This document shows, piece after piece, positions 1 through 64,000 of a DNA stretch of 64,000 nt (its first letter is position 1; the number at the start of each line of letters is the position of its first letter). The stretch comes from Domibacillus sp. DTU_2020_1001157_1_SI_ALB_TIR_016 (GTDB lineage Bacteria > Bacillota > Bacilli > Bacillales > Domibacillaceae). A program made the position numbers and the translations under genes. The notes under the pieces are model-generated. The model saw only the letters and a list, made by a program, of their open reading frames with translations. It did no database searches and had not been told where the DNA came from. The stretch spans positions 2,418,001-2,482,000 of the forward strand of contig NZ_CP135439.1 in the NCBI RefSeq assembly GCF_032341995.1, read 5' to 3'.

Positions 1-1073
1 ACGAAAGAAGAAGCGGCTGCCCACCAGGGGCCTAAATCCGGTGTCATGAACATAAACATTAAGCCGCCGGCTAACAGTGCTGCCCCTCCAATTAGAGTTG
101 TAGCACGGTAGCCAATGGAATGAAGAAGGCGGCCGGATAAAGAGGAAGCAATCGGCCAGCCGATTGACATAGCGGTCAGCGTGAACCCGGCGATCGTAGC
201 ACTTTTCCCCATCACACCCTGTACATAAGTCGGCAAAAAAGATGAAATGCCGATGAGCATAATGCCGGTCGTTAACGATACAAGGTTGGCAATTAAGATT
301 GGACGCACCTTCCACAAATGAAAAGGCACAATAGGAGACGGCGTACGCCGTTCGTGCAAAGCAAAAAGACAAAACGAAACGGCTCCAAGCACCAGCAGCG
401 GACCTGTATGAGCTGTGTTGCCTGCTTCAACTAACCAGTACATAAACGTTGAAATTCCTACTAAAAAAAGCACCGTTCCGATATAGTCGATATCCGGCTT
501 TTTCTTTTCTACCTTCTCATGCAGGAAAAGGCCCAGCATGACCATCGAAACAACACCAAGAGGTATGTTAATCCAAAATACCCAGCGCCACGATACATAT
601 TCTACAAGCAGTCCGCCAAGTGCCGGTCCGGAAACGGCCGAAATGCCCCACACACTCGACAGATAGCCTTGAATATGCGCCCGCTCTTCCTTGGAATAAA
701 TATCGCCGACAATGGTCGTGGCAATGGGCATTACTGCACCGGCCCCCACTCCTTGAATAAAGCGGAAAAGAATCATCTGCTCCATTGAGCCGGCCAGTCC
801 GCAAAGAATAGAGCCGGCCAAAAAAATCGTCATACCCGCAAATAAAACCGGCCGCCGGCCAAAGATATCCGATAGCTTTCCATAAATTAAAACAGTCGCT
901 GCGTTCATAAGCAAATAAGCAGAGAACACCCAGCTATACAGCGAAAAACCACCAAGCTCCGCTACAATATCCGGCATAGCCGTTGAAACAATTGTTGCTT
1001 CGATCGCTCCCATAAACATGGCCAGCATCACAGCCGCCAAAACGAGAGGACGCTTTGTTTGTTTTGGTTTCAA
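1..1073 (-). CDS. MFS drug efflux transporter, DHA2 (14-TM) family, 3' end outside window
   Basis: Predicted integral-membrane proton-coupled drug exporter; the N-terminal ~357 residues are in the window and the C-terminus runs off the left edge. The translation starts with a basic tail and a first membrane helix, then shows motif A (GKLSDIFGRRPV) after TM2 and the motif-C-like stretch SAVSGPALGG in TM5, as in EmrB/QacA transporters. No ATG precedes TM1. I chose TTG at 1073 with GGGGTG six bases upstream; GTG at 1082 is the alternative. The start lies about 20 bases past the darB terminator, leaving no room for an obvious promoter. Substrate unknown. Family assignment is strong, start uncertain. 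Confidence 0.85.
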   Translation of the reverse strand, partial: MKPKQTKRPLVLAAVMLAMFMGAIEATIVSTAMPDIVAELGGFSLYSWVFSAYLLMNAATVLIYGKLSDIFGRRPVLFAGMTIFLAGSILCGLAGSMEQMILFRFIQGVGAGAVMPIATTIVGDIYSKEERAHIQGYLSSVWGISAVSGPALGGLLVEYVSWRWVFWINIPLGVVSMVMLGLFLHEKVEKKKPDIDYIGTVLFLVGISTFMYWLVEAGNTAHTGPLLVLGAVSFCLFALHERRTPSPIVPFHLWKVRPILIANLVSLTTGIMLIGISSFLPTYVQGVMGKSATIAGFTLTAMSIGWPIASSLSGRLLHSIGYRATTLIGGAALLAGGLMFMFMTPDLGPWWAAASSF

Positions 1074-1093
1074 CCCTTTCACCCCAAATTCAA

Positions 1094-1120
1094 TAAAAAA
1101 AAATCCGCCGCCTGGCGGAT
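1094..1120 (-). terminator. Rho-independent terminator of darB
   Basis: A 7-bp stem (ATCCGCC / GGCGGAT, 1103-1120) with a 4-base loop is followed on the minus strand by a run of nine T. It sits 3 bases beyond the darB stop codon and immediately upstream of the MFS gene start. Confidence 0.9.
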
Positions 1121-1122
1121 CT

Positions 1123-1563
1123 TTAATTTAATCCATCAACATAATAATTGAGCTGCTTTAAAATGACCCGTCTCGTTAATATACCCTCAAAATGGCCTTC
1201 TTCATCAGTTACACACAAAAAAGGATGATTAATAAGCTGTCCAAGCGCTTTTCGGAAGTGGTCATGAACCGTTAATCTCGGTTTATCAACGGCCATCACA
1301 TCCTCTACTTTCAGCTTATCAAGCCGCTCAAACTCAATACGTTCAAGACCGAGAAGCGCTTCCGTAATCATAGGAATGCTAATCAGCCCTTCAAGACGGT
1401 ATTTGGTATCCAAAACCGGAATAGCCGTGTAACCACTTTTCGTCAGAATCAGCAATGCATGCTCCAGACTGTTTCCCCGCTGGACAAATGCCACTTTCTC
1501 TCCCGGAATAATGTAATCCATAATATTTGTCTGCAGAACGTCTTTGTTTCTGAAGGAGATCAT
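1123..1563 (-). CDS. darB: Cyclic-di-AMP-binding CBS-domain protein DarB (CbpB/YkuL)
   Basis: Small cytoplasmic protein of 146 residues made almost entirely of two CBS domains (about residues 15-75 and 80-140). Sequence such as GNSLEHALLILTKSGYTAIP and LERIEFERLDKL closely follows B. subtilis YkuL/DarB as I remember it. In B. subtilis DarB binds c-di-AMP and, when free, binds the (p)ppGpp synthetase Rel and pyruvate carboxylase, linking potassium/c-di-AMP status to metabolism; the same role is inferred here. It is preceded by its own extended -10 promoter and a cre-like site and followed by a terminator, so it is probably monocistronic. The ykuI-ykuJ-darB order is as in B. subtilis. Confidence 0.93.
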   Translation of the reverse strand: MISFRNKDVLQTNIMDYIIPGEKVAFVQRGNSLEHALLILTKSGYTAIPVLDTKYRLEGLISIPMITEALLGLERIEFERLDKLKVEDVMAVDKPRLTVHDHFRKALGQLINHPFLCVTDEEGHFEGILTRRVILKQLNYYVDGLN

Positions 1564-1584
1564 TGGTGTTCTTCCTTTCTTTTT

Positions 1585-1613
1585 TGTAAGCGCTTTACTT
1601 ACCTTCCATTATA
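1585..1613 (-). promoter_or_regulatory. darB promoter with cre-like (CcpA) site
   Basis: Read on the minus strand, an extended -10 element (TG-C-TATAAT; hexamer at 1608-1613) precedes darB by about 45 bases. Just downstream, at 1585-1598, the plus strand reads TGTAAGCGCTTTAC, matching 12 of 14 positions of the cre consensus TGWAANCGNTNWCA. A cre just past the start site fits CcpA repression by roadblock. The -35 is weak. Regulatory role inferred from motif match only. Confidence 0.55.
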
Positions 1614-1687
1614 GCAAAATGCCTGTAGCTTCTACCAGAGAAACGAGCCGTTCTTCTTCAAAAAGATCCGGCCCTGGCCGCCTGATG

Positions 1688-1948
1688 TTACCCTTGTGCT
1701 TCCTGCTTCGCTTCTTGAAGAAGTTCAAAAATTTCGATTGCTGTCATGTCAATATCATCAAAAGGATACTTGCTTCCTTTTCCGTCCTTATCATATACTT
1801 CAAGTTCGAACGTGTCTTTATTTGGGAAATATTTTACCTGGCAGAGTGTTTTGCCGTTTAATTCAAACAAGCGCTGCTGTACCTCTCCCTGCTCTCCGCC
1901 TTCCTGCAGTGATTTAAGGCGCTGTACGATTCCAACTAATTGTGACAT
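1688..1948 (-). CDS. ykuJ: YkuJ family protein (DUF1797-like)
   Basis: A protein of 86 residues matching B. subtilis YkuJ, including MSQLVGIVQRL at the start and FDDIDMTAIEIFELLQ near the end. Small acidic cytoplasmic protein of unknown function; the B. subtilis protein is 79 residues and this one has a short extra C-terminal tail (EAKQEAQG). The ATG at 1948 is chosen because GAAAGGGG lies 10 bases upstream and the YkuJ homology begins there; the open frame extends further upstream but that part is non-homologous read-through. Lies between a small membrane protein gene and darB, as in the B. subtilis yku cluster. Confidence 0.88.
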   Translation of the reverse strand: MSQLVGIVQRLKSLQEGGEQGEVQQRLFELNGKTLCQVKYFPNKDTFELEVYDKDGKGSKYPFDDIDMTAIEIFELLQEAKQEAQG

Positions 1949-2073
1949 ATATTGTCGACCCCTTTCTTTCGTTAACCATTTAGTAAGCACAAGAAATATA
2001 CCATACATCCCTGCTTTAATCCAATATTTTTGCCCTCTTTTTTCACAATCTACAAATAAAAAAGACGCCAAAA

Positions 2074-2295
2074 TCAGCGCCCCTGCAGCCATACAATTGC
2101 AATAATTCCAAGAAATATGACAAACATCGCGATAAATAGCCAAATGATCGGATTCAATCCATATGGATGCTGGCGAACCGGCTTAGAATTGGCTGTATCT
2201 CGAATGCCAAAAGCACCGGACCGTTTCATCAATCTGGCAGTCCAAAGCAGGCCGCCAAGCAAAACAGCAGCTGATAATAGAATCCAAGCTTCCAT
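2074..2295 (-). CDS. Small two-helix membrane protein, unknown function
   Basis: A 73-residue protein with two hydrophobic segments (about residues 5-22 and 48-69) separated by a basic, polar loop rich in Arg and Lys. I do not recognise a family. The start is taken at ATG 2295, six bases after AAAGGGG; an in-frame ATG two codons upstream abuts the ribosome site and is less likely. It is transcribed in the same direction as ykuI (59 bases upstream) and ykuJ (125 bases downstream), so may be in the ykuI transcript. I remember no B. subtilis counterpart at this position. Confidence 0.7.
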   Translation of the reverse strand: MEAWILLSAAVLLGGLLWTARLMKRSGAFGIRDTANSKPVRQHPYGLNPIIWLFIAMFVIFLGIIAIVWLQGR

Positions 2296-2354
2296 AAGCA
2301 TCCCCTTTATGCCAGGATACTTCCATTGTGCCCGGATTCCTCCAGCTTCATACG

Positions 2355-3566
2355 TTAATAGAGCAATCCATCCTGGTCGTATAAATAAGCATATGGAATA
2401 TCAAAAAATAAATATTCGTGCTCATTCACCGGGTAAGAAAATGTTCGGATGGTTTCTCCTGTTTCAAGATCATTATACAAATCAGAGATTAAACCGCCGC
2501 CGTTTTTATTCATCCGGACGATGTTTTCAAGAAAATAAGGGCGCCAGCTCCAATTCTTGTTTAAATATTCCGGCTGAAAAATCCATCGGCCATCCCTTTT
2601 AAAGTAGTTTGGTGTTAATTCAAAACCATTCTCATCACATATATATAACCGGAAACACATTTCATTAAACTCCCTGGCGATATCTTCGAGGAGCTTTTCT
2701 TTCGGGGCTGATTTCGATCTGGAAATGATAGCACTCAGTCCGCTTTCCAGCTGGTCCGCCAGCGCATATACGCTGCTGAGCGCCTGTTTTTCATACGTAA
2801 TAAACCGGCTGCACTTTTCCCTTAGCATTTCTTTTTGCCCGTCAGGCTGGGCAAAATCGGGCATAGGCTCCGATAAGTAAAAGCCTTGATAATAACGCCC
2901 GCCATTTTTCCAGGCATACTGAAGCTGATACTCTGCTTCCACGGTTTCAAACAAGAGCGAGGCACCAATTTTACGGGCAAACATTGAAAGGGAATAAACG
3001 ATATTTTTATAGGTCTGGTCACTGGCGTCTTTTCGAAGGGCCTGCAGGCTTATTTTTAAAATATCAGGTGATGACCCGGCAAAACGGCGAATATCCCCGT
3101 CCACGTCCACTTCCCCTATATGATCAACGGCAAGCCGAATCCCAAGTGTTTTATAGTAGCGAAGAACATTATCAAGTGATTTGCTGTAATCCGCTTCCGA
3201 GATCTCCAGCACAATCTGCTCATACCTTAATCCTTTTTCGGTATATTCGTCTAAAATAGCCAGAAAAGATTCACCGTAATCCTCAAGCAGTCCGGCTGCC
3301 CGCCGGTTTACAAACAGCATTTCGGTTCTGCCGGCTTTCAAAAAAGCATCGAGTGCTTTTCGTATAATGACATCTTCTACTTCACAACGGTAGTCATCCG
3401 GTGTATCTTCATCATGGAAAAAGTGTCCGAGACTATGGACCGTCTCTCCTTCTATGTAACGGCCTAACACTTCATACCCAATAATTTTATGTTCATCAGC
3501 GCTGAAGATCGGCTGGTAATATGGTACAACACGATCCAAATGACTCATAATTTCCAATGCATCCAT
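2355..3566 (-). CDS. ykuI: EAL-domain c-di-GMP-binding protein YkuI
   Basis: 403 residues, close to the 407 of B. subtilis YkuI. The N-terminal EAL domain (about 1-250) has YQPIFSADEHKIIGYEVLGR with EVLGR in place of the usual EALLR, plus EISEADY and VDHIGE motifs; the C-terminal 150 residues form the YkuI-specific PAS-like domain. The B. subtilis protein binds c-di-GMP but has little or no phosphodiesterase activity, so a receptor role is likely. Starts at ATG 3566 behind GGGGGG. It heads the ykuI / small membrane protein / ykuJ group. Effector target unknown. Confidence 0.93.
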   Translation of the reverse strand: MDALEIMSHLDRVVPYYQPIFSADEHKIIGYEVLGRYIEGETVHSLGHFFHDEDTPDDYRCEVEDVIIRKALDAFLKAGRTEMLFVNRRAAGLLEDYGESFLAILDEYTEKGLRYEQIVLEISEADYSKSLDNVLRYYKTLGIRLAVDHIGEVDVDGDIRRFAGSSPDILKISLQALRKDASDQTYKNIVYSLSMFARKIGASLLFETVEAEYQLQYAWKNGGRYYQGFYLSEPMPDFAQPDGQKEMLREKCSRFITYEKQALSSVYALADQLESGLSAIISRSKSAPKEKLLEDIAREFNEMCFRLYICDENGFELTPNYFKRDGRWIFQPEYLNKNWSWRPYFLENIVRMNKNGGGLISDLYNDLETGETIRTFSYPVNEHEYLFFDIPYAYLYDQDGLLY

Positions 3567-3663
3567 GAAAAACCCCCCATTCCGTCCAATCGTTTATTAT
3601 TATACATGACTTTTATTTATTATGCTGTTAATTCAAAGAAGCCCGGCACAGAAACGCGCCAGG

Positions 3664-4383
3664 CTACATCATATGCCGGCGGGCAAAATCGACGAATCGA
3701 AATTTATCCGGCCGGTGTCTTGACTCCGTATACTGAAAAAGACTCGCATCATCTAAATAAACGTAGTTGCGCACCACAGCAATATGTGAACAGCCATTCA
3801 TGTCAAGAAGGGCAGTGTCTTCTTCTGTGCAGGGCTCAACGGTTATTTCCTTTTTAGCAAAACTGATCGTTAAACCAAGTTCTTCTTCAATATAAGCATA
3901 AATCGATTGTCCGCATATCTCTTCTGTCAGAGAGGGAACATGCTTTTTCAATAAAAAATCCTTGTCTAAAATAACACGCTCCCCATCGAAAACACGCGTC
4001 CGGGTCACTTTCCATATCTCTTCCTTTGGACTGCATTGAAGCTGATGCTGCAAATATGGCTCGGGACGAATTAATGCAAGCTCTTCTACATCTGTGTGAA
4101 TGGCTGCGTTAAGCCCTTCTGCCAGCTCTTTAAAGCTGACAAGCCCCGAAAATGGAAAGCTTGCACGGCTCGTGTCAAGAACGACCGAGCCTTTGCCGCG
4201 CAGCTTTTGAATAAAACCATTTTGCGAAAGAAGTGTCAGCGCTTTTCGAATCGTTTCCCTGGATGTTTCATAGCTGGCGGCCAGGTCATGCTCTGACGGA
4301 ATAAGCTCACCCGGCTGAAAAACACCCGTTTTTATTTTCTCAACCAGCTCTTCATAAATATACTTGTATTTATTGATTTTCAT
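3664..4383 (-). CDS. treR: Trehalose operon repressor TreR (GntR/HutC family)
   Basis: 239 residues: an N-terminal winged helix (about 1-70, with LAASYETSRETIRKALTLL as recognition region) and a C-terminal UTRA effector domain (about 85-235). The ending SLFQYTESRHRPDKFRFVDFARR is nearly identical to B. subtilis TreR. TreR represses treP-treA-treR and is relieved by trehalose-6-phosphate. It is the third gene of the operon, 49 bases after treA, giving autoregulation through the two palindromic operators upstream of treP. ATG 4383 has AGGTGA upstream. Confidence 0.95.
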   Translation of the reverse strand: MKINKYKYIYEELVEKIKTGVFQPGELIPSEHDLAASYETSRETIRKALTLLSQNGFIQKLRGKGSVVLDTSRASFPFSGLVSFKELAEGLNAAIHTDVEELALIRPEPYLQHQLQCSPKEEIWKVTRTRVFDGERVILDKDFLLKKHVPSLTEEICGQSIYAYIEEELGLTISFAKKEITVEPCTEEDTALLDMNGCSHIAVVRNYVYLDDASLFQYTESRHRPDKFRFVDFARRHMM

Positions 4384-4432
4384 CTTCGTTCACCTGCATA
4401 CTGTCATTCCCTCCACTATAACACAAAATGGA

Positions 4433-6094
4433 TTAGTTAAACAGACGGTACACGGTGCTTTCATAAGGCGTTAATGTCCGGCTTGAAAGATGCACAGGAG
4501 CTTCTTTCTCATTTGACAGAACAAGAGATGAACGATTGCCTTTCAATTCTTCAGGTACAACGAATGGCACGGGGCGGCCATAAAAATTATTGATGACGAT
4601 CCATGCTTCTCCTTCGTATTCTCTCATATATACAAACAGCTCAGGATGGTCGCTCATAAGCAGCCGGTAGCTTCCTTCACGCATCACCTTTTCCTTTTTC
4701 CGGAGCTCAATCAGTGTTTTGTAATGATAAAAAATAGAGTCTGGATCTTGTTGTGCGGTTTCCACATTAATTTCTTTGTAGTTTTCAGCCGTTTCAATCC
4801 ATGGAGTGCCGCTTGTGAAGCCGGCATTTTTTCCGCTGTTCCACTGAACAGGCGTCCGGCTGTTATCACGTGATTTTTGCTTTATAATCGTCATGATGTC
4901 TTCCTCTGCCATTCCCTGGGCGCGCATTTCATTGTACATATTCAAAGACTCCACATCACGATACTGCTCAATCCGTTCAAAATGAGGATTTGTCATTCCA
5001 ATTTCTTCGCCTTGGTAAATATAAGGGGTTCCTTTCATAAAATGAATGGCGTTTGCCAGCATCTTCGCTGACTTCATCCGGTATTCTCCGTCATTTCCAT
5101 ACCGGCTTACAATACGCGGCTGGTCATGGTTACACCAGAACAAGGCATTCCAGCCTCCGCCTTTATCCATTTCCTGCTGCCAGTCTGACATAATCCCTTT
5201 CAGCCACAAAAAATCAAACGGAGCGGCTGTCCATTTTTCTCCTCCAGGATAATCCGCTTTTAAATGATGGAAATTAAAGGTCATCGCCAATTCATGCGAA
5301 TCCGGATGAGAATAACGAATGCAGTGTTCAATGGTTGTAGAAGACATTTCACCTACCGTTAACAGATCATACTGAGAAAACACGTTATCATTCATCTCAC
5401 GTAAAAACTCGTGAACCCGCGGTCCATCTGTGTAAAAGCGCCGTCCGTCTCCTTCAAAGTCATCTGGGAAAGATTGATCTTTGGAAATAAGATTAATGAC
5501 ATCCAGACGGAAGCCGTCAATCCCTTTTTGAAGCCAAAAATGCATCATTTCATATAGATCACGGCGAACTTGTTCGTTTTCCCAATTTAAATCGGCCTGC
5601 GTACGATCAAATAAATGCAGATAATACTGGCCGCGCTTTTCATCATAAGCCCATGCTGATCCGCCAAATTTTGACTTCCAGTTGTTTGGCGGACCTCCGT
5701 TTACTCCGTCTTTCCAAATATAGTAGTCCCGGAAGCGGCCGTCAGCTTCTCTCGACTGCTGAAACCAGTTATGCTCGGTAGAAGTGTGGTTAACAACGAG
5801 GTCCATGACAATTTTGATCTCCCGATTATGGGCTTGCTCGAGTAGCTCTTCCACGTCAGCCATTGTTCCGTATTCCGGGTTTACCGCATAATAATCGCTG
5901 ATGTCATAGCCGTTGTCTTTTTGCGGGGACGCATAAATGGGCGTCAGCCACAGCACATCAACCCCGAGGTCTTTTAAATAATCCAGCTTTTCAATAATGC
6001 CCCGCAAGTCGCCGACTCCGCTGCCGTTCGTATCATTAAAGCTTTTCGGATAAATTTGATATACAACACTTTGTTTCCACCATTGTTCATTCAT
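4433..6094 (-). CDS. treA: Phospho-alpha-glucosidase TreA (trehalose-6-phosphate hydrolase)
   Basis: 553-residue cytoplasmic GH13 enzyme that splits trehalose-6-phosphate to glucose and glucose-6-phosphate. The four conserved GH13 regions are visible: DLVVNH, GFRLDVIN (nucleophile Asp), VGEM (acid/base Glu) and NHDQPR. Full length for the TreC/TreA subfamily. The start ATG 6094 follows AGGAGG at 8 bases. It lies 40 bases downstream of treP and 49 upstream of treR, so a single operon imports, hydrolyses and senses trehalose. Confidence 0.95.
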   Translation of the reverse strand: MNEQWWKQSVVYQIYPKSFNDTNGSGVGDLRGIIEKLDYLKDLGVDVLWLTPIYASPQKDNGYDISDYYAVNPEYGTMADVEELLEQAHNREIKIVMDLVVNHTSTEHNWFQQSREADGRFRDYYIWKDGVNGGPPNNWKSKFGGSAWAYDEKRGQYYLHLFDRTQADLNWENEQVRRDLYEMMHFWLQKGIDGFRLDVINLISKDQSFPDDFEGDGRRFYTDGPRVHEFLREMNDNVFSQYDLLTVGEMSSTTIEHCIRYSHPDSHELAMTFNFHHLKADYPGGEKWTAAPFDFLWLKGIMSDWQQEMDKGGGWNALFWCNHDQPRIVSRYGNDGEYRMKSAKMLANAIHFMKGTPYIYQGEEIGMTNPHFERIEQYRDVESLNMYNEMRAQGMAEEDIMTIIKQKSRDNSRTPVQWNSGKNAGFTSGTPWIETAENYKEINVETAQQDPDSIFYHYKTLIELRKKEKVMREGSYRLLMSDHPELFVYMREYEGEAWIVINNFYGRPVPFVVPEELKGNRSSLVLSNEKEAPVHLSSRTLTPYESTVYRLFN

Positions 6095-6134
6095 ATCGTA
6101 AGCCTCCTAATAGAAAAAAGGGCAAAAGCGCCCT

Positions 6135-7544
6135 TTATTTTTGTTTCGCAAATCGTGAAAAAATAAATGTGAGGATGATCGGCAGAACGATTACAATGAC
6201 CATGCCGATCAAAAAGGATGTCATTCCTTTACTGATAACGAGAAAGCCTGGAATGCCTCCAACACCAATCGTACTAGCGAGAACACCATTTACCGAGATA
6301 AACATACCGGCAATGGCGGAGCTGATCATGGCAGCGATAAAAGCATACCGGAAGCGGAGATTTACCCCGAATATAGCCGGCTCTGTTACACCGAGAAACG
6401 CAGACAGTGCTGATGTGTAGGAAAGACCTTTTAAACGGTCTTCTTTTGCTAAAAGCCCAATTGCTAAAGCAGCTGCGCCCTGTGCGATGTTAGAAAGAGC
6501 AAGCATCGGCCATAAAAACGTGCCGCCAAGCTGAGAGCCGACCAGCTGCAAATCAACAGCTAAGAAGGTGTGGTGCATTCCTGTGATAACGAGCACGCTG
6601 TACAGGCCGCCGTAAATTAAGCCGCCTAAAAGCGGTACGGTGTCAAAAATATAAATAACCGCATCTGTGATGGCATTTCCAACGATAAACATAACCGGAC
6701 CGATTAAAATAAAAGCGGCAAACCCGGTAATAAGAAGAGCAACCGGTGCTACAACGAGCAGCTGAATGCCTTCAGGAACTCTTTTTGTTAAGAAAACTTC
6801 AATTTTTGCCAGTAAATAGGAGGCGAATAAAACAGGCAGGACCTGTCCCTGGTAGCCGATTTTTTCAACCGTCAGCCCTAAAATATTCCAGGTTGGAATT
6901 TCTCCTGCTTTTTCTGCTTCACCGTATGCCCAGGCGTTCAATAAATCGGGATGAACGAGAATTAATCCCAGCACAATCCCTAAAAGCGGACTGCCGCCAA
7001 ACCGCTTCACGGCTGACCATCCGATCAAGGCAGGCAGGAAGGTAAACGCTGTATTCGCAATCAAGTTGATAACGTTTGCAATGTCAGCCCACTGAGGGTA
7101 ACGCTCGATTAACGATTCCTCAAAGAAAATGCCGGGACCGGTTAAAATATTATTCAGTCCAAGCAGCAAGCCGGCTGTTACAATGGCCGGTAAAATGGGT
7201 ATAAAAATATCAGCCAATGTTTTAATCGCCCGCTGCAGCGGATTTAAATTGGATTCTGATGCTTTTTTCACATCATCTTTGGAAGATTCCCCAATACCGG
7301 TTTGGTCAACTAAATCCTGATACACCTTGTTGACTGTACCCTGGCCAATAACAACCTGATACTGTCCGTTGGCTGCGAAAGATCCTTTGACTACATCAAT
7401 TTGTTCGAGTTTTGCTGTATCGACTTTGCTGTCATCTTTTAACGCAAAACGCAGCCGTGTTACACAATGTGTAGCTGCACTAATATTATCACGTCCGCCG
7501 ACTGCCTCTACAATCTGCTCCGCTTGTTTTGAATATGCACCCAT
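6135..7544 (-). CDS. treP: Trehalose-specific PTS enzyme IIBC, TreP
   Basis: 469-residue membrane protein that takes up and phosphorylates trehalose. The N-terminal IIB domain (about 1-85) carries the phosphorylated cysteine in SAATHCVTRLRF; the IIC domain (about 105-465) has about ten hydrophobic helices. No IIA domain is fused, as in B. subtilis TreP, so a glucose-type IIA encoded elsewhere must donate phosphate; HPr and enzyme I are encoded at 15-17 kb of this window. ATG 7544 follows TTAGGAGGG. First gene of treP-treA-treR. Confidence 0.95.
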   Translation of the reverse strand: MGAYSKQAEQIVEAVGGRDNISAATHCVTRLRFALKDDSKVDTAKLEQIDVVKGSFAANGQYQVVIGQGTVNKVYQDLVDQTGIGESSKDDVKKASESNLNPLQRAIKTLADIFIPILPAIVTAGLLLGLNNILTGPGIFFEESLIERYPQWADIANVINLIANTAFTFLPALIGWSAVKRFGGSPLLGIVLGLILVHPDLLNAWAYGEAEKAGEIPTWNILGLTVEKIGYQGQVLPVLFASYLLAKIEVFLTKRVPEGIQLLVVAPVALLITGFAAFILIGPVMFIVGNAITDAVIYIFDTVPLLGGLIYGGLYSVLVITGMHHTFLAVDLQLVGSQLGGTFLWPMLALSNIAQGAAALAIGLLAKEDRLKGLSYTSALSAFLGVTEPAIFGVNLRFRYAFIAAMISSAIAGMFISVNGVLASTIGVGGIPGFLVISKGMTSFLIGMVIVIVLPIILTFIFSRFAKQK

Positions 7545-7564
7545 TGTTACCGCCCTCCTAATCT

Positions 7565-7614
7565 TGTATATACATCTTAATAAGACTTTACCACCTGTAT
7601 ATACATGTTGTCAA
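7565..7614 (-). promoter_or_regulatory. treP promoter with two TreR operators
   Basis: On the minus strand a consensus -35 TTGACA (7609-7614) is followed after 18 bases by -10 TAAAGT (7585-7590). Two identical perfect 10-bp palindromes TGTATATACA lie at 7596-7605, inside the promoter spacer, and at 7565-7574, just past the transcription start. They are 31 bp apart, about three helical turns, so two TreR dimers would bind the same face. The half-sites match the known B. subtilis tre operator (TTGTATATACAA). Confidence 0.88.
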
Positions 7615-7620
7615 CAAACA

Positions 7621-7634
7621 AGGAAGCGATTCCA
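7621..7634 (-). promoter_or_regulatory. Weak cre-like site upstream of treP
   Basis: The plus strand reads AGGAAGCGATTCCA, matching 11 of 14 positions of the CcpA cre consensus and forming a near palindrome. It lies just upstream of the treP -35. The B. subtilis tre operon is subject to carbon catabolite control, which makes this plausible, but the match is modest and the location upstream of -35 is atypical for repression. Confidence 0.3.
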
Positions 7635-7637
7635 AAA

Positions 7638-7663
7638 AAAAGCAGCCCTATCGCTGCTTTTAA
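7638..7663 (-). terminator. Rho-independent terminator of fadH
   Basis: AAAGCAGC / GCTGCTTT stem with a short loop, followed on the minus strand by a T run. It begins inside the fadH stop codon, so gene and terminator overlap by a few bases. Confidence 0.85.
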
Positions 7664-8424
7664 AAAGGAAAGCGATTTAACCACTGTCCGCCATCTATTG
7701 TAATACATTCACCATTTATATAAGCAGCATCTTTCGAACACAAAAAAAGGGCAAGAGAAGCGACTTCCTCGGGCGTCCCAAGCCGGCCCAGCGGTACACT
7801 GTTCAGCGTCCGCCGGGCTGCTTCTGATGACTCCCATAGTTTTTCAGCCCCTCCTGTCCGCTCGATTGGACCGGGAGCGATCGCATTAACACGTATTCCA
7901 TACTGATAGCCCCATTCAACTGCAAGAGTACGTGTGAGAGACAGTACACCTGCCTTGGCAGCAGCTGAATGCGCAACTTTGGCTCCTGCATTCCATGCAT
8001 AAGCAGCAGCCATGTTAATGATTAAACCGCTGCTTTTTCGTTTAATCCAATAGTTTCCTGCAGCGTGTGAACAATAAAAGGTTCCGTTTAACACAATGTC
8101 TATAACAGCCTGCCATCCATTTGGCGTCAGCTTTTCTGTGGGACAAAGAAAATTACCGGCAGCATTATTAATGAGCACATGGATCGAGCCAAACGCCTGA
8201 TCCGCCTTTTCCATCAGCTGCACAGCTTCTTCAGGACAGCGTACATCCATAGCCACTGTTAAAAGCCGGTCGTTTTCTCCGCTTATTTCATTTTTAGCCG
8301 CCCTTAATTTTTCTTCGTTTCGTCCGCAAATGACTACATTGGCTCCTTCCTCAAAAAAACGCCGGGCCATATATTTTCCCATACCGCTTGATCCGCCCGT
8401 TATGATGACTGTTTGGTTTTTCAT
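7660..8424 (-). CDS. fadH: 2,4-dienoyl-CoA reductase FadH (SDR family)
   Basis: 254 residues, the length of B. subtilis FadH (YkuF). NADPH-dependent reduction of 2,4-dienoyl-CoA during oxidation of polyunsaturated fatty acids. The Rossmann motif GGSSGMGK (about 10-17) and NNAAGN are present. The usual SDR YxxxK is altered: the lysine is in HSAAAKAG while the tyrosine is displaced to AAAYAWNAG about 14 residues earlier, as is typical for dienoyl-CoA reductases. A perfect FadR-type palindrome lies directly upstream, supporting a beta-oxidation role. ATG 8424 follows AAGGAGG. Confidence 0.92.
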   Translation of the reverse strand: MKNQTVIITGGSSGMGKYMARRFFEEGANVVICGRNEEKLRAAKNEISGENDRLLTVAMDVRCPEEAVQLMEKADQAFGSIHVLINNAAGNFLCPTEKLTPNGWQAVIDIVLNGTFYCSHAAGNYWIKRKSSGLIINMAAAYAWNAGAKVAHSAAAKAGVLSLTRTLAVEWGYQYGIRVNAIAPGPIERTGGAEKLWESSEAARRTLNSVPLGRLGTPEEVASLALFLCSKDAAYINGECITIDGGQWLNRFPF

Positions 8425-8440
8425 GTGTTTTCCTCCTTTA

Positions 8441-8492
8441 TGAATGAATGGTCATTCATAAATATATAATAAAAAGGAAATCCGCAATACAA
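8441..8492 (-). promoter_or_regulatory. fadH promoter with FadR box
   Basis: TGAATGAATGGTCATTCA at 8441-8458 has 7-bp inverted arms and matches the B. subtilis FadR operator TGAATGANTANTCATTCA except in the central four bases. On the minus strand a possible -35 TTGTAT (8487-8492) and -10 TTATAT (8464-8469) with a 17-base spacer put the transcription start within the box, consistent with repression relieved by long-chain acyl-CoA. The -35 falls in the loop of the ppk terminator. Confidence 0.82.
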
Positions 8493-8508
8493 GTGGATTC
8501 CCTTTTTT
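8471..8508 (-). terminator. Terminator of the ppx-ppk operon (possibly bidirectional)
   Basis: GGAAATCC / GGATTCCC stem around an 11-base loop, flanked by A runs on one side and T runs on the other. It lies 3 bases beyond the ppk stop and separates ppk from fadH. Confidence 0.8.
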
Positions 8509-8511
8509 GTT

Positions 8512-10611
8512 TTATTCTTCGTCTTCCCTTAGCTGATAAACAGCCTGTAAACATTCAAGCTGGCTGTCAACATATATTTCATCTTTGTCACTGGCTACGT
8601 AATGGTAGTTTCCTTCATTGTCCTGATAGCGTGCTTTTGCTGTATCCGACAGCTGCAAATGCAAAAAGTCCGTCAGCCTGTTTTTTAATGTATGGTCTAG
8701 GATCGGGAATAAAATTTCCACCCGCTTAATCATATTGCGTGTCATCATATCTGCTGAAGAAAGGTAAATATTCCGTTCACTGTTATGATGGAAATAGTAA
8801 ATCCGGCTGTGCTCTAAAAAGCGGCCCACAATGCTGATTACCCGTATGTTTTCACTTACGCCGGGAATTCCCGGGCGCATACAGCAAATTCCACGGATGA
8901 TGCAGTCAATTTGCACCCCTGCGTTGGATGCTTCGTACAGCTTCATAATTAACCGTTTATCTGTTAAAGAATTCATCTTGGCAATAATCCGGCCGTTTCC
9001 ATACTTTTTGTGATTGTCAATTTCCTCATCAATGAGTTTTATAAATGCGTCTTGAATATCAAATGGAGCGACCACTAAGTGATTATATTTTGGTTTGTTC
9101 ATGTACCCGCTTAAATAATTGAAGAAATTCGTCGCATCTACGCCAAACTCTTTTTTAGATGTAATTAAGCCATGGTCCGTGTAAAGCTTTGCTGTTGCAT
9201 CGTTGTAATTACCTGTGCCGAGATGAACGAACCGTTCAATCTGGCCTGCTCGTTTCCGAACAACAAGCGTAATTTTACTATGCGTTTTCAAATTGTGCAT
9301 GCCATAGATCACATGACAGCCCGCTTTTTCCAGCTCTTTGGCCCATTGAACATTGTTTTCTTCATCGAATCGCGCTTTTAATTCAACGAGAACGGTAACT
9401 TGTTTTCCTTTTTCCGCTGCCCGTTTAAGCGACTCAATAATCGGTGAATCGCCGCTGACCCGGTAAAGCGTCATTTTAATCGCTAAAACGGTAGGATCAT
9501 CTGCCGCCTGCGAGATAAAATCCACTACCGGTTCGAATGATTCGTACGGGTGATAAAAAAGAATATCCTGCTGCAATACTCTTTCAAAAATATTTTCCCG
9601 GGAAGACAAATCGATTGGCAGCTGCGGAATAAACGTTTCATACGTCAGCCCTTCACGAAGCGTGCTCAGCTTTTTCGTAAAAGGAAACAAGAAAGTTAAA
9701 TCAATCGGGCCGTCTATTTCATAAACATCTTTAAAATGAATTTCAAGCTCTTCAAGCAGGTAGTCCAGTACATCCTGATCTAAATCCTGAGATTTAATTT
9801 CGAGCCGGACAGCGGCTCCCCATTTTCGCTTTTTTAATTCTTTTTCAATTTCAAGAAGCAAATCACGGGCGCCTTCTTCGTGAATTTCCATATCTGCATT
9901 GCGTGTAATCCGGAAAGTATTCACATTCTTCACAACATACCCTTGAAAGATACGGTCAATAAAATATTCTAATACGTCTTCAAGTAAAACAAATGTGCCG
10001 CCTTCCTCCGACGGCACTTCGATTGTACGTTCCAGCACTCCCGGCACCTGCACAATGGCTACGCGGTCCATTTCCGCTTCCGGCTCATCATTTTGCAGCA
10101 TCACAACTAAATTAAGTGATTTATTTAACAGCATTGGAAACGGGCGGTAAGCGTCAATGGCCATCGGTGTTAAAACAGGAAACACTTCATTGTCGAAGTA
10201 ATCAAGCAAAAAACGCTTTTGTTCATCCACCAGCTCAGCCGGCTTTTTCAACAAAAATCCTTCCTCTTTAAGAGCGGGAAGAATTTCCTCTCTTAATATC
10301 CTGTTTTGTGTTTCCACGAGCTCATGCGCTTTAATGCTGATCCGGTTCAGCTGCTGCTTGGGTGTCAGGCCCGCTTTGTTCTCAGGCTTATTAAAGCCTG
10401 CTTTTACTTGATCTTTTAAGCCGGCTACCCGTACCATAAAAAATTCATCTAAGTTTGAACTGAAGATCGCCAAAAATTTCATGCGTTCCAGCAAAGGATT
10501 GTTTAAATCCGATGATTCTTCCAACACACGTTTGTTAAAGTTAAGCCAGCTTAATTCTCGATTGTTGTAGTATCTCGGATTCGCTAAATCAATGGCTGTC
10601 TGCCTGCTCAT
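8512..10611 (-). CDS. ppk: Polyphosphate kinase Ppk (PPK1 family)
   Basis: 699-residue enzyme that reversibly polymerises the gamma-phosphate of ATP into polyphosphate. The N-terminal PPK_N domain has NRELSWLNFNKRVLEE; the two C-terminal phospholipase-D-like domains contain KTHSKITLVVR, holding the histidine expected to be autophosphorylated, and SERNIYLSSADMM. Length is normal for PPK1. ATG 10611 lies 14 bases after the ppx stop, so ppx and ppk form an operon in which polymer synthesis and breakdown are co-expressed. Confidence 0.95.
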   Translation of the reverse strand: MSRQTAIDLANPRYYNNRELSWLNFNKRVLEESSDLNNPLLERMKFLAIFSSNLDEFFMVRVAGLKDQVKAGFNKPENKAGLTPKQQLNRISIKAHELVETQNRILREEILPALKEEGFLLKKPAELVDEQKRFLLDYFDNEVFPVLTPMAIDAYRPFPMLLNKSLNLVVMLQNDEPEAEMDRVAIVQVPGVLERTIEVPSEEGGTFVLLEDVLEYFIDRIFQGYVVKNVNTFRITRNADMEIHEEGARDLLLEIEKELKKRKWGAAVRLEIKSQDLDQDVLDYLLEELEIHFKDVYEIDGPIDLTFLFPFTKKLSTLREGLTYETFIPQLPIDLSSRENIFERVLQQDILFYHPYESFEPVVDFISQAADDPTVLAIKMTLYRVSGDSPIIESLKRAAEKGKQVTVLVELKARFDEENNVQWAKELEKAGCHVIYGMHNLKTHSKITLVVRKRAGQIERFVHLGTGNYNDATAKLYTDHGLITSKKEFGVDATNFFNYLSGYMNKPKYNHLVVAPFDIQDAFIKLIDEEIDNHKKYGNGRIIAKMNSLTDKRLIMKLYEASNAGVQIDCIIRGICCMRPGIPGVSENIRVISIVGRFLEHSRIYYFHHNSERNIYLSSADMMTRNMIKRVEILFPILDHTLKNRLTDFLHLQLSDTAKARYQDNEGNYHYVASDKDEIYVDSQLECLQAVYQLREDEE

Positions 10612-10625
10612 CGGACTCCCCCATT

Positions 10626-12161
10626 TCAGTTTTCTTTAATTTGTTTAAATTCTATCTGAATGTCTGTCTGCAAGGCTTTTTCTAAATGGCGTTTTTGTTT
10701 ATCGCTTTGGTAGCGTTCAGCGAGCTCGCTTCCTTCACAATAAACCGTAATAACAATATGATCATGTTTTCTTTTCACACCTAGATCGCTGACAATGCTT
10801 CGCTTTGAGCTGTTTAAGCTAAAACAAAGCTTAAGCAGGGCGCCGTACTCCCGCATTTTTTGGATGTCCTCTTTGGTGAACCAGCCGTCGAACTGCTCTA
10901 AATATTGCTTGAGTGTCGAATTATTTGTAAAGGAAGCGACCAAAGAAATATATGCTTTCTCTCGATGGGTAAAGCCGTCAAACATGGAGTTAAGCAGAAG
11001 ATAAAAGGTATGCCGGCTTTTTGCATTCGATGATATGTATTCACCGAGATAAAACAAAGCCGCTGCTTGTTCAATCATAAACCGCTCTTTGTTCGTGACC
11101 TTTAAAATCTGTTCCTGTTCAAAACCGCGAAGCATATTTTGAGTCAGCTTCATCATTTGGTAATGATGATTTTCATCATGGCCATAAACAGTTAACAGTC
11201 TTTTCACGCCGTTTCGTTTTACATCTTCTGCTGTGTCCCAATTGCTGTTTTTCGCCCGCTCCAGCATGATTCCATCCCGAAGCCCCCGGGAGCTGACCAG
11301 CATTCTTTTCGCTTTTGTATGTATAGTCAGCTGATAAAAGACTTCAATAGCCGGCAAAATTAAATCAGCGCGCTCATTTGAAAGACCATCCACTTTCTCA
11401 AGCTCTGTGTATGAAAGCGGAGAAAGCTCGGTGCGCAGCTGTTCAAGAGCTTCTGCAGACAGCTCATAGCCGTGTACGCCAAGAGGCGGATAATTTTCTT
11501 TTAGCTGCTGGACATTCGCCAAGTTGCGCGCGCTGCCGCCCACAGCCGTAATCATGCCGTCCGGTGCTTCACCAAGCCAATCGAATTTTTCAAGCTCTCC
11601 TTGAATAAACTCAGCCATTCGTTTCTGCTCTTTCGGCTTCATTCGGTCTTCTGGGATAAACTGTTCTTTAAGGGAGACTACGCCAAAAGGAAAGCTGAAA
11701 AAATGTTTCAATTTTCTGTTTCTATAAAGTGTAATTTCTGTACTGCCTCCGCCGATATCAATCGTCAGTCCATTATCAGCCGGCATTGTTTTCAAAACGG
11801 CTGACAGCCCGTAAGAAGCTTCTTCCTCTCCCGACAGCAGCCGGATATGAAATCCCGTTTCTTCCTTGACTCTTTCAATAATGGCATCCCGGTTTGATGC
11901 CTGTCTTATAGCAGCTGTTGCAGTACATTCTACCTCTGTTACCTCGTAGTAACGGAGAACTTCTTTGAAATTGAGCAGTGCTTCAAGCAGCAGCCGGACA
12001 CCTTCATCGCTCATTTCACTTTTTTCATTTAAAAAGTGCCGAAGCCTGAGAGGTGCTTTTACATTTCGAAATTCCTCAATCGCTGACCCTTGCTCTTTAT
12101 ATAAAACCAGACGGACTGTATTGGATCCAATGTCAATAATGCCTGTTTTGGTTTGCATCAC
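10626..12161 (-). CDS. ppx: Exopolyphosphatase Ppx (Ppx/GppA family)
   Basis: 511 residues. The ASKHA-fold phosphatase motifs are clear: GIIDIGSNTVRLVL at the N-terminus, GEEEASYGLSAV, and the glycine-rich LTIDIGGGSTEITL (about residues 135-150). A C-terminal HD-like region follows, giving the full ~510-residue Ppx architecture rather than the ~300-residue short form. It releases orthophosphate from polyphosphate and may also act on pppGpp. First gene of the ppx-ppk operon; ATG 12161 is divergent from ykyB. Confidence 0.93.
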   Translation of the reverse strand: MMQTKTGIIDIGSNTVRLVLYKEQGSAIEEFRNVKAPLRLRHFLNEKSEMSDEGVRLLLEALLNFKEVLRYYEVTEVECTATAAIRQASNRDAIIERVKEETGFHIRLLSGEEEASYGLSAVLKTMPADNGLTIDIGGGSTEITLYRNRKLKHFFSFPFGVVSLKEQFIPEDRMKPKEQKRMAEFIQGELEKFDWLGEAPDGMITAVGGSARNLANVQQLKENYPPLGVHGYELSAEALEQLRTELSPLSYTELEKVDGLSNERADLILPAIEVFYQLTIHTKAKRMLVSSRGLRDGIMLERAKNSNWDTAEDVKRNGVKRLLTVYGHDENHHYQMMKLTQNMLRGFEQEQILKVTNKERFMIEQAAALFYLGEYISSNAKSRHTFYLLLNSMFDGFTHREKAYISLVASFTNNSTLKQYLEQFDGWFTKEDIQKMREYGALLKLCFSLNSSKRSIVSDLGVKRKHDHIVITVYCEGSELAERYQSDKQKRHLEKALQTDIQIEFKQIKEN

Positions 12162-12252
12162 AGTGATTCCCGCTTTCTTTTTTTATTCATTTTCCCCTTT
12201 AAATATACCATGCAAACCACCATGAATGCTTCCAAATCACGGTTAAACAGTA

Positions 12253-12258
12253 TATAAT
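12253..12258 (+). promoter_or_regulatory. Likely -10 element of ykyB
   Basis: A TATAAT hexamer lies 33 bases upstream of the TTG start, in the 129-base gap between the divergent ppx and ykyB genes. The matching -35 (TTCCAA, 17-base spacer) is poor. Confidence 0.45.
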
Positions 12259-12290
12259 GAGAGAAAATGAGGACGAAAGGAGTCACTACA

Positions 12291-12755
12291 TTGAGCAAAA
12301 AATCTGAACCCTTCACCGAACCTTCATCCGAAGAGACCCTCGCCAAAGCCATTTTCACGGTTAACCGCCATGCAAAAACGGCTACAAACCCAAAATATCT
12401 ATATGCGCTGAAAAAATGCGCCCTCCTGAAGATGATCAAGGAAGGCAAAGCAGAAAAAAAAGGCCTTCACTTTTCCCGAAATCCTAAAAACAGCCGGCAG
12501 CAGTCGGATGTGCTTGTTTCATGCGGTGAATACACCTTTCATATGCCGCCTTGTAAAGAAGACTTTACTTTATTGCCGCACCTAGGGCGGTTAAGCGAAC
12601 AAATACGCAACCCCCGCTGTTCCATGGGGCTGTCTAAAGCAAAAAGTATTCTTGAGGCGTATACGGGTATGAAAGAAAAAGAAACAAAGCCGAAGCCTCC
12701 CGGTCAGAAAAAGTACACAAAGCCGGTGTTTAAACCGCTTGGTCAGTCATATTAA
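12291..12755 (+). CDS. ykyB: YkyB family protein
   Basis: 154 residues from a TTG start. Segments such as TVNRHAKTATNPKYLYALKK, GLHFSRNP and KPVFKPLGQSY match B. subtilis YkyB. Basic cytoplasmic protein of unknown function, conserved in Bacillaceae next to cheV. TTG 12291 is chosen because AAAGGAG lies 8 bases upstream; the ATG eight codons earlier at 12267 has no ribosome site. Convergent with cheV, sharing a bidirectional terminator. Confidence 0.88.
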   Translation: MSKKSEPFTEPSSEETLAKAIFTVNRHAKTATNPKYLYALKKCALLKMIKEGKAEKKGLHFSRNPKNSRQQSDVLVSCGEYTFHMPPCKEDFTLLPHLGRLSEQIRNPRCSMGLSKAKSILEAYTGMKEKETKPKPPGQKKYTKPVFKPLGQSY

Positions 12756-12761
12756 GAACGA

Positions 12762-12792
12762 AAAGGACGCCGCTGACAAGCAAGCGTCCTTT
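12762..12792. terminator. Bidirectional terminator between ykyB and cheV
   Basis: AAAGGACGC / GCGTCCTTT inverted repeat (12762-12770 and 12784-12792) with a 13-base loop and T-rich flank, placed between the convergent ykyB and cheV stop codons. Confidence 0.85.
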
Positions 12793-12795
12793 CTT

Positions 12796-13698
12796 TTATA
12801 GGGCAAGTTCATCAATATACTGAACAAGACGGGCAATTTCCGGCTTGCTCACCTGCGCATCGGCACCTACTCCTGTACCCTTGTGGCGAAGCTCGTCGGT
12901 AATTAATGAAGAAAAAATAATGACTGGAAGTTTTTTCAAAACAGGATGATCTTTGATCCGTCTTGTTAAATGGTGTCCGTCCATTTTTGGCATTTCAATA
13001 TCTGTAACAATCAGCTGCACTTTTTCCAATGTATTTTCCTGTTCAAGTGTCGATTCTAAATAATCGAGGGCAATCTGACCGTTTTCAAAAAACTCAACCC
13101 GTTCATATCCCGCTTCCACCAGCGTATCGTGAAGCAGCTTGCGGAGCAGCGGTGAGTCCTCTGCCACAATAATTTGTTTTTCGGACCGCTCACGCTTGCC
13201 CAGGCTTCGAATTTGATCCACGTGAATGCCGGAGTGCGGATTAATATCTACGACAATTTTTTCAAAGTCGATCAACAAAATCATCGTTTCATTGATTTTG
13301 ATCACGCCGATAATTTGATTGTTGCCTCCCTGATACATTTCAGACGGCTTTTCGATATCATTCCAGGAAATACGGTGAATGCGCGTCACGTTTTGAACGT
13401 GAAAAACCACTTTTTGCTGGTTAAACTCTGTTACAATGTATTTATCCATCTGGCCATTTTGAGATGGCTGCAGGCCCAGCACTTTTGCCATATCAATCAC
13501 TGGCAGCACCTCGCCACGAAGCTGAATAATGCCTTCAATGTGAGAGTGGGCATGTGGGATAAAAGTAATAGGCATGGGCTGAATAATTTCTTTTACTTTC
13601 ATCACATTAATCCCATATTTATTGCCTTGAACTTCAAATTCCACAATTTCAAGTTCATTTGTTCCAGATTCAAGTAAAATTCCATAATCATTTGTCAT
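12796..13698 (-). CDS. cheV: Chemotaxis coupling/adaptation protein CheV
   Basis: 300 residues: a CheW-like domain (about 10-155) followed by a response-regulator receiver domain (about 172-295). The receiver shows the acidic pair region IVAEDSPLLRKLL, the phospho-acceptor Asp in IVTDIEMPKMDG, and the conserved Lys in AQVSKPE. CheV couples chemoreceptors to CheA and contributes to adaptation. Next to ykyB and patA as in B. subtilis. No other chemotaxis genes are in the window. Confidence 0.95.
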   Translation of the reverse strand: MTNDYGILLESGTNELEIVEFEVQGNKYGINVMKVKEIIQPMPITFIPHAHSHIEGIIQLRGEVLPVIDMAKVLGLQPSQNGQMDKYIVTEFNQQKVVFHVQNVTRIHRISWNDIEKPSEMYQGGNNQIIGVIKINETMILLIDFEKIVVDINPHSGIHVDQIRSLGKRERSEKQIIVAEDSPLLRKLLHDTLVEAGYERVEFFENGQIALDYLESTLEQENTLEKVQLIVTDIEMPKMDGHHLTRRIKDHPVLKKLPVIIFSSLITDELRHKGTGVGADAQVSKPEIARLVQYIDELAL

Positions 13699-13842
13699 AA
13701 GTCATAAGTCCCCTTGCTTTTTTATTTTACTATATCACGAATGAAAAAATTGTCGATGCTTGAAAAGTTTATAATTCTTTAATATTTAATTGAAAAATTT
13801 ACATTATAATAATATTAGATAAGAAAAAAAGGTGGTTTACAA

Positions 13843-14994
13843 ATGGAACATCGATTGAACACACGTGTGAAAAGCATTGAAATTTCGGGTATCCGCAAGT
13901 TTTATAACCTGGTCGGTACTCAGGAAGGGATGATTTCTCTTACGATCGGCCAGCCGGATTTTTACACTCCTGACCATGTAAAAGAAGCCGGTATCCGTGC
14001 TATCGAGCAAAACGCGACCGTGTATACGCCAAACAGCGGTCTGTCTGAGCTAAAAGAAGCTGCTGTCCGTTTTTATAAGGAAAAGTATGGAGTCTCTTAC
14101 AGTGCGGACACTGAAGTGATTGTGACCGTTGGCGCAAGCCAGGCGATCGACATTGCACTGCGGGCTGCTCTGGAACCGGGTGATGAAGTGATTCTTCCAG
14201 GTCCTGTTTACCCCGGTTATGAGCCCATTATTCACTTATGCGGTGCCAAGCCGGTGATGGTAAATGTAACCGATAATGATTTTCGCATGACTGCCGACAA
14301 AATCGAGCCATACATATCAAAAAAAACAAAAGTGATCGTTCTTCCTTATCCTTCAAATCCGACTGGCGTCAGCTTAACGGAACAGGAGCTTCAAGATATT
14401 GCGGCGCTGGCAAAAAGATATGAGCTTTTCGTTTTAGCAGACGAAATTTACAGCGAAATTGTGTATGAACGTCCTCACGTTTCCATTGCGTCCTTTTTGC
14501 CGGAACAAACGATTGTCGTAAACGGCTTGTCCAAGTCACATGCGATGACCGGCTGGCGGATTGGGCTTTTATTTGCGCCGCAGTCTATTACACAGCACAT
14601 TTTAAAAGTCCATCAGTACAACGTCTCCTGCGCTTCTTCTGTTTCCCAAAAAGCAGCGGTTGCCGCCCTGACCGACGGCATGAATGATGCGCTGCCTATG
14701 CGCAGCGAATACCAAAAGCGGCGTGATTTCACCTTTGAGAAACTGCAGGAGCTCGGACTAGAAACGGTCAAACCTGATGGTGCCTTTTACTTTTTTGTAA
14801 AAGTACCTACAGCTTATATCGGCTCTTCTTTTGATTTTTGTTTAACTTTAGCTCAAAAATATAAAGTAGCGGTTGTGCCCGGCAGTGCTTTTTCTGATGC
14901 AGGGGAAGGCTGGTTCCGTTTGTCTTATGCATGCAGTGTTGAGGAAATTGAAGAAGGGCTGCGGCGGATCGAGCAATTTTTAAGAACACTTTAA
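13843..14994 (+). CDS. patA: PLP-dependent aminotransferase PatA (class I/II)
   Basis: 383 residues; fold-type I aminotransferase. The PLP lysine is in VVNGLSKSHAMTGWRIG, with YPSNPTG, LADEIYSE and a C-terminal arginine in WFRLSYA. Matches the PatA group (B. subtilis PatA acts as an N-acetyl-L,L-diaminopimelate aminotransferase in lysine synthesis), so that role is inferred. ATG 13843 follows AAAGGTGG. Divergent from cheV across an AT-rich 144-base gap holding TATAAT-like elements. Followed by a strong terminator. Confidence 0.88.
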   Translation: MEHRLNTRVKSIEISGIRKFYNLVGTQEGMISLTIGQPDFYTPDHVKEAGIRAIEQNATVYTPNSGLSELKEAAVRFYKEKYGVSYSADTEVIVTVGASQAIDIALRAALEPGDEVILPGPVYPGYEPIIHLCGAKPVMVNVTDNDFRMTADKIEPYISKKTKVIVLPYPSNPTGVSLTEQELQDIAALAKRYELFVLADEIYSEIVYERPHVSIASFLPEQTIVVNGLSKSHAMTGWRIGLLFAPQSITQHILKVHQYNVSCASSVSQKAAVAALTDGMNDALPMRSEYQKRRDFTFEKLQELGLETVKPDGAFYFFVKVPTAYIGSSFDFCLTLAQKYKVAVVPGSAFSDAGEGWFRLSYACSVEEIEEGLRRIEQFLRTL

Positions 14995-15000
14995 TGAATA

Positions 15001-15034
15001 AAGCAGAGGCTGTGATGCAGCCTCTGCTTTTTTT
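15001..15034 (+). terminator. Terminator of patA
   Basis: Perfect 12-bp stem AAGCAGAGGCTG / CAGCCTCTGCTT with a 5-base loop and a following T run. Confidence 0.92.
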
Positions 15035-15036
15035 CA

Positions 15037-15068
15037 TAAAAAAAAGCCCGGACAGCGATCGCCCGGGC
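15037..15068 (-). terminator. Terminator of ptsHI
   Basis: GCCCGG stem with an 11-12 base loop, followed on the minus strand by eight T. It lies 77 bases beyond the ptsI stop. Confidence 0.75.
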
Positions 15069-15144
15069 AAAAAGTGAGAGAAATGGAGAATGAAAAACTG
15101 GTTACGTTTATATCATTCCCGTTTTTTCTACTTTTACACCTTTT

Positions 15145-16866
15145 TTATGAATTTTTTTTGATGGATTGAACAAGTTCTACAACTTCTTCAGCTGTTGACA
15201 TTTGGATTGCTTTTGCTGCCAGCTCTTCCATGTCTGCTTTTGACAAATGTTTCATTTGCGCACGTGCTTTTAGGATGGATGTGGCACTCATTGAGAATTC
15301 ATCAAGGCCTAGACCTAAAAGTAATGGAATCGCTGTTTCATCTCCGGCCATTTCACCGCACATGCCAGCCCATTTGCCTTCTTTGTGCGCCGCTTCAATA
15401 ACCATTTTAACAAGACGCAGAATAGACGGATTGTACGGCTGGTACAAGTAAGATACACGTTCGTTCATACGGTCTGCCGCCATTGTGTATTGAATCAAGT
15501 CGTTTGTGCCAATTGAGAAAAAGTCTACTTCTTTTGCAAACAAGTCAGCAATAACAGCTGTTGATGGAATTTCCACCATGATGCCAAGCTCGATGTGTTC
15601 TGCAATGCTTACGCCTTCTGCTTCAAGTTTTGCACGCTCTTCTAAAAGAACGGCTTTTGCCTGGCGGAATTCGTTTACGGTCGCAATCATCGGGAACATG
15701 ATTTTCAAGTTTCCATAAATGCTCGCACGAAGCAGAGCACGAAGCTGCGTACGGAAAATATCCTGCTCTTCTAAGCAAAGACGAATCGCACGGAAACCAA
15801 GGAATGGGTTCATTTCATGCGGCAGGTTCAAGTATGGAAGCTCTTTATCACCGCCGATATCCAATGTGCGAACAACGACCGGTTTGCCTTCCATGCCTTC
15901 TAAAACAGCTTTGTAAGATTCAAATTGCTCTTCTTCTGTAGGCAGGTTATCGCGGCCCATGTATAAAAATTCTGTACGGTACAAGCCAACGCCTTCTCCG
16001 CCGTTTGCTTTTACCCCTTCAAGGTCTGCAGGCGTCCCAATGTTAGCCGCAAGCTCAACGTGGCGGCCGTCCGCTGTAACCGTTTGTTCGTTTACAAGCT
16101 TCGCCCATTCCGCTTTTTGCTGCGCGTATGCTTCTGCACGTTTTTTGTATTCTGCTGCTACTTCTTCTGTCGGGTTAATGTGTACTTCCCCTTGAAGACC
16201 GTCAATGATAATCATGTCACCGTTTTGAATATCTGTTGTTGCATTTTTCGTTCCAACAACCGCTGGAATTTCCAATGAACGTGCCATGATCGCAGAGTGC
16301 GACGTACGGCCGCCGATATCTGTTGTAAATCCTTTAACGAATTCACGGTTCAGCTGAGCGGTCATAGAAGGCGTTAAATCTTCTGCAACGACAACGACCT
16401 CCTCTGCAATCAAAGCAGGTGCTGGAAGATCTACACCAAGAAGCGCTGCCAATACACGTTTTGTTACGTCTTTAATATCTGCTGCGCGCTCTTTCATGTA
16501 TTCATTATCCATCGCTTCAAACATGCCGATAAACATGTTTGCTGTTTCTTGAAGCGCGTATTCTGCATTCACAGACTCTGATTTAATTTTGTCTTCAATC
16601 GGTCCAGTAAGTTCTGGATCGTTTAACACAAGCAGGTGAGCTTCGAAAATAGCCGCTTTATCGTCTCCTAAATCCTTGCGTGCTTTTTCTTTGATTACTT
16701 CAAGTTCTGCTTCTGATTTTTTCAACGCTGCGCGGAAACGCTCCGCTTCAGCTGCAGCATCTGCTATATCCTTTTTCTCAACTGTTAAGTCTGGTTCCAT
16801 TAAGCGGTAAGCTTTTGCAAATGAAATTCCGTCTGATGCGCCAATTCCTTTTAATATCGCTGCCAT
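15145..16866 (-). CDS. ptsI: PTS enzyme I
   Basis: 573 residues, full length. Phosphoenolpyruvate-protein phosphotransferase that autophosphorylates on the histidine in [13 protein letters not shown] and passes the phosphate to HPr. The PEP-binding barrel shows [26 protein letters not shown] and GMCGEMAGD. The gene begins 2 bases after the ptsH stop, indicating translational coupling. It would energise the TreP transporter encoded at 6-7.5 kb. Confidence 0.97.
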
Positions 16867-16868
16867 TA

Positions 16869-17135
16869 TTAGTTTGCCAGCCCTTCGTTTTGGAGTAGTG
16901 TTTCAATCGCTTGGAGTGCAGCTTCTTCATCACTGCCTTCTGCTGAAATCGTAATTTCAGCACCTTTGCCGATTCCAAGTGACATTACACCCATGATGGA
17001 TTTTAAGTTCACTGTTTTACCGTTAAATTCAAGATTTATATCGCTTGAGAATTTGCTTGCTGTTTGAACAAGCAGCGTTGCAGGACGTGCATGAATGCCT
17101 GTGTCTGCTGTTACTGTAAAAGTTTTTTTCGACAT
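16869..17135 (-). CDS. ptsH: Phosphocarrier protein HPr
   Basis: 88 residues, the canonical HPr size. His15 in [10 protein letters not shown] is the enzyme I phosphorylation site and Ser46 in [12 protein letters not shown] is the HPr kinase site used in CcpA-dependent catabolite repression. ATG 17135 follows AAGGAGAGACG; an upstream in-frame extension has no ribosome site. The cre-like sites in this window (darB, treP) would be read by CcpA with HPr-Ser46-P. Confidence 0.97.
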
Positions 17136-17169
17136 GGATCGTCTCTCCTTCATACATTTTTCTTCATAG

Positions 17170-17198
17170 AGAATAGCATTAAATTTCATTTCTCTCAA
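17170..17198 (-). promoter_or_regulatory. ptsHI promoter
   Basis: Minus-strand -35 TTGAGA (17193-17198) and -10 TATTCT (17170-17175) with a 17-base spacer, about 35 bases upstream of the ptsH start. No ptsG or antiterminator leader precedes ptsH here. Confidence 0.65.
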
Positions 17199-17279
17199 CG
17201 ATCGAGTTTTTTCAAGTTGCTGCTTCTCCCTTTATCTTTTAAAATAGACAAATATAGACAAGTGTAAGGAGTTTTTGGC

Positions 17280-17660
17280 ATGTATTATAAAAGACAAGAA
17301 GCGTTTCGCTATGCTTTTTCCGAATCAATTCCAGCGGTTTGCGAAGTATTCGAGTCCACCGGTCCAGATGAAAGAAAAAAAGTTCAATCGTTTGATGCTT
17401 TTATCCTTGATATCAGCCCCAGTGGATTAAAAGCGGCTTCAAAAGAGGCTCTTGACCCAGCAGCCGCTCCGATTCTCGTTTTTACTTTTGAGCTGGCTGG
17501 TACGCTTATTTCTTTTCCAGGAAAAATAATTCGGCAGCGACAAGCCGGCAGTGTATATCACTACGGTGTTCAAAGCGACGGAAACGAAGCATTGAAAAAC
17601 CAAATTATTGACTCGCTTAAAAGGTACACGAAAGAGCAATTGAAAAAGTCGAAACGTTAA
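17280..17660 (+). CDS. PilZ-domain protein
   Basis: 126 residues, essentially a lone PilZ domain: the N-terminal basic motif YKRQEAFRY and the downstream DISPSG (D/NxSxxG) are the two signatures that bind c-di-GMP. Predicted cytoplasmic c-di-GMP receptor; downstream target unknown. The first motif is not a textbook RxxxR, so binding should not be taken for granted. ATG 17280 follows AAGGAG. The stop overlaps the convergent SDR stop by four bases (17657-17660), so no terminator separates them. Confidence 0.82.
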   Translation: MYYKRQEAFRYAFSESIPAVCEVFESTGPDERKKVQSFDAFILDISPSGLKAASKEALDPAAAPILVFTFELAGTLISFPGKIIRQRQAGSVYHYGVQSDGNEALKNQIIDSLKRYTKEQLKKSKR

Positions 17661-18391
17661 TGAACATAAATCATTTTGCGCGTCATTCCACCGTCAATAA
17701 CCAAATTTTCTCCGGTTACGAAAGTATTTTCTGGGTCGGTAAGATATAAACAGGCTTTGGCTACATCCTCCGGCCTGCCGACCCGGCCTGCTGGATGCTG
17801 GCCATGATCTTCCGGCCGCAGCTTCGTGTAGTCACCTGTTTCAATCCAGCCGGGACTAATACTGTTTACCCGTATTCCCTTCTCACCTAATGTCACGGAA
17901 AGCGCATGAGTCAACGAATAAATGGCTCCTTTTGACGCTGCATACAATTCTGTATGAGGCTCTGACATACTTTGCCGAGTTGAGCACATATTTACGATGG
18001 CGCTGCCGCTTTTCATATAGCGGGCGGCTTCGCGGGAACAAAACAGGACGCTTGCTGCATTAGTGGTCATTATTTTGTCCCAGTCTGTTTTCTTTATGTC
18101 CCAGATAGAGCCAAAAGAAGAAACTCCTGCATTGTTAATTAAGATGTCAATGCCGCCGTATTCCTGGTTAATCTGCGCAAACAATTCTGCCATTTTGTCT
18201 GTATTTCCTACATCCGCACAATAAAACGCCGCGTTATAACCGGATTGCTTCCATTCCTGAACAACTGTCCGGCCTTCCTCTTTCATATCTACAATAATTG
18301 TATTGGCACCTTTTGCGGCGAAAGCATAGGCTGTTGCTCTGCCAATCCCATTTGCCCCGCCTGTTACGATAACGGTTTTGTTCTTGAACAT
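17657..18391 (-). CDS. Short-chain dehydrogenase/reductase
   Basis: 244 residues. NAD(P)-binding TGGANGIGR (about 11-19), NNAG, the catalytic Tyr and Lys in YAASKGAIYSL, and a C-terminal SPGWIET all fit a classical SDR; the family C-terminus GENLVIDGG is present. Substrate not predictable; it resembles the glucose-1-dehydrogenase-like group. The start lies 12 bases after the stop of a 64-residue protein, so the two are probably co-transcribed. Convergent with the PilZ gene. Confidence 0.88.
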   Translation of the reverse strand: MFKNKTVIVTGGANGIGRATAYAFAAKGANTIIVDMKEEGRTVVQEWKQSGYNAAFYCADVGNTDKMAELFAQINQEYGGIDILINNAGVSSFGSIWDIKKTDWDKIMTTNAASVLFCSREAARYMKSGSAIVNMCSTRQSMSEPHTELYAASKGAIYSLTHALSVTLGEKGIRVNSISPGWIETGDYTKLRPEDHGQHPAGRVGRPEDVAKACLYLTDPENTFVTGENLVIDGGMTRKMIYVH

Positions 18392-18403
18392 GCTTCCACT
18401 CCT

Positions 18404-18598
18404 TTAGCTTCGAGGTGCTTCCATATATTCATATTCAGTGTGGCCACCGTGCTTGGCAATGCCTCGGAAATGTTTAAAGTCAGCCTGTTGAATAAGCACC
18501 TGCCGAAACGAAAGAAAATCATTTCGTTCAATGTGTACACGTGCAACAGTTCCATTGCGAAGGCTTTCAAGATATCCCGCAGCTTCTTCTGCAGTCAC
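18404..18598 (-). CDS. Small protein of unknown function upstream of SDR gene
   Basis: 64 residues from GTG 18598, chosen because a perfect AGGAGG lies 8 bases upstream; the GTG three codons earlier overlaps that ribosome site. Mostly charged with no signal peptide or membrane segment; the C-terminal half has several His and aromatic residues. I do not recognise a family. The strong ribosome site and 12-base spacing to the following SDR gene support a real two-gene operon. Confidence 0.65.
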   Translation of the reverse strand: MTAEEAAGYLESLRNGTVARVHIERNDFLSFRQVLIQQADFKHFRGIAKHGGHTEYEYMEAPRS

Positions 18599-18699
18599 GC
18601 TCCTCACCTCCTATTAAAATAGTCGAAAAATTAACACAACACCGTGTAAAATCCTTTACTATTTTCAAAAAATAAGGCAAAATTTATTTTAATACCTTT

Positions 18700-18713
18700 C
18701 GCTAACGTTTTCA
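18700..18713 (+). promoter_or_regulatory. Possible cre-like site upstream of ykvS
   Basis: The minus strand reads TGAAAACGTTAGCG, 12 of 14 matches to the cre consensus, next to a TATAAA hexamer (18715-18720) that could be the ykvS -10. Motif match only. Confidence 0.3.
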
Positions 18714-18770
18714 TTATAAAAGAAAACGAGAGAAAATGGTATCGTCAATTGTCGAAAAGGAGCGAAACAG

Positions 18771-18950
18771 ATGACTAAAGCAGAAGTCGGCAACATTATT
18801 GAATTTAAAGACGGCCTACGCGGGATCGTCGAAAAAGTAAATGAAAACTCCGTCATTGTTGATTTGACAATAATGGAAGATTTCGATGAGCGCGAATTAG
18901 AAGAAAAAACAGTCGTTAACCATAAAAATTATATCATCGTCCATGCATGA
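18771..18950 (+). CDS. ykvS: YkvS family protein (DUF2187)
   Basis: 59 residues. EVGNIIEFKDGLRGIVEKVN followed by a short beta-rich region matches B. subtilis YkvS, a KOW/SH3-like small protein of unknown function. ATG 18771 follows AAAAGGAG at 8 bases. It ends at a strong bidirectional terminator shared with clpE. Confidence 0.88.
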   Translation: MTKAEVGNIIEFKDGLRGIVEKVNENSVIVDLTIMEDFDERELEEKTVVNHKNYIIVHA

Positions 18951-18954
18951 AAAA

Positions 18955-18980
18955 AAGAGCGGATTCTAGAATCCGCTCTT
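18955..18980. terminator. Bidirectional terminator between ykvS and clpE
   Basis: Perfect 12-bp inverted repeat AAGAGCGGATTC / GAATCCGCTCTT with a 2-base centre, A-rich on the left and T-rich on the right, between convergent genes. Confidence 0.92.
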
Positions 18981-18988
18981 TTGTTTAT

Positions 18989-21121
18989 TTACACTGATTG
19001 AATCGTAATTTGATCGTTTTCAACTACTGCTTTTAAATGCGAAGCATTTGGATGATCGATCATAAAGTCAGCGATTGCATCTTCAATATGCTTTTGAATT
19101 GCCCGGCGAAGCGGCCGTGCCCCAAATTGAGGGTTGAAGCCGATCTCAGCCAGCTTTTCTTTTACTGCTGCATCCACATCAATTTTCATTTGCTGCTCCG
19201 CAAGCATATCATTCAAGTCGCCGAGCATCAAATCAACAATCTGGATAAGCTCTTCTTTGCCAAGCGCTTCAAACTCGATAATCGCGTCGAAACGGTTTAG
19301 AAATTCCGGCTTGAAGAAATCAGACAATGAGTCAAGAACAGAATCATCGGATTTTTGAGCCTGCTTGTCAAAGCCGACTGTTATATTTTTTCTGCCGACA
19401 CCAGCGTTGCTTGTCATAATAATAACGCACTCTTTGAAACTTACCGTCCGTCCCTGACTGTCTGTTAATCTGCCATCTTCCATTATTTGCAGGAACATAT
19501 GCTGAACATCAGGGTGTGCTTTTTCAATTTCATCAAGCAAAATAATGCTGTATGGATTACGGCGCACTTTTTCTGTTAACTGACCTGCTTCTTCAAATCC
19601 TACATATCCCGGAGGAGAACCAATCAGTTTAGACACACTGTGTTTCTCCATAAACTCACTCATGTCCAGGCGAATAAGGGCTTCTTTAGAGCCGAATAAC
19701 TCTTCTGCCAATGTTTTTGTTAATTCTGTTTTACCAACCCCTGTTGGTCCGACAAACAGGAATGAACCAATTGGTCGGTTTTTCGCTTTTAAGCCGGCAC
19801 GGCTGCGACGGATCGCTTTCGCCACTTTTTGAACGGCTCTTTTTTGCCCAATTACCTTGCCGGCAAGATTTTCTTCAAGATGTTTGATTTGAAGCTGTTC
19901 ATCTTGATGAAGCTTTCCAACCGGAATGCCTGTTTTGCTTGCAATTAATGATTGAATCACTTCTGCTGTGACGATTGGTGCCTCAGCCGCTGTACCGCCT
20001 TGAGCCAGTTTTTGTTCCAGCGCAGTTTCTTCGTCACGCCATTTTGCTGCTTCTTCATATGCTTCCTTCTGCAGCGCTTCTTCTTTACGCTTTGCTGCCT
20101 CGGAAAGCTGTTCTTGAATAGAAGCTGTATCAGACGGGTCAATGGTCAAGTTTAACTTAGAACCCGCTTCGTCAAGAAGGTCAATTGCTTTGTCCGGCAG
20201 GAATCGGTCCTGGATATAACGGTGTGACAGAGCGGCACACGCTTGAATCGCTTCTTCAGTGTAAGTAACCTGGTGGAAGTCTTCATAATGCTTCTGCAGA
20301 CCTTTTAAAATATGAATCGTTTCTTCTACGTTTGGTTCCGCGACTTGCACCGGCTGAAAGCGGCGTTCAAGCGCTGCATCTTTTTCGATTTGACGGTATT
20401 CTTTTAATGTTGTTGCACCAATCAATTGCATTTCACCGCGGGCAAGGGCCGGTTTTAAAATATTGCCGGCATCCATAGAGCCTTCTGCTGACCCCGCTCC
20501 AACCAGCTGATGAATTTCATCAATAAAAAGAAGGAGATTTTTCCGCGTTTTTACTTCTTCAATGATTTGTTTCATACGCTCTTCAAATTGCCCGCGCACA
20601 CCTGTACCGGCAACAAGGGAAGCAACATCTAGCACATATACTTCTTTGCCTGTCAATTTCGACGGCACTCGTCCTTCTGCAATGTAAAGAGCAAGCCCTT
20701 CTGCAATCGCCGTTTTACCAACACCAGGCTCCCCAATCAGAACAGGGTTGTTTTTATTTCTTCTGTTTAAAATTTCAATCACACGCGCGACTTCTTTATC
20801 TCGGCCGATCACCGGGTCAATTAATCCGGCTTTGGCAAGTGAGGACAGATTGCGTCCGAATTGATCGAGAATCCCTCCGCGTCCCGCTCCAGCTGGCGGT
20901 ACTTGCTGCTTCATTGCCTGCTGCGGATTTGGTGATTGCATTCCTTTCATAAACTCATCAAATGGAAAACCGAATGATCCAAAATTCATGTTCATTCCTC
21001 CCATAGTTTGTTTTTCTTTTTGAAAGCATGCATCACATAAATGATACTGTGCTGATTGACCATTGACACGGACATTCATTTGCACATTCGCACGATGCTG
21101 CTGGCATTTTTGACATTTCAT
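18989..21121 (-). CDS. clpE: ATP-dependent Clp ATPase ClpE
   Basis: 710 residues. The N-terminal zinc finger that defines ClpE is present (MKCQKC ... CDACF), followed by AAA+ module 1 (Walker A GEPGVGKT, about residue 120), a UVR-type coiled linker, and AAA+ module 2 (GPTGVGKT, about 455). ClpE is a heat-induced Hsp100 unfoldase partner of ClpP. ATG 21121 is chosen because AAGGGG lies about 9 bases upstream and the zinc finger begins there; an ATG 18 bases earlier has no ribosome site. Expression is predicted to be under strong CtsR control from three promoter modules. Confidence 0.95.
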
Positions 21122-21139
21122 CCACGTCATCCCCTTCAT

Positions 21140-21199
21140 TTTGACTTTGACTATATTTGACTATACTTTTATTATAATTTGACCTTTTTTGACTTTCAA
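21140..21199 (-). promoter_or_regulatory. CtsR-controlled clpE promoter, module A (proximal)
   Basis: Minus strand: -35 TTGAAA (21194-21199), 17-base spacer, -10 TATAAT (21171-21176). The spacer holds AGTCAAAAAAGGTCAAA (21178-21194), a full CtsR operator of two heptads three bases apart. Downstream of the start are AGTCAAATATAGTCAAA (21146-21162) and one more abutting heptad to 21140. Five heptads in all. Confidence 0.93.
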
Positions 21200-21331
21200 C
21201 TTTTCTGCTCACCATAAATGGCTGCAACTAAAGAAAAGTTCAACTTACATAGAAGAAATGGATTCTTGTTCTGCTTTTTCCCTTCATTGCAAGTTCGTTT
21301 AAAAAGGTTTGAAAGTTTCGTTGTTCTTAAT

Positions 21332-21385
21332 TTTGACCATCTTTGACTATAATTCTATTATAAACTGACCTTTTTTGACCTTCAA
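21332..21385 (-). promoter_or_regulatory. CtsR-controlled clpE promoter, module B (middle)
   Basis: Minus strand: -35 TTGAAG (21380-21385), 17-base spacer, -10 TATAAT (21357-21362). GGTCAAAAAAGGTCAGT (21364-21380) lies in the spacer and AGTCAAAGATGGTCAAA (21332-21348) downstream. Same architecture as modules A and C, with one degenerate heptad. Confidence 0.88.
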
Positions 21386-21545
21386 CTTTTCTGCTCAATA
21401 TGACGTGCCTAAGGAAAACAGCGCGAGCGAGCATAAGGAGAACAAAAGCAAGTTCAGCTTCTCCAAGAGAAAACTGCTCCCTCTGGCTTTTGAACTGCTG
21501 TGCAAGTTGGCCTAAAAGGTTTTGCGAGTATTTATTATGTTCAAC

Positions 21546-21599
21546 TTTGACCATCTCTGACCATGTATTTATTATACTTTGACCTTTTTTGACTTTCAA
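21546..21599 (-). promoter_or_regulatory. CtsR-controlled clpE promoter, module C (distal)
   Basis: Minus strand: -35 TTGAAA (21594-21599), 17-base spacer, -10 TATAAT (21571-21576). AGTCAAAAAAGGTCAAA (21578-21594) lies in the spacer and GGTCAGAGATGGTCAAA (21546-21562) downstream. About 214 bp upstream of module B; the DNA between modules is noncoding apart from fortuitous open frames. Confidence 0.9.
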
Positions 21600-21617
21600 G
21601 TACTTTTTCAAAAAAAA

Positions 21618-21640
21618 TAAAGTGCCAAAAAGGCACTTTA
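21618..21640 (-). terminator. Terminator of the CPBP protease gene
   Basis: TAAAGTGCC / GGCACTTTA stem (21618-21626, 21632-21640) followed by a T run on the minus strand. It overlaps the stop codon of the protease gene and insulates the clpE promoters from it. Confidence 0.85.
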
Positions 21641-22246
21641 TGCAAGCGGCAAAAAAACAACAAAAAGCAAATCAAAGATTAAGTGAGAAATAATGAGCAT
21701 TGGTATACTTTTGCGCCATATATATAAGCTTCCCCAAAACAAGCCGCCGCAAAGAGCTGCCATCATCCAAAGCCATTCACCGGAAAAAACAAAAACAGAA
21801 GCGTAAAACAGTGCCGCTGTCACCATAGCTGCCCACTTGTTCATATAGCGGCCGAGGCGCTTTTGGATAAATCCCCGAAAAAACAATTCTTCTCCAGGAA
21901 TGATAATCAGCACAAGAACGATATAATGCCAAATAAATACGGGGCTGAATAAAGCATAGATAGAAGAAACATGCCCCTCTGCCGATACAGGCATCAGCTT
22001 CAGCAGTGCATATCCAGCCGCAAAGAGTGCGTATAAAACAACCCCAGACAAGATACCGTATAGCATAAACCGGTTTGTATTCTGCTGATCATCGATCGGC
22101 TCGCTTATAATTGAAATACTAATAAAAAACAAAGTAGCTGCTGTGTAAATATACCAAAAAATATCTTTATCCAAGAAAGTTACATATAAAAGAACGTATG
22201 CCGCTGCCACTCCGAGAATAAAGCGCCAGTCTTTCCATAGTGCCAT
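21638..22246 (-). CDS. CPBP-family intramembrane metalloprotease (CAAX/Abi type)
   Basis: 202 residues, about six to seven membrane helices. The catalytic motif EExxxR is in IPGEELFFRGF (about residues 116-126) and the last motif has a histidine in IISHLIFD; the middle FxxxH position reads FYASVF, so the histidine usually expected there is not obvious. The family includes Rce1-like and bacteriocin self-immunity proteins; specific role unknown. Independent gene with its own terminator. Confidence 0.85.
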   Translation of the reverse strand: MALWKDWRFILGVAAAYVLLYVTFLDKDIFWYIYTAATLFFISISIISEPIDDQQNTNRFMLYGILSGVVLYALFAAGYALLKLMPVSAEGHVSSIYALFSPVFIWHYIVLVLIIIPGEELFFRGFIQKRLGRYMNKWAAMVTAALFYASVFVFSGEWLWMMAALCGGLFWGSLYIWRKSIPMLIISHLIFDLLFVVFLPLA

Positions 22247-22310
22247 TCATAAAGCTCCTTTCCTTAATCCGAGTTATTTTACCATATAAAACTCAGATTC
22301 GGCAAAAGCG

Positions 22311-22748
22311 TTACGACAAGTTTTTAATAGACAGCCCCAGTTTTCTTAAAATAGCTGTTGCCTGTTCGACTTCTTCTTCCGACAGCACACTCACAAGATC
22401 ATGAATGTTTTGCTCATGCACTGGAAAAATGCGCTCAATCAGTTCTGTTCCTGCTTCCGTGATAGCGGCATGGGTAATGCGCCGGTCGTGTGGGCAGGCT
22501 ACCCGTTTTAGCAGCTGCTTTTTCTCAAGCTTATCCACAACATATGTAATACTGCCGCTTGCAAGCAGGATTTTCCCGCCGATTTGCTGAAGCGGCTGAG
22601 GCCCTTTATGATATAACAGTTCCAGTACGGCAAATTCTGTCGGATTAAGGCCGGACTTTTGAATAAACCCATTGACCTGCTCGTTTACCACTTTATATGC
22701 GCGCGATAGCACAATAAATAATTTTAACGATTTTTCACTTTCTTTCAT
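22311..22748 (-). CDS. MarR-family regulator, MhqR/YkvE-like
   Basis: 145 residues with a central winged helix (about 35-100). The stretch GLNPTEFAVLELLYHKG and LASGSITYVVDKLEKK followed by CPHDRR resembles B. subtilis MhqR, a quinone/electrophile-responsive repressor. B. subtilis MhqR lacks a redox-active cysteine mechanism; here a Cys precedes PHDRR. No mhq target operon lies nearby, so the regulon is unknown. ATG 22748, divergent from an acyltransferase gene 174 bases away. Confidence 0.8.
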   Translation of the reverse strand: MKESEKSLKLFIVLSRAYKVVNEQVNGFIQKSGLNPTEFAVLELLYHKGPQPLQQIGGKILLASGSITYVVDKLEKKQLLKRVACPHDRRITHAAITEAGTELIERIFPVHEQNIHDLVSVLSEEEVEQATAILRKLGLSIKNLS

Positions 22749-22922
22749 TATTATTCCCCTGCCTGTCTATTCATTTCTTCATTTATACGTTACACATTTT
22801 TGCTTCCTTTTGGAAGCAGGAATCTGCCATTTTCCATAATTTCCACAGCGGTTTTTGTCGATTTCCTTTCTCGGTCGTGTATAATAACGTCATGTGTTTA
22901 CTCTATTAAACAGGTGATCTTA

Positions 22923-23924
22923 TTGAAAAAACGTGATAATTATTTTGACAACGTTCGGTTTTTTCTTATTTTTTTGGTGGTATTTGGTCATCTTCTTCGT
23001 CCATATATTCACACCAGTCCGTTCCTTTATGCTCTTTATATGGTAATCTATTCTTTTCATATGCCAGCTTTTATTTTGATTTCCGGCTTTTTCGCCAAAA
23101 GCATAAAGCGGCCGGGCTATATTAAAAAAGCGGCCGAAAAGCTGCTGATTCCATTTCTTATTTTTCAATGTGTGTATTCGGTTTTTTATTTTTGGATCGA
23201 CCATGAAGAAGCTCTTTCCGTAAGATTGCTGATTCCTGAATGGTCGCTTTGGTTTTTAATGAGCCTATTCCTTTGGCATGTATTGCTTTTAGGCACCGTT
23301 AAATGGCTGAAAAACCCGTTTATTGCGCTTATCCTTTCGGTAGCAGCCGGTGTTGGAATCGGCTTGGTCAATGAATCACTGACTGTTTTAAGCATCGGCC
23401 GGACATTTGTGTTTTTCCCGTTCTTTTTAGCGGGCTATTACGCGAAAAAAGAATGGTTCCAGCCGTTGTTCCGCATGCGGTCACGCATTCCGCTGTTTCT
23501 TTTTGCAGCCGGGCTGTTTGCATACTGCTATACGCATACAACGATGCAGATTGAGTGGCTGTTTGGCTCCCAATCGTACGCGGCGCTCGGCGCTGACGGA
23601 ACAGATGGTTTGCTTTTACGATTGTTTGTTTATGCTGTTAATATCGTCATGATTGCTTTTTTTCTTTCCGTCGTGCCGCATAAAGTCTTTTTCTTTACCG
23701 CATGGGGACGCAATACATTATACGTGTACTTGCTGCATGGTTTTTTTGTTCAGTCATCACGGCGTGTAGAAACACTGGAACTGCCGCCGTCTCTGCTTGT
23801 TTTGTTTGGAACGGCTGCTGTTTTAACATTTGCCCTGGCGTCTCCATGGACAGCCGCCCTGTTCCGCCCATTTTTGGAGCTGAAACGCCCTAGCTTTTTC
23901 ATTAAAAAGGAGAATAAATCGTGA
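22923..23924 (+). CDS. Membrane acyltransferase, Acyltransferase_3 family
   Basis: About 333 residues with roughly ten membrane helices, beginning KKRDNYFDNVRFFLIFLVVF, the usual N-terminus of acyltransferase-3 proteins, with the catalytic-type histidine in VVFGHLLRPY. Such proteins O-acylate cell-surface sugars or other envelope molecules; substrate unknown. TTG 22923 is chosen because AGGTGAT lies just upstream and the family start aligns; GTG 22914 is an alternative. The stop overlaps the GTG of the next gene by three bases, indicating coupling. Confidence 0.82.
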   Translation: MKKRDNYFDNVRFFLIFLVVFGHLLRPYIHTSPFLYALYMVIYSFHMPAFILISGFFAKSIKRPGYIKKAAEKLLIPFLIFQCVYSVFYFWIDHEEALSVRLLIPEWSLWFLMSLFLWHVLLLGTVKWLKNPFIALILSVAAGVGIGLVNESLTVLSIGRTFVFFPFFLAGYYAKKEWFQPLFRMRSRIPLFLFAAGLFAYCYTHTTMQIEWLFGSQSYAALGADGTDGLLLRLFVYAVNIVMIAFFLSVVPHKVFFFTAWGRNTLYVYLLHGFFVQSSRRVETLELPPSLLVLFGTAAVLTFALASPWTAALFRPFLELKRPSFFIKKENKS

Positions 23925-25666
23925 ATATTACTGTTTGCACATTAAATGCAAAATATATCCATACTAATTTAGCGATCCGTTACTTGAAATCTTACTGTGA
24001 GGACGCCTATAATATCCGGCTGGCCGAGTATACGATCAAAGATCCTGCCATGAATATTGTATCCGACTTGTACAGCCACAAACCCGATGTGATCGGCTTC
24101 AGCTGCTACATCTGGAATATTGAAGAAACGATCCGCGTAGCCGGCATGATTAAAAAAGTACTGCCTGAGTGTACGATTGTCTTTGGCGGTCCGGAAGTGA
24201 CTTATGATGTTCCATACTGGCTGGACCGGCTTACAGATGTCGACTTTATTGCGATCGGTGAAGGAGAAAAAACGTTCCGTATGCTGCTCGATCAGCTGTC
24301 GGGAGAGCGCGACTTTTCCAAAGTGCCCGGCCTTGCCTACAAAGAAAACGGCAAACAGCATATTCAGCCCCAGACGAATAAAATCGACCTGCGCGAGCTG
24401 CCTTCCCCGTTTCGCTTTGAAGAAGACCTGGATTCGCTGTCTAAGCGAATTACCTACATTGAAACAAGCCGCGGCTGTCCATTCCGCTGCCAATTCTGCT
24501 TATCGTCTATTGAGACCGGAGTGCGCTATTTTGACCGCGAGAAAATAAAAGACGATATTCGTTTTCTGATGAAAAACGGGGCTAAAACCATTAAATTTGT
24601 TGATCGGACATTTAATATCAGCCGCAGCTATGCAATGGAAATGTTTCAGTTTCTCATTGATGAGCATGTGCCCGGCACTGTATTTCAATTCGAGATTACA
24701 GGCGACATTATGCGCCCGGAAGTGATTCAATTTTTAAATGAGAACGCCCCGGCCGGTTTGTTTCGCTTTGAAATCGGGGTACAGTCGACCAATGACGGCG
24801 TAAACGAGCTCGTTCAGCGAAAACAAAACTGGGAAAAACTGGTACGAACCGTGACGATGGTAAAGGAAGGCGGTAAAATTGAGCAGCATCTTGATTTGAT
24901 CGCCGGCCTGCCGGAAGAAAATTACGATTCATTCCGCAATACGTTTAATGACGTATTTGCCCTTCGGCCGGAAGAGCTGCAGCTTGGCTTCTTAAAGCTG
25001 CTTCGCGGAACAGGTCTGCGTCTGAGCGCTCCTCAATACGGCTATCAGTACATGGATCAAGCGCCGTATGAAATGCTGTCAAACCGGGTGCTTCCATTCG
25101 ATGAAGTGATTCGTATTAAACACACGGAAGACGTGCTTGAAAAGTACTGGAACGATCACCGGACCGATGAGACGATTGATTATATTACACGCCATCTCGC
25201 CGAAACACCGTTTGACTTTTTCCAGGATTTCGGTACATTTTGGGAAGCGAACGGCTGGAGCCGTATCGGCCACCAGCTGGAGGATTTGTTTAAACGACTG
25301 GATTCGTTTGTGCGGACCGCTTATCCGAATGACGCGGCTCATGTGGAGAGTATTATGAAGTATGATTATTTAGCCAATCAGCGCTTTAAGCCGCGTAAGC
25401 CTTGGTGGAATACAGACGAGTCTGCTCAGCGGAAAGCAACCTATCAGCAGCTTGCCGTCCATCCTCTTCTTGCCGGTGAGTCGTTCGCATCTCTCGGGCT
25501 TCGCGAAAAAGAACTGCATAAGCATACGATCCTAGAGCCCGTTACAATGCAAAAACGAAACGGCGCCTGGGTACAAGAAGACGGCTGGCTGCTTGTTTAC
25601 TTCCAGCCAAACGGTGCCGGCTCTTCGTCCTACTTTTTTCCGTCCCGTTTAACGGCAGCTATGTAA
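23921..25666 (+). CDS. B12-binding-domain radical SAM protein (DUF4080 type)
   Basis: 581 residues: N-terminal cobalamin-binding-like Rossmann domain (about 1-140), radical SAM core with the cluster motif CxxxCxxC in CPFRCQFC (about residue 187-194), and a C-terminal DUF4080 region. The cobalamin domain lacks an obvious DxHxxG histidine, so B12 binding may be base-off or absent. Reaction unknown. GTG 23921 overlaps the acyltransferase stop, so the two genes form an operon. Ends at a strong terminator. Confidence 0.88.
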   Translation: MNITVCTLNAKYIHTNLAIRYLKSYCEDAYNIRLAEYTIKDPAMNIVSDLYSHKPDVIGFSCYIWNIEETIRVAGMIKKVLPECTIVFGGPEVTYDVPYWLDRLTDVDFIAIGEGEKTFRMLLDQLSGERDFSKVPGLAYKENGKQHIQPQTNKIDLRELPSPFRFEEDLDSLSKRITYIETSRGCPFRCQFCLSSIETGVRYFDREKIKDDIRFLMKNGAKTIKFVDRTFNISRSYAMEMFQFLIDEHVPGTVFQFEITGDIMRPEVIQFLNENAPAGLFRFEIGVQSTNDGVNELVQRKQNWEKLVRTVTMVKEGGKIEQHLDLIAGLPEENYDSFRNTFNDVFALRPEELQLGFLKLLRGTGLRLSAPQYGYQYMDQAPYEMLSNRVLPFDEVIRIKHTEDVLEKYWNDHRTDETIDYITRHLAETPFDFFQDFGTFWEANGWSRIGHQLEDLFKRLDSFVRTAYPNDAAHVESIMKYDYLANQRFKPRKPWWNTDESAQRKATYQQLAVHPLLAGESFASLGLREKELHKHTILEPVTMQKRNGAWVQEDGWLLVYFQPNGAGSSSYFFPSRLTAAM

Positions 25667-25670
25667 ACCA

Positions 25671-25701
25671 AAAGCGGCAGGCCTTTCCGGCCTGCCGCTT
25701 T
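25671..25701. terminator. Bidirectional terminator
   Basis: Perfect 13-bp stem AAAGCGGCAGGCC / GGCCTGCCGCTTT with a 5-base loop, between the convergent radical SAM and FAD oxidoreductase genes. Confidence 0.93.
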
Positions 25702-26928
25702 TTACTTTGGTTCATAAACCCGCTCTTTTGAATAAAATGAAAAAGCCGCATCCCTTTTTCCCATTAAAAACCGGGCGATCAGACGGGATAGAAACAAGCT
25801 GTACACCACTCCGTTGCCGCCATAGCCAAGCAGGAACAAACTGTTGGGCACATGGCTGTACTGGCCGATGATGGGCTGCCCGTCCTGCGTATGGGCAAAC
25901 GACCCGCTCCAGCTGTACTCCGCGCGTATTTTTCCTTTTAAAGACGGGAACCATGCCTCAGCTTCTCCAATAAGCTTCTCCGTCTTTGCCGGCATTTTTC
26001 GATCACGCGCACTTCCTTCTGAAGCCGGTTCATCAAGTCCGCCGATTACAATGCGCCGGTCTGCTGTTGTCCGGGCGTAGTAGTAAGGGCGGTTGGATTC
26101 CCAGATCATAACGCCATCCTTCCAAAACGATAAATCCTCTACTGGGTTCGTTATAATCGCATAGCTGCTTTCAACGACTGCATTTGGGTCCTTTACCGTT
26201 TCCTGCGTTTCATACCCCTGGGCAAAAATGGCTTTTTTCGCTTTAAGTAAATGGCCGGTCTCTGTTCGCAGAACGACACCGGCTTCATCCGCTTTTTTTA
26301 AACTTACTTCTGTTTGCTCAAATACACGGACCCCTTCTTCGGCAGCCGCCCTTACAAGTCCATGTGTGAGCTTGAATGGATTAACCTCTGCATCGCCTTT
26401 TGCGATAATAGCGGCCGGCCGGCTGAAAGGAACCCATTTTTTCATTTCCTCTCTTTCCACATAGTCAACATCAAACCCGGCTTCTTTTAAAGCAGCATAT
26501 TCAGTTTGTATTTTGCCGATATCTTCTTCACTGCTCGCGAAAAATAAACTGCTGCGCATGACCAGGTCCGGATCAATCGGCAGCGACGGGACGATATCGT
26601 TTTGAAGATAGCGGATCGCATCATAACAGCGCCAATAATGATCAACGGCTGGCCTTTTGCCAAATGAACGGATCGCTTCATGCAAAAGCTGGTCGTTGGC
26701 AAACTGCAGTAATCCTGTGTTCGCGCTTGAGCTTCCCGCGGCCACTGTCCGTTTTTCAACGAGCACGACGTCAAAGCCTGTGTTTCTTAATTCATAAGCG
26801 GTACAGGCGCCTGATACACCTGCACCGATAATCACAACATCACACTCTATATCCTCTTTTACAGATGAATAAACCGGCGCTTCTCTCAATGTTTCCGGCC
26901 AGTACACACTTCCTGATTTTAAATCCAT
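25702..26928 (-). CDS. FAD-dependent oxidoreductase (DAO family)
   Basis: 408 residues. FAD-binding VVIIGAGVSGACTAYEL (about 32-48) followed by VLVEKR, and a C-terminal YGGNGVVYS motif, place it in the D-amino-acid-oxidase / glycine-oxidase superfamily. It contains IGGLDE and a soluble, uncharged N-terminus without signal peptide. Substrate is probably an amine or amino acid but cannot be assigned. Stands alone between two terminators. Confidence 0.87.
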   Translation of the reverse strand: MDLKSGSVYWPETLREAPVYSSVKEDIECDVVIIGAGVSGACTAYELRNTGFDVVLVEKRTVAAGSSSANTGLLQFANDQLLHEAIRSFGKRPAVDHYWRCYDAIRYLQNDIVPSLPIDPDLVMRSSLFFASSEEDIGKIQTEYAALKEAGFDVDYVEREEMKKWVPFSRPAAIIAKGDAEVNPFKLTHGLVRAAAEEGVRVFEQTEVSLKKADEAGVVLRTETGHLLKAKKAIFAQGYETQETVKDPNAVVESSYAIITNPVEDLSFWKDGVMIWESNRPYYYARTTADRRIVIGGLDEPASEGSARDRKMPAKTEKLIGEAEAWFPSLKGKIRAEYSWSGSFAHTQDGQPIIGQYSHVPNSLFLLGYGGNGVVYSLFLSRLIARFLMGKRDAAFSFYSKERVYEPK

Positions 26929-26991
26929 AGCTGTGTCTCCTTTTTCTTATCCGTCTCTATCTATACGCCTAAAACATAGTTTTCAAACAAA

Positions 26992-27025
26992 AAAACACAT
27001 CGAACTGTGACATTCGATGTGTTTT
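26992..27025 (-). terminator. Terminator of the TerC-family gene
   Basis: AAAACACATCGAA / TTCGATGTGTTTT 13-bp stem with an 8-base loop, followed on the minus strand by T residues, 14 bases after the TerC stop. Confidence 0.85.
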
Positions 27026-27038
27026 AAAGTTTTTTGCT

Positions 27039-27824
27039 TTAAGCGCTGGCGTTTTCACTGCTTTCTTCAGGCCCCTTCGCGCGGGCAACTAAATAACCGC
27101 CTGCAGCAATTGCAAGGAGAACACCCCAGAAAACGAGCTTCCACGGTTTTGATTCAGGAAAATGCTCATCCAGCACTGCCAGGGACGGGTGAGACAATGT
27201 AAAGACTGCCAGCTTCACGCCGACCCAGCCGACAATTAAAAATGCAGCTGTTTCGAGTGTTGGATATTTTTGCAGAAGACGGACAAACCAGGTAGCCGCA
27301 AAGCGCATAATAATCACACCGATAAATCCGCCAAGGAACATCACCAAAAACTGCCCGGAATCAATGCCGCCAATCTGGCCCCAGCCTGTTTCCGGAAGCG
27401 TAACGGCTAATGCTACAGCCGCCAGCATCGAATCAATGGCAAATGCAATATCCGCCACTTCTACTTTTAAGACCGTCATCCAAAAAGAAGAGCCGCGCAA
27501 ATCCTTTTCGAGTCCATGTCCTTCGATCTTTCTGTCTTCTTTCCACTTTTTGTACAAATGACTGACACAGATAAAGAACAGATAAAGAGCGCCAATCGCT
27601 TGTACCTGCCATACTTGTACGAGAAACGAAATAAGGAACAGTGCCGCAATACGAAAAACAAGAGCGCCCATCAATCCGTAAAACAGTGCTTTTTTCTGCT
27701 CCTCTTTCGGCAGGTGTTTGACCATAACCGCCATGACGACAGCATTGTCTGCTGCTAAAATCCCTTCCAAAATAATCAGGACTCCGAGTACCCATGCATA
27801 CTCCAGTAATAAAGCTGTATCCAT
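27039..27824 (-). CDS. TerC-family membrane protein, YkoY/MeeY-like Mn2+ exporter
   Basis: 261 residues with about seven to eight hydrophobic helices. TerC hallmarks ILEGILAADNAVVMAVM (about 16-32) and EVADIAFAIDSMLA (about 130-143) contain the acidic residues thought to bind metal. In B. subtilis the TerC proteins YkoY/MeeY and YceF/MeeF move manganese for metallation of exported enzymes; the Mn2+ riboswitch just upstream strongly supports the same here. ATG 27824 follows GGAAGGAG; longer upstream frame is leader. Confidence 0.9.
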   Translation of the reverse strand: MDTALLLEYAWVLGVLIILEGILAADNAVVMAVMVKHLPKEEQKKALFYGLMGALVFRIAALFLISFLVQVWQVQAIGALYLFFICVSHLYKKWKEDRKIEGHGLEKDLRGSSFWMTVLKVEVADIAFAIDSMLAAVALAVTLPETGWGQIGGIDSGQFLVMFLGGFIGVIIMRFAATWFVRLLQKYPTLETAAFLIVGWVGVKLAVFTLSHPSLAVLDEHFPESKPWKLVFWGVLLAIAAGGYLVARAKGPEESSENASA

Positions 27825-27871
27825 TTGCCCATCTCCTTCCAATATCTTTTTTGGAAGCGGGCATAAAGAAA

Positions 27872-28032
27872 ACAAAAAAAGCGAGACCTTTGCCTGTAAT
27901 AAAAATTACAGACAAAGGTCTCGCTAAGCATGTGTGGTCTTCTTCATGCCAGCAGCGCCGATGGATAAATCCATGAAGTGACGACGCTGCTTTAGGTTTG
28001 CACCTAACGCTACTCCCCTTCGACTATTCGTC
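27872..28032 (-). ncRNA. yybP-ykoY manganese riboswitch with terminator platform
   Basis: On the minus strand the leader contains the family signature GAAGGGGAGTAGCG near its 5' end (about 28006-28020) and paired arms GCAGCG / CGCTGC. It is followed by a 20-bp hairpin (27881-27900 with 27905-27924) and a T run (27872-27880), a classic intrinsic terminator. Mn2+ binding is expected to disrupt termination and turn on the TerC gene. Confidence 0.92.
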
Positions 28033-28064
28033 AAAGAAATTTATTTTTCACACTATTAGTATAT

Positions 28065-31000
28065 TCAATTCTTTTTAGTTTGTAAACTTTTTTCTTTTTT
28101 TGTCCCCCGATCAAAAAAACTAAACACAACCGGAATAACAAAAAGCGTTAAAAACGTACTAGAAACCAAACCGCCGATTACAACAACACTCATAGGCTGG
28201 TTGATCTCCGTCCCGCTTCCGATTCCAGATGCGAGGGGAATTAACCCGAGAATGGCGGTTAAAGCAGTCATTAAGATCGGTCGCACTCTGTCTTTAACAG
28301 ATTGAACAACGGCTTCATGACCGGACAATCCATCTTTTTTCTGCTGCAAAATGTAATCCACCATCAAAATCGCATTGGTTACCACAATACCGACAAGGAT
28401 CAAAATACCGATAATAGCCGGCACACTGATTGGAAGGTTTGTTAAAAGAAGAGACAAAGCCACACCAATCACCGCAAGCGGAACGGTAAACATAATCACA
28501 AATGGATACTTGAAGGATTCATACTGGGCAGCCATCACGATATAAACAAGGATAATGGCCAGCACCATTGCCGTCACAATATCACCTTTTGAATTATCCA
28601 GCAGTTCCTGATCACCGCTGTAGGATACGATCGTGCTGTCCGCCAGGTTTAAGCCGGCGATTTTTTCATCTGCTGCTGAAGAAATATCACCTAAATTTTG
28701 TGAAGCCGAATAAGTGACTGTAAACTGCACCGCATCCTGACTTTTAATGCGTCGAATGGACACAGGCCCGTTTTCCAACTGAATATCAGCAATGGTTTCC
28801 AGTGAAACAAAGTTTCCTGATGGTGTCTTCACCTGCATATCTCTTAAAGCGTTTATATTTTTCGTTACATTCTCGTCATAGCGCACGTAAACCGTTTTTA
28901 CTTCTGATGAGCCTTCTTCAATCAATTGAGTTGCAAACACACCACGGGTTGCGCTGTTCACAACCTGGGCTACTTGCGCCGGTGCGAGCCCCGCTTGAAG
29001 TGCTTGTTCCCGTTTTACCGTCATCTGCACCTCTTGAATGGTTTCGTCACGGTCCGTCCGTACATCAGTTACACCATCAATACGTTCAATTTCGGATTGA
29101 ATAGGTTCAATCGCTTTGTTCAGCCGGTCGGGATGAATGTCCCGCACGTTAAAGGTTAATGTCTGTGGTGCGGTTCCAGACGCTGACTGGAGGTTGAAAG
29201 TGACCTCTGCCGTTTTGTTGATACGCTTGGCAGCTTGTTCTGCCTCGGGCTTTATTTCATCTACAAAATCAAAAATAGAGCGGCCGCGGTCTTCTTTCAT
29301 TTTCACATACATTTCTGCTTCGTTTGACGAATTGGTTCCACCAAATGAGCTTTCCTGCGTAGAGCCAATCAAGCTGACATAAACTTGAATATCTTCTTTT
29401 TCTGCCATAACATCTTCAACGGCCTGTACCACTTTTTCTGTTTCTTTGAATGAGGTGCCATTTTCTGTTTCTACTTCAACCGTGACAAACCCTTCGTCTG
29501 TCGGAGGCAAAAACTGTGTACCAGCTTTTGTTAAACCGAATACTCCGGCTGCAAAAAGAATAAATGCAATCGTTAAAACAGTTGCGCGGTGTGCAAGTGA
29601 CCACCTGACCCCCCTTTCAAGCAATAAAAGCGGGCGGGACTGCTGGCGCTTTTCTTCTACACCCGGCGGAAGTGCGGTCAAAAATCGGCTGGCCATCATA
29701 GGAATGACGGTAACCGCTACAACAAGCGAAGCAAACAAGCTGAATGAAATGGTCCAAGCAAACTCTTTTAAAATTTGTCCTAAAATACCTGAGATAAAAA
29801 TAATGGGCAAAAACACCGCGACCGTTGTCAGCGTAGAAGCAGTGATCGCTACGCCTACTTCGTTTGTGCCATCATAAGCAGCCGTTTTCGGATCCTTTCC
29901 CATTGAGAGGTGACGATAGATATTTTCAATGACGACAATCGCATTATCGACAAGCATCCCAATCCCAAGAGCGAGTGCGCCGAGCGTCATAATGTTTAAA
30001 TCAAACCCTGCCAGAAACATAAGAACAAACGTCACGATCACGGAATAAGGAATGGCCACGCCAATAATCAACGGGCTTCTTACATTCCTCAAGAAAAAGA
30101 ATAATGCCGCCATCGCAAGAGCGCCGCCTACAAAGAGAGAATTTGCGATATTACCGATGGCCAGGCGAATATAATCTCCTTGATCTGATAAAATGTCTGC
30201 TTTAATTCCTTTGTACTCATCCCTTGCCAGCAGCTCATCCAGTTTTTCCTGGAACCCTTCAGACACCTCAGCGGTATTTGCGTTTGACTCCTGCAAAACA
30301 TTTAGCAGCACAGCCGGTTTTTCATTAGCCCGTGTGATTGTATTCTCATTAAGCGGTTTTTTTTCAACGGAGGCTACGTCGGCAATGGTTACTTTTTCTC
30401 CAGTGAGCGGATTGACTGATACAGTCAAGTTTTTGATATCGTCTAAAGAGGTAATCTGGCTGATAACACGTGTCGTCAATGTTTTATTATCCGCCTCCAC
30501 AGTACTTCCGGGCAGTGAGACGTTATTTGCTCCAATCAGCTGAACGACTGTTGACTGATCAATGCCATATTGTTTCATTTTTTCCTCGTCTAAACCGACT
30601 ATTACCTCATCTGCTGTAAGCCCTGTTACAGACACATTCGCGACCCCTTCTACAGCAGACAAATCCGTCTGCAGTGTTTCCGTCAATCCCTTCAAATCCG
30701 CTTTTCCGTCTGACTGAAGAGATAGCTGAATAATTGGAAACTGCGATGGATCAAACTTTAGAAACTGAGGTTCCCCCGCTCCTTCCGGCATCGGCGTTTG
30801 ACCGATCCGCTGTAGTACATCGTTTTGGACATCGTCAATATTCGTACTCCAGGAAAATTCAAGTAAAATAAAATTGGAACCTTCCCGAGAAGTGGAAGAG
30901 ATATTTTCAATTCCCGGAAGCGTTGACAGGCTTCGTTCAAGCGGCCTTGTCACTTTTTCGGAGACTTCCGTCGGACCCGCTCCTTCATAGGTTGTCACAA

Positions 31001-31139
31001 CAACCGCGATGGGCGGATTTAAATCCGGAATCAGCTTAAGCGGAATGCGCAAAAGTGAAACGATCCCAAGAATAATGACTAAAAACATAATAACCATCGT
31101 GAATACCGGCCGTTCAATCGAAAACTTGCTTATCTTCAA
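28065..31139 (-). CDS. RND-superfamily efflux permease (SwrC/AcrB-like)
   Basis: 1024 residues with the duplicated RND topology: one N-terminal helix, a large extracytoplasmic loop, six helices, a second loop and a final set of helices. The TM4 proton-relay acids are in ALALGIGMLVDNAIVVIENI. No periplasmic adaptor or outer-membrane channel gene is nearby, as expected for a Gram-positive SwrC-type exporter, whose B. subtilis homologue exports surfactin. Substrate here unknown. ATG 31139 follows AAAAAGGAGGAAATGG. Confidence 0.92.
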   Translation of the reverse strand: MKISKFSIERPVFTMVIMFLVIILGIVSLLRIPLKLIPDLNPPIAVVVTTYEGAGPTEVSEKVTRPLERSLSTLPGIENISSTSREGSNFILLEFSWSTNIDDVQNDVLQRIGQTPMPEGAGEPQFLKFDPSQFPIIQLSLQSDGKADLKGLTETLQTDLSAVEGVANVSVTGLTADEVIVGLDEEKMKQYGIDQSTVVQLIGANNVSLPGSTVEADNKTLTTRVISQITSLDDIKNLTVSVNPLTGEKVTIADVASVEKKPLNENTITRANEKPAVLLNVLQESNANTAEVSEGFQEKLDELLARDEYKGIKADILSDQGDYIRLAIGNIANSLFVGGALAMAALFFFLRNVRSPLIIGVAIPYSVIVTFVLMFLAGFDLNIMTLGALALGIGMLVDNAIVVIENIYRHLSMGKDPKTAAYDGTNEVGVAITASTLTTVAVFLPIIFISGILGQILKEFAWTISFSLFASLVVAVTVIPMMASRFLTALPPGVEEKRQQSRPLLLLERGVRWSLAHRATVLTIAFILFAAGVFGLTKAGTQFLPPTDEGFVTVEVETENGTSFKETEKVVQAVEDVMAEKEDIQVYVSLIGSTQESSFGGTNSSNEAEMYVKMKEDRGRSIFDFVDEIKPEAEQAAKRINKTAEVTFNLQSASGTAPQTLTFNVRDIHPDRLNKAIEPIQSEIERIDGVTDVRTDRDETIQEVQMTVKREQALQAGLAPAQVAQVVNSATRGVFATQLIEEGSSEVKTVYVRYDENVTKNINALRDMQVKTPSGNFVSLETIADIQLENGPVSIRRIKSQDAVQFTVTYSASQNLGDISSAADEKIAGLNLADSTIVSYSGDQELLDNSKGDIVTAMVLAIILVYIVMAAQYESFKYPFVIMFTVPLAVIGVALSLLLTNLPISVPAIIGILILVGIVVTNAILMVDYILQQKKDGLSGHEAVVQSVKDRVRPILMTALTAILGLIPLASGIGSGTEINQPMSVVVIGGLVSSTFLTLFVIPVVFSFFDRGTKKEKSLQTKKN

Positions 31140-31222
31140 TCCATTTCCTCCTTTTTACGGAATTGCTATTCTTTCACTATACCGAATGAATGGCTTTCTG
31201 ACCAAATCGAACACGTTAAAAT

Positions 31223-31251
31223 AAAAAAAGCCTCGATAGACGAGGCTTTTT
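31223..31251 (-). terminator. Terminator of prfC
   Basis: AGCCTCG / CGAGGCT stem (31229-31247) with a 5-base loop and a T run on the minus strand, directly after the prfC stop. The A-run on one side and T-run on the other could allow use in either direction. Confidence 0.88.
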
Positions 31252-31252
31252 T

Positions 31253-32824
31253 TTACCCAATTAAGTTATACAAACGGATATTTGGATGCTTATCCTGGAA
31301 CCAGCGGAGCGCAAAGTCATTTTCAAACAAGAAAACAAGCTTGCCGTGACGGTCGCGCACAAGCGTGCTGCGCGAAGACGACATGGCATCGGTAATATCC
31401 TCTTCGTTTTCAATCCAGCGGGCAATTTTTTGGCCGATTGGCTCCATGCGCACTTCTGAATTGTATTCGCCGATCATCCGGTGCTCAAATACTTCAAACT
31501 GGAGCTGCCCGACAGCCCCGAGAATATACTCTTCTGTACGGACCGTTTTATACATTTGAATGGCGCCTTCCTGTACAAGCTGCTCGATTCCTTTATGGAA
31601 GCTTTTTTGCTTCATCACATTTTTCGCTGCTACTTTTACAAACAGCTCCGGAGTAAACTGAGGCAGCTTTTCAAATTGGAAAATAGGCTTGCCGCCTGTA
31701 AGGGTATCGCCAATTTGGTACGTTCCTGTATCGTATAGTCCGATGATGTCCCCACTAACCGCTTCATTGACCGTACTGCGGTCGTCCGCTAAAAATTGTG
31801 TGGATTGGGACACCTTTGTTGTTTTTCCTGTCCGGGCAAGTGTAACCGCCATGCCGCGCTCAAACTTGCCGGAGCAAATACGCAGAAAAGCAATCCGGTC
31901 ACGGTGAGCCGGGTTCATATTCGCCTGGATTTTAAAAATAAAGCCGGAAAATTGTTCGTTCAGCGGGTCAATTTCACCTGCATCAGCGTTGCGCGGCTGT
32001 GGCGGCGGCGCAAACTGGAGATACGTTTCTAAAAAGGTCTGTACGCCAAAGTTTGTGAGTGCGCTGCCGAAAAAGACGGGTGATAATTCACCTGAATTAA
32101 TTTTTTCCCGCGAAAACTCATTGCCTGCTTCTTCAAGCAGTAAAATATCATCCATCGCTTCTGTGTAAAGAGAAGATTCTTTAATAGGATGGTCGACCGC
32201 AATATGCCCCTCTTCATCAAGCGGCAAAAAACGATCCGCTTCTTCTGTACGGAATTGCTCAACCCGCTTGTTATAACGGTCATAAATGCCAAAAAACTCT
32301 TTCCCCATGCCAATCGGCCAGTTCATAGGATAAGACTGAATGCCGAGCACCTCTTCAAGCTCCTCCAGCAGTTCAAGCGGCATTTTCCCCTGGCGGTCCA
32401 ATTTATTAATGAACGTAAAAATCGGAATACCGCGCATGCGGCATACTTTAAATAATTTGAGTGTCTGGGCTTCAATCCCCTTTGCCGCATCGACAATCAT
32501 TACGGCACTGTCAACCGCCATCAGCGTCCGGTACGTGTCTTCCGAGAAATCCTGGTGACCCGGTGTATCCAAAATGTTTACATTGTACCCTTCGTAAGCA
32601 AACTGCATAACAGAAGAGGTTACGGAAATTCCCCGCTGCTTTTCGATTTCCATCCAGTCAGATGTAGCAAATTTGCCTGTTTTCTTTCCTTTTACCGTTC
32701 CGGCGTCACGGATTGCACCGCCGAATAGGAGCAACTTCTCTGTCATTGTCGTTTTCCCGGCATCCGGGTGAGAGATAATTGCAAACGTTCGTCTTGATAA
32801 TACATCTTCTTTAAATGATGCCAT
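31253..32824 (-). CDS. prfC: Peptide chain release factor 3
   Basis: 523 residues; translational GTPase that recycles RF1/RF2 after termination. G1 [10 protein letters not shown]2 region [12 protein letters not shown]3 [12 protein letters not shown] and G4 NKLDR are all present, and the length and C-terminal domain fit RF3 rather than EF-G. ATG 32824 follows AAAGGAAG. Single gene. B. subtilis 168 lacks RF3 as far as I know, so this is one of the places where the window departs from that genome. Confidence 0.95.
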
Positions 32825-32995
32825 TCTGTTCTTCCTTTCTTTCCTTACACATTTATATTCTGTTAAATCAGATAAGCTATATAAGTAAGTATTATTTTAA
32901 TGTTGCGTCTTTTTCCAAACAGTTGAATCGCCAACGCTGTTAATTATAAACTAGTCAGATGTGGATGTGTAAAGAAAATTCAAGGAGTGTTTAAA

Positions 32996-34213
32996 ATGTC
33001 GTTCCTCTGGGGACTATTTGGAATTTTTACCGTATTAGGGATCGGGTTTCTTTTCTCAACCGATCGAAAGCGTATCAACTGGCGAACTGTGCTGGGCGGG
33101 CTTGCTTTCCAGCTTGCTTTTGCATTTATTGTATTAAAATGGAGTTTTGGGCAAAGAATGATGCTCAAGCTGACTGAAATCGTCAATGCCATTACCGGCT
33201 ATGCAAATGATGGAATTAACTTTTTATTTGGCGGATTGTATACAGAACAGTCTGGCATCACGTCTGTATTTGCCTTAAATGTTCTTCCAATGGTCATCTT
33301 TTTCTCAGCGTTGATTTCTGTTTTGTACTATTTAAACATTATGCAGTTTTTCATTAAAATCATTGGCGGGTTTCTTTCGTCTCTTCTTGGCACCCGAAAA
33401 GCAGAATCCATGTCGGCTGCCGCTAATATTTTTGTTGGTCAGACAGAAGCGCCGCTTGTGGTAAGACCTTATATTCAGAAAATGACGGAATCAGAATTGT
33501 TTGCGGTTATGACAGGCGGGCTTGCATCGGTTTCAGGCTCTGTTTTGATTGGTTATTCCCTTCTTGGCGTGCCTCTTGAATACCTGCTTGCCGCAAGCTT
33601 TATGGCTGCCCCAGCAGGACTTGTCATGGCAAAACTGTTCGTTCCGGAAACGTCTGATGTGCCTGAACCAAAAGAATTTAAAATGGAATCAGATGAAGAT
33701 GCGGTAAATGTGATTGATGCAGCTGCTAAAGGAGCCAGCGTCGGTCTTCAGCTGGCTTTGAATATTGGCGCTATGCTGCTGGCGTTTATTGCCATTATTG
33801 CCTTGCTTAACGGCCTGCTCGGATGGGTTGGCAGCTGGTTCGGCTTGAACGGCCTTTCACTTGAAATGATTCTCGGTTACTTTTTCGCGCCTATTGCATT
33901 TGCGATCGGTGTTCCGTGGCATGAAGCTGTCACAGCTGGCAGCTTTATTGGACAAAAGCTGGTTTTAAATGAGTTTGTTGCTTATTCCAGCTTTGGGCCG
34001 CAAATTGACAGCTTGACTCCAAAAACAGTCGCGATTATCAGCTTCGCTCTTTGCGGGTTTGCCAATATATCTTCAATGGCTATTTTAATTGGCGGCCTCG
34101 GCAATTTAGCGCCGTCCCGCCGTGCTGATATTGCCCGCCTCGGCTTGAAAGCAGTTATAGCAGGCGCTCTTGCTTCCCTGCTTAGTGCTGCAATTGCCGG
34201 TATGCTTTTGTAA
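32996..34213 (+). CDS. nupC: Concentrative nucleoside transporter NupC
   Basis: 405 residues, about ten membrane helices plus re-entrant loops; CNT family. Characteristic segments include [35 protein letters not shown] and [18 protein letters not shown]. Imports pyrimidine nucleosides with H+ or Na+. ATG 32996 is chosen for AAGGAG 8 bases upstream; an in-frame GTG at 32987 overlaps that site. A possible promoter (TTGAAT, 16-base spacer, TATAAA) lies about 45-75 bases upstream. Confidence 0.92.
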
Positions 34214-34215
34214 TG

Positions 34216-34242
34216 GTTTGTCCGCTTCTTTTCACGGGGAAA
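34216..34242 (+). promoter_or_regulatory. Possible sigma-B promoter of ohr-like gene
   Basis: GTTTGT (34216-34221) followed after 14-15 bases by GGGGAA/GGGAAA (34236-34242) resembles the sigma-B consensus GTTTAA-N12-15-GGGTAT. B. subtilis ohrB is sigma-B dependent, which supports the reading, but the match is imperfect. Confidence 0.45.
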
Positions 34243-34285
34243 TGATAGAAGAAACGAAATCTAACCCGAAAAGGAGCGATCTTTA

Positions 34286-34714
34286 ATGGAGCCGGTCTAC
34301 AGTGTGACCGTCAATGCAAAAGGCGGACGGGAAGGAAGTGTCTGGACTGAGGATGGCCCGCTGAATCTTGAGCTGACCACGCCATCCATATTAGGCGGCC
34401 AAGGACAGCTGCGGACAAACTACCTTGAGTTATTTGGTGCTTCTATTGCCGCCTGCTATCAAAACGCTGTGCAGCAGGCTGCGGGCATTGATGATCATGC
34501 AGATGAAACGTTTGCTGATGTTGCTGCACAGGTTGATGTGTTGAAAGACCCTGAGAGGGGCGGCCACCGTCTCAGCATTATGCTTCATGTGAAATTTTAC
34601 GGAGGCCGGTTTAATGAACTGCTTGATCAGCGTGTAATTGATGAAGCGAGCGGGTTCTGCCCGCTGATTAAAGCACTCGAAGGTGAATGTGATTTTGCCA
34701 TTCGGAAATACTAA
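34286..34714 (+). CDS. OsmC/Ohr-family organic hydroperoxide resistance protein
   Basis: 142 residues. The two cysteines of the Ohr thiol peroxidase site are present, in FGASIAACYQNAV (about residue 56) and SGFCPLIKA (about residue 127), as is an early Arg. Predicted to reduce organic peroxides using lipoyl-protein thiols. The family motif NPEQLFAAGYAAC reads NYLELFGASIAAC, so it is divergent. ATG 34286 follows AAAAGGAG. Followed by a terminator and then another putative stress gene. Confidence 0.82.
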   Translation: MEPVYSVTVNAKGGREGSVWTEDGPLNLELTTPSILGGQGQLRTNYLELFGASIAACYQNAVQQAAGIDDHADETFADVAAQVDVLKDPERGGHRLSIMLHVKFYGGRFNELLDQRVIDEASGFCPLIKALEGECDFAIRKY

Positions 34715-34743
34715 AGAAAGAGCAATTGCTCTTTCTTTTTCTT
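34713..34743 (+). terminator. Terminator of ohr-like gene
   Basis: AAAGAAAGAGCAATTGCTCTTTCTTT palindrome followed by T-rich sequence, starting at the stop codon. Confidence 0.82.
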
Positions 34744-34792
34744 TTGTCCTGACTAAGAAAATATTGCCAATTAATTTTTATTCATTTTTTTG

Positions 34793-34817
34793 GTTTGATC
34801 TATTTGATATCGGGAAT
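34793..34817 (+). promoter_or_regulatory. Likely sigma-B promoter of glsB-like gene
   Basis: GTTTGA (34793-34798), a 13-base spacer and GGGAAT (34812-34817) match the general-stress sigma-B consensus well. It lies 50 bases upstream of a stress-type membrane protein gene. No sigma-A promoter is evident in the gap. Confidence 0.68.
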
Positions 34818-34866
34818 ACATAAACCATCAAAGCATTACAAATAACTTTACCAGGAGGAAAACATC

Positions 34867-35118
34867 ATGGGCTTTATTATCTTCTTAATTGTCGGTGGAA
34901 TCATCGGCTGGTTAGCAGGACTTATTCTAGGTAAGGATATTCCAGGCGGAATCATCGGCAACATTATTGCAGGTATTATTGGCGCATGGATTGGCGGCGC
35001 AATCTTCGGTGATTGGGGACCAACCATCGGTGGAATGGCCATTATTCCAGCTTTAATCGGCGCTGTCATCCTTGTTGCCATTGTAAGCTTTATCCTTAAA
35101 AAAATGCGTCATGCTTAA
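34867..35118 (+). CDS. GlsB/YeaQ/YmgE family stress-response membrane protein
   Basis: 83 residues with three hydrophobic helices rich in Gly and Ile; GFIIFLIVGGIIGWLAGLIL and GGIIGNIIAGIIGAWIGG are typical transglycosylase-associated (Tag) protein segments. Function unknown; Gram-positive members associate with the Gls24 stress system or the general stress response. ATG 34867 follows CAGGAGG. Its sigma-B-like promoter agrees with a stress role. Confidence 0.9.
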   Translation: MGFIIFLIVGGIIGWLAGLILGKDIPGGIIGNIIAGIIGAWIGGAIFGDWGPTIGGMAIIPALIGAVILVAIVSFILKKMRHA

Positions 35119-35121
35119 TAA

Positions 35122-35158
35122 AAAACGTCATCCTTTTTAAAAGGATGACGTTTTTTTT
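35122..35158. terminator. Terminator between glsB-like gene and metC
   Basis: AAACGTCATCC / GGATGACGTTT stem with an A/T loop and long T run; flanked by A and T runs so it can serve both convergent genes. Confidence 0.9.
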
Positions 35159-35162
35159 TGCA

Positions 35163-36320
35163 TTAATCTTGAAAAGCCTGTTCGAAATCTCGGATTAAAT
35201 CATCTGGAGATTCCAGTCCAACCGACAGCCGCAGCAACCCGTCTCGAATGCCACGCTTGTCCCGTTCTGCATCCGGCATAGCAGCGTGGGACATTTTTGG
35301 CGGGTATGACAAAATGGATTCAACCGCACCAAGACTAACCGCAAAAACTGGAATTTTTGCGCGGGCAGTAAAACGGCGTACCGCATCTGCATCTTCTAAT
35401 TCAAATGACAGCACAGCGCCGCCGCCTGCTGCCTGGCGGAAGTGAACGGAATGGCCTGGGTGCTCAGCAAGACCTGGATAATACACATGCTTTACTTTTT
35501 GATGAGAAGCGAGGTAATGAGCAATTTCAGCTGCCCCTTTTTGTGACTGCTCCATCCGGACTGATAATGTTTTTAATCCTCTCAGCACAAGCCAGCAGTC
35601 CTGAACGCCAAGCACCGCTCCAAATGAGTTTTGGAGAGCATAAAATTGAGCAGCTAATTCTTCATCTTTTGCTACAGCGAGACCGGCCAGCACATCGCTG
35701 TGCCCGGATAAAAATTTTGTTGCACTATGAAGAACAAGATCTACACCAAGCTCAATGGGCCGCTGCAAATAAGGAGTTAAAAAAGTGTTATCTAAGAATG
35801 TCAGGCATCCATTCGCTTTAGCGAGTTTCACAACGCCCTCAATATCGGTTACTTTGAGCAGCGGATTAGATGGCGTTTCCATGTAAAGCACTTTTGTATT
35901 CGGCTGAATAGCTTTAGCGACAGCATCCAGATCTGTCATATCGACAAATGTATGTTCAATGCCAAAGCGTGTGAGCACGGATGTAACCATTCGGAACGTG
36001 CCGCCGTATACGTCATCTGTCACCACTACATGGTCGCCTTTTGATAAAAGCATAAACGCTGTAGAGATAGCCGCCATCCCGGAAGCGAAAGCAAAACCAC
36101 GCACGCCGCCTTCCAATTCAGCAATTGCTGCTTCGAGTGTTTCACGAGTCGGATTGCCGGACCGACTGTAATCATACTGGCCGAATGAATCAAAGTCAGA
36201 CTGATGAAACGTAGATGCATGCTGAATCGGCACACTGACTGCGCCGGTATTCGGATCGAATTTATGATTGTTATGAAGTAATTTGGTTTGAAATGTATAA
36301 TCGCTCAACTCGTTGTTCAT
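35163..36320 (-). CDS. metC: Cystathionine beta-lyase MetC
   Basis: 385 residues, PLP-dependent Cys/Met metabolism enzyme. The PLP lysine is in VLHSATKFLSGHSDVLAG, with YSRSGNPTRETLE and ETPSNPLLKVTDI. Splits cystathionine to homocysteine, pyruvate and ammonia. ATG 36320 overlaps the metI stop by four bases (ATGA); the longer upstream open frame is metI sequence in another frame. Second gene of the SAM-riboswitch-controlled metI-metC operon, as in B. subtilis. Confidence 0.93.
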   Translation of the reverse strand: MNNELSDYTFQTKLLHNNHKFDPNTGAVSVPIQHASTFHQSDFDSFGQYDYSRSGNPTRETLEAAIAELEGGVRGFAFASGMAAISTAFMLLSKGDHVVVTDDVYGGTFRMVTSVLTRFGIEHTFVDMTDLDAVAKAIQPNTKVLYMETPSNPLLKVTDIEGVVKLAKANGCLTFLDNTFLTPYLQRPIELGVDLVLHSATKFLSGHSDVLAGLAVAKDEELAAQFYALQNSFGAVLGVQDCWLVLRGLKTLSVRMEQSQKGAAEIAHYLASHQKVKHVYYPGLAEHPGHSVHFRQAAGGGAVLSFELEDADAVRRFTARAKIPVFAVSLGAVESILSYPPKMSHAAMPDAERDKRGIRDGLLRLSVGLESPDDLIRDFEQAFQD

Positions 36321-37417
36321 CCTTTCATTTTTTGAAATGCCTGCTTGAGATCTGCAATTAAATCCTCCGCATGCTCGATCCCGATTGAAAAACGTAAAAG
36401 CCGGTTGCAGACGCCGTTTGCGACACGGATTTCTTCCGGTATATCCATGTGGGTTTGTGTGGCTGGATACGTCATAAGGCTCTCTACGCCGCCCAGGCTT
36501 TCCGCAAAGGAAATAATTTGCAAGTTTTGCAGGAATGCATTTACCCACTCTTCTGACTGTAAGCGGAATGACAGCATACCGCCCTGTCCCGGATATAAAA
36601 CGTCTGTAATATCATCATGCTCTTCCAAAAATGACGCAATTTTTCGACCGTTTTCTGTATGCTGCTTCATACGCAGGCTGAGCGTTTTCATGCCGCGGAC
36701 AAGCAGCCAGGAATCAAATGGCGCGAGCACGGCGCCGATTGCATTTTGAAAATCAAAAACACGAGCCGCCAGTTCTTCACCTTTTACAGCAATTAAGCCG
36801 GCCAGCAGGTCATTGTGCCCGCCAAGATATTTTGTGGCGCTGTGAAGAACAATATCGGCCCCCTGCTCAATAGGGCGCTGCAGCACTGGAGTATAAAATG
36901 TATTGTCCACAATCAGCAGCAGGCCGTGTTCTTTTGCAAAATCAGAAACGTCTTTGATGCTGATTTCGTTCATAAGCGGGTTGGTTGGTGTTTCCAAAAA
37001 GATCGCTTTTGTTTTCTCGGTTACCAATTTTTTTGTTTCACTCAGTGATTCAAAGCTATCATATGTAAAGTCGAGGCCAAACTTTTTCCAGGCTTTTTCA
37101 AATAAGCGGTACGTACCGCCGTACAAGTCAGCTGATACTAAGAAATGATCACCCGGCTCAAACAAAGACATTAAAGTATGGATAGCGGCCATGCCGGATG
37201 AAAAAGCAAATCCTGCATCTGCTCCTTCAAGATCAGCGATCGCTTTTTCGACAACCTCGCGCGTTGGGTTTCCTGTCCGCACGTAGTCATAGCCTGTTGA
37301 CATGCCAATTCCCTCGTGGCGATAAGCTGTTGAAAAATAAACAGGCGGATTCACTGTTCCAGTTGGATTGTTTGTACGGTTGCCGATTTGGGCAAGCTTT
37401 GTTTCAATATTTGTCAT
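36317..37417 (-). CDS. metI: Cystathionine gamma-synthase / O-acetylhomoserine thiolyase MetI
   Basis: 366 residues, same PLP family as MetC. PLP lysine in VLHSATKYLGGHNDLLAG; YVRTGNPTREVVEKA and ETPTNPLMNEI are conserved. Joins an activated homoserine with cysteine or sulfide, the first committed sulfur step of methionine synthesis. ATG 37417 follows AAAAGGAGCG. The SAM riboswitch terminator is 20-60 bases upstream. Confidence 0.92.
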   Translation of the reverse strand: MTNIETKLAQIGNRTNNPTGTVNPPVYFSTAYRHEGIGMSTGYDYVRTGNPTREVVEKAIADLEGADAGFAFSSGMAAIHTLMSLFEPGDHFLVSADLYGGTYRLFEKAWKKFGLDFTYDSFESLSETKKLVTEKTKAIFLETPTNPLMNEISIKDVSDFAKEHGLLLIVDNTFYTPVLQRPIEQGADIVLHSATKYLGGHNDLLAGLIAVKGEELAARVFDFQNAIGAVLAPFDSWLLVRGMKTLSLRMKQHTENGRKIASFLEEHDDITDVLYPGQGGMLSFRLQSEEWVNAFLQNLQIISFAESLGGVESLMTYPATQTHMDIPEEIRVANGVCNRLLRFSIGIEHAEDLIADLKQAFQKMKG

Positions 37418-37440
37418 TTCTATCGCTCCTTTTAATATAA

Positions 37441-37588
37441 AAAAAACAAGCCTCCATGGAAGAAGGCTTGTTTTTACACTTCTTCTCATCTCCCGGACGG
37501 TGTCAGTCCGCTGGATTTAGCACCTTTGCCGATACGGCCGGTTGCTGAAGCATCGTCGGGCCAGTCCCTCCGCTTCTCTTGATAAGGT
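37441..37588 (-). ncRNA. SAM (S-box) riboswitch with terminator, upstream of metI
   Basis: Minus strand shows the conserved SAM-I core: CTTATCAAGAGAAG, GGAGGGACTGGCCC, CAGCAACC, GGTGCTAAATCC and GGGAGATGAGAAG (aptamer about 37481-37588). It is followed by a terminator hairpin (AACAAGCC / GGCTTGTT, 37446-37473) and T run. SAM binding should stop transcription of metI-metC. Confidence 0.96.
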
Positions 37589-37678
37589 TTGTTTAATTGA
37601 TCTTATTTTCTAAATGTACAGGAAAAAAGAAAAGAACACAACCCTTTTATTTATCGGGACATTTTTTGCCCGATTCTA

Positions 37679-37707
37679 TTTACAACCCTTCTGAAAAGCG
37701 ATACAAT
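37679..37707 (+). promoter_or_regulatory. Promoter of malic enzyme gene
   Basis: TTTACA (37679-37684), 17-base spacer, TACAAT (37702-37707), a good sigma-A promoter about 90 bases upstream of the TTG start. Confidence 0.65.
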
Positions 37708-37795
37708 ACAAAAATAAATTTTCAGAAAATTTGAATCAGTTTCCGGTTTGCATTGCTATGAAAATCAGAAAACTGAACAGAAAAGGGGAATCACA

Positions 37796-39055
37796 TTGAA
37801 AGATTTACGTCAGGATGCACTTGACCTTCACCGTCACTATCAAGGAAAACTGGAAACAGCAGCGAAAATGGGCGTTACAGACTTAAACGATTTAAGCCTT
37901 GTTTATTCGCCGGGCGTGGCTGAACCCTGCCTTGAGATTCACGAAAACCCAGAAAATCTGTATGAGTATACGATGAAAGCTAACACAGTGGCAGTGGTAT
38001 CAGACGGTTCAGCTGTTCTCGGATTGGGAGATATCGGCGCCCATGCTTCCCTTCCCGTAATGGAGGGGAAAGCTATTTTATTTAAAAATTTTGGCGGTGT
38101 GGATGCTTTTCCGATTTGCATTAATAGCAGCGATCCAGAAGACATTATCCGAACTGTAAAACTTACTGCTTCATCCTTTGGAGGCATTAATTTAGAAGAT
38201 ATCAAAGCGCCCAACTGTTTTTTGATTGAGGAGCGTCTCAGAAAAGAAATGGATATTCCTGTTTTTCATGACGACCAGCACGGTACAGCGATCGTTACAG
38301 CCGCCGGTTTAATTAATGCGTTGAAAATTGTGGACAAGTCCTTTTCTGATATCAAAATTGTCATTAATGGCGCTGGTTCGGCTGGTATAGCCATCGCTAA
38401 ACTGCTTCAGGCATTTAACATAAAAAATATGATTATGTGTGATACGAAAGGAGCGATTTACGAGGGACGGACCGCTGGGATGAATCCGATTAAAGAAGAA
38501 ATTGCTTCGTTTACCAACCCGGATAAAGTAAGCGGACCGCTTGAGGAAGCGGTAAAGAACAGCGATGTGTTTATCGGTGTCTCTGCTGCCGGAGCACTGA
38601 CACCGGCTATGATTCAGACGATGAAGCAGGATGCGATTGTTTTTGCAATGGCCAACCCAACGCCGGAAATTCTGCCGGCAGATGCCAAAGCAGCCGGTGT
38701 ACGCGTGATCGGCACAGGCCGCTCTGACTTTCCAAATCAAGTCAACAATGTTTTAGCTTTTCCGGGCATTTTCCGAGGGGCGCTTGATACACGGGCTTCA
38801 GATATCAATGAGGAAATGAAAATGGCTGCTGCTTTTGCCATTGCCTCTCTTGTAGGTGATCAAGAACGCTCTGAGGAATATATTATTCCATCTGCATTTG
38901 ATCCGCGTGTAGCACCGGAAGTAGCTGCTGCTGTCGCGCAGGCAGCGATGGATACCGGCGTTGCGCGAAAACATGTTTCCGTTGAAGCAATCCGCCATAA
39001 AACGTACCAGCTTTCTTCCCTTCAAGTAAAGCCGGCAGCGATCTCACTTTCTTAA
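37796..39055 (+). CDS. NAD(P)-dependent malic enzyme (YtsJ-like)
   Basis: 419 residues, the short bacterial malic enzyme form close to B. subtilis YtsJ (410). Oxidative decarboxylation of malate to pyruvate. N-terminal YSPGVAEPC, catalytic-type Lys in MEGKAILFKNFGG, the metal-site IPVFHDDQHGTAIV and the Rossmann GAGSAGIAIA (about 185-195) are clear. TTG 37796 is chosen for AAAAGGGG seven bases upstream; an ATG 16 codons earlier lacks a site. Cofactor preference cannot be set from sequence. Confidence 0.92.
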   Translation: MKDLRQDALDLHRHYQGKLETAAKMGVTDLNDLSLVYSPGVAEPCLEIHENPENLYEYTMKANTVAVVSDGSAVLGLGDIGAHASLPVMEGKAILFKNFGGVDAFPICINSSDPEDIIRTVKLTASSFGGINLEDIKAPNCFLIEERLRKEMDIPVFHDDQHGTAIVTAAGLINALKIVDKSFSDIKIVINGAGSAGIAIAKLLQAFNIKNMIMCDTKGAIYEGRTAGMNPIKEEIASFTNPDKVSGPLEEAVKNSDVFIGVSAAGALTPAMIQTMKQDAIVFAMANPTPEILPADAKAAGVRVIGTGRSDFPNQVNNVLAFPGIFRGALDTRASDINEEMKMAAAFAIASLVGDQERSEEYIIPSAFDPRVAPEVAAAVAQAAMDTGVARKHVSVEAIRHKTYQLSSLQVKPAAISLS

Positions 39056-39065
39056 TTGTTATATC

Positions 39066-39095
39066 AAAAAACCCCTTCTATTTAGGGGTTTTTTT
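39066..39095 (+). terminator. Terminator of malic enzyme gene
   Basis: AACCCC / GGGGTT stem (39070-39075, 39085-39090) flanked by A and T runs, ten or so bases after the stop. Confidence 0.8.
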
Positions 39096-39100
39096 CAGTG

Positions 39101-39409
39101 TGTAGACAAAATCTTTCGCTTTAAAAAAGAGCCGATAAGTGGTGTTGAAGACCAATGAGCGAGGACTGAATAGACATTTTCTCTTTTTTAAACAGAAAGA
39201 TACGACCTTATTCATGCTATACAATCTTGTTGCAAGCCACTTGGCGGCGGGAGGGCGGCGCAGACTCCTATGGGACGAGCGGGCAGCTGAGACCAGTGCA
39301 GCCGCCAGGCGAAGCCGGGCTCAGCGCCTGCCCCATGGAAAGCGGAGCTGCCTGGACGCCGCCGCTCCCTCCCATTCATGTGCACGGTCATCAACATAAT
39401 TTGTCTACA
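39101..39409. repeat. GC-rich palindromic repeat element flanked by 10-bp inverted repeats
   Basis: The 507-base gap between malic enzyme and the next gene has no credible gene. It is bounded by perfect inverted repeats TGTAGACAAA (39101-39110) and TTTGTCTACA (39400-39409). Inside, about 39243-39375 is strongly GC-rich in an AT-rich surrounding and folds back on itself: GGGAGGGCGGCG near the left, a CGCCGC...CTCCC partner at 39357-39373, and CTGAG / CTCAG with GGGCAG / CTGCCC nearer the centre. It resembles dispersed GC-rich hairpin repeats seen between genes in Bacillaceae. Open frames in it are chance. Confidence 0.65.
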
Positions 39410-39562
39410 GTCTGAAAGAAACTCTTCTATGAGACTGTTTATGGCATATAAATTAAGGTAATGTAAATAAATATCATTTAATTATTAATTTATTGTAAAG
39501 TTTGTGTTAAGATATAAATAGAAGTATTGACAAATGGAATGGAGGAAGGAGTGGAATGAGCT

Positions 39563-39838
39563 ATGACAGTAGCTGAATTTTACGGAGGAGTTGAGTATTC
39601 TGTTACGCAATTTGCGATACAGCTTACAAACGAAATAAAGGAAAAAATCGTTAAGCGCGATTTATTTTATAAAGAACAAATTACCCACTATATCGAATGC
39701 CACGCATTACGCTTTATTCAATCATTAACCCTCTCACCGGCCGTTTCAGCTGTGATGAAAAAGGAAATCATCCATCATGTGCTTTTCAAGCTGAAACCGG
39801 TTATGAACCGTCATGTTGTTTTCCAAGTAATCAAATAA
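39563..39838 (+). CDS. Small protein of unknown function
   Basis: 91 residues, predicted mostly helical, neutral to basic, no signal peptide and no membrane segment; six His residues, three of them in the C-terminal third (IIHHVLFKLKPVMNRHVV). I do not recognise a family. ATG 39563 follows GGAGGAAGGAG by about 12 bases. The upstream region is AT-rich with a TATAAA element. It ends exactly at a strong terminator, which supports a real gene. Confidence 0.65.
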   Translation: MTVAEFYGGVEYSVTQFAIQLTNEIKEKIVKRDLFYKEQITHYIECHALRFIQSLTLSPAVSAVMKKEIIHHVLFKLKPVMNRHVVFQVIK

Positions 39839-39865
39839 AAAAGCACCCGCGACGGGTGCTTTTTT
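39839..39865. terminator. Bidirectional terminator
   Basis: AAAAGCACCCG / CGGGTGCTTTT 11-bp stem with a 3-base loop between convergent genes. Confidence 0.92.
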
Positions 39866-39867
39866 CG

Positions 39868-40404
39868 TTACCATTGATGTTTACGCCGATTGATTTCACG
39901 CCGATTGTAAATTTGTTTTTTTTGTTCTGATTTTCGCAGTCCGTCTTCAATTTTTGCAGAGACAATGCCCAGGAGAATGCCTAGCAGGGCGCCTGCCCCT
40001 ACTTCGACCGGCTGGTGGCCGAGCAATTCCTTTAATTCTTTTTCGCGCTGCACGTATTGAAAACTCGGAAATTCACCGGAAAATTTAGCAAGATTGTCTT
40101 CAAGATCATTGACCAGCTGGGCAATTTCTCCCGTATGACGGCGGATGCCTTGAGCATCATACATTACAATGACACCAAAAACAGTTGCTAATGCTGTTTC
40201 CGTGTGGCGCCATCCTTTATTTGCAGCCACATAAGAAGCCAGTGCCGACACGCCGGCCGAGTGAGAGCTTGGCATACCGCCTGTTGTAAAGGCTTGTTTT
40301 ACATCCCAATTGCCACTTACTTTTTTATGAGTAAAGATTTTCAGCCCTTGCGCAATGCCGATCGCTGACAGCGCTGTTAAAATACCACGGTTCATTTTTT
40401 CCAT
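39868..40404 (-). CDS. yuiD: YuiD family divergent PAP2-like membrane protein (DUF212)
   Basis: 178 residues with three to four hydrophobic segments. The phosphatase-like motif TGGMPSSHSAG (about residue 40) and YDAQGIRRHTGEIAQ are the DUF212 signatures; B. subtilis YuiD is 158 residues. Role unknown, possibly a lipid phosphatase relative. ATG 40404 follows GGAGG at seven bases; the extra upstream frame lacks a site. The C-terminal tail is basic. It lies 88 bases after a lipid kinase gene on the same strand. Confidence 0.85.
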   Translation of the reverse strand: MEKMNRGILTALSAIGIAQGLKIFTHKKVSGNWDVKQAFTTGGMPSSHSAGVSALASYVAANKGWRHTETALATVFGVIVMYDAQGIRRHTGEIAQLVNDLEDNLAKFSGEFPSFQYVQREKELKELLGHQPVEVGAGALLGILLGIVSAKIEDGLRKSEQKKQIYNRREINRRKHQW

Positions 40405-40492
40405 TCCTACGCCTCCACTTCGCTTGTGCACATATCTTCTCCTTTTTTCATACCCAAAACCCGGCTCTAATATGCAAACAAGTTTCATTTTG

Positions 40493-41392
40493 TTACGTAG
40501 TGATGATGAGATAAATAGCTTTTTCTTGAATAGAAATGGCAGCAGGCGTCATGCCAATTACTTCACCATCAACCATTACCGGCACCGGCCGGCTCGTTTG
40601 AACCATGATACTTTTTCCTTTTTTATAGGCAACCCCTGCACGCAGTACCGGGTCCCCTTTCATAAGAAGTGGAAACAGCCGAAAAAGCAGCCGTCTTCTC
40701 GACACAGTATGCACAAGTGTAACGTCGGCTACTCCATCAATAGGATGGGCATATGGACAAATGACAAGCCCTCCCCCATACAAAGACGTATTGCCGCTTG
40801 CGATCATCCAGGTGTGGTCTGATATGTATTGATCCTCATCAATCGTAACAATGCTTTTAAATGGCTTGTAGCGAATAATGGATGAAAGGGCGCTGAGCTT
40901 ATAAGATAGGCCGCCTGCCCCAAGTTTATGAAGCGTTTTTTTATAAAAAGCCCGGGCTGCCTGTCCGGCAATATGAGCATCCAGGCCAATACCGGAAACC
41001 GTCAGCCCAAAGCTGTTGTTGACTTTCAACACATCAATCTGCTGCGGAGTTTTTGACAGCAGGCCTTCTACAAAAGCATGTGGATTTTTCGTCAAGCCAA
41101 ACATACGGGCGAGATCATTTCCCGACCCGGCCGGAAGTAAAGCAGCCACTGTATCCGCGTAAACAAGGTCCTGTATAACCGCGTGAAAGGTTCCGTCGCC
41201 GCCGATCACTCCCACAGCTTTTATCTTTTTTTCTTTCATCCGCTTCCAAATAAACTCACGGGCTGCTACGTCCGAACCTCCCACAAGCGCTTCATAAGGA
41301 ATCTGTTTCTTTTTTAAAATACCCTCAACTTTTTTCCACAAAAAAACCGCCTGTCCGTTTCCGGAAGACGGGTTGATAATAAATAGGTACAT
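40493..41392 (-). CDS. Diacylglycerol/lipid kinase family protein (YtlR-like)
   Basis: 299 residues. The DAGK catalytic domain shows FIINPSSGNG at the N-terminus, GVIGGDGTFHAVIQDL (GGDGT nucleotide loop, about 60-75) and LPAGSGNDLARMFG. Phosphorylates a lipid, probably diacylglycerol or a related species. It matches the YtlR group better than the essential DgkB, judged from memory. Upstream of yuiD, possibly co-transcribed; a lipid kinase next to a PAP2-like protein is suggestive of linked lipid phosphate turnover. Confidence 0.87.
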   Translation of the reverse strand: MYLFIINPSSGNGQAVFLWKKVEGILKKKQIPYEALVGGSDVAAREFIWKRMKEKKIKAVGVIGGDGTFHAVIQDLVYADTVAALLPAGSGNDLARMFGLTKNPHAFVEGLLSKTPQQIDVLKVNNSFGLTVSGIGLDAHIAGQAARAFYKKTLHKLGAGGLSYKLSALSSIIRYKPFKSIVTIDEDQYISDHTWMIASGNTSLYGGGLVICPYAHPIDGVADVTLVHTVSRRRLLFRLFPLLMKGDPVLRAGVAYKKGKSIMVQTSRPVPVMVDGEVIGMTPAAISIQEKAIYLIITT

Positions 41393-41464
41393 TGCTTCAC
41401 CCGGCCTCGTTCCAAATGCGTTTTTCTTATCATAGCACGAAAAAAGGCCTGCTGGTTTGCTTTT

Positions 41465-42094
41465 TTATAAGAAGCTGTTTTGTAAAAGTGCTGCAGCGGA
41501 AGCAGGATTTTCAGCCAGGCTGATGGCCGTAATCACAGATACTCCGTCGGCTCCGGCCTCGATGACCTCTTCCGCGTTTTCAAGCGTAATGCCGCCAATA
41601 CCGACTACCGGAAACTGTGGATAACGCTCTTTCATACGGCGGATTAAGCCCGTGCCTGCCACCGGGCGGGTATCCGTTTTCGTTGCGGTGGCATATACTG
41701 GACCGGTCCCGACATAATCAGCTCCATCTTTTATCGCTTGTTCAAATTCTTCCATCGTATGAACGGATACTCCGACAATACCGCCTTTTAGCTTCTCACG
41801 TACGATGGATGCCGCTTCATCTTCCTGGCCAATATGAACACCGTCTGCACCAATGTCGACGGCAAGCTCAATATCATCATTGACAATAAACGGGATGCCC
41901 GCTTCCCGGCAGATCGCCTGAAGGCGCTGCGCGGTTTGTTTTTTGGCAGCTCCCGTGAGCGCATTCTTTCCTTTTTCCCGGAACTGAAACATCGTAATGC
42001 CGCCGGCAATGGCTTCCTGCAGGATGGTTTCAATCGGCCGCGGGCAGTTCGGCGTACCGGCGATAAAATACACAGCCAGCTGCTCGTTTCTCAT
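41465..42094 (-). CDS. thiE: Thiamine-phosphate synthase ThiE
   Basis: 209 residues, TIM barrel that joins HMP-PP with thiazole phosphate to give thiamine phosphate. Motifs FQFREKG, VNDDIELA, GVHIGQED, GPVYATATKTD and VVGIGGIT are conserved. ATG 42094 follows GGGGAGG and overlaps the thiD stop by four bases; ten residues of upstream frame are discarded. Last gene of thiW-thiM-thiD-thiE. Confidence 0.95.
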   Translation of the reverse strand: MRNEQLAVYFIAGTPNCPRPIETILQEAIAGGITMFQFREKGKNALTGAAKKQTAQRLQAICREAGIPFIVNDDIELAVDIGADGVHIGQEDEAASIVREKLKGGIVGVSVHTMEEFEQAIKDGADYVGTGPVYATATKTDTRPVAGTGLIRRMKERYPQFPVVGIGGITLENAEEVIEAGADGVSVITAISLAENPASAAALLQNSFL

Positions 42095-42897
42095 AGCTGT
42101 CCTCCCCGCTGGCGATGTGCCCAATGATTAGTCGGTCCATGGCCTTCTCCGATATGAAGACCGTCTTCAATCGCCGCCTGAATAAAAGATTTAGCCGTTT
42201 GAGCCGCCGCGTGGACAGAGGCACCCTTTGCAATCTCTGCGGTCATAGCTGCTGAAAAAGTACAGCCGGTCCCGTGAGTGTCTTTTGTATCAATCCGCCG
42301 GCCGGTAAACATGTGGAACTCCTCCCCGTCATATAAAAGGTCGGATGTTTGATCTCCTTCCTCATGACCGCCTTTAATCAAGACGTTTTTCACCCCGTAA
42401 GAAGCAATCCGCTTTGCCGCTTCTTTTTTATCAGCTTCTGAACGAATGGCCATTCCTGTCAGCACTTCTGCTTCAGGAATATTAGGGGTCACAACAAGCG
42501 CAAGCGGAAGCAAAACCTTTTTTAATGCTTCAGATGCTTCCTTCTGTAGCAATGAGGCACCCCCTTTGGCAATCATCACAGGGTCAATGACAAGATTGTG
42601 GCACTCGTATTTCCGGAGTGTCCAGGCAGCGGCTTCAATAATGCCAGCCGAAAACAGCATCCCTGTTTTCACGGCATTTACTCCGATGTCTGACAGTACC
42701 ACTTCAATTTGCTTTTCTACAGCTTCAGCTTCGATCGGATACACACCGTGTACGCCGAGTGTGTTTTGTGCTGTAACAGCCGTTAAAGCGGACGTGCCGT
42801 ACACACCCAATTCTTGAAATGTTTTTAAATCCGCTTGAATGCCAGCGCCGCCTCCGCTGTCAGATCCTGCAATGGTTAATGCTTTGGCTACTGTCAT
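42091..42897 (-). CDS. thiD: Hydroxymethylpyrimidine / phosphomethylpyrimidine kinase ThiD
   Basis: 268 residues, ribokinase fold. TIAGSDSGGGAGIQADLK (about 7-24) and the C-terminal DTHGTGCTFSAA (anion hole and catalytic Asp/Cys region) identify it. Phosphorylates HMP twice. It starts one base after the thiM stop and overlaps thiE by four bases. Confidence 0.95.
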   Translation of the reverse strand: MTVAKALTIAGSDSGGGAGIQADLKTFQELGVYGTSALTAVTAQNTLGVHGVYPIEAEAVEKQIEVVLSDIGVNAVKTGMLFSAGIIEAAAWTLRKYECHNLVIDPVMIAKGGASLLQKEASEALKKVLLPLALVVTPNIPEAEVLTGMAIRSEADKKEAAKRIASYGVKNVLIKGGHEEGDQTSDLLYDGEEFHMFTGRRIDTKDTHGTGCTFSAAMTAEIAKGASVHAAAQTAKSFIQAAIEDGLHIGEGHGPTNHWAHRQRGGQL

Positions 42898-42898
42898 A

Positions 42899-43699
42899 TT
42901 AAAGCACCTCTACTTTTCCGTTTTCGATTATGTCCTGGCTGCTTGTTTGATAAAGTTGATTGATAAACCCGGCAGCAAACGTACCCGGTCCGTCTGCACC
43001 CGGCGCAGCGGCAGCACGTTCCGCAGCCACACCATAAAAGGACAGCGCTGCTGCAGCTGCTTTTGCGTAGTTTTTTTCAACCGCGCAGAAAGAAGCAATT
43101 ACAGCCCCAAGAAGACAGCCTGTCCCTGTAACGCGCGTTAAAATAGGATGGCCGTTTTGAATGGCATATGCTTCTTCCCCAAACACACTGTCTTCCTTGC
43201 CGGTAATCACACAAGTAAGGTTCAGCAGTTCGGCTGCTTCCCTTGCCAGTTTGCGCACATCTTCATTTCCGCCGCCGTCTACTCCTTTTACTTCAACGGA
43301 CCGTCCGCACAGCACGGCAACTTCTCCTGCATTCCCGCGCAGTACATCCACTTTTACCTCTGATAAAATGCGCTTGGCGCTTTCTGTGCGAAATGGAGTG
43401 GCTCCTGCCCCAACGGGATCAAACAAAACAGGAATCCCTTTTTCATTCGCTGCTTTCCCTGCTAAAATCATGGCTTCTACCTTAGAAGCTGAAAGTGTAC
43501 CGATATTGAGGACAACGGCAGACGCAATACGGGCCATATCTGCTGCTTCTTCCACGGCATCAGCCATAACCGGGGAAGCACCCAGTGCAAGCAGGCCGTT
43601 TGCCGTAAAGTTTGTCACAACAGTGTTGGTTAAATTGTGAATAAGCGGCTTTTCCGCTCTTACTTTTTGGAGCAGCTGAGCTGCATCGTGATTATTCAT
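42899..43699 (-). CDS. thiM: Hydroxyethylthiazole kinase ThiM
   Basis: 266 residues. [20 protein letters not shown] near the N-terminus, [11 protein letters not shown] and [12 protein letters not shown] are ThiM signatures. Salvages thiazole. Start ATG 43699 overlaps the thiW stop by one base (TAATG); the long upstream open frame in this phase runs through thiW and is not coding. Confidence 0.95.
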
Positions 43700-44196
43700 T
43701 AGAAATGATCCTTTCGTTGAAACATTCTTGTTTTTTTCAAGCGGACGGCCAGGAGAAGACCAAGCACGGCCCCTGTCACGCTGCTGATGAGAAATGCCGG
43801 CATAAAGGCAAATGCGGCTGCTTTCATACCGAGAAATAAGTTGGCGATCGGTACAGCTACAAGCGAAGCGATCACGCCGGTTCCTGCTATTTCTCCCACT
43901 GCGGCAAGAGAAGGCTTCTTCCATTTTTGATAAGCATACCCGGCCAAAACGGCACCAATCATACTGCCTGGAAAAGCGAGAATCGTTCCAAGCCCTAATA
44001 GATTACGAACAGCTGCAATTAAAAAAGCGATGATGACTGCCGGGCCGGGACCGAGCAAAATGGCCGCCAGCACATTGATGGCATGCTGGACGGGAAAGGC
44101 TTTCGCCGCCCCTGCCGGAAACCAGATAAAAGTGGCGCCGAGAACGCCAATTGCGGCCAGGAGAGACATTACCGCCATTTTTTTAGGGGTAAACAA
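43699..44196 (-). CDS. thiW: ECF transporter S component ThiW
   Basis: 165 residues with about five to six hydrophobic helices; ThiW family substrate-binding membrane subunit of an energy-coupling-factor transporter, expected to import hydroxyethylthiazole for ThiM. TTG 44196 has AGGAGG nine bases upstream. It is the first gene behind the TPP riboswitch; the shared ECF module (EcfAA'T) must be encoded elsewhere. Confidence 0.88.
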
Positions 44197-44217
44197 CTGA
44201 TTTTTCCTCCTTCATAC

Positions 44218-44348
44218 AAAAAACGGCTCAGCAATACGCTGAACCGTTTTTTCGTCAGTGATTGCTACTTCCCTACGCCGGCATGATCCGGATCAGGTTA
44301 TTGGGGTTAAGGACATTCCTCTCTCAGCCTGAAGGCACCCCCAGTAGG
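44218..44348 (-). ncRNA. TPP (THI-box) riboswitch with terminator
   Basis: Minus strand contains ACTGGGGGTGCC, GGCTGAGAG, ACCTGATCCGGATCATGCC and GGCGTAGGGAAGT, the conserved TPP aptamer (about 44265-44348), followed by an AACGGTTCAGC / GCTGAGCCGTT hairpin and T run (44218-44250). Thiamine pyrophosphate should terminate transcription ahead of thiW. Confidence 0.96.
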
Positions 44349-44429
44349 CTTTTATATATGATGTGTTTTATTTTTACACAGTTGTATGAACCTCGTCAAC
44401 TGCACATCCGAAATACTCATTTTTTCCAT

Positions 44430-44455
44430 AAAAAAACCGGCAAAAGCCGGCTTTA
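44430..44455 (-). terminator. Terminator of ppiB
   Basis: GCCGGC stem with an AAAA loop (44436-44451) followed on the minus strand by a T run; ends a few bases from the ppiB stop. Confidence 0.85.
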
Positions 44456-44463
44456 GTGCATCA

Positions 44464-44901
44464 TTACACGTCGAATACTTCTACTTTTTCCATTACATCG
44501 CCATTTTTCATAGACTTTACAGCTTCGATGCCTGATGTTACCTGGCCAAAAACAGTATGAACGCCATTCAAATGAGGCTGCGGCTCATGAACGATAAAGA
44601 ACTGGCTGCCGCCTGTGTCTTTTCCTGCATGTGCCATAGATAGAGACCCTTCCTGATGTGTATGCGGGTTTCCTTCTGTTTCGCATTTGATTGTGTAACC
44701 CGGACCGCCCATTCCTGTTCCAGTCGGATCGCCGCCCTGGCTTACAAATCCCGGAATAACACGGTGGAATACAACACCGTTATAAAATCCTTCATTCGCT
44801 AGTTTCTCGAAGTTTTCTACTGTACCTGGTGCTGCCTCCGGAAACAAGTCGAATTCGATTTTCGCTCCGTCTTTCATTTGAATATAGCCTTTTTTCGCCA
44901 A
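44464..44901 (-). CDS. ppiB: Peptidyl-prolyl cis-trans isomerase PpiB (cyclophilin)
   Basis: 145 residues, cytoplasmic cyclophilin. [19 protein letters not shown] contains the active-site Arg and Phe; [10 protein letters not shown] and [21 protein letters not shown] complete the signature, nearly identical to B. subtilis PpiB. TTG 44901 is chosen because AAAGGAG lies 8 bases upstream and the family start aligns; the upstream ATG frame adds an unrelated 16 residues. Confidence 0.95.
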
Positions 44902-45017
44902 AGTAATCGCTCCTTTAAATTTAATCTTCCTTATCATACCACGCACCATTCGATTTTAAAACAAGAGTGTTTTGAAGCAGAAATGTTTTCCGCTTTCATC
45001 GAATCTCGTTTTCTCTT

Positions 45018-45023
45018 ATAATA
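45018..45023 (+). promoter_or_regulatory. Likely -10 of ftsH-like gene
   Basis: A consensus TATAAT lies 25 bases upstream of the start; a weak -35 TTTCAT is 17 bases further upstream. Confidence 0.45.
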
Positions 45024-45047
45024 GAGAGAGACTAAAAAGGGAGTGTG

Positions 45048-46757
45048 ATGTCGATGTTAACACGTCCCGGACTGTGGTGGAAAGCAGCGATTGCTTTTTC
45101 GCTGCTCATAGCGGCCGTTGTATTTTTATATGTACGGGATACGAATCAAGCGACTGTCGTTCCGTTTTCATCGGTTGAATCTATTATTCAAAAAGAAAAC
45201 GGAAAAGTAGTTGAGCTAGAGGAGCATCCCGACGGCAAGCTGCATATTTCCACACAAAACGGCGAGTTTACTTCTTATATTTCTCCGGGAAGCGATGCGG
45301 TTGACCAATTGAACAAAACATACAATATTCGCTATGAATATGTAAAAGCCAATCCATATGAAAGCTGGATTATTGTACTTGTTCTGTTAACAGCATCAGC
45401 CATTGGGTTTTACATTTACCGAAAAAAAGGCGGGGGAATGGGTGTGGCTCACTCGATGAAAAACAGCCTTTCACAGGCCCGCCCCCTTCCAGATATTACG
45501 CTTAATGATGTTGGCGGTCTTGCCGATGAGATGAAGGAAGATATTCTGCAGACGCTGTCGATTTTAAAAGAAAGAGATTTGTCTACCCGTCTGGGTCTTG
45601 AACCGCCGCGCGGTATTCTTCTATACGGCCCGCCGGGAACAGGAAAAACGCTGCTCGCTCAGGCTATTGCCCGTGAAATTGGCGCTTCTTTCTTTTCATC
45701 AAGCGGTTCTGCTTTTACAGAGCTGTTCGTCGGTGTTGGTGCATCGCGTGTGCGCAGCTTGTTTACAGAAGCACGCAAACAAAAACCAGCTGTTATTTTT
45801 ATTGATGAAGTTGACGCATTAGCCGGGCGCCGGAAAACACACGGCGGCGAGGAAGGCGAAAAAACACTGACCGAGCTGCTGGTCCAGCTTGACGGCGGCC
45901 TTGACAATGATGGCATTCTTTTTATCGCTGCGACAAACCGGCGCGACATGCTTGATGAAGCCTTTCTCCGCCCCGGCCGTATTGATTTCTCGTTCCATGT
46001 GACTTTGCCGGATGCAAAAGGACGGAAAGAAATTATTGATATTCACGCTAAAGGAAGAAAATTAACCGACAACGCCGCCGCCATGCTTCAGGATCTGGCA
46101 GAGTCTACCGTCGGCTTTTCCGGAGCTGAATTGTCAGCGCTGTTTGAAACGGCAAGCCGCAATGCTATTCGAAGCGGGCGTGATACGATTGGAAAAGAAG
46201 ATTTTGACTATGCGCTCGACCGAACCATTCTGGGCACAACAACACGGCCGCTTGCAGACCCTGCTACAAAGCGGCGTGTCGCGATTCATGAAGCCGGCCA
46301 TGCCCTAGTAGCTGCTCTCACGAAGCCCGGCTCTGTCCGCAAGGCTACGATCATTCCGCGTGGACAAGCGCTTGGTTATGTTGCTCCTGTGCCGAAAGAG
46401 CTTCATTTATCAACGGCCAGCGAATTGATTGACCAGGTGGCTATGATTCTTTCAGGCGGGGTAGCAGAGCGCCTTTACCTTGGTGAGCATTCAATTGGCG
46501 TAAGCGGTGATGTTCAGCAGGCAAAACAGATCTTAGAACGCATGGTAGATACCGGTATTTTCCAGGATCGTTTTTCCCTGACATTCCGTCAGGCAGACAA
46601 GGAAACAAAAATGAATGAGCTGTTTGAAGTCGCACTCGAACGGTCCCAAACATTAATTGAGGAAAACCGCGAGGCATTCGAACGGCTCGTAGAAGATTTA
46701 ATGACCAAAGAAACGCTTGAAGGCACAGAAATCGAAATGCTTATTTACCAGCACTAA
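45048..46757 (+). CDS. FtsH-like membrane AAA+ metalloprotease (second, short type)
   Basis: 569 residues: TM1 (about 12-29), a small extracytoplasmic domain (about 30-105), TM2 (about 108-125), an AAA+ module (Walker A GPPGTGKT, Walker B VIFIDEVDAL, second region of homology NRRDMLDEAFLRPGRID, pore FVGVGASRVR) and an M41 peptidase with HEAGH and a downstream Asp in GVSGDVQQA. All catalytic residues are kept, but it is shorter than housekeeping FtsH (~640). Start could be ATG 45048 or 45054. Monocistronic with its own terminator. Probably a paralogue; the main ftsH should lie elsewhere. Confidence 0.85.
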   Translation: MSMLTRPGLWWKAAIAFSLLIAAVVFLYVRDTNQATVVPFSSVESIIQKENGKVVELEEHPDGKLHISTQNGEFTSYISPGSDAVDQLNKTYNIRYEYVKANPYESWIIVLVLLTASAIGFYIYRKKGGGMGVAHSMKNSLSQARPLPDITLNDVGGLADEMKEDILQTLSILKERDLSTRLGLEPPRGILLYGPPGTGKTLLAQAIAREIGASFFSSSGSAFTELFVGVGASRVRSLFTEARKQKPAVIFIDEVDALAGRRKTHGGEEGEKTLTELLVQLDGGLDNDGILFIAATNRRDMLDEAFLRPGRIDFSFHVTLPDAKGRKEIIDIHAKGRKLTDNAAAMLQDLAESTVGFSGAELSALFETASRNAIRSGRDTIGKEDFDYALDRTILGTTTRPLADPATKRRVAIHEAGHALVAALTKPGSVRKATIIPRGQALGYVAPVPKELHLSTASELIDQVAMILSGGVAERLYLGEHSIGVSGDVQQAKQILERMVDTGIFQDRFSLTFRQADKETKMNELFEVALERSQTLIEENREAFERLVEDLMTKETLEGTEIEMLIYQH

Positions 46758-46760
46758 AAA

Positions 46761-46793
46761 AAGCCTCCTTTTAAAAGGAGGCTTTTTTTTATA
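46761..46793. terminator. Bidirectional terminator
   Basis: AAGCCTCCTTTTAAAAGGAGGCTT perfect palindrome flanked by A and T runs between the ftsH-like gene and the ABC operon. Confidence 0.92.
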
Positions 46794-47511
46794 GTACCTT
46801 GCTTAAAAAGGCTTTCGTCCGTTCGTGCTGAGGAGCATCAAACAGCGCTTTCGGTTCGTTTTGTTCCACAACATAGCCATTATCCATAAAAATAACCCGG
46901 TCACCCACTTCACGGGCAAAGCCCATTTCATGCGTTACGACAATCATGGTCATCCCGTCCTTAGCGAGCTGCTTCATGACTTCCAGCACTTCCCCGACCA
47001 TTTCAGGGTCAAGAGCCGATGTTGGTTCATCAAACAGCATGATCTTCGGCTCCATCGCAAGTGCACGCGCAATCGCCACACGCTGCTTTTGTCCCCCGGA
47101 AAGTGAATCCGGATAAGCAGAGGCTTTTTCGGCAAGACCTACTTTGGCCAGCAGGACCCGCGCTTTTTCTTCTGCTTCTGCTTTTTTTACCCCCCGTACA
47201 TTGATGGGGGCGAGTGTAACATTTTCAAGAATCGTTTTGTGAGGGAATAAGTTAAAGTGCTGAAACACCATTCCTACGTCTGTCCGAACCTCGTTAATAT
47301 TTGTTTTCTTATCGGTTAAATCTTTTCCATCAATGATTACGTGCCCGCCATCAATTGTTTCCAGCATGTTTAAGCAGCGGATAAACGTTGATTTTCCTGA
47401 TCCGGATGGACCAATAACCACTACCACTTCCTGCGGTGATACATCAAGGGAAATGTCTTTCAGCACTTCATTGTCGCCAAAAGATTTTTTTAAGTTTTTA
47501 ACGCTTATCAT
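46789..47511 (-). CDS. Polar amino acid ABC transporter ATPase (GlnQ/ArtM-like)
   Basis: 240 residues. Walker [11 protein letters not shown]-loop [10 protein letters not shown], signature LSGGQKQR and Walker [15 protein letters not shown]. Typical polar-amino-acid importer ATPase. The start overlaps the permease stop by 14 bases. Third gene of the operon; substrate is a polar amino acid such as glutamine, arginine or cystine and cannot be narrowed from sequence. Confidence 0.93.
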
Positions 47512-48163
47512 CAGTGCTTAATCTCCTTTCAACATAATTCATCAAGTAGGTAAGTGACAGTGTCAGTACAAGATAAATAAGTGCAACGGTCAGGTACGGC
47601 TCCCATACACGAATATACTGGCCTGCCGCAGCACGGCCCCAATACATCAGTTCAGGCGCAGCCAGCACCGAACCAAGTGAAGATTCTTTTAGTAACACGA
47701 TAAATTCATTGCCGAGCGGCGGAATTACACGCTTGAACGCCTGCGGCAAAATAACAAGTTTCATCGCCTGCACGCGCGTCATCCCAAGAGAGCGCGCAGC
47801 TTCCATCTGCCCTTTATCAATAGATTGAATACCTGCCCGGAAAATTTCCGCAATATATGCTGCCGCATTCAGAGACAATCCAATCACAAGAGATACAACG
47901 GGGTTAGAAGGCGACATAAACAACGGTACTATCCCAAAATGAATAATTAATAGCTGAACAAGAAGCGGTGTTCCCCGGAAAATATTAATATAAATATTAA
48001 AGGGAAGACGAATCCATCTATTAGTTGACATTTTTCCGAGCGCGATAAAAAGCCCGAGTACAAGCCCGGCCAGCACACCGGCAAGGGAAACACCGAGCGT
48101 GACTTTTAAGCCCTGCAGAAAAAACGGCATATAATCTGTGATAATATCAAAACGAAAATCCAT
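47498..48163 (-). CDS. Polar amino acid ABC transporter permease
   Basis: 221 residues, about five helices, HisM/GlnP type. The EAA loop reads [36 protein letters not shown] is characteristic. ATG 48163 follows AAAGGAGAG; six upstream residues are discarded. A hairpin just upstream separates it from the binding-protein gene and probably lowers its expression relative to that gene. Confidence 0.92.
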
Positions 48164-48188
48164 TTTTTTCTCTCCTTTCATAGAAAAT

Positions 48189-48214
48189 GGCTGCCCGTTA
48201 AGAAATGGACAGCC
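48189..48214 (-). other. Intercistronic hairpin in amino acid transporter operon
   Basis: GGCTGCCC (48189-48196) pairs with GGACAGCC (48207-48214) between the binding-protein stop and the permease start, without a clean T run after it on the minus strand. Likely a processing or partial-termination element that favours the upstream lipoprotein gene. Confidence 0.5.
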
Positions 48215-48220
48215 GTTTTT

Positions 48221-49039
48221 TTATTGCGCTGCTTTTTTTAAAGTTTCCATATCTGGCGCTTCATCAAACCATTTTTCGTAGATTTCAGCGTATTTACCGT
48301 TTTCGTAAAGCGTATTTAATGCTTTGTCAAAATCGTCTTTATACTCGCTTCCTTTCGGGAAAGCAATACCGTAGTATTCAGCTGCAAACTGATCATCTGT
48401 GACCGTTTTAACACCGGCATTCGGATTTGATTTTTCATATTCAAGTGCTACTGCAATATCTGTTACTACAGCTTCAACATCTCCACTTTGAAGAGCTTGG
48501 AACATCAGAGCGGCTGTTTCATATTTTGAAATAGCATTGTTGTTTACACCCACGATGCTTTCAGCTGCAAATTGTCCAGTTGTTCCATTTTGAACGCCAA
48601 TTTTCTTTCCTTTTAAATCTTCCGCTGCTTTAATGTCTGTTCCTTCTTTGTAGACGATCATCGTTACAGATTCAAAATATGGAACAGAGAAATCATATGT
48701 TTCTTTACGTTCATCGGTGATAGTGATGCCTGACATGCCGATATCAAGCTGTCCGCTTTGAAGACCGGCAAGCATGGAATCCCATCCTGTATTTTGAATG
48801 TTGACGTCATAGCCAGCTTCTTCTGCTGCGGCATTTAAAAGATCTACGTCAAATCCGGATACTTCACCTTTATCCATAAATTCAAACGGAGCGAATGTAG
48901 CTTCCGTTCCAACATTAAGTACCTTTTTCTCTTCAGAAGGACTGCTGCCCTTTTCTTCTTCTCCGCCGCCGCACGCTGCTAACAGCAAAGCAGTGCTGGC
49001 CATGATAGCGGCTGCTGCTTTTTTAAATGAATAGGTCAT
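48221..49039 (-). CDS. Amino acid ABC transporter substrate-binding lipoprotein
   Basis: 272 residues. Lipoprotein signal peptide with lipobox LLAAC, Cys at about residue 23, followed by a GGGEEEKGSS linker and a family-3 solute-binding domain (LNVGTEATFAPFEFMDKG, GFDVDLLNAAAEE, GMSGITITDER). Anchored on the outer face of the membrane. ATG 49039 follows AAAGGGG. First gene of the three-gene importer operon. Confidence 0.93.
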   Translation of the reverse strand: MTYSFKKAAAAIMASTALLLAACGGGEEEKGSSPSEEKKVLNVGTEATFAPFEFMDKGEVSGFDVDLLNAAAEEAGYDVNIQNTGWDSMLAGLQSGQLDIGMSGITITDERKETYDFSVPYFESVTMIVYKEGTDIKAAEDLKGKKIGVQNGTTGQFAAESIVGVNNNAISKYETAALMFQALQSGDVEAVVTDIAVALEYEKSNPNAGVKTVTDDQFAAEYYGIAFPKGSEYKDDFDKALNTLYENGKYAEIYEKWFDEAPDMETLKKAAQ

Positions 49040-49289
49040 GTAAAAATCCCCTTTGATTTTTTTATATAGTACGATAATACTCTTTCCGCTTTAAAAACTC
49101 AATCATTTTTTATGCATTTGTTTATTTTTATACATGAATATTCATCGAAAATGCGCATTTTTTGCATTTTATTACAGAATACTGAATAGATTTTGCATAA
49201 AGAACGAATTTTCTGAATAGTATTTAGTAAAGCGGAATGCTCTTTTATTCTGTACAAAAATACGCAGTTCATGCTTCCTTAACTTCTTA

Positions 49290-49318
49290 TTGACAATGAT
49301 TATCATTCCCTTTAAGAT
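49290..49318 (+). promoter_or_regulatory. Promoter with Fur box
   Basis: Perfect -35 TTGACA (49290-49295), 17-base spacer, -10 TAAGAT (49313-49318). GACAATGATTATCATTCCC (49292-49310) matches 15 of 19 positions of the Fur consensus GATAATGATAATCATTATC and covers the -35 and spacer. Predicted repression by Fe2+-Fur of the downstream 159-residue protein gene. The rest of the 313-base gap after the ABC operon is AT-rich with nothing else recognised. Confidence 0.8.
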
Positions 49319-49352
49319 GAAAGAAGAACGACGATGGAAAGAGGGAGACTGC

Positions 49353-49832
49353 ATGAATGGAATGCTTCATGGACTCAAAGACATCCATATGGTGATCGCC
49401 AACAGCCGAAAGCTGGGTGGTGCTGCGGAAGCCGAGTCGATTACACTTTCATCCGGTGAAACATATACCAATCCGGTTTTTACAAATGTTGATTTGTCCC
49501 AGGGAAAATACATTTCGTTCAGCTTTGTGGCAGATAGCGGCGAAAACGTTACAGCACACGTTGATCAAATCGGCGTCATGCGGGGACTTCGCCATAAATT
49601 GATCTGCCAGCTTCAAAATGGAGCCGTTCGAGAACTAATGACAGAAGAAACCCTTCGCTACTTGCGTAAGCTGTGTGAAGTAAATGAAGGATTTGTCACT
49701 CACTCCTTTAAAAAAGAAGCATTAAAGCTTGTACGGGACGTCAGTATAGACGAACTGGAAAAGCGGCATGTTCATTTGCCATTTGCGATTGAATCGAATG
49801 TAGTTGCCATCAATACGAAAAAATTTGCTTAA
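49353..49832 (+). CDS. Protein of unknown function, predicted Fur-regulated
   Basis: 159 residues, no signal peptide, membrane helix or cysteine-rich cluster; the single cysteines in LICQL and KLCEV are far apart. The N-terminal half looks beta-rich (SITLSSGETYTNPVFTNVD), the C-terminal half helical and charged. I do not recognise a family. ATG 49353 follows GAGGGAG and lies about 28 bases beyond the predicted transcription start; upstream codons in the frame lie in the promoter. Convergent with the encapsulin operon, so an iron-related role is suggested by position and Fur box only. Confidence 0.78.
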   Translation: MNGMLHGLKDIHMVIANSRKLGGAAEAESITLSSGETYTNPVFTNVDLSQGKYISFSFVADSGENVTAHVDQIGVMRGLRHKLICQLQNGAVRELMTEETLRYLRKLCEVNEGFVTHSFKKEALKLVRDVSIDELEKRHVHLPFAIESNVVAINTKKFA

Positions 49833-49841
49833 TATATAACC

Positions 49842-49865
49842 AGCCTTGTTAAAAGGCTTTTTTTT
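49842..49865 (+). terminator. Terminator of the Fur-regulated gene
   Basis: AGCCTT / AAGGCT stem with a short loop and an eight-T run, ten bases after the stop codon. Confidence 0.88.
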
Positions 49866-49871
49866 ATGTGA

Positions 49872-49903
49872 AAAACAGGGTGCCAAATCGGCTTCCCTGT
49901 TTT
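49872..49903 (-). terminator. Terminator of the encapsulin operon
   Basis: AAACAGGG / CCCTGTTT stem flanked by A and T runs, just beyond the ferredoxin stop. Confidence 0.82.
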
Positions 49904-49905
49904 TT

Positions 49906-50274
49906 TTACGCTTCTCTCATGACCGCCTGGCAGGCCAGCCTGCGCAAAGAAGCGCCGAGTTTTTTTTGTTCGGCTTCATTTCTAAGTGAGAGAAAGGTTT
50001 CTCCTGAAAAAATATCCACAGCACATCGGCCGCATGTTCCTTTGCGGCATTTGTAATCTATGCTGCACCCTTGTTCAAGCGCCGCATCGAGCAGTGTAAT
50101 ACCCGGCTTGACTGATACAGTGCAGGAGGCTTCTTTTTGCTTCCATTGAACAGCTGCTGCCAGCTTATCGAGAGATGGCTGTTTTTCTTCCGCCAGGCGG
50201 GCCGGCGGCTCCAGCGGTGCACGCCGTGTTTCCCTGCCTGGAATGAGCGAACCGACCGTCCACTCCCTATTCAT
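49906..50274 (-). CDS. [2Fe-2S] ferredoxin with N-terminal encapsulin targeting motif
   Basis: 122 residues. The C-terminal domain (about 45-122) has plant-type ligands spaced C-x4-C-x2-C (CRKGTCGRC) with a fourth Cys about 30 residues later in RLACQAV. The N-terminus REWTVGSLIPG carries the same TVGSLI motif that ends the IMEF cargo protein, followed by a Pro/Glu-rich linker, so it is probably packaged inside the shell and supplies electrons to reduce stored Fe(III). ATG 50274 (or 50277) overlaps the encapsulin stop; about 23 upstream residues in the frame are discarded. Last gene of IMEF-encapsulin-ferredoxin. Confidence 0.88.
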   Translation of the reverse strand: MNREWTVGSLIPGRETRRAPLEPPARLAEEKQPSLDKLAAAVQWKQKEASCTVSVKPGITLLDAALEQGCSIDYKCRKGTCGRCAVDIFSGETFLSLRNEAEQKKLGASLRRLACQAVMREA

Positions 50275-51121
50275 CATCTCTTGGGTCGGCGAATGTACAA
50301 ATTGCAGATGGACGTTTGATCCGGAGCACTGCCGTTTCGTATACACGGAATGGGTGGTTCATTCCTTCTTCGCCGAGATAAGCGGTTTCGAAATCTTCCG
50401 ATACTGCCAAATCAAGATTATTACGCCCTGTATTCACAAGCACACCTGTTTTTCCTTTTAAAACAGGCGATTGAAAAACGCCGCCTGTTACAAGCTCACG
50501 CACATGCTCAATTTCGAGCACGTTTGTATCGCGATGTACCCGGTGCAGCAGTGCATACAGCTCTGGCGACAGAACAAGCGCATACGGACCGTTATGGTTC
50601 ATCTCCATCAGCTTTCCACGTGCTTCCACTACGTCCTGGAATGCGGTTCCGGATTCGTACCAATTGCTGATTAAATGTGTCTGGCGTCCTTTGACATTCA
50701 TTAAACCAGGTATGTCAAACTGGGCCGCGCCATGAAAAATCATTTCGTCTTCGAGCAATGCCACATCACGTGCTGCATTGGCTGCTGCGGAAAAGTCGAT
50801 CGGAATATCAAGTGCTTTTGCCTGCTCAATGTCACGCCAGTACAAAACAAAATCCTTATATAACATAGGAATGGTATAATTGACGCGCTTGGATGATTCC
50901 ACTTCCGTGTCAAACGATCCCTGCAAATCCATATGAGCTGCGCTTTTTTCAGAAAAAATGTCTGTGTGAATGCTCTGTACGCCGCGTCCAAGCGGGCCGT
51001 ATAACTCAATGAACCGCCGGCCTGTTAATTGCCCTCTGGCCGCTTCAATCATAATTTGCTCCAGCTGATCAAAGTCAGCCTCTGATAGTGGTGCGTCTGG
51101 ATATAAGTGTAATTTGCTCAT
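50267..51121 (-). CDS. Encapsulin shell protein, IMEF type
   Basis: 284 residues, HK97-fold nanocompartment shell. Segments GRRFIELYGPLGRGVQS, DTEVESSKRVNYTIPMLYKDF, ARDVALLEDEMIFHG and EDFETAYLGEEGMNHPFRVYE closely match the Quasibacillus thermotolerans encapsulin, which forms a large T=4 iron-storing cage. ATG 51121 has AGGAGG eight bases upstream. It begins 12 bases after the IMEF stop and overlaps the ferredoxin start, so the three genes are one operon. Confidence 0.95.
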   Translation of the reverse strand: MSKLHLYPDAPLSEADFDQLEQIMIEAARGQLTGRRFIELYGPLGRGVQSIHTDIFSEKSAAHMDLQGSFDTEVESSKRVNYTIPMLYKDFVLYWRDIEQAKALDIPIDFSAAANAARDVALLEDEMIFHGAAQFDIPGLMNVKGRQTHLISNWYESGTAFQDVVEARGKLMEMNHNGPYALVLSPELYALLHRVHRDTNVLEIEHVRELVTGGVFQSPVLKGKTGVLVNTGRNNLDLAVSEDFETAYLGEEGMNHPFRVYETAVLRIKRPSAICTFADPRDDE

Positions 51122-51133
51122 CAACTCTTCCTC

Positions 51134-51730
51134 CTACTTTGAAATAAGGGACCCTACTGTAAATGTCCGCTTTGGTCCTGCCGGTTTTGCCGTAAGCGCC
51201 GCCGATGTACGCACATGGGAATGATGGTCGCTGTGTGCATGATGGTTTAAATGATCGCCATGCTCGTCATGATGCGCATGCGGGTCTGTGTATCCTGTGT
51301 CAAAGCGTTTATTAATGCCGGCAAGCTTTTCTTTTACAAACTGATAACTTTTATAATTGGATTCGCGCATTTGGGACAGCTTGGCCTGGCGCTCCGCATC
51401 TTTAAATTGAAAAAGAGCAAGATCAAGATGCTCCACAAAGTTATGCAGGCCAAACTTTTCAAGGTTCAATTCCTGCAGCAGCCGGTTGAACGTATTGTTG
51501 GACGGTGTGAACTCGCCTCCCCGCCCGGCCTGAAAGGTTTCAATCAGCGGGATCAACTCGGCAAGCCTGGAAAGCCGCTGTTCCTCTTCTTCAAAAATAT
51601 GGTGATAATACAGCCGCTCGTGGTCATCTTTTGCATTGTTAATAACCGGATCGAGTATTGCCATAAAACTTTCAATATCTTTTTTAGTGCCGGTAAAGAT
51701 ATCATAAAATTCACTTAATTCTTCCTTCAC
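51134..51730 (-). CDS. IMEF ferritin-like cargo protein of encapsulin
   Basis: 198 residues. The helical ferritin-like domain (about 1-145) has acidic/His candidates for a di-iron ferroxidase site in YYHHIFEEEEQRLSRL and NFVEHLDLALFQF. A histidine-rich linker follows (about 152-173, 11 His in 22 residues). The C-terminus RTFTVGSLISK is the shell-docking peptide of IMEF cargo. It oxidises Fe2+ for mineralisation inside the shell. GTG 51730 is chosen because AGGAGG lies eight bases upstream; the GTG three codons earlier overlaps that site. First gene of the operon. Confidence 0.93.
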   Translation of the reverse strand: MKEELSEFYDIFTGTKKDIESFMAILDPVINNAKDDHERLYYHHIFEEEEQRLSRLAELIPLIETFQAGRGGEFTPSNNTFNRLLQELNLEKFGLHNFVEHLDLALFQFKDAERQAKLSQMRESNYKSYQFVKEKLAGINKRFDTGYTDPHAHHDEHGDHLNHHAHSDHHSHVRTSAALTAKPAGPKRTFTVGSLISK

Positions 51731-51759
51731 GAGACGCACCTCCTAGTGTACCTTCTTCC

Positions 51760-51788
51760 ATTATAATCGCTGCTTTTTACAGGGGCAA
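51760..51788 (-). promoter_or_regulatory. Promoter of the encapsulin operon
   Basis: Minus-strand -35 TTGCCC (51783-51788), 17-base spacer, -10 TATAAT (51760-51765), about 30 bases upstream of the IMEF start. No Fur-like box is visible in or around it, unlike the convergent gene. Confidence 0.7.
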
Positions 51789-51798
51789 AGATTACATG

Positions 51799-51826
51799 AA
51801 AAAAAGCGCCGATTTTGGCGCTTTTT
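51799..51826 (-). terminator. Terminator of pncB
   Basis: AAAAGCGCC / GGCGCTTTTT stem with a six-base loop and T run on the minus strand, between pncB and the encapsulin promoter. Confidence 0.88.
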
Positions 51827-51833
51827 CGGACCG

Positions 51834-53291
51834 TTACAGCTGCTCCTGCGGCTGCGCTTTAACGGCTTCAATATTTTTCATTTTATTATCCCAGCAGGCC
51901 TGGCTTAAATCGACCGGATATTCTTCCGGATTAAGCGCCCGCTTGTATTCGCTCCATAATAGCGACAGGTTATCCGCCGTCCGGCTCCGGATCGTGTGGA
52001 TATCGGGCAGGTCATATACACGCGTGCCGTTGATGAAAATCGGTTCATGCAGTTCGCGCGCTTCAAAATTGGTCACAAATTTGCTGACAAAGGTGTGTAC
52101 AGGATGAAACATTTTCAGCCGCTCGGCATGCTGTGGATCTTCATGTTCCATCGCAATATAATCCCCTTCCGCTTTGCCATTCAGCTTATTGATAATGCGG
52201 TACACGCGTTTTAATCCAGGTGTTGTCACTTTTTCTGGATTGGCTGACAGCTTGATCGTATCCGTCATCCTTCCGTTGTCATCTTCAATCGACACCAATT
52301 TATAAACGGCGCCAAGAGCAGCTTGGTCATACGCGGTAATCACCTTTGTACCGATACCCCATACATCAATTTTGGCACCTTCTGCTTTTAAGTTCATAAT
52401 TGTGTATTCATCCAGATCATTGGACGCCACAATATGCGCTTTTGGAAACCCTGATTCATCAAGCATTTTACGTGCTTCCTTGGAAAGATAAGCCATATCG
52501 CCGCTGTCGAGGCGGACACCAACGAAGCGAATCTGGTCTCCCAGCTCTTTTGCAGCCCGTATCGCTGCCGGCATACCAGACTTGAGCGTGTCATAAGTAT
52601 CTACGAGAAACACACAGTCACGATGCCGTTCTGCATATTTGCGAAAAGCTGTGTATTCATCTTTGTACGTTTGCACAAGTGCATGGGCGTGCGTACCGGA
52701 AACAGGAATGCCAAACAGCTTCCCTGCCCGGACATTGCTTGTTGCGTCAAAACCGCCGATATAAGCAGCCCGCGTTCCCCATACTGCTGCATCCATCTCG
52801 TGCGCCCGGCGCGAGCCAAATTCCATTGCCGTTTCGTCGCCAAGCACCTGTTTAATCCGAGATGCTTTCGTGGCGATCAATGTCTGATAGTTCACAATAT
52901 TAAGCAGGGCGGTTTCGACAATTTGAGCTTCCGCCAGCGGCGCTTCAATACGCAGAATCGGTTCGTTTGCAAAGACAAGCTCACCTTCCTGCATACTTTT
53001 TAACGTGCCTGTAAACCTCATGTTTTTTAAATAAGCTAAAAAATCTTCCTTGTAGCCGATATCGCGCAAATAGTCGATATCGCTCTCTGAAAAATGAAAA
53101 TTCTCCAAGTAATCGATAATTTTTTCTAATCCGGCAAAAACACCGTATCCGTTTCCGAATGGAAGCTTGCGAAAATATAATTCAAATACGGCTTTTTTTG
53201 TATGGATGCCATCATGCCAGTACGTTTCGGCCATATTAATCTGATAAAGGTCGGTATGCAAGGCAAGGCTGTCGTCTTCATATCGTGACAT
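51834..53291 (-). CDS. pncB: Nicotinate phosphoribosyltransferase
   Basis: 485 residues; makes nicotinate mononucleotide from nicotinate and PRPP in NAD salvage. Motifs LHTDLYQINMAETY near the start, the phosphorylated-histidine region FGSRRAHEMDAAVW, VGVRLDSGDMAYLS and VWGIGTKVITAYDQ. ATG 53291 follows GGGAG; 34 upstream residues in the frame are non-homologous. Independent unit ending in a terminator, not part of the encapsulin transcript. Confidence 0.95.
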   Translation of the reverse strand: MSRYEDDSLALHTDLYQINMAETYWHDGIHTKKAVFELYFRKLPFGNGYGVFAGLEKIIDYLENFHFSESDIDYLRDIGYKEDFLAYLKNMRFTGTLKSMQEGELVFANEPILRIEAPLAEAQIVETALLNIVNYQTLIATKASRIKQVLGDETAMEFGSRRAHEMDAAVWGTRAAYIGGFDATSNVRAGKLFGIPVSGTHAHALVQTYKDEYTAFRKYAERHRDCVFLVDTYDTLKSGMPAAIRAAKELGDQIRFVGVRLDSGDMAYLSKEARKMLDESGFPKAHIVASNDLDEYTIMNLKAEGAKIDVWGIGTKVITAYDQAALGAVYKLVSIEDDNGRMTDTIKLSANPEKVTTPGLKRVYRIINKLNGKAEGDYIAMEHEDPQHAERLKMFHPVHTFVSKFVTNFEARELHEPIFINGTRVYDLPDIHTIRSRTADNLSLLWSEYKRALNPEEYPVDLSQACWDNKMKNIEAVKAQPQEQL

Positions 53292-53408
53292 TATTTTTAC
53301 TCCCTTTGCTTTTCCATCGTGTTTCATTCCTATTATCCTACACCTTTTTGAGCGTTCCGGCAACTTGTCCCGGACTATTTCTTGGACAACCACGAAAAAA
53401 AGCGCCCA

Positions 53409-54737
53409 TTATGTGCGCTTTTTCGCTTCAATATATAAAATATGATGATCTTCCATTTCGATAATCGTAAATACCCAGTCCTCTTCTTCGAGCATGTCAT
53501 GAAGGGATGTATCAATTTTTTCTGTTAAAAACCAGCCGCCGAGCGTATCGACATCTTCATCATTTAACTCGGTGCCAAGCAGGGCATTTACTTCACTTAT
53601 TAATACTTTTGCGCTGAATAGATAATGGCTGTCATTCACTTTTCGTACTTCGGGAATTTCATCTGTATCATATTCGTCACGAATTTCCCCGACAATTTCT
53701 TCTAAAATGTCTTCTACCGTTACAAGACCTGATGTACCGCCATATTCATCAATTAAGATTGCCATATGTGTCTGCTCTTTCTGCATTTTCACAAGCAGGT
53801 CATGAATCAGCATGTTTTCAAACACGCGAATCACGGGTTTTACAAATTGACGTAGCGGCTGTACTTTAGGAAGCGGCTTGCCTTTTACGGCGACGCTTAA
53901 AATTTCTTTGAAGTTCACCATGCCGATTACATTGTCTTTGTCTCCGTCAATAACGGGATACCGCGTATATTTTTCTTCTCTGATAATAGCCAGAACATCA
54001 TCGAGTGTATCATCAATCGATAAGCTGACCATTTCTGTGCGCGGCACCATAATTTCTTTTGCAAGGCGCTCATCAAATTCAAAAATATTATTTACATACT
54101 TCAGTTCGGTTTGATTGATTTCGCCGCTTTTGTAACTTTCAGAAAGCAGCATCCGCCATTCTTCCTCTGTATGAACCTCATCATGTTCAGATGCCATTTT
54201 CAGCCCGAACAATCCGGTCACAAACCGTGCAGAGCCGTTGAGCGTCCATATAAATGGATACATAATACGGTAAAACCATATAAGCGGGACGGCAAGCGCC
54301 AGCGTGACTTCCTCCGCTTTTTGGATAGCGACTGTTTTAGGCGCCAGCTCGCCCACTACAACATGAAGAAACGTAACAATGGTAAAAGCAAGGATAAATG
54401 ACAAAACTGCAGCGAGAGAAGAAGCAAGCTCAAAACGCTCAAACAGCGGATGAAGAAGCTTTTCCACCGTCGGTTCGCCAATCCAGCCAAGCCCGAGTGC
54501 CGTAATGGTAATGCCGAGCTGGCAGGCAGATAAATACTCATCTAAACGGGTTGTAACGCGTTTCGCTGCCATAGCACCCGGTTTTCCTTCCGCTACAAGC
54601 TGATCGACGCGTGAAGCTCTCATTTTTACAATAGCAAATTCCGCAGCTACGAAAAAAGCAGTGAGGGCGATTAATAAAGCAATGCCCAATAAATTCACAA
54701 TCTCCAATGACAGGCTCCGATAACTCGGAGCATCCAC
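53409..54737 (-). CDS. CNNM/HlyC-CorC family membrane protein (DUF21 + CBS + CorC_HlyC)
   Basis: 442 residues: DUF21 with about four helices (about 15-205), paired CBS domains (about 220-345) and a C-terminal CorC/HlyC domain (about 355-440). Family members transport or sense divalent cations, notably Mg2+. ATG 54737 sits only three bases after AGGAGG; TTG 54707 (LEIVNLL...) has GGAG at seven bases and matches the usual family start, so the true start is uncertain. A small hairpin GCTCCGA / TCGGAGC covers the start. Single gene. Confidence 0.87.
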
Positions 54738-54835
54738 CTCCTGTTTTTCAAAAAATAACCGTCTTTTTTCTTATCATATCATGTTCCGCTTTATGAACAC
54801 AAAATCCGGCTCAGCTTTCGCCGGGCCGGATCTCT

Positions 54836-56080
54836 TTACAATTCACTGACTGTGACAAGTTCATAGCCTTCCTTTTGCAGAAAAGACACGATTTCATCAA
54901 GCGATTGGGCAGTAGTTTGATGAATATCATGCATTAACACGATTGAACCGTCCTTTGCTTCTTTTTCGACAATCCGGCAGATGGCTTTTGGATTGTGCGA
55001 TTTCCAGTCCATGGTGTCAATGGTCCAAAGCAGCGGTTTTGCTCCAATCACTTCATTTACACTGTCATTTGTCGCTCCATAAGGAGGCCGGACCGTCAAT
55101 GGCGAAACACCGGCAGCCGCTTCTACTGCTGAAGCTGTCCGCCGAATTTCTTCTTCTATACCCTGCTTATCGAGTGTAGTCAGGTTCCGGTGACTAAAAG
55201 AATGATTGCCGATTTCATGGCCTTCTTGCACCACTTGGTCGGCGAGCTCCGGATATTGCTCCACACGACTGCCGAGCATAAAAAAGGTGGCTCTTGCATG
55301 ATGTTTTTTAAGCGTAGCCAAAATCGCTTTTGTACTCTGCGGATTTGGCCCGTCATCAAACGTAAGCGCAATTTTTCTAGATGTTTTTCCGGCTGGCTCC
55401 GCCTGAGGCTCAGTCTCTGCCGCTAACTGGTCCCGCCATTCCTTTTTTAAAAACGGCACTGCCTTGCGAAGCGGCACACTTCCTTCGTGCTTTTTACGAT
55501 CACTAAAAAAAACCATTTTTCCATTTTTCACATACAAACCAGCTTCGTTTATCGAAACAGGTGTATGAAGGGCCGTTGAAGCTTTTTGCGGATTGATAAA
55601 TAAGTCCGGCGCCTTTGCAAGGAGGCCCGCTGCTGTATCCACGATAAACGTTTCATTCAAGATGCGGTTTTTTTCAGCCGTGATATACGTTTTTTCATTG
55701 AAAAGAACCGAGTAAATACCGCTGCTGTCTGGAACAAGCTCAAACGTTAACCGCAGGGAAGCAGGCTGCTCGTTTCGCATTTTTCTATCGGTTTTCCCGA
55801 CTTCTTTTAAAAAACCTGACTCTTTTTGTTTTACATACTGTTCAATTTTTTTATTTAAGGAAGCCTGTTGAAAAACAGGGTACTGTATCGCGATATCATA
55901 CCTCTTTTCATGGGCTTCTTTCGTTTTAATGTTAATATTTTCATAAGACGATTTTACTGTGCTTGTTGCCCACACCGTTTTGTTATGGTGAGTGGCTGTT
56001 ACAATCAAATTGACCAGTACCATGGCGAGCATCAAAAATAAACTTGACAGCAAAGCAATGATGGTCGTTTTTTTGTTCAT
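54836..56080 (-). CDS. Membrane-anchored polysaccharide deacetylase (PdaC-like)
   Basis: 414 residues: N-terminal membrane anchor (about 7-29), an extracytoplasmic DUF4163/DUF3298-like domain (about 50-205) and a NodB deacetylase domain (about 235-410). Catalytic motifs TFDDGPNPQST (metal Asp), HSFSHRNL (two metal His), RPPYGATN and LMHDIH are intact. Architecture matches B. subtilis PdaC, which deacetylates peptidoglycan. No obvious operon partner. Confidence 0.92.
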   Translation of the reverse strand: MNKKTTIIALLSSLFLMLAMVLVNLIVTATHHNKTVWATSTVKSSYENINIKTKEAHEKRYDIAIQYPVFQQASLNKKIEQYVKQKESGFLKEVGKTDRKMRNEQPASLRLTFELVPDSSGIYSVLFNEKTYITAEKNRILNETFIVDTAAGLLAKAPDLFINPQKASTALHTPVSINEAGLYVKNGKMVFFSDRKKHEGSVPLRKAVPFLKKEWRDQLAAETEPQAEPAGKTSRKIALTFDDGPNPQSTKAILATLKKHHARATFFMLGSRVEQYPELADQVVQEGHEIGNHSFSHRNLTTLDKQGIEEEIRRTASAVEAAAGVSPLTVRPPYGATNDSVNEVIGAKPLLWTIDTMDWKSHNPKAICRIVEKEAKDGSIVLMHDIHQTTAQSLDEIVSFLQKEGYELVTVSEL

Positions 56081-56216
56081 ACGTATCCCCTAATCAAACA
56101 TAATATTGGATGCACCTTCCATTTATGATTGTAAACAAAGAGATACTCTAATACAATAGTTTCGTAAAAATATGGCTATGTTTTTGTCATAATTTGACGA
56201 AAAACGTACAAGTTTT

Positions 56217-57590
56217 TTAGATTGTCACTTTTTTCCGCTGGTAAGTCTGGGCCGCTCTCACGAACGCTTCCGGGATTCCAGTATTTGACGGAAAATAAAG
56301 ATGGGCATAGCCTGCAACAGCATTATGCACTATACAGCCGTCCGGCTTCTGCCCAAATCGGCTGCCGGATTGAAAAGCCGGAGCTGGTTTTTCCTGTCCT
56401 TCAAACACAGAATAATGAAACTCATGTCCTCTTAGCTTCTCGCCTTCTGGGATCCATGCACCCGGAAAAGCGGTTAATTCCCGGTAGCCTAGGGCTGCGC
56501 GGGTTGATTTCATGACCGTTTTCCCCTGAATAATGCCGCACATCGGATAAGAGTGTTCATCAACAGTGATCAGTTCTTCCGTTAAATACATAAACCCGCC
56601 GCATTCAGCTAATGTCGGCATACCGGACTCAACAGCCCGCCGGACAGACTTCCGTGCTTCACACTGGGCAGCGAGAACGGGTGCGAATTCCTCCGGAAAT
56701 CCGCCGCCAATATAAAGAGCATCTGCTGCTTCGGGTACGGTCTCGCCGGCAAGAGGTGAGAAAAAGTGAAGGTCTGCCCCATGCGTACGAAGCATCTCCA
56801 AGTTTTCCTCGTAGTAAAAGTGAAAGGCGGCATCCTTTGCAACCGCAATCGTCACATGGCTGTCTTGTTTTCTTTCAAATAAACGGTTTTCAGACTGCGG
56901 CAGGTCCGGCACTTCTGCAAGGCGGAGCAGTTCATCAAGGTCAACCGTCTTTCGGGCCGCTTCTGCAAGCGTATGGAAAAAGCCGGCCAGGTCTCCTCTT
57001 TCAACGGCCGGGACAAGACCCAGATGGCGCTCCGGCACACTGACACCAGGCATTTTCAGCAAATGGCCGATAACCGGGATGCCGCATTCCTGCTTTACTG
57101 CCTGCTCAATCAAGCGAAAGTGTCCTTCACTGCCGGTTTTATTCGCAATAACGGCTTTGATCTGCCCAGGTGCCATCATTTGAAATCCTTTAACAATGGC
57201 TGCCGCGCTTCGTGCCGTGCCGGATGCATCAATGACCAGCAGTACGGGCGCGCCTGTAAGACGGCTGATCTCAGCTGTACTGCCGTCATCTTTGAGTGGG
57301 TCTTTTCCATCAAACATTCCCATGACGCCTTCAATCACTGAAATATCGGCATCCCGTGACGCTTCAGAAAATACCTCACGGATCGTGCCGGCATTTCCCA
57401 TCCAGCTGTCCAGGTTGCGCGAAACGCGCCCGCATATGACCGTATGGTATGTTGGGTCGATATAATCCGGTCCACATTTAAACGGCTGTACAGAAAGGCC
57501 TTGCTGCTTAAGAGCGCCAAGCAGCGCCAGCGTAACCGTTGTTTTGCCGGAGCCGCTGCCCGTTCCGGCAATGACGATTCGTTTTCCCAT
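56217..57590 (-). CDS. cbiA: Cobyrinate a,c-diamide synthase CbiA
   Basis: 457 residues. N-terminal ATP-dependent synthetase domain with P-loop GTGSGSGKTTVT (about 10-21) and KCGPDYIDPTYH; C-terminal triad glutaminase domain with the nucleophile Cys in TLAECGGFMYL. Amidates cobyrinate at positions a and c. ATG 57590 follows AAAGGAGAG; ten upstream residues discarded. Last visible gene of the cobalamin operon, 16 bases after cbiG. No terminator is obvious in the 136 bases before the deacetylase gene. Confidence 0.95.
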   Translation of the reverse strand: MGKRIVIAGTGSGSGKTTVTLALLGALKQQGLSVQPFKCGPDYIDPTYHTVICGRVSRNLDSWMGNAGTIREVFSEASRDADISVIEGVMGMFDGKDPLKDDGSTAEISRLTGAPVLLVIDASGTARSAAAIVKGFQMMAPGQIKAVIANKTGSEGHFRLIEQAVKQECGIPVIGHLLKMPGVSVPERHLGLVPAVERGDLAGFFHTLAEAARKTVDLDELLRLAEVPDLPQSENRLFERKQDSHVTIAVAKDAAFHFYYEENLEMLRTHGADLHFFSPLAGETVPEAADALYIGGGFPEEFAPVLAAQCEARKSVRRAVESGMPTLAECGGFMYLTEELITVDEHSYPMCGIIQGKTVMKSTRAALGYRELTAFPGAWIPEGEKLRGHEFHYSVFEGQEKPAPAFQSGSRFGQKPDGCIVHNAVAGYAHLYFPSNTGIPEAFVRAAQTYQRKKVTI

Positions 57591-57606
57591 CTTATTCTTC
57601 TCTCCT

Positions 57607-58689
57607 TTACTTCGTGCCAAATTCGATCAGGGCAACCGAAATGGTTACGTTGCCGTTTTTTTTCTTTGGCAGAATAACTTCTCCCCCTTTTGACGCTAAA
57701 TAAGCAGCCGGTTCACTGACTCCATACGCACCGGTATACTTAAACACCGTTTCTGAACGCTCTTTCATCGGCGCTTTGTTTAACTGCTCAGGCGAGAAGG
57801 TAAAAAACGGCCAGTTGTTTTTTTCGGCAACCGCCAAAATACCCTCTTCATCTTTTTTCAAGTCAATGGATGCAATGGACTGAACGCTTGTTTTGGAAAG
57901 GGCAAGATCGCGAAGGGCCTCATCGATGACCTGCTCAATTTCCTCCGCTTCTGTTCCACGATTGCATCCAATGCCAAGGACGATTGATTTTGGGCGGTAT
58001 ACAACAGGATAGTGAAGCCCATCAAGTTCTTCTGCATCGAGCAGTCTGTGGGTGACAATGAGAGCAGCATTGTGCCGCATTTCAAGTGCTTCTTTTACCG
58101 AAGCCGCCGTCTTGATATGAGCCGGCATCGGCCGCTCATGCTTCCACCAGTTCGGCTCTCCTGATTCCTGCACGACAAGTACCGGCTCTTCGTTTACTAC
58201 AGCAGCTGCCGCCTGCGTTAAAAAGCGGTCATATTCAAACTTCCAGCCGAATTCACGGCCAAACATATCAACCGGAATCGTTTTTTGCACATCGGATGCA
58301 GTTGTAATCACCGGCCGGGCACCTGTCAGTTCGGCCACCCGGTGTGTAAGCTCGTTGGCGCCGCCTATATGGCCTGAAAGAACGCTGATTGCATGCTCAG
58401 CTCGGTCATCGAGGACGACCACTGCCGGATCAGTTTTTTTATCGCCTAAAATCGGGGCAATCATCCGGACAACAGCACCGAGTGAAATAATCAGCACAAT
58501 GCCGTCGTATTCTTTAAATAATTTTGGCAGTTGAAGGCGGACAGAACCGTCAAACAGCGTAATGCCCCGCTCTTCCTCATCACCGCGGCAAAATTTCCGC
58601 ATGTAATATAAATCAGCCTGCATCTCCTCGGCAAGCTTGCGTGCTGTTTCGGTTCCGTGTTTTGTAATGGAGGCAATAGCAACCTTCAT
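57607..58689 (-). CDS. cbiG: Cobalt-precorrin-5A hydrolase CbiG
   Basis: 360 residues. N-terminal domain (about 1-130, with GAVVRMIAPIL and VLSGHIGGANELT) and C-terminal CbiG_C domain (VLGIGCNRGTEAEEI ... YTGAYGVSEPAAYLAS). Opens the lactone ring of cobalt-precorrin-5A in the anaerobic (early cobalt) route. Overlaps the cbiF stop by four bases. Confidence 0.93.
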   Translation of the reverse strand: MKVAIASITKHGTETARKLAEEMQADLYYMRKFCRGDEEERGITLFDGSVRLQLPKLFKEYDGIVLIISLGAVVRMIAPILGDKKTDPAVVVLDDRAEHAISVLSGHIGGANELTHRVAELTGARPVITTASDVQKTIPVDMFGREFGWKFEYDRFLTQAAAAVVNEEPVLVVQESGEPNWWKHERPMPAHIKTAASVKEALEMRHNAALIVTHRLLDAEELDGLHYPVVYRPKSIVLGIGCNRGTEAEEIEQVIDEALRDLALSKTSVQSIASIDLKKDEEGILAVAEKNNWPFFTFSPEQLNKAPMKERSETVFKYTGAYGVSEPAAYLASKGGEVILPKKKNGNVTISVALIEFGTK

Positions 58690-59459
58690 GACTTGATTCC
58701 CTTCCGGAAACCGTGGGTAAAGGTTTTATCGTATAGTTTCGAGCGATGTCCCGATTTTCCAATGTCCGGATCAAGCGCTTTGCCGGCTAAAATCATTGCC
58801 TGCTTGCGAATACCGTTTTCACGCATCGCCGCATCGAGTCCGGCGATCGTTGAACGGACAATTTTTTCATCCGGCCACGTAGCACGGTATACAACAGCTA
58901 CCGGCGTGTTCTCCGGCCAGCCTGCTTCAACCAGCTCACGCGTCACCTTTTTGGTCAATGTTGCGCTTAAGAAAAAAGCAATTGTACATTCATGCTTGGC
59001 TAAATCCTTCAGCTGCTCTTTCTCTGGTACCGGCGTTCTTCCCTCGGCCCGCGTTAAAATAACAGTTTGTGTAACATCCGGAATGGTCAATTCCGCACCA
59101 GCTGCCGCAGCTGCTGCAAAAACGGAGCTGACTCCAGGTACGATTTCGGTTTCAATGCCCGCTTCTTTCAAGAGGGCAATTTGCTCGATGATCGCTCCAT
59201 AAATAGCCGGGTCGCCTGTGTGAAGGCGGACGACTGTCTTTCCTTCCTTCACGTAATTGACCATGGTCTCTACCATTTCTTCTAAATGCATGCCGGCCGT
59301 TTTCAATACAACAGCGCCTTCCTTACAGCCCGCCATTAATTCCTCGTTAACGAGTGAATCGGCATACAAAATCACGTCTGCTTCCTCTACAAGCTTCATC
59401 CCGCGGACCGTAATTAAATCCGGTGCGCCGGGTCCCGCTCCCACAATGAACAGCTTCAT
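58686..59459 (-). CDS. cbiF: Cobalt-precorrin-4 C11-methyltransferase CbiF
   Basis: 257 residues, tetrapyrrole methylase fold. VGAGPGAPDLITVRG at the start, YADSLVNEE, LHTGDPAIYGAI and VPGVSSVFAAAA are the family motifs; the length and YADSLV fit the CbiF/CobM branch. Overlaps CbiL and CbiG by four bases each. Confidence 0.93.
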   Translation of the reverse strand: MKLFIVGAGPGAPDLITVRGMKLVEEADVILYADSLVNEELMAGCKEGAVVLKTAGMHLEEMVETMVNYVKEGKTVVRLHTGDPAIYGAIIEQIALLKEAGIETEIVPGVSSVFAAAAAAGAELTIPDVTQTVILTRAEGRTPVPEKEQLKDLAKHECTIAFFLSATLTKKVTRELVEAGWPENTPVAVVYRATWPDEKIVRSTIAGLDAAMRENGIRKQAMILAGKALDPDIGKSGHRSKLYDKTFTHGFRKGIKS

Positions 59460-60160
59460 TTTTTCTTCACCACCATCAGCGTTAAATAGTTCGGTTCTGC
59501 CCGCTCAAATTCATCTAGTGTCCAGACAACTTCATCACTGGATGTAACTTTTGTGACCGCATGGGCGTACTCCTCGAGTCCAAGCTCCCGGATCACACTT
59601 GAAATAAGAGCTGCCACCTTCGCGACTTTTAGAAATATAACACAGTCATGCGTCTCAATTGCCTGTTTCAGCGCGTCGCGATCATTTGTTGCCGGAATGA
59701 TCGCTACATGCTCATCTCCGTCGGCAAGCGGAATGTTCAGCCTTGCCGCAGTTCCATTTACTGATGATATGCCGGGCACTACTTCTGTTTTTACGTTCGG
59801 CATTCTTTTTTGTAATACATTTTTCATGTGAATAAATGTGCTGTACAGCATCGGATCGCCCTCTGTCACAAACGCAACGTTTTCGCCGGATTCCAGTTTT
59901 TCCGCTACGGCTTCTGCTGCTTTGTTCCATTCACGCTCTAAAATGACCGGATCCTTCGTCATCGGAAAAACAAGACCCAGCATGTCTTTTTCCTGCGGAT
60001 CAATATAAGCATCAATAATCTGACGCGCATAGCTTTTTTCACCAGACCGCTTTTTCGGAAACGCAATAACCCTGCTTTCGGACAAGATGCGAAACGCTTT
60101 TACCGTTAACAGTTCCGGATCGCCCGGTCCTGCACCAATTCCATATAAGATACCTGTCAT
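59456..60160 (-). CDS. cbiL: Cobalt-precorrin-2 C20-methyltransferase CbiL
   Basis: 234 residues, tetrapyrrole methylase. GIGAGPGDPELLTVKAF, FPMTKD, VTEGDPMLYSTFIHM and VPGISSVNGTAARLN identify the CbiL/CobI branch. ATG 60160 is chosen because AGAGGA lies six bases upstream and it abuts the cbiET stop (TGATG); GTG one codon earlier is the alternative. Confidence 0.92.
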   Translation of the reverse strand: MTGILYGIGAGPGDPELLTVKAFRILSESRVIAFPKKRSGEKSYARQIIDAYIDPQEKDMLGLVFPMTKDPVILEREWNKAAEAVAEKLESGENVAFVTEGDPMLYSTFIHMKNVLQKRMPNVKTEVVPGISSVNGTAARLNIPLADGDEHVAIIPATNDRDALKQAIETHDCVIFLKVAKVAALISSVIRELGLEEYAHAVTKVTSSDEVVWTLDEFERAEPNYLTLMVVKKK

Positions 60161-61365
60161 CACTGTTCCTCTTTTCTTTTAGCACATATAATGTAAACCG
60201 GATTTTGCGCTTCAAAGCGCGTCATATTTAAAATAGGCTTAGACAAAGACACTTGAGCAAGAGCCATATCTACCTCAAAGCCGGCTTCCCGGAATAACTG
60301 ATGGGCTTTTGACATGTTTTCAATCGTAACGGCATTCAATACGATTGTCCCGCCCGGCTTCAGCCGCTTCGCACACGTGTCAATAAGCTTGTCCATATTA
60401 CCAGCCGTGCCGCCCATAAACACGCAATCTGGATCAGGGAAAGCCTCTAATCCATCTGGCGCTTTTCCATGAATGAGCGTCACGTCCGTGCGAAATTTTT
60501 GAAAATTCGCTTCAGCATTGACGAGGTCCGCTTCATTTTTCTCGATGGCAAAAACAGCACCGTTTCTGGCTATTTTAGCTGCTTCAATCGCGATGGAACC
60601 GGTACACGTTCCGATATCCCAAACGGTACTGTCCGGACGGATGTTCATTCGGCCAATGGTAAGAATGCGGATATCACGCTTTGTAATCAAGCCTTTGTCC
60701 GGCTTGCGCTGGCTGAATTCCTCATCCGGAATACCGGTAGTCCATGTTTTCGATGGCCGGTTTTTCTTTAAAATCACTACGTTCAATGGAGCAAACGACG
60801 CTTCACTCATTTCTTCAAGCGTTAAATGACGGCAGCGTTCGTCCGCCGCACCCAGATTTTCAGCCACAAATGCATCGTACTCGGTCATGTTAAACCGAAG
60901 CAGGTAGCGGGCAAGCACATCTGGTGAATGCGTTTCATCTGTCAGCAGCGCCACTTTTTCTTCACCGTCAATTTTCTGGGCAAGCCCGGTGATTGGACGG
61001 CCGTGCACACTGATCGTTTTTGCATTCTGCCACGATTCATTCATCCGGGCAAATGCAAGCTGTACACTTGACGGCTGCGGCTCAATCACGGCTTCTGTAC
61101 TCCCTGACAGATACGCTCCGATTCCGTAAAAAAGCGGATCGCCCGAAGCCAGCACCACGACTGGACCTTCTTCGTCCTGAACCCTTGTTTTTACTTCTTT
61201 TAAATTCCCGCCAATCACGAGCCTCTCCCCTGTGAAATCAGGAAAAAACGACAGCTGCCGTTCTCCGCCGACAAGCAGCCGGCTTTCTTCAATACGCTTC
61301 AGCTGGCGAGGGTGCAGTCCTTCCGCTCCGTCTGCACCAATGCCAATAATATGTACGTTACTCAC
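60160..61365 (-). CDS. cbiET: Bifunctional cobalt-precorrin-7 methyltransferase/decarboxylase CbiET
   Basis: 401 residues fusing CbiE (about 1-205; methylase motifs GIGADGAEGL, ASGDPLFYGIG) to CbiT (about 210-400; class I methyltransferase with WDIGTCTGSIAIEAA and VFMGGTAGNMD). Catalyses C5 and C15 methylation and C12 decarboxylation. GTG start at 61365, overlapping the cbiD end by eight bases. The E-T fusion is the same as in the B. megaterium operon. Confidence 0.94.
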   Translation of the reverse strand: MSNVHIIGIGADGAEGLHPRQLKRIEESRLLVGGERQLSFFPDFTGERLVIGGNLKEVKTRVQDEEGPVVVLASGDPLFYGIGAYLSGSTEAVIEPQPSSVQLAFARMNESWQNAKTISVHGRPITGLAQKIDGEEKVALLTDETHSPDVLARYLLRFNMTEYDAFVAENLGAADERCRHLTLEEMSEASFAPLNVVILKKNRPSKTWTTGIPDEEFSQRKPDKGLITKRDIRILTIGRMNIRPDSTVWDIGTCTGSIAIEAAKIARNGAVFAIEKNEADLVNAEANFQKFRTDVTLIHGKAPDGLEAFPDPDCVFMGGTAGNMDKLIDTCAKRLKPGGTIVLNAVTIENMSKAHQLFREAGFEVDMALAQVSLSKPILNMTRFEAQNPVYIICAKRKEEQ

Positions 61366-62446
61366 TGTATTCCGCCTTTCCTAAAAGCTGTCCTTTCATC
61401 GCAAACAGCAGCGTTTCAACTTCCATGCCGCCGCGCACTTCCTGAACGGCATTTCTTGAGCAATTGCGGCAAAAAAGCGCAAAAAATGCCGGATAGTCCG
61501 CCATTAATTCTGCTGCATGCGTCGCTGTGTTAGCTGCCCGCACTTCTTCAATTTCATTCTCGGAGGCGCCTGCTTCTTCTGCCATCTGCGCCAAAAAATT
61601 CATATCGACCGGTGCGCTTTTGGAGTGCACCATCATGACGCCCTGAGCGACCTTTGAAAATTTGCCCGGCATCCCGGCAAGTGTAACTTTTTGAATACCG
61701 AGCCGTTTACAATGCTTGAGTGTAAAGCCGACAAAATCGCCCATTTCAATAAATGCTTCTTCCGGCAGATACGGCAAATGATTCATGGCATATTTTTCAC
61801 TGCGTCCGCCTGTCGTAGCGGCCACGTGCTTACAGCCGGCTGCAACGGCTACTTCAATAGCCTTTACAATACTGGCTCGAAAAGCCGCGGTTGAAAACGG
61901 GCGGACAATGCCGCTCGTCCCTAGAATAGACAAGCCGCCCAAAATGCCAAGCCTTGCATTTAAGGTTTTCTCAGCCAGCTTCTCGCCGCCTGGAATGGAA
62001 ATGATCACGCGGACTCCTTTTCCAGCCCCCGCTTCTAAAAGCAACTCTTGAACCGCTTCAGTAATCATACGGCGCGGCACCGGATTGATCGCGGCTTCTC
62101 CCGGTGCTACGTCGAGTCCCGGCTTTGTCGCCCGGCCGACGCCTTCCCCGCCATCAAGCTCAATGCCTGGCTCGCTTGTCCAGCTTACTTCTGCACAAAT
62201 AACAGCTCCGTGTGTAATATCAGGATCGTCTCCCGCATCTTTTTTGATGCCGGCTTTCACAGAGCCCTCGCCTACTTCGATAAATTCCGGTGTAAAGTGA
62301 GCCCATTGCTTCGCCGGCAGATAAATAGAAACCGACTCGGGCGGCTGGCCTGTAAGAAGCGTCTGCAGCGAAATTTTTGCCGCAGCAGTCGCACAGGAAC
62401 CCGTTGTGTATCCTGTGCGAAGCGGCTTATCAGGGACCGGCTTCAT
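61358..62446 (-). CDS. cbiD: Cobalt-precorrin-5B C1-methyltransferase CbiD
   Basis: 362 residues. LRTGYTTGSCATAAAKISL at the start, GGEGVGRATKPGL, TSGIVRPFSTAAFRASI and AGMPGKFSKVAQGVMMVHS are CbiD signatures. This enzyme marks the anaerobic cobalamin pathway. Overlaps cbiC by four bases. Confidence 0.95.
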   Translation of the reverse strand: MKPVPDKPLRTGYTTGSCATAAAKISLQTLLTGQPPESVSIYLPAKQWAHFTPEFIEVGEGSVKAGIKKDAGDDPDITHGAVICAEVSWTSEPGIELDGGEGVGRATKPGLDVAPGEAAINPVPRRMITEAVQELLLEAGAGKGVRVIISIPGGEKLAEKTLNARLGILGGLSILGTSGIVRPFSTAAFRASIVKAIEVAVAAGCKHVAATTGGRSEKYAMNHLPYLPEEAFIEMGDFVGFTLKHCKRLGIQKVTLAGMPGKFSKVAQGVMMVHSKSAPVDMNFLAQMAEEAGASENEIEEVRAANTATHAAELMADYPAFFALFCRNCSRNAVQEVRGGMEVETLLFAMKGQLLGKAEYSE

Positions 62447-63087
62447 TTTACGGCAAGCAGCGACAGCGCATTCAGTGCTGCCACGGTGACCGTACTGCCG
62501 CCTTTACGGCCAATATTCGTAATAAACGGAATATCCAGTTTTGCCAGTTCTTCTTTGGATTCTGCTGCCGACACAAAGCCGACCGGCATGCCGATAATTA
62601 AATCAGGCTTGGCAAGGCCTTCTTTGGCGAGGCGGATAATTTCCAAGAGAGCTGTCGGGGCATTGCCGATCGCGTAAATACCGCCTTCTCCAATCGCAGC
62701 CGCTTTACGCATAGAGATAATCGCCCGTGTCAGCCCAAGTTCTTTGGCTTCTTTCATCACATCATCATCCGAGATATGTACATGCACAGAACCGCCAAAC
62801 TGCTCAATACGCGGTTTTGATACGCCTGATTGAATCATTTGTACGTCACAAATTACACGCGTACCCTGCCGGATCGCGCGAATGCCAGACTCAATGGCTT
62901 TTGGATGAAACAGCACGCTTTTCCCGAGTTCAAAATCGGCAGAAGCATGAATCACCCGCTGTACAACAGCGAACTCTTCCGGTGATAAATCATGGGGGCC
63001 AAACTCGTCTTCAATAATCGAGAAACTAAGCGATTCAATTTCCATTGGTTTCACTGTTTCCGGTACAAAAGTTGTTTTAAAGTCCAT
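62443..63087 (-). CDS. cbiC: Cobalt-precorrin-8 methylmutase CbiC
   Basis: 214 residues. VIHASADFELGKSVLFHP contains the catalytic histidine; GMPVGFVSAAESKEEL and TNIGRKGGSTVTVAALNAL are typical. Moves the C11 methyl to C12. ATG 63087 follows GGAGG and overlaps the cbiJ stop by 11 bases. Confidence 0.95.
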   Translation of the reverse strand: MDFKTTFVPETVKPMEIESLSFSIIEDEFGPHDLSPEEFAVVQRVIHASADFELGKSVLFHPKAIESGIRAIRQGTRVICDVQMIQSGVSKPRIEQFGGSVHVHISDDDVMKEAKELGLTRAIISMRKAAAIGEGGIYAIGNAPTALLEIIRLAKEGLAKPDLIIGMPVGFVSAAESKEELAKLDIPFITNIGRKGGSTVTVAALNALSLLAVK

Positions 63088-63856
63088 GTTTCGTTTCCTC
63101 CAGGCGATTTAATGTGTGGATCACTTGCTCAAATTGCTCGCATTGATTTGGGTACTGTACCGGCGGCCGGGAAATGACGATCGTTTCGATACCAAGCGAC
63201 ACGGCCGCTTCGATCTTTTCCGCTACCGCGCCGATCGCGCCGCTTTCTTTCATGACGGTCGTCGTCACGCCGTAATGGCGGTACAGTGCAAGATCAAACT
63301 CTTTCGTAAAAGGACCCTGCATAGCCACAATATTTTTTTGAGGCAGTCCAAGCGCAGCGCATTTTTCCATATTGTCCGTGCGCGGCAGCATCCGTGCAAT
63401 CAGCCGGATATCCGTGTGGGGCAGCAGCTTTTCCGTGAAAACCTGCAGCGTCTTGCTGCCAGTCGTCAGGAGCACGACACCTCCCCGCTCTAGTGCGGCT
63501 TCCGCTGCTTCTTCATACGTATCCACGCGTGTGACAAGCGGATGCTCAATAACCTGCGTGCCGGCCCGCTCAAAGCGGATATAAGGAATGCCGGCACGTT
63601 GGGCAGCTTCGATAGCATTTCGGGATGCTTCTTCGGCAAACGGATGGCTGGCGTCGACGACTGCCGTATAACCCTTTTCGAGCACAGACATCATTTCATC
63701 TCCGGCCAGCCGGCCCACACGCGTTGAAATGCCCGCTGCTTCAAGTTCAATTGACGCATTCTGGGTGACTACAGATGCTGTAACCGGGCGCCCCGTTTCC
63801 TGCAGTTTCACAGCGAGCTCCCGGGCATCACTTGTCCCCGCCAAAAAGAAAATCAT
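63077..63856 (-). CDS. cbiJ: Cobalt-precorrin-6A reductase CbiJ
   Basis: 259 residues. FLAGTSDARELAVKL at the start, VVDASHPFAEEASRNAIEAA, TTGSKTLQVF and MKESGAIG match CbiJ/CobK. NADPH-dependent reduction of precorrin-6A. ATG 63856 overlaps the upstream cbiX stop by three to four bases. Confidence 0.94.
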   Translation of the reverse strand: MIFFLAGTSDARELAVKLQETGRPVTASVVTQNASIELEAAGISTRVGRLAGDEMMSVLEKGYTAVVDASHPFAEEASRNAIEAAQRAGIPYIRFERAGTQVIEHPLVTRVDTYEEAAEAALERGGVVLLTTGSKTLQVFTEKLLPHTDIRLIARMLPRTDNMEKCAALGLPQKNIVAMQGPFTKEFDLALYRHYGVTTTVMKESGAIGAVAEKIEAAVSLGIETIVISRPPVQYPNQCEQFEQVIHTLNRLEETKHGL

Positions 63857-64000
63857 CGAATCGCCTCTTTTTCATGATCATGGTCATGACCGTGATGATG
63901 GTGGCCGTGGCCGTGGTCGTGATCATGATCGTGGTCATGATGATGGTGATGGTGAATACCCGCTTCAAACCGGTACTGGCATGTATCACAATTCATGAGT
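63853..64000 (-). CDS. cbiX: Sirohydrochlorin cobaltochelatase CbiX, C-terminal fragment
   Basis: Only the last ~48 residues are in the window; the N-terminus lies beyond the right edge. The fragment reads MNCDTC (an MxCxxC motif), then QYRFEAG and a histidine/aspartate-rich tail of about 30 residues before EKEAIR and the stop. B. megaterium CbiX has an MxCxxC [4Fe-4S] motif and a His-rich region near its C-terminus, and the order cbiX-J-C-D-ET-L-F-G-A is the same as in that operon. Assignment rests on this motif and context, not on the catalytic domain. Confidence 0.8.
   Translation of the reverse strand, partial: LMNCDTCQYRFEAGIHHHHHHDHDHDHDHGHGHHHHGHDHDHEKEAIR

Follow-up and report, generated by a model that had tools for sequence, protein, structure and literature searches.

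The window analyzed here, a 64,000-nucleotide stretch of a Domibacillus genome (5.1 Mb, two contigs), carries three tightly spaced minus-strand genes in the order IMEF, encapsulin shell, and ferredoxin. They constitute one operon, which spans from a promoter-like site at 51788 to the ferredoxin stop codon at 49906. An earlier note on this DNA had described IMEF, shell, and [2Fe-2S] ferredoxin as a single tight operon, and family profiles, strands, and gene overlaps confirmed this. The first gene (51134..51739, minus strand) encodes the ferritin-like ferroxidase cargo IMEF, with a His-rich linker and a C-terminal FTVGSLISK docking peptide. The first GTG of this frame (51739) falls within the ribosome-binding sequence AGGAGGTG and was disfavored as the start for that reason; the probable start is GTG 51730, in agreement with the N-terminus of the solved structure 6N63. 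The second gene (50267..51124, minus strand; ATG start at 51121, stop at 50267-50269) encodes a Family 1 encapsulin shell. The third (49906..50277, minus strand) encodes a [2Fe-2S] Fer2 ferredoxin composed of an N-terminal TVGSLI tag, a linker of ∼30 residues that is predicted to be disordered, and the Fer2 domain; from either of its ATG codons (50277, 50274), it overlaps the shell stop codon. The operon is preceded by a promoter-like TTGCCC-17-TATAAT (51760..51788, minus strand), a consensus match only, with no Fur-box-like site nearby.

Convergent with the operon is a gene for a 159-residue protein, here called gene N (49353..49832, plus strand). Its stop codon lies 73 bases from that of the ferredoxin, and a terminator-like hairpin (49842..49858, listed on both strands) lies between the two 3' ends. 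Upstream of gene N is a promoter-like TTGACA-17-TAAGAT (49290..49318, plus strand), the -35 element of which is overlapped by the Fur-box-like sequence TGACAATGATTATCA (49291-49305, 13/14 positions), a candidate operator. The three promoter-like matches in the region do not exceed the 3.8 found in shuffled sequence. An Rfam scan of 48900-54000 gave no match at the gathering score.

The cargo and shell were assigned by family and structure searches. IMEF matched TIGR04536 with 253 bits (cut-off, 100) and PF24309 with 180 bits (cut-off, 27), and its closest solved structure was 6N63 (E 8e-72); the shell matched NF041155 with 301 bits (cut-off, 100), and its closest solved structure was 6NJ8, the T=4 shell of Quasibacillus (Bacillus) thermotolerans (E 1.6e-160). 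Both structures were described for the Q. thermotolerans system, in which IMEF is packaged via its docking motif and oxidizes and mineralizes iron (PMC6668986). In that work, the IMEF tag was required for loading, its loss resulted in empty shells, and the peptide TVGSLIQ was modeled into the interior groove of shell 6NJ8. The window's IMEF ends in KRTFTVGSLISK (RTFTVGSLISK), which matches the published cargo tag and bears out the identification of its TVGSLI as the known docking peptide. An IMEF cargo, a Family 1 shell encoded in the same operon, and a C-terminal docking peptide on IMEF, the marks of an IMEF encapsulin system, were all found, and judged by its sequence the locus encodes an IMEF encapsulin system for iron storage in complete form. 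The genome also has one ferritin-family match, Dps-like by eye. The likeness to the Q. thermotolerans system extends over cargo family, shell family, tag, gene order, and the presence of a ferredoxin.

Next, the ferredoxin tag and its conservation were examined. The ferredoxin begins with MMNREWTVGSLIPG (tag region, NREWTVGSLIPG), and TVGSLI occupies residues 7 to 12 counted from the first Met or 6 to 11 from the second. The translations thus confirmed that the motif is common to the IMEF C-terminus, where it follows RTF, and the ferredoxin N-terminus, where it follows REW. A profile built from 20 IMEF proteins retrieved 91 relatives, and the best 80 of these 91 were kept as loci. A ferredoxin related to that of the window was present in 72 of the 80 loci and was not found in eight (L047, L054, L082, L083, L098, L103, L104, and L106). 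The earlier note had proposed looking for the motif at other ferredoxin N-termini, and its absence from orthologues would have counted against the idea; all 72 ferredoxins carried it. Four variants were seen: TVGSL in 58, TIGSL in 10, SVGSL in three, and TVGTL in one. In 71 ferredoxins, the tag starts at position 2 to 8 from the nearest start codon, while L095 has no standard start codon before the tag; the distance from the tag to the first cluster cysteine is 53 to 82 residues. The residue before the motif was also compared between ferredoxin and IMEF of the same locus, a comparison confounded by descent: L accompanies L in 28/28 loci, and where IMEF has F, the ferredoxin has F, W, or Y in 35 of 44 loci and L in nine.

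The occurrence of the tag in these two proteins goes beyond chance. Two DNA patterns encoding TVGS plus a following L or F have 15 matches in the genome of the window, and only those of IMEF and the ferredoxin are terminal in a credible gene; further cargo with an exact TVGSL tag was rejected on this exact-pattern search. Among the other frames of the 80 loci (which together contain 6085 frames of 50 codons or more; the TIGSL form lay outside the search expression), one had a comparable motif at the places tested. Automatic surveys may miss such tags. Database protein P0015 (98 residues) has no tag because its start was set too far downstream, and the corresponding Domibacillus frame, L036, contains MNRKWTVGSLIPG; misplaced starts of this kind would hide tags. 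In more distant IMEF loci, which were chosen as outliers or examples rather than at random and some of which are cut by contig ends, a ferredoxin was present in 3/10 and 2/18 stretches. Since it is absent nearby in eight of the 80 loci and in most distant ones, the ferredoxin cannot be required everywhere. In an earlier survey of 71 operons, 70% included a ferredoxin (PMC6668986).

The tagged-ferredoxin idea is right in outline but is not new. Ferredoxins of IMEF operons with an N-terminal TVGSL motif were reported to copurify with shells (PMC8346489); both the tag and copurification are described in PMC11202242, which discusses electron transfer through the shell, and the N-terminal tag is also mentioned in PMC8229669. 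The proposal in the earlier note that IMEF and ferredoxin are both packaged fared accordingly: the shared, conserved tag and the published copurification (PMC8346489, PMC11202242) speak for it, but enclosure of the ferredoxin itself is stated to be unclear in PMC11202242.

One feature of the His-rich IMEF linker (51134-51300), which precedes the tag, varied among loci. When the last 60 IMEF residues were compared (L032 to L111), the near-identical L032 had 12 His; counts were mostly 5 to 9 where the ferredoxin lies directly behind the shell gene and mostly 0 to 4 in other loci. Metal binding by this linker is possible.

The family of the ferredoxin was then determined. The window's protein matched PF00111 (E 3.7e-13; 49.7 bits, cut-off 21) over residues 51 to 120 and has the ligand pattern C-x4-C-x2-C...C. 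The scan covered this protein and 71 of the 72 ferredoxins from the loci (L095, which has no start codon, was omitted), and PF00111 was matched by 72/72. None of the 72 matched PF04324 (Bfd) at E 0.01 among all nine matched families, and homology to Bfd was rejected. The Q. thermotolerans paper names its ferredoxin a Bfd homologue (PMC6668986), whereas by our scan it is a Fer2 protein; the published description is thus unsupported by family membership, although the role may still be analogous. The window's genome has no stand-alone Bfd, its eight Bfd-domain matches all lying in frames of ∼800 residues. The structural model of the ferredoxin was of moderate quality (mean pLDDT, 69; ∼50 for residues 1 to 40). 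Its domain (residues ∼42 to 120) is predicted to be closest in fold to Fer2 ferredoxins, E. coli Fdx among them (best Foldseek E, 0.0015), and the best sequence or fold matches, E. coli Fdx (1I7H), plant-type ferredoxins, and Azotobacter FeSII, have the C-x4-C-x2-C motif in common with it. Compared with these known proteins, the window's ferredoxin adds a tagged, disordered N-terminal extension of ∼40 residues. The likeness to the Bfd/bacterioferritin pair lies in the proposed donation of electrons to a ferric core, and low-iron induction of Bfd (PMC8610991) parallels the Fur-box-like sites found at part of these ferredoxins (see below). Unlike that pair, the present system has a PF00111 rather than a PF04324 protein, docking by a linear tag, and mineral held in a shell rather than in a 24-mer.

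A relative of gene N was found in 78 of the 80 IMEF loci (absent from L054 and L103, and only a 64-residue edge piece in L069). In 77 loci, its position is downstream, on the strand opposite to the operon; in L105 it is upstream on the same strand. The window's arrangement, IMEF-shell-ferredoxin with gene N convergent, was seen in 43/80 loci; in 20/80, gene N is convergent with IMEF-shell and the ferredoxin is divergent from gene N; in 6/80, the ferredoxin is upstream of gene N on the strand of gene N; and 11/80 had other arrangements. Two genome samples were also searched, which overlap in some genomes and contain related genomes that are not independent. In the order sample (397 genomes), IMEF was found in 35 genomes (31 above the family cut-off) and gene N in 34, all within the 35; in the exception, G391, IMEF is represented only by a fragment close to where a 13-kb contig ends. 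In the class sample (398 genomes), IMEF was found in 50 genomes (47 above the cut-off) and gene N in 51, including 50/50 IMEF genomes. In the additional genome, G414, a shell gene and an IMEF-like frame that ends in a tag (E 0.0045, own profile) accompany gene N, and apart from it neither sample contained a genome with gene N and no IMEF match. Gene N follows the IMEF system more faithfully than the ferredoxin.

Convergent genes need not have a common function, and given the relatedness of the genomes, gene N might be an ordinary iron-regulated neighbor outside the encapsulin system. We consider this improbable: the one N-bearing genome lacking a regular IMEF match has the divergent IMEF-like gene and shell beside gene N, and linkage is not needed for the two to be retained together, as gene N and IMEF occupy separate contigs in G524 and are ∼3 to 11 kb apart in several genomes of its family, all of which keep both. 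That gene N belongs to the encapsulin system is the reading followed below.

The same collection contained unusual cargo forms. In L216 (7425-8028, minus strand; G652) and L218 (4387-5025, plus strand; G467), IMEF is apparently split into two short frames upstream of the shell gene and gene N; the family match of each frame covers one half, and both frames have a tag-like end of their own (WTVGDL and WTVGTL; WSVGNL and FTVGNM). These are perhaps two-gene IMEFs with each half tagged. In L213 (G414), L214 (G465), and L215 (G541), very divergent IMEF-like frames of about one helical hairpin lie beside a shell gene and gene N and end in LSVGSLVIY, LTVGSLIQY, and LSVGSMISY, respectively; L215 additionally has a tagged ferredoxin. 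Judging from these frames, a half-size IMEF-like cargo may exist.

To characterize gene N, its product was modeled and compared with known families. The model (pLDDT, 89) predicts a helix, a small beta-barrel, and C-terminal helices, and Hfq/Sm-like proteins offer a comparison for the predicted barrel. The window's protein matched no Pfam family, had one NCBIfam match far under the cut-off (Pbp11; E 0.0065, 16 of 100 bits), and had one PHROG match at E 0.22. Searches with 57 relatives yielded scattered, chance-like weak matches (among the families listed, 25 of 37 in one scan and 25 of 30 in the other). Against PDB sequences at E values up to 10, 20 distinct matches were obtained, mostly designed TPR repeats (best whole-sequence E, 5e-7, with no stretch passing alone); the remaining few included aldehyde dehydrogenases at E 0.23. 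Foldseek found no PDB structure at E 0.001, and a viral fold library gave no match at E 0.001 or better. After these searches of Pfam, NCBIfam, PHROG, PDB, and viral folds, assignment to a known family was rejected. There were 202 database relatives, and among the 120 listed, those with names were hypothetical or uncharacterized except for one HKD family nuclease. The accessible parts of the literature on IMEF, the ferredoxin, the operon, Fur, and iron mobilization contained no mention of gene N and a Fur site in connection with an encapsulin, and gene N may appear in some figure or supplement. In the Q. thermotolerans locus (L044), the ferredoxin is tagged at its N-terminus and gene N has a 12/14 Fur-box-like site; neither gene N nor the site was found in the portion of PMC6668986 consulted.

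The distribution of Fur-box-like sites was analyzed by taking the best 15-base match to TGATAATNATTATCA, which we take to be the Fur box consensus, over 14 scored positions; the threshold of 12 was picked after the scores had been seen. Within 150 bp upstream of gene N, the threshold was reached in 73/78 regions (77 loci and the window, which scores 13). The background was 56/4000 for random 150-bp stretches (true sites left in), 14/3900 for mononucleotide shuffles, and 19/591 for other frames, some of which resemble iron-uptake genes. The loci are related by descent, and the counts therefore overstate independence. Extra loci were mixed, with scores of 8 to 9 before gene N (no site) in L143 to L145 and of 9 to 11 in several others. 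Over the whole window, two sites with at most two mismatches were found (0.35 expected; two were reached in 7/100 shuffles), and the second, weaker one lies at 22934-22948 (plus strand, two mismatches). Three Fur-family genes are encoded in the genome. These upstream matches suggest that iron starvation induces gene N.

Sites were not a general property of the storage genes. Within 200 bp upstream of IMEF, the threshold was reached in 3/77 loci, and a Fur box as a general feature of IMEF operons was rejected. For ferredoxins not directly behind the shell gene, a site was found in 17/27. All 17 were among the 20 loci in which ferredoxin and gene N are divergent, so that 17/20 shared regions carry a site and these counts are not independent of those for gene N. 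The ferredoxins apart from the shell gene and not divergent from gene N had none (0/7), and starvation control of the ferredoxin is thus not general. In the window's lineage, the IMEF operon has no Fur-box-like site, and hence neither does its ferredoxin.

How iron leaves encapsulins has been called an open question (PMC7762939, PMC11202242, PMC8610991). We propose, with a probability of roughly 60%, that the ferredoxin is tethered to the shell by its tag and donates electrons to the ferric mineral for the exit of Fe2+ and that gene N is a starvation-induced partner in the change from storage to release. The IMEF operon would be expressed without Fur, and the shells would fill with ferric mineral. 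The ferredoxin would dock by its N-terminal tag, most likely in the inner shell groove used by IMEF, and would hand electrons to the mineral so that Fe2+ leaves when iron is short. As iron falls, Fur would come off the promoter of gene N and, in the lineages with the divergent arrangement, off that of the ferredoxin. Gene N and ferredoxin would then mobilize iron or halt further storage, with gene N either targeting the shell or its cargo or curbing further expression of the operon. The steps inferred in this scheme are electron transfer, iron release, control by Fur, and whatever gene N does; iron release by the ferredoxin gains support from the putative sites at 17/27 separately transcribed ferredoxins.

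The loci of the window's type (43/80), in which the ferredoxin is cotranscribed with the storage genes and has no Fur-box-like site, would also fit a packaged ferredoxin that aids iron loading, for example by giving electrons to the di-iron center of IMEF or accepting them from it. Such a role is doubtful. IMEF within shells oxidizes iron using O2 with no ferredoxin present (PMC6668986), and where the ferredoxin is divergent from gene N, the two have a common putative operator that is expected to be active in starvation.

The Fur-box-like sites favor iron release in starvation and at the same time complicate simple packaging by coassembly. If the ferredoxin is produced chiefly in starvation, the shells that it encounters would often be closed already, and it would have to enter new shells or act outside. 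The ferredoxin might then not be luminal in its working state, the tag binding shell protein or assembly intermediates and the ferredoxin acting outside or transiently, with electrons passing through the shell. The 17/20 shared regions with a putative operator point to synthesis once shells exist, an enclosed ferredoxin would need a route for its rereduction, and in PMC11202242 the matter of encapsulation is left open and electron passage across the shell is considered. Against this, the motif is the one found on luminal cargo and docks in the interior groove of the solved shell (PMC6668986), and the position of the gene directly behind the shell gene in 43/80 loci fits coassembly. We regard an outside-acting ferredoxin as unlikely, though a stronger competitor than a role in loading, and retain the tethered, mineral-reducing ferredoxin as the working model.

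A broader reading, to which we give even odds, sees in gene N a core part of IMEF encapsulin systems that has been overlooked and that is more constant than the ferredoxin. The product of gene N would be repressed by Fur, would be made in iron starvation, and would turn the store from loading to release. Ferredoxin and gene N would then form a Fur-controlled release module, which would be distinct from a storage module consisting of shell and IMEF and would become visible where ferredoxin and gene N have one common divergent operator.

The operon itself was well observed and exemplifies a feature already in print, to which the present analysis adds a correction of the ferredoxin family, a count of tag conservation, and gene N with its operator-like site. 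The tagged ferredoxin is the published candidate for iron release from IMEF shells and is now placed in a family other than the one stated. With a Fur-box-like site at the ferredoxin in part of the lineages and a gene N that tracks the system, the question of iron release becomes directly testable.
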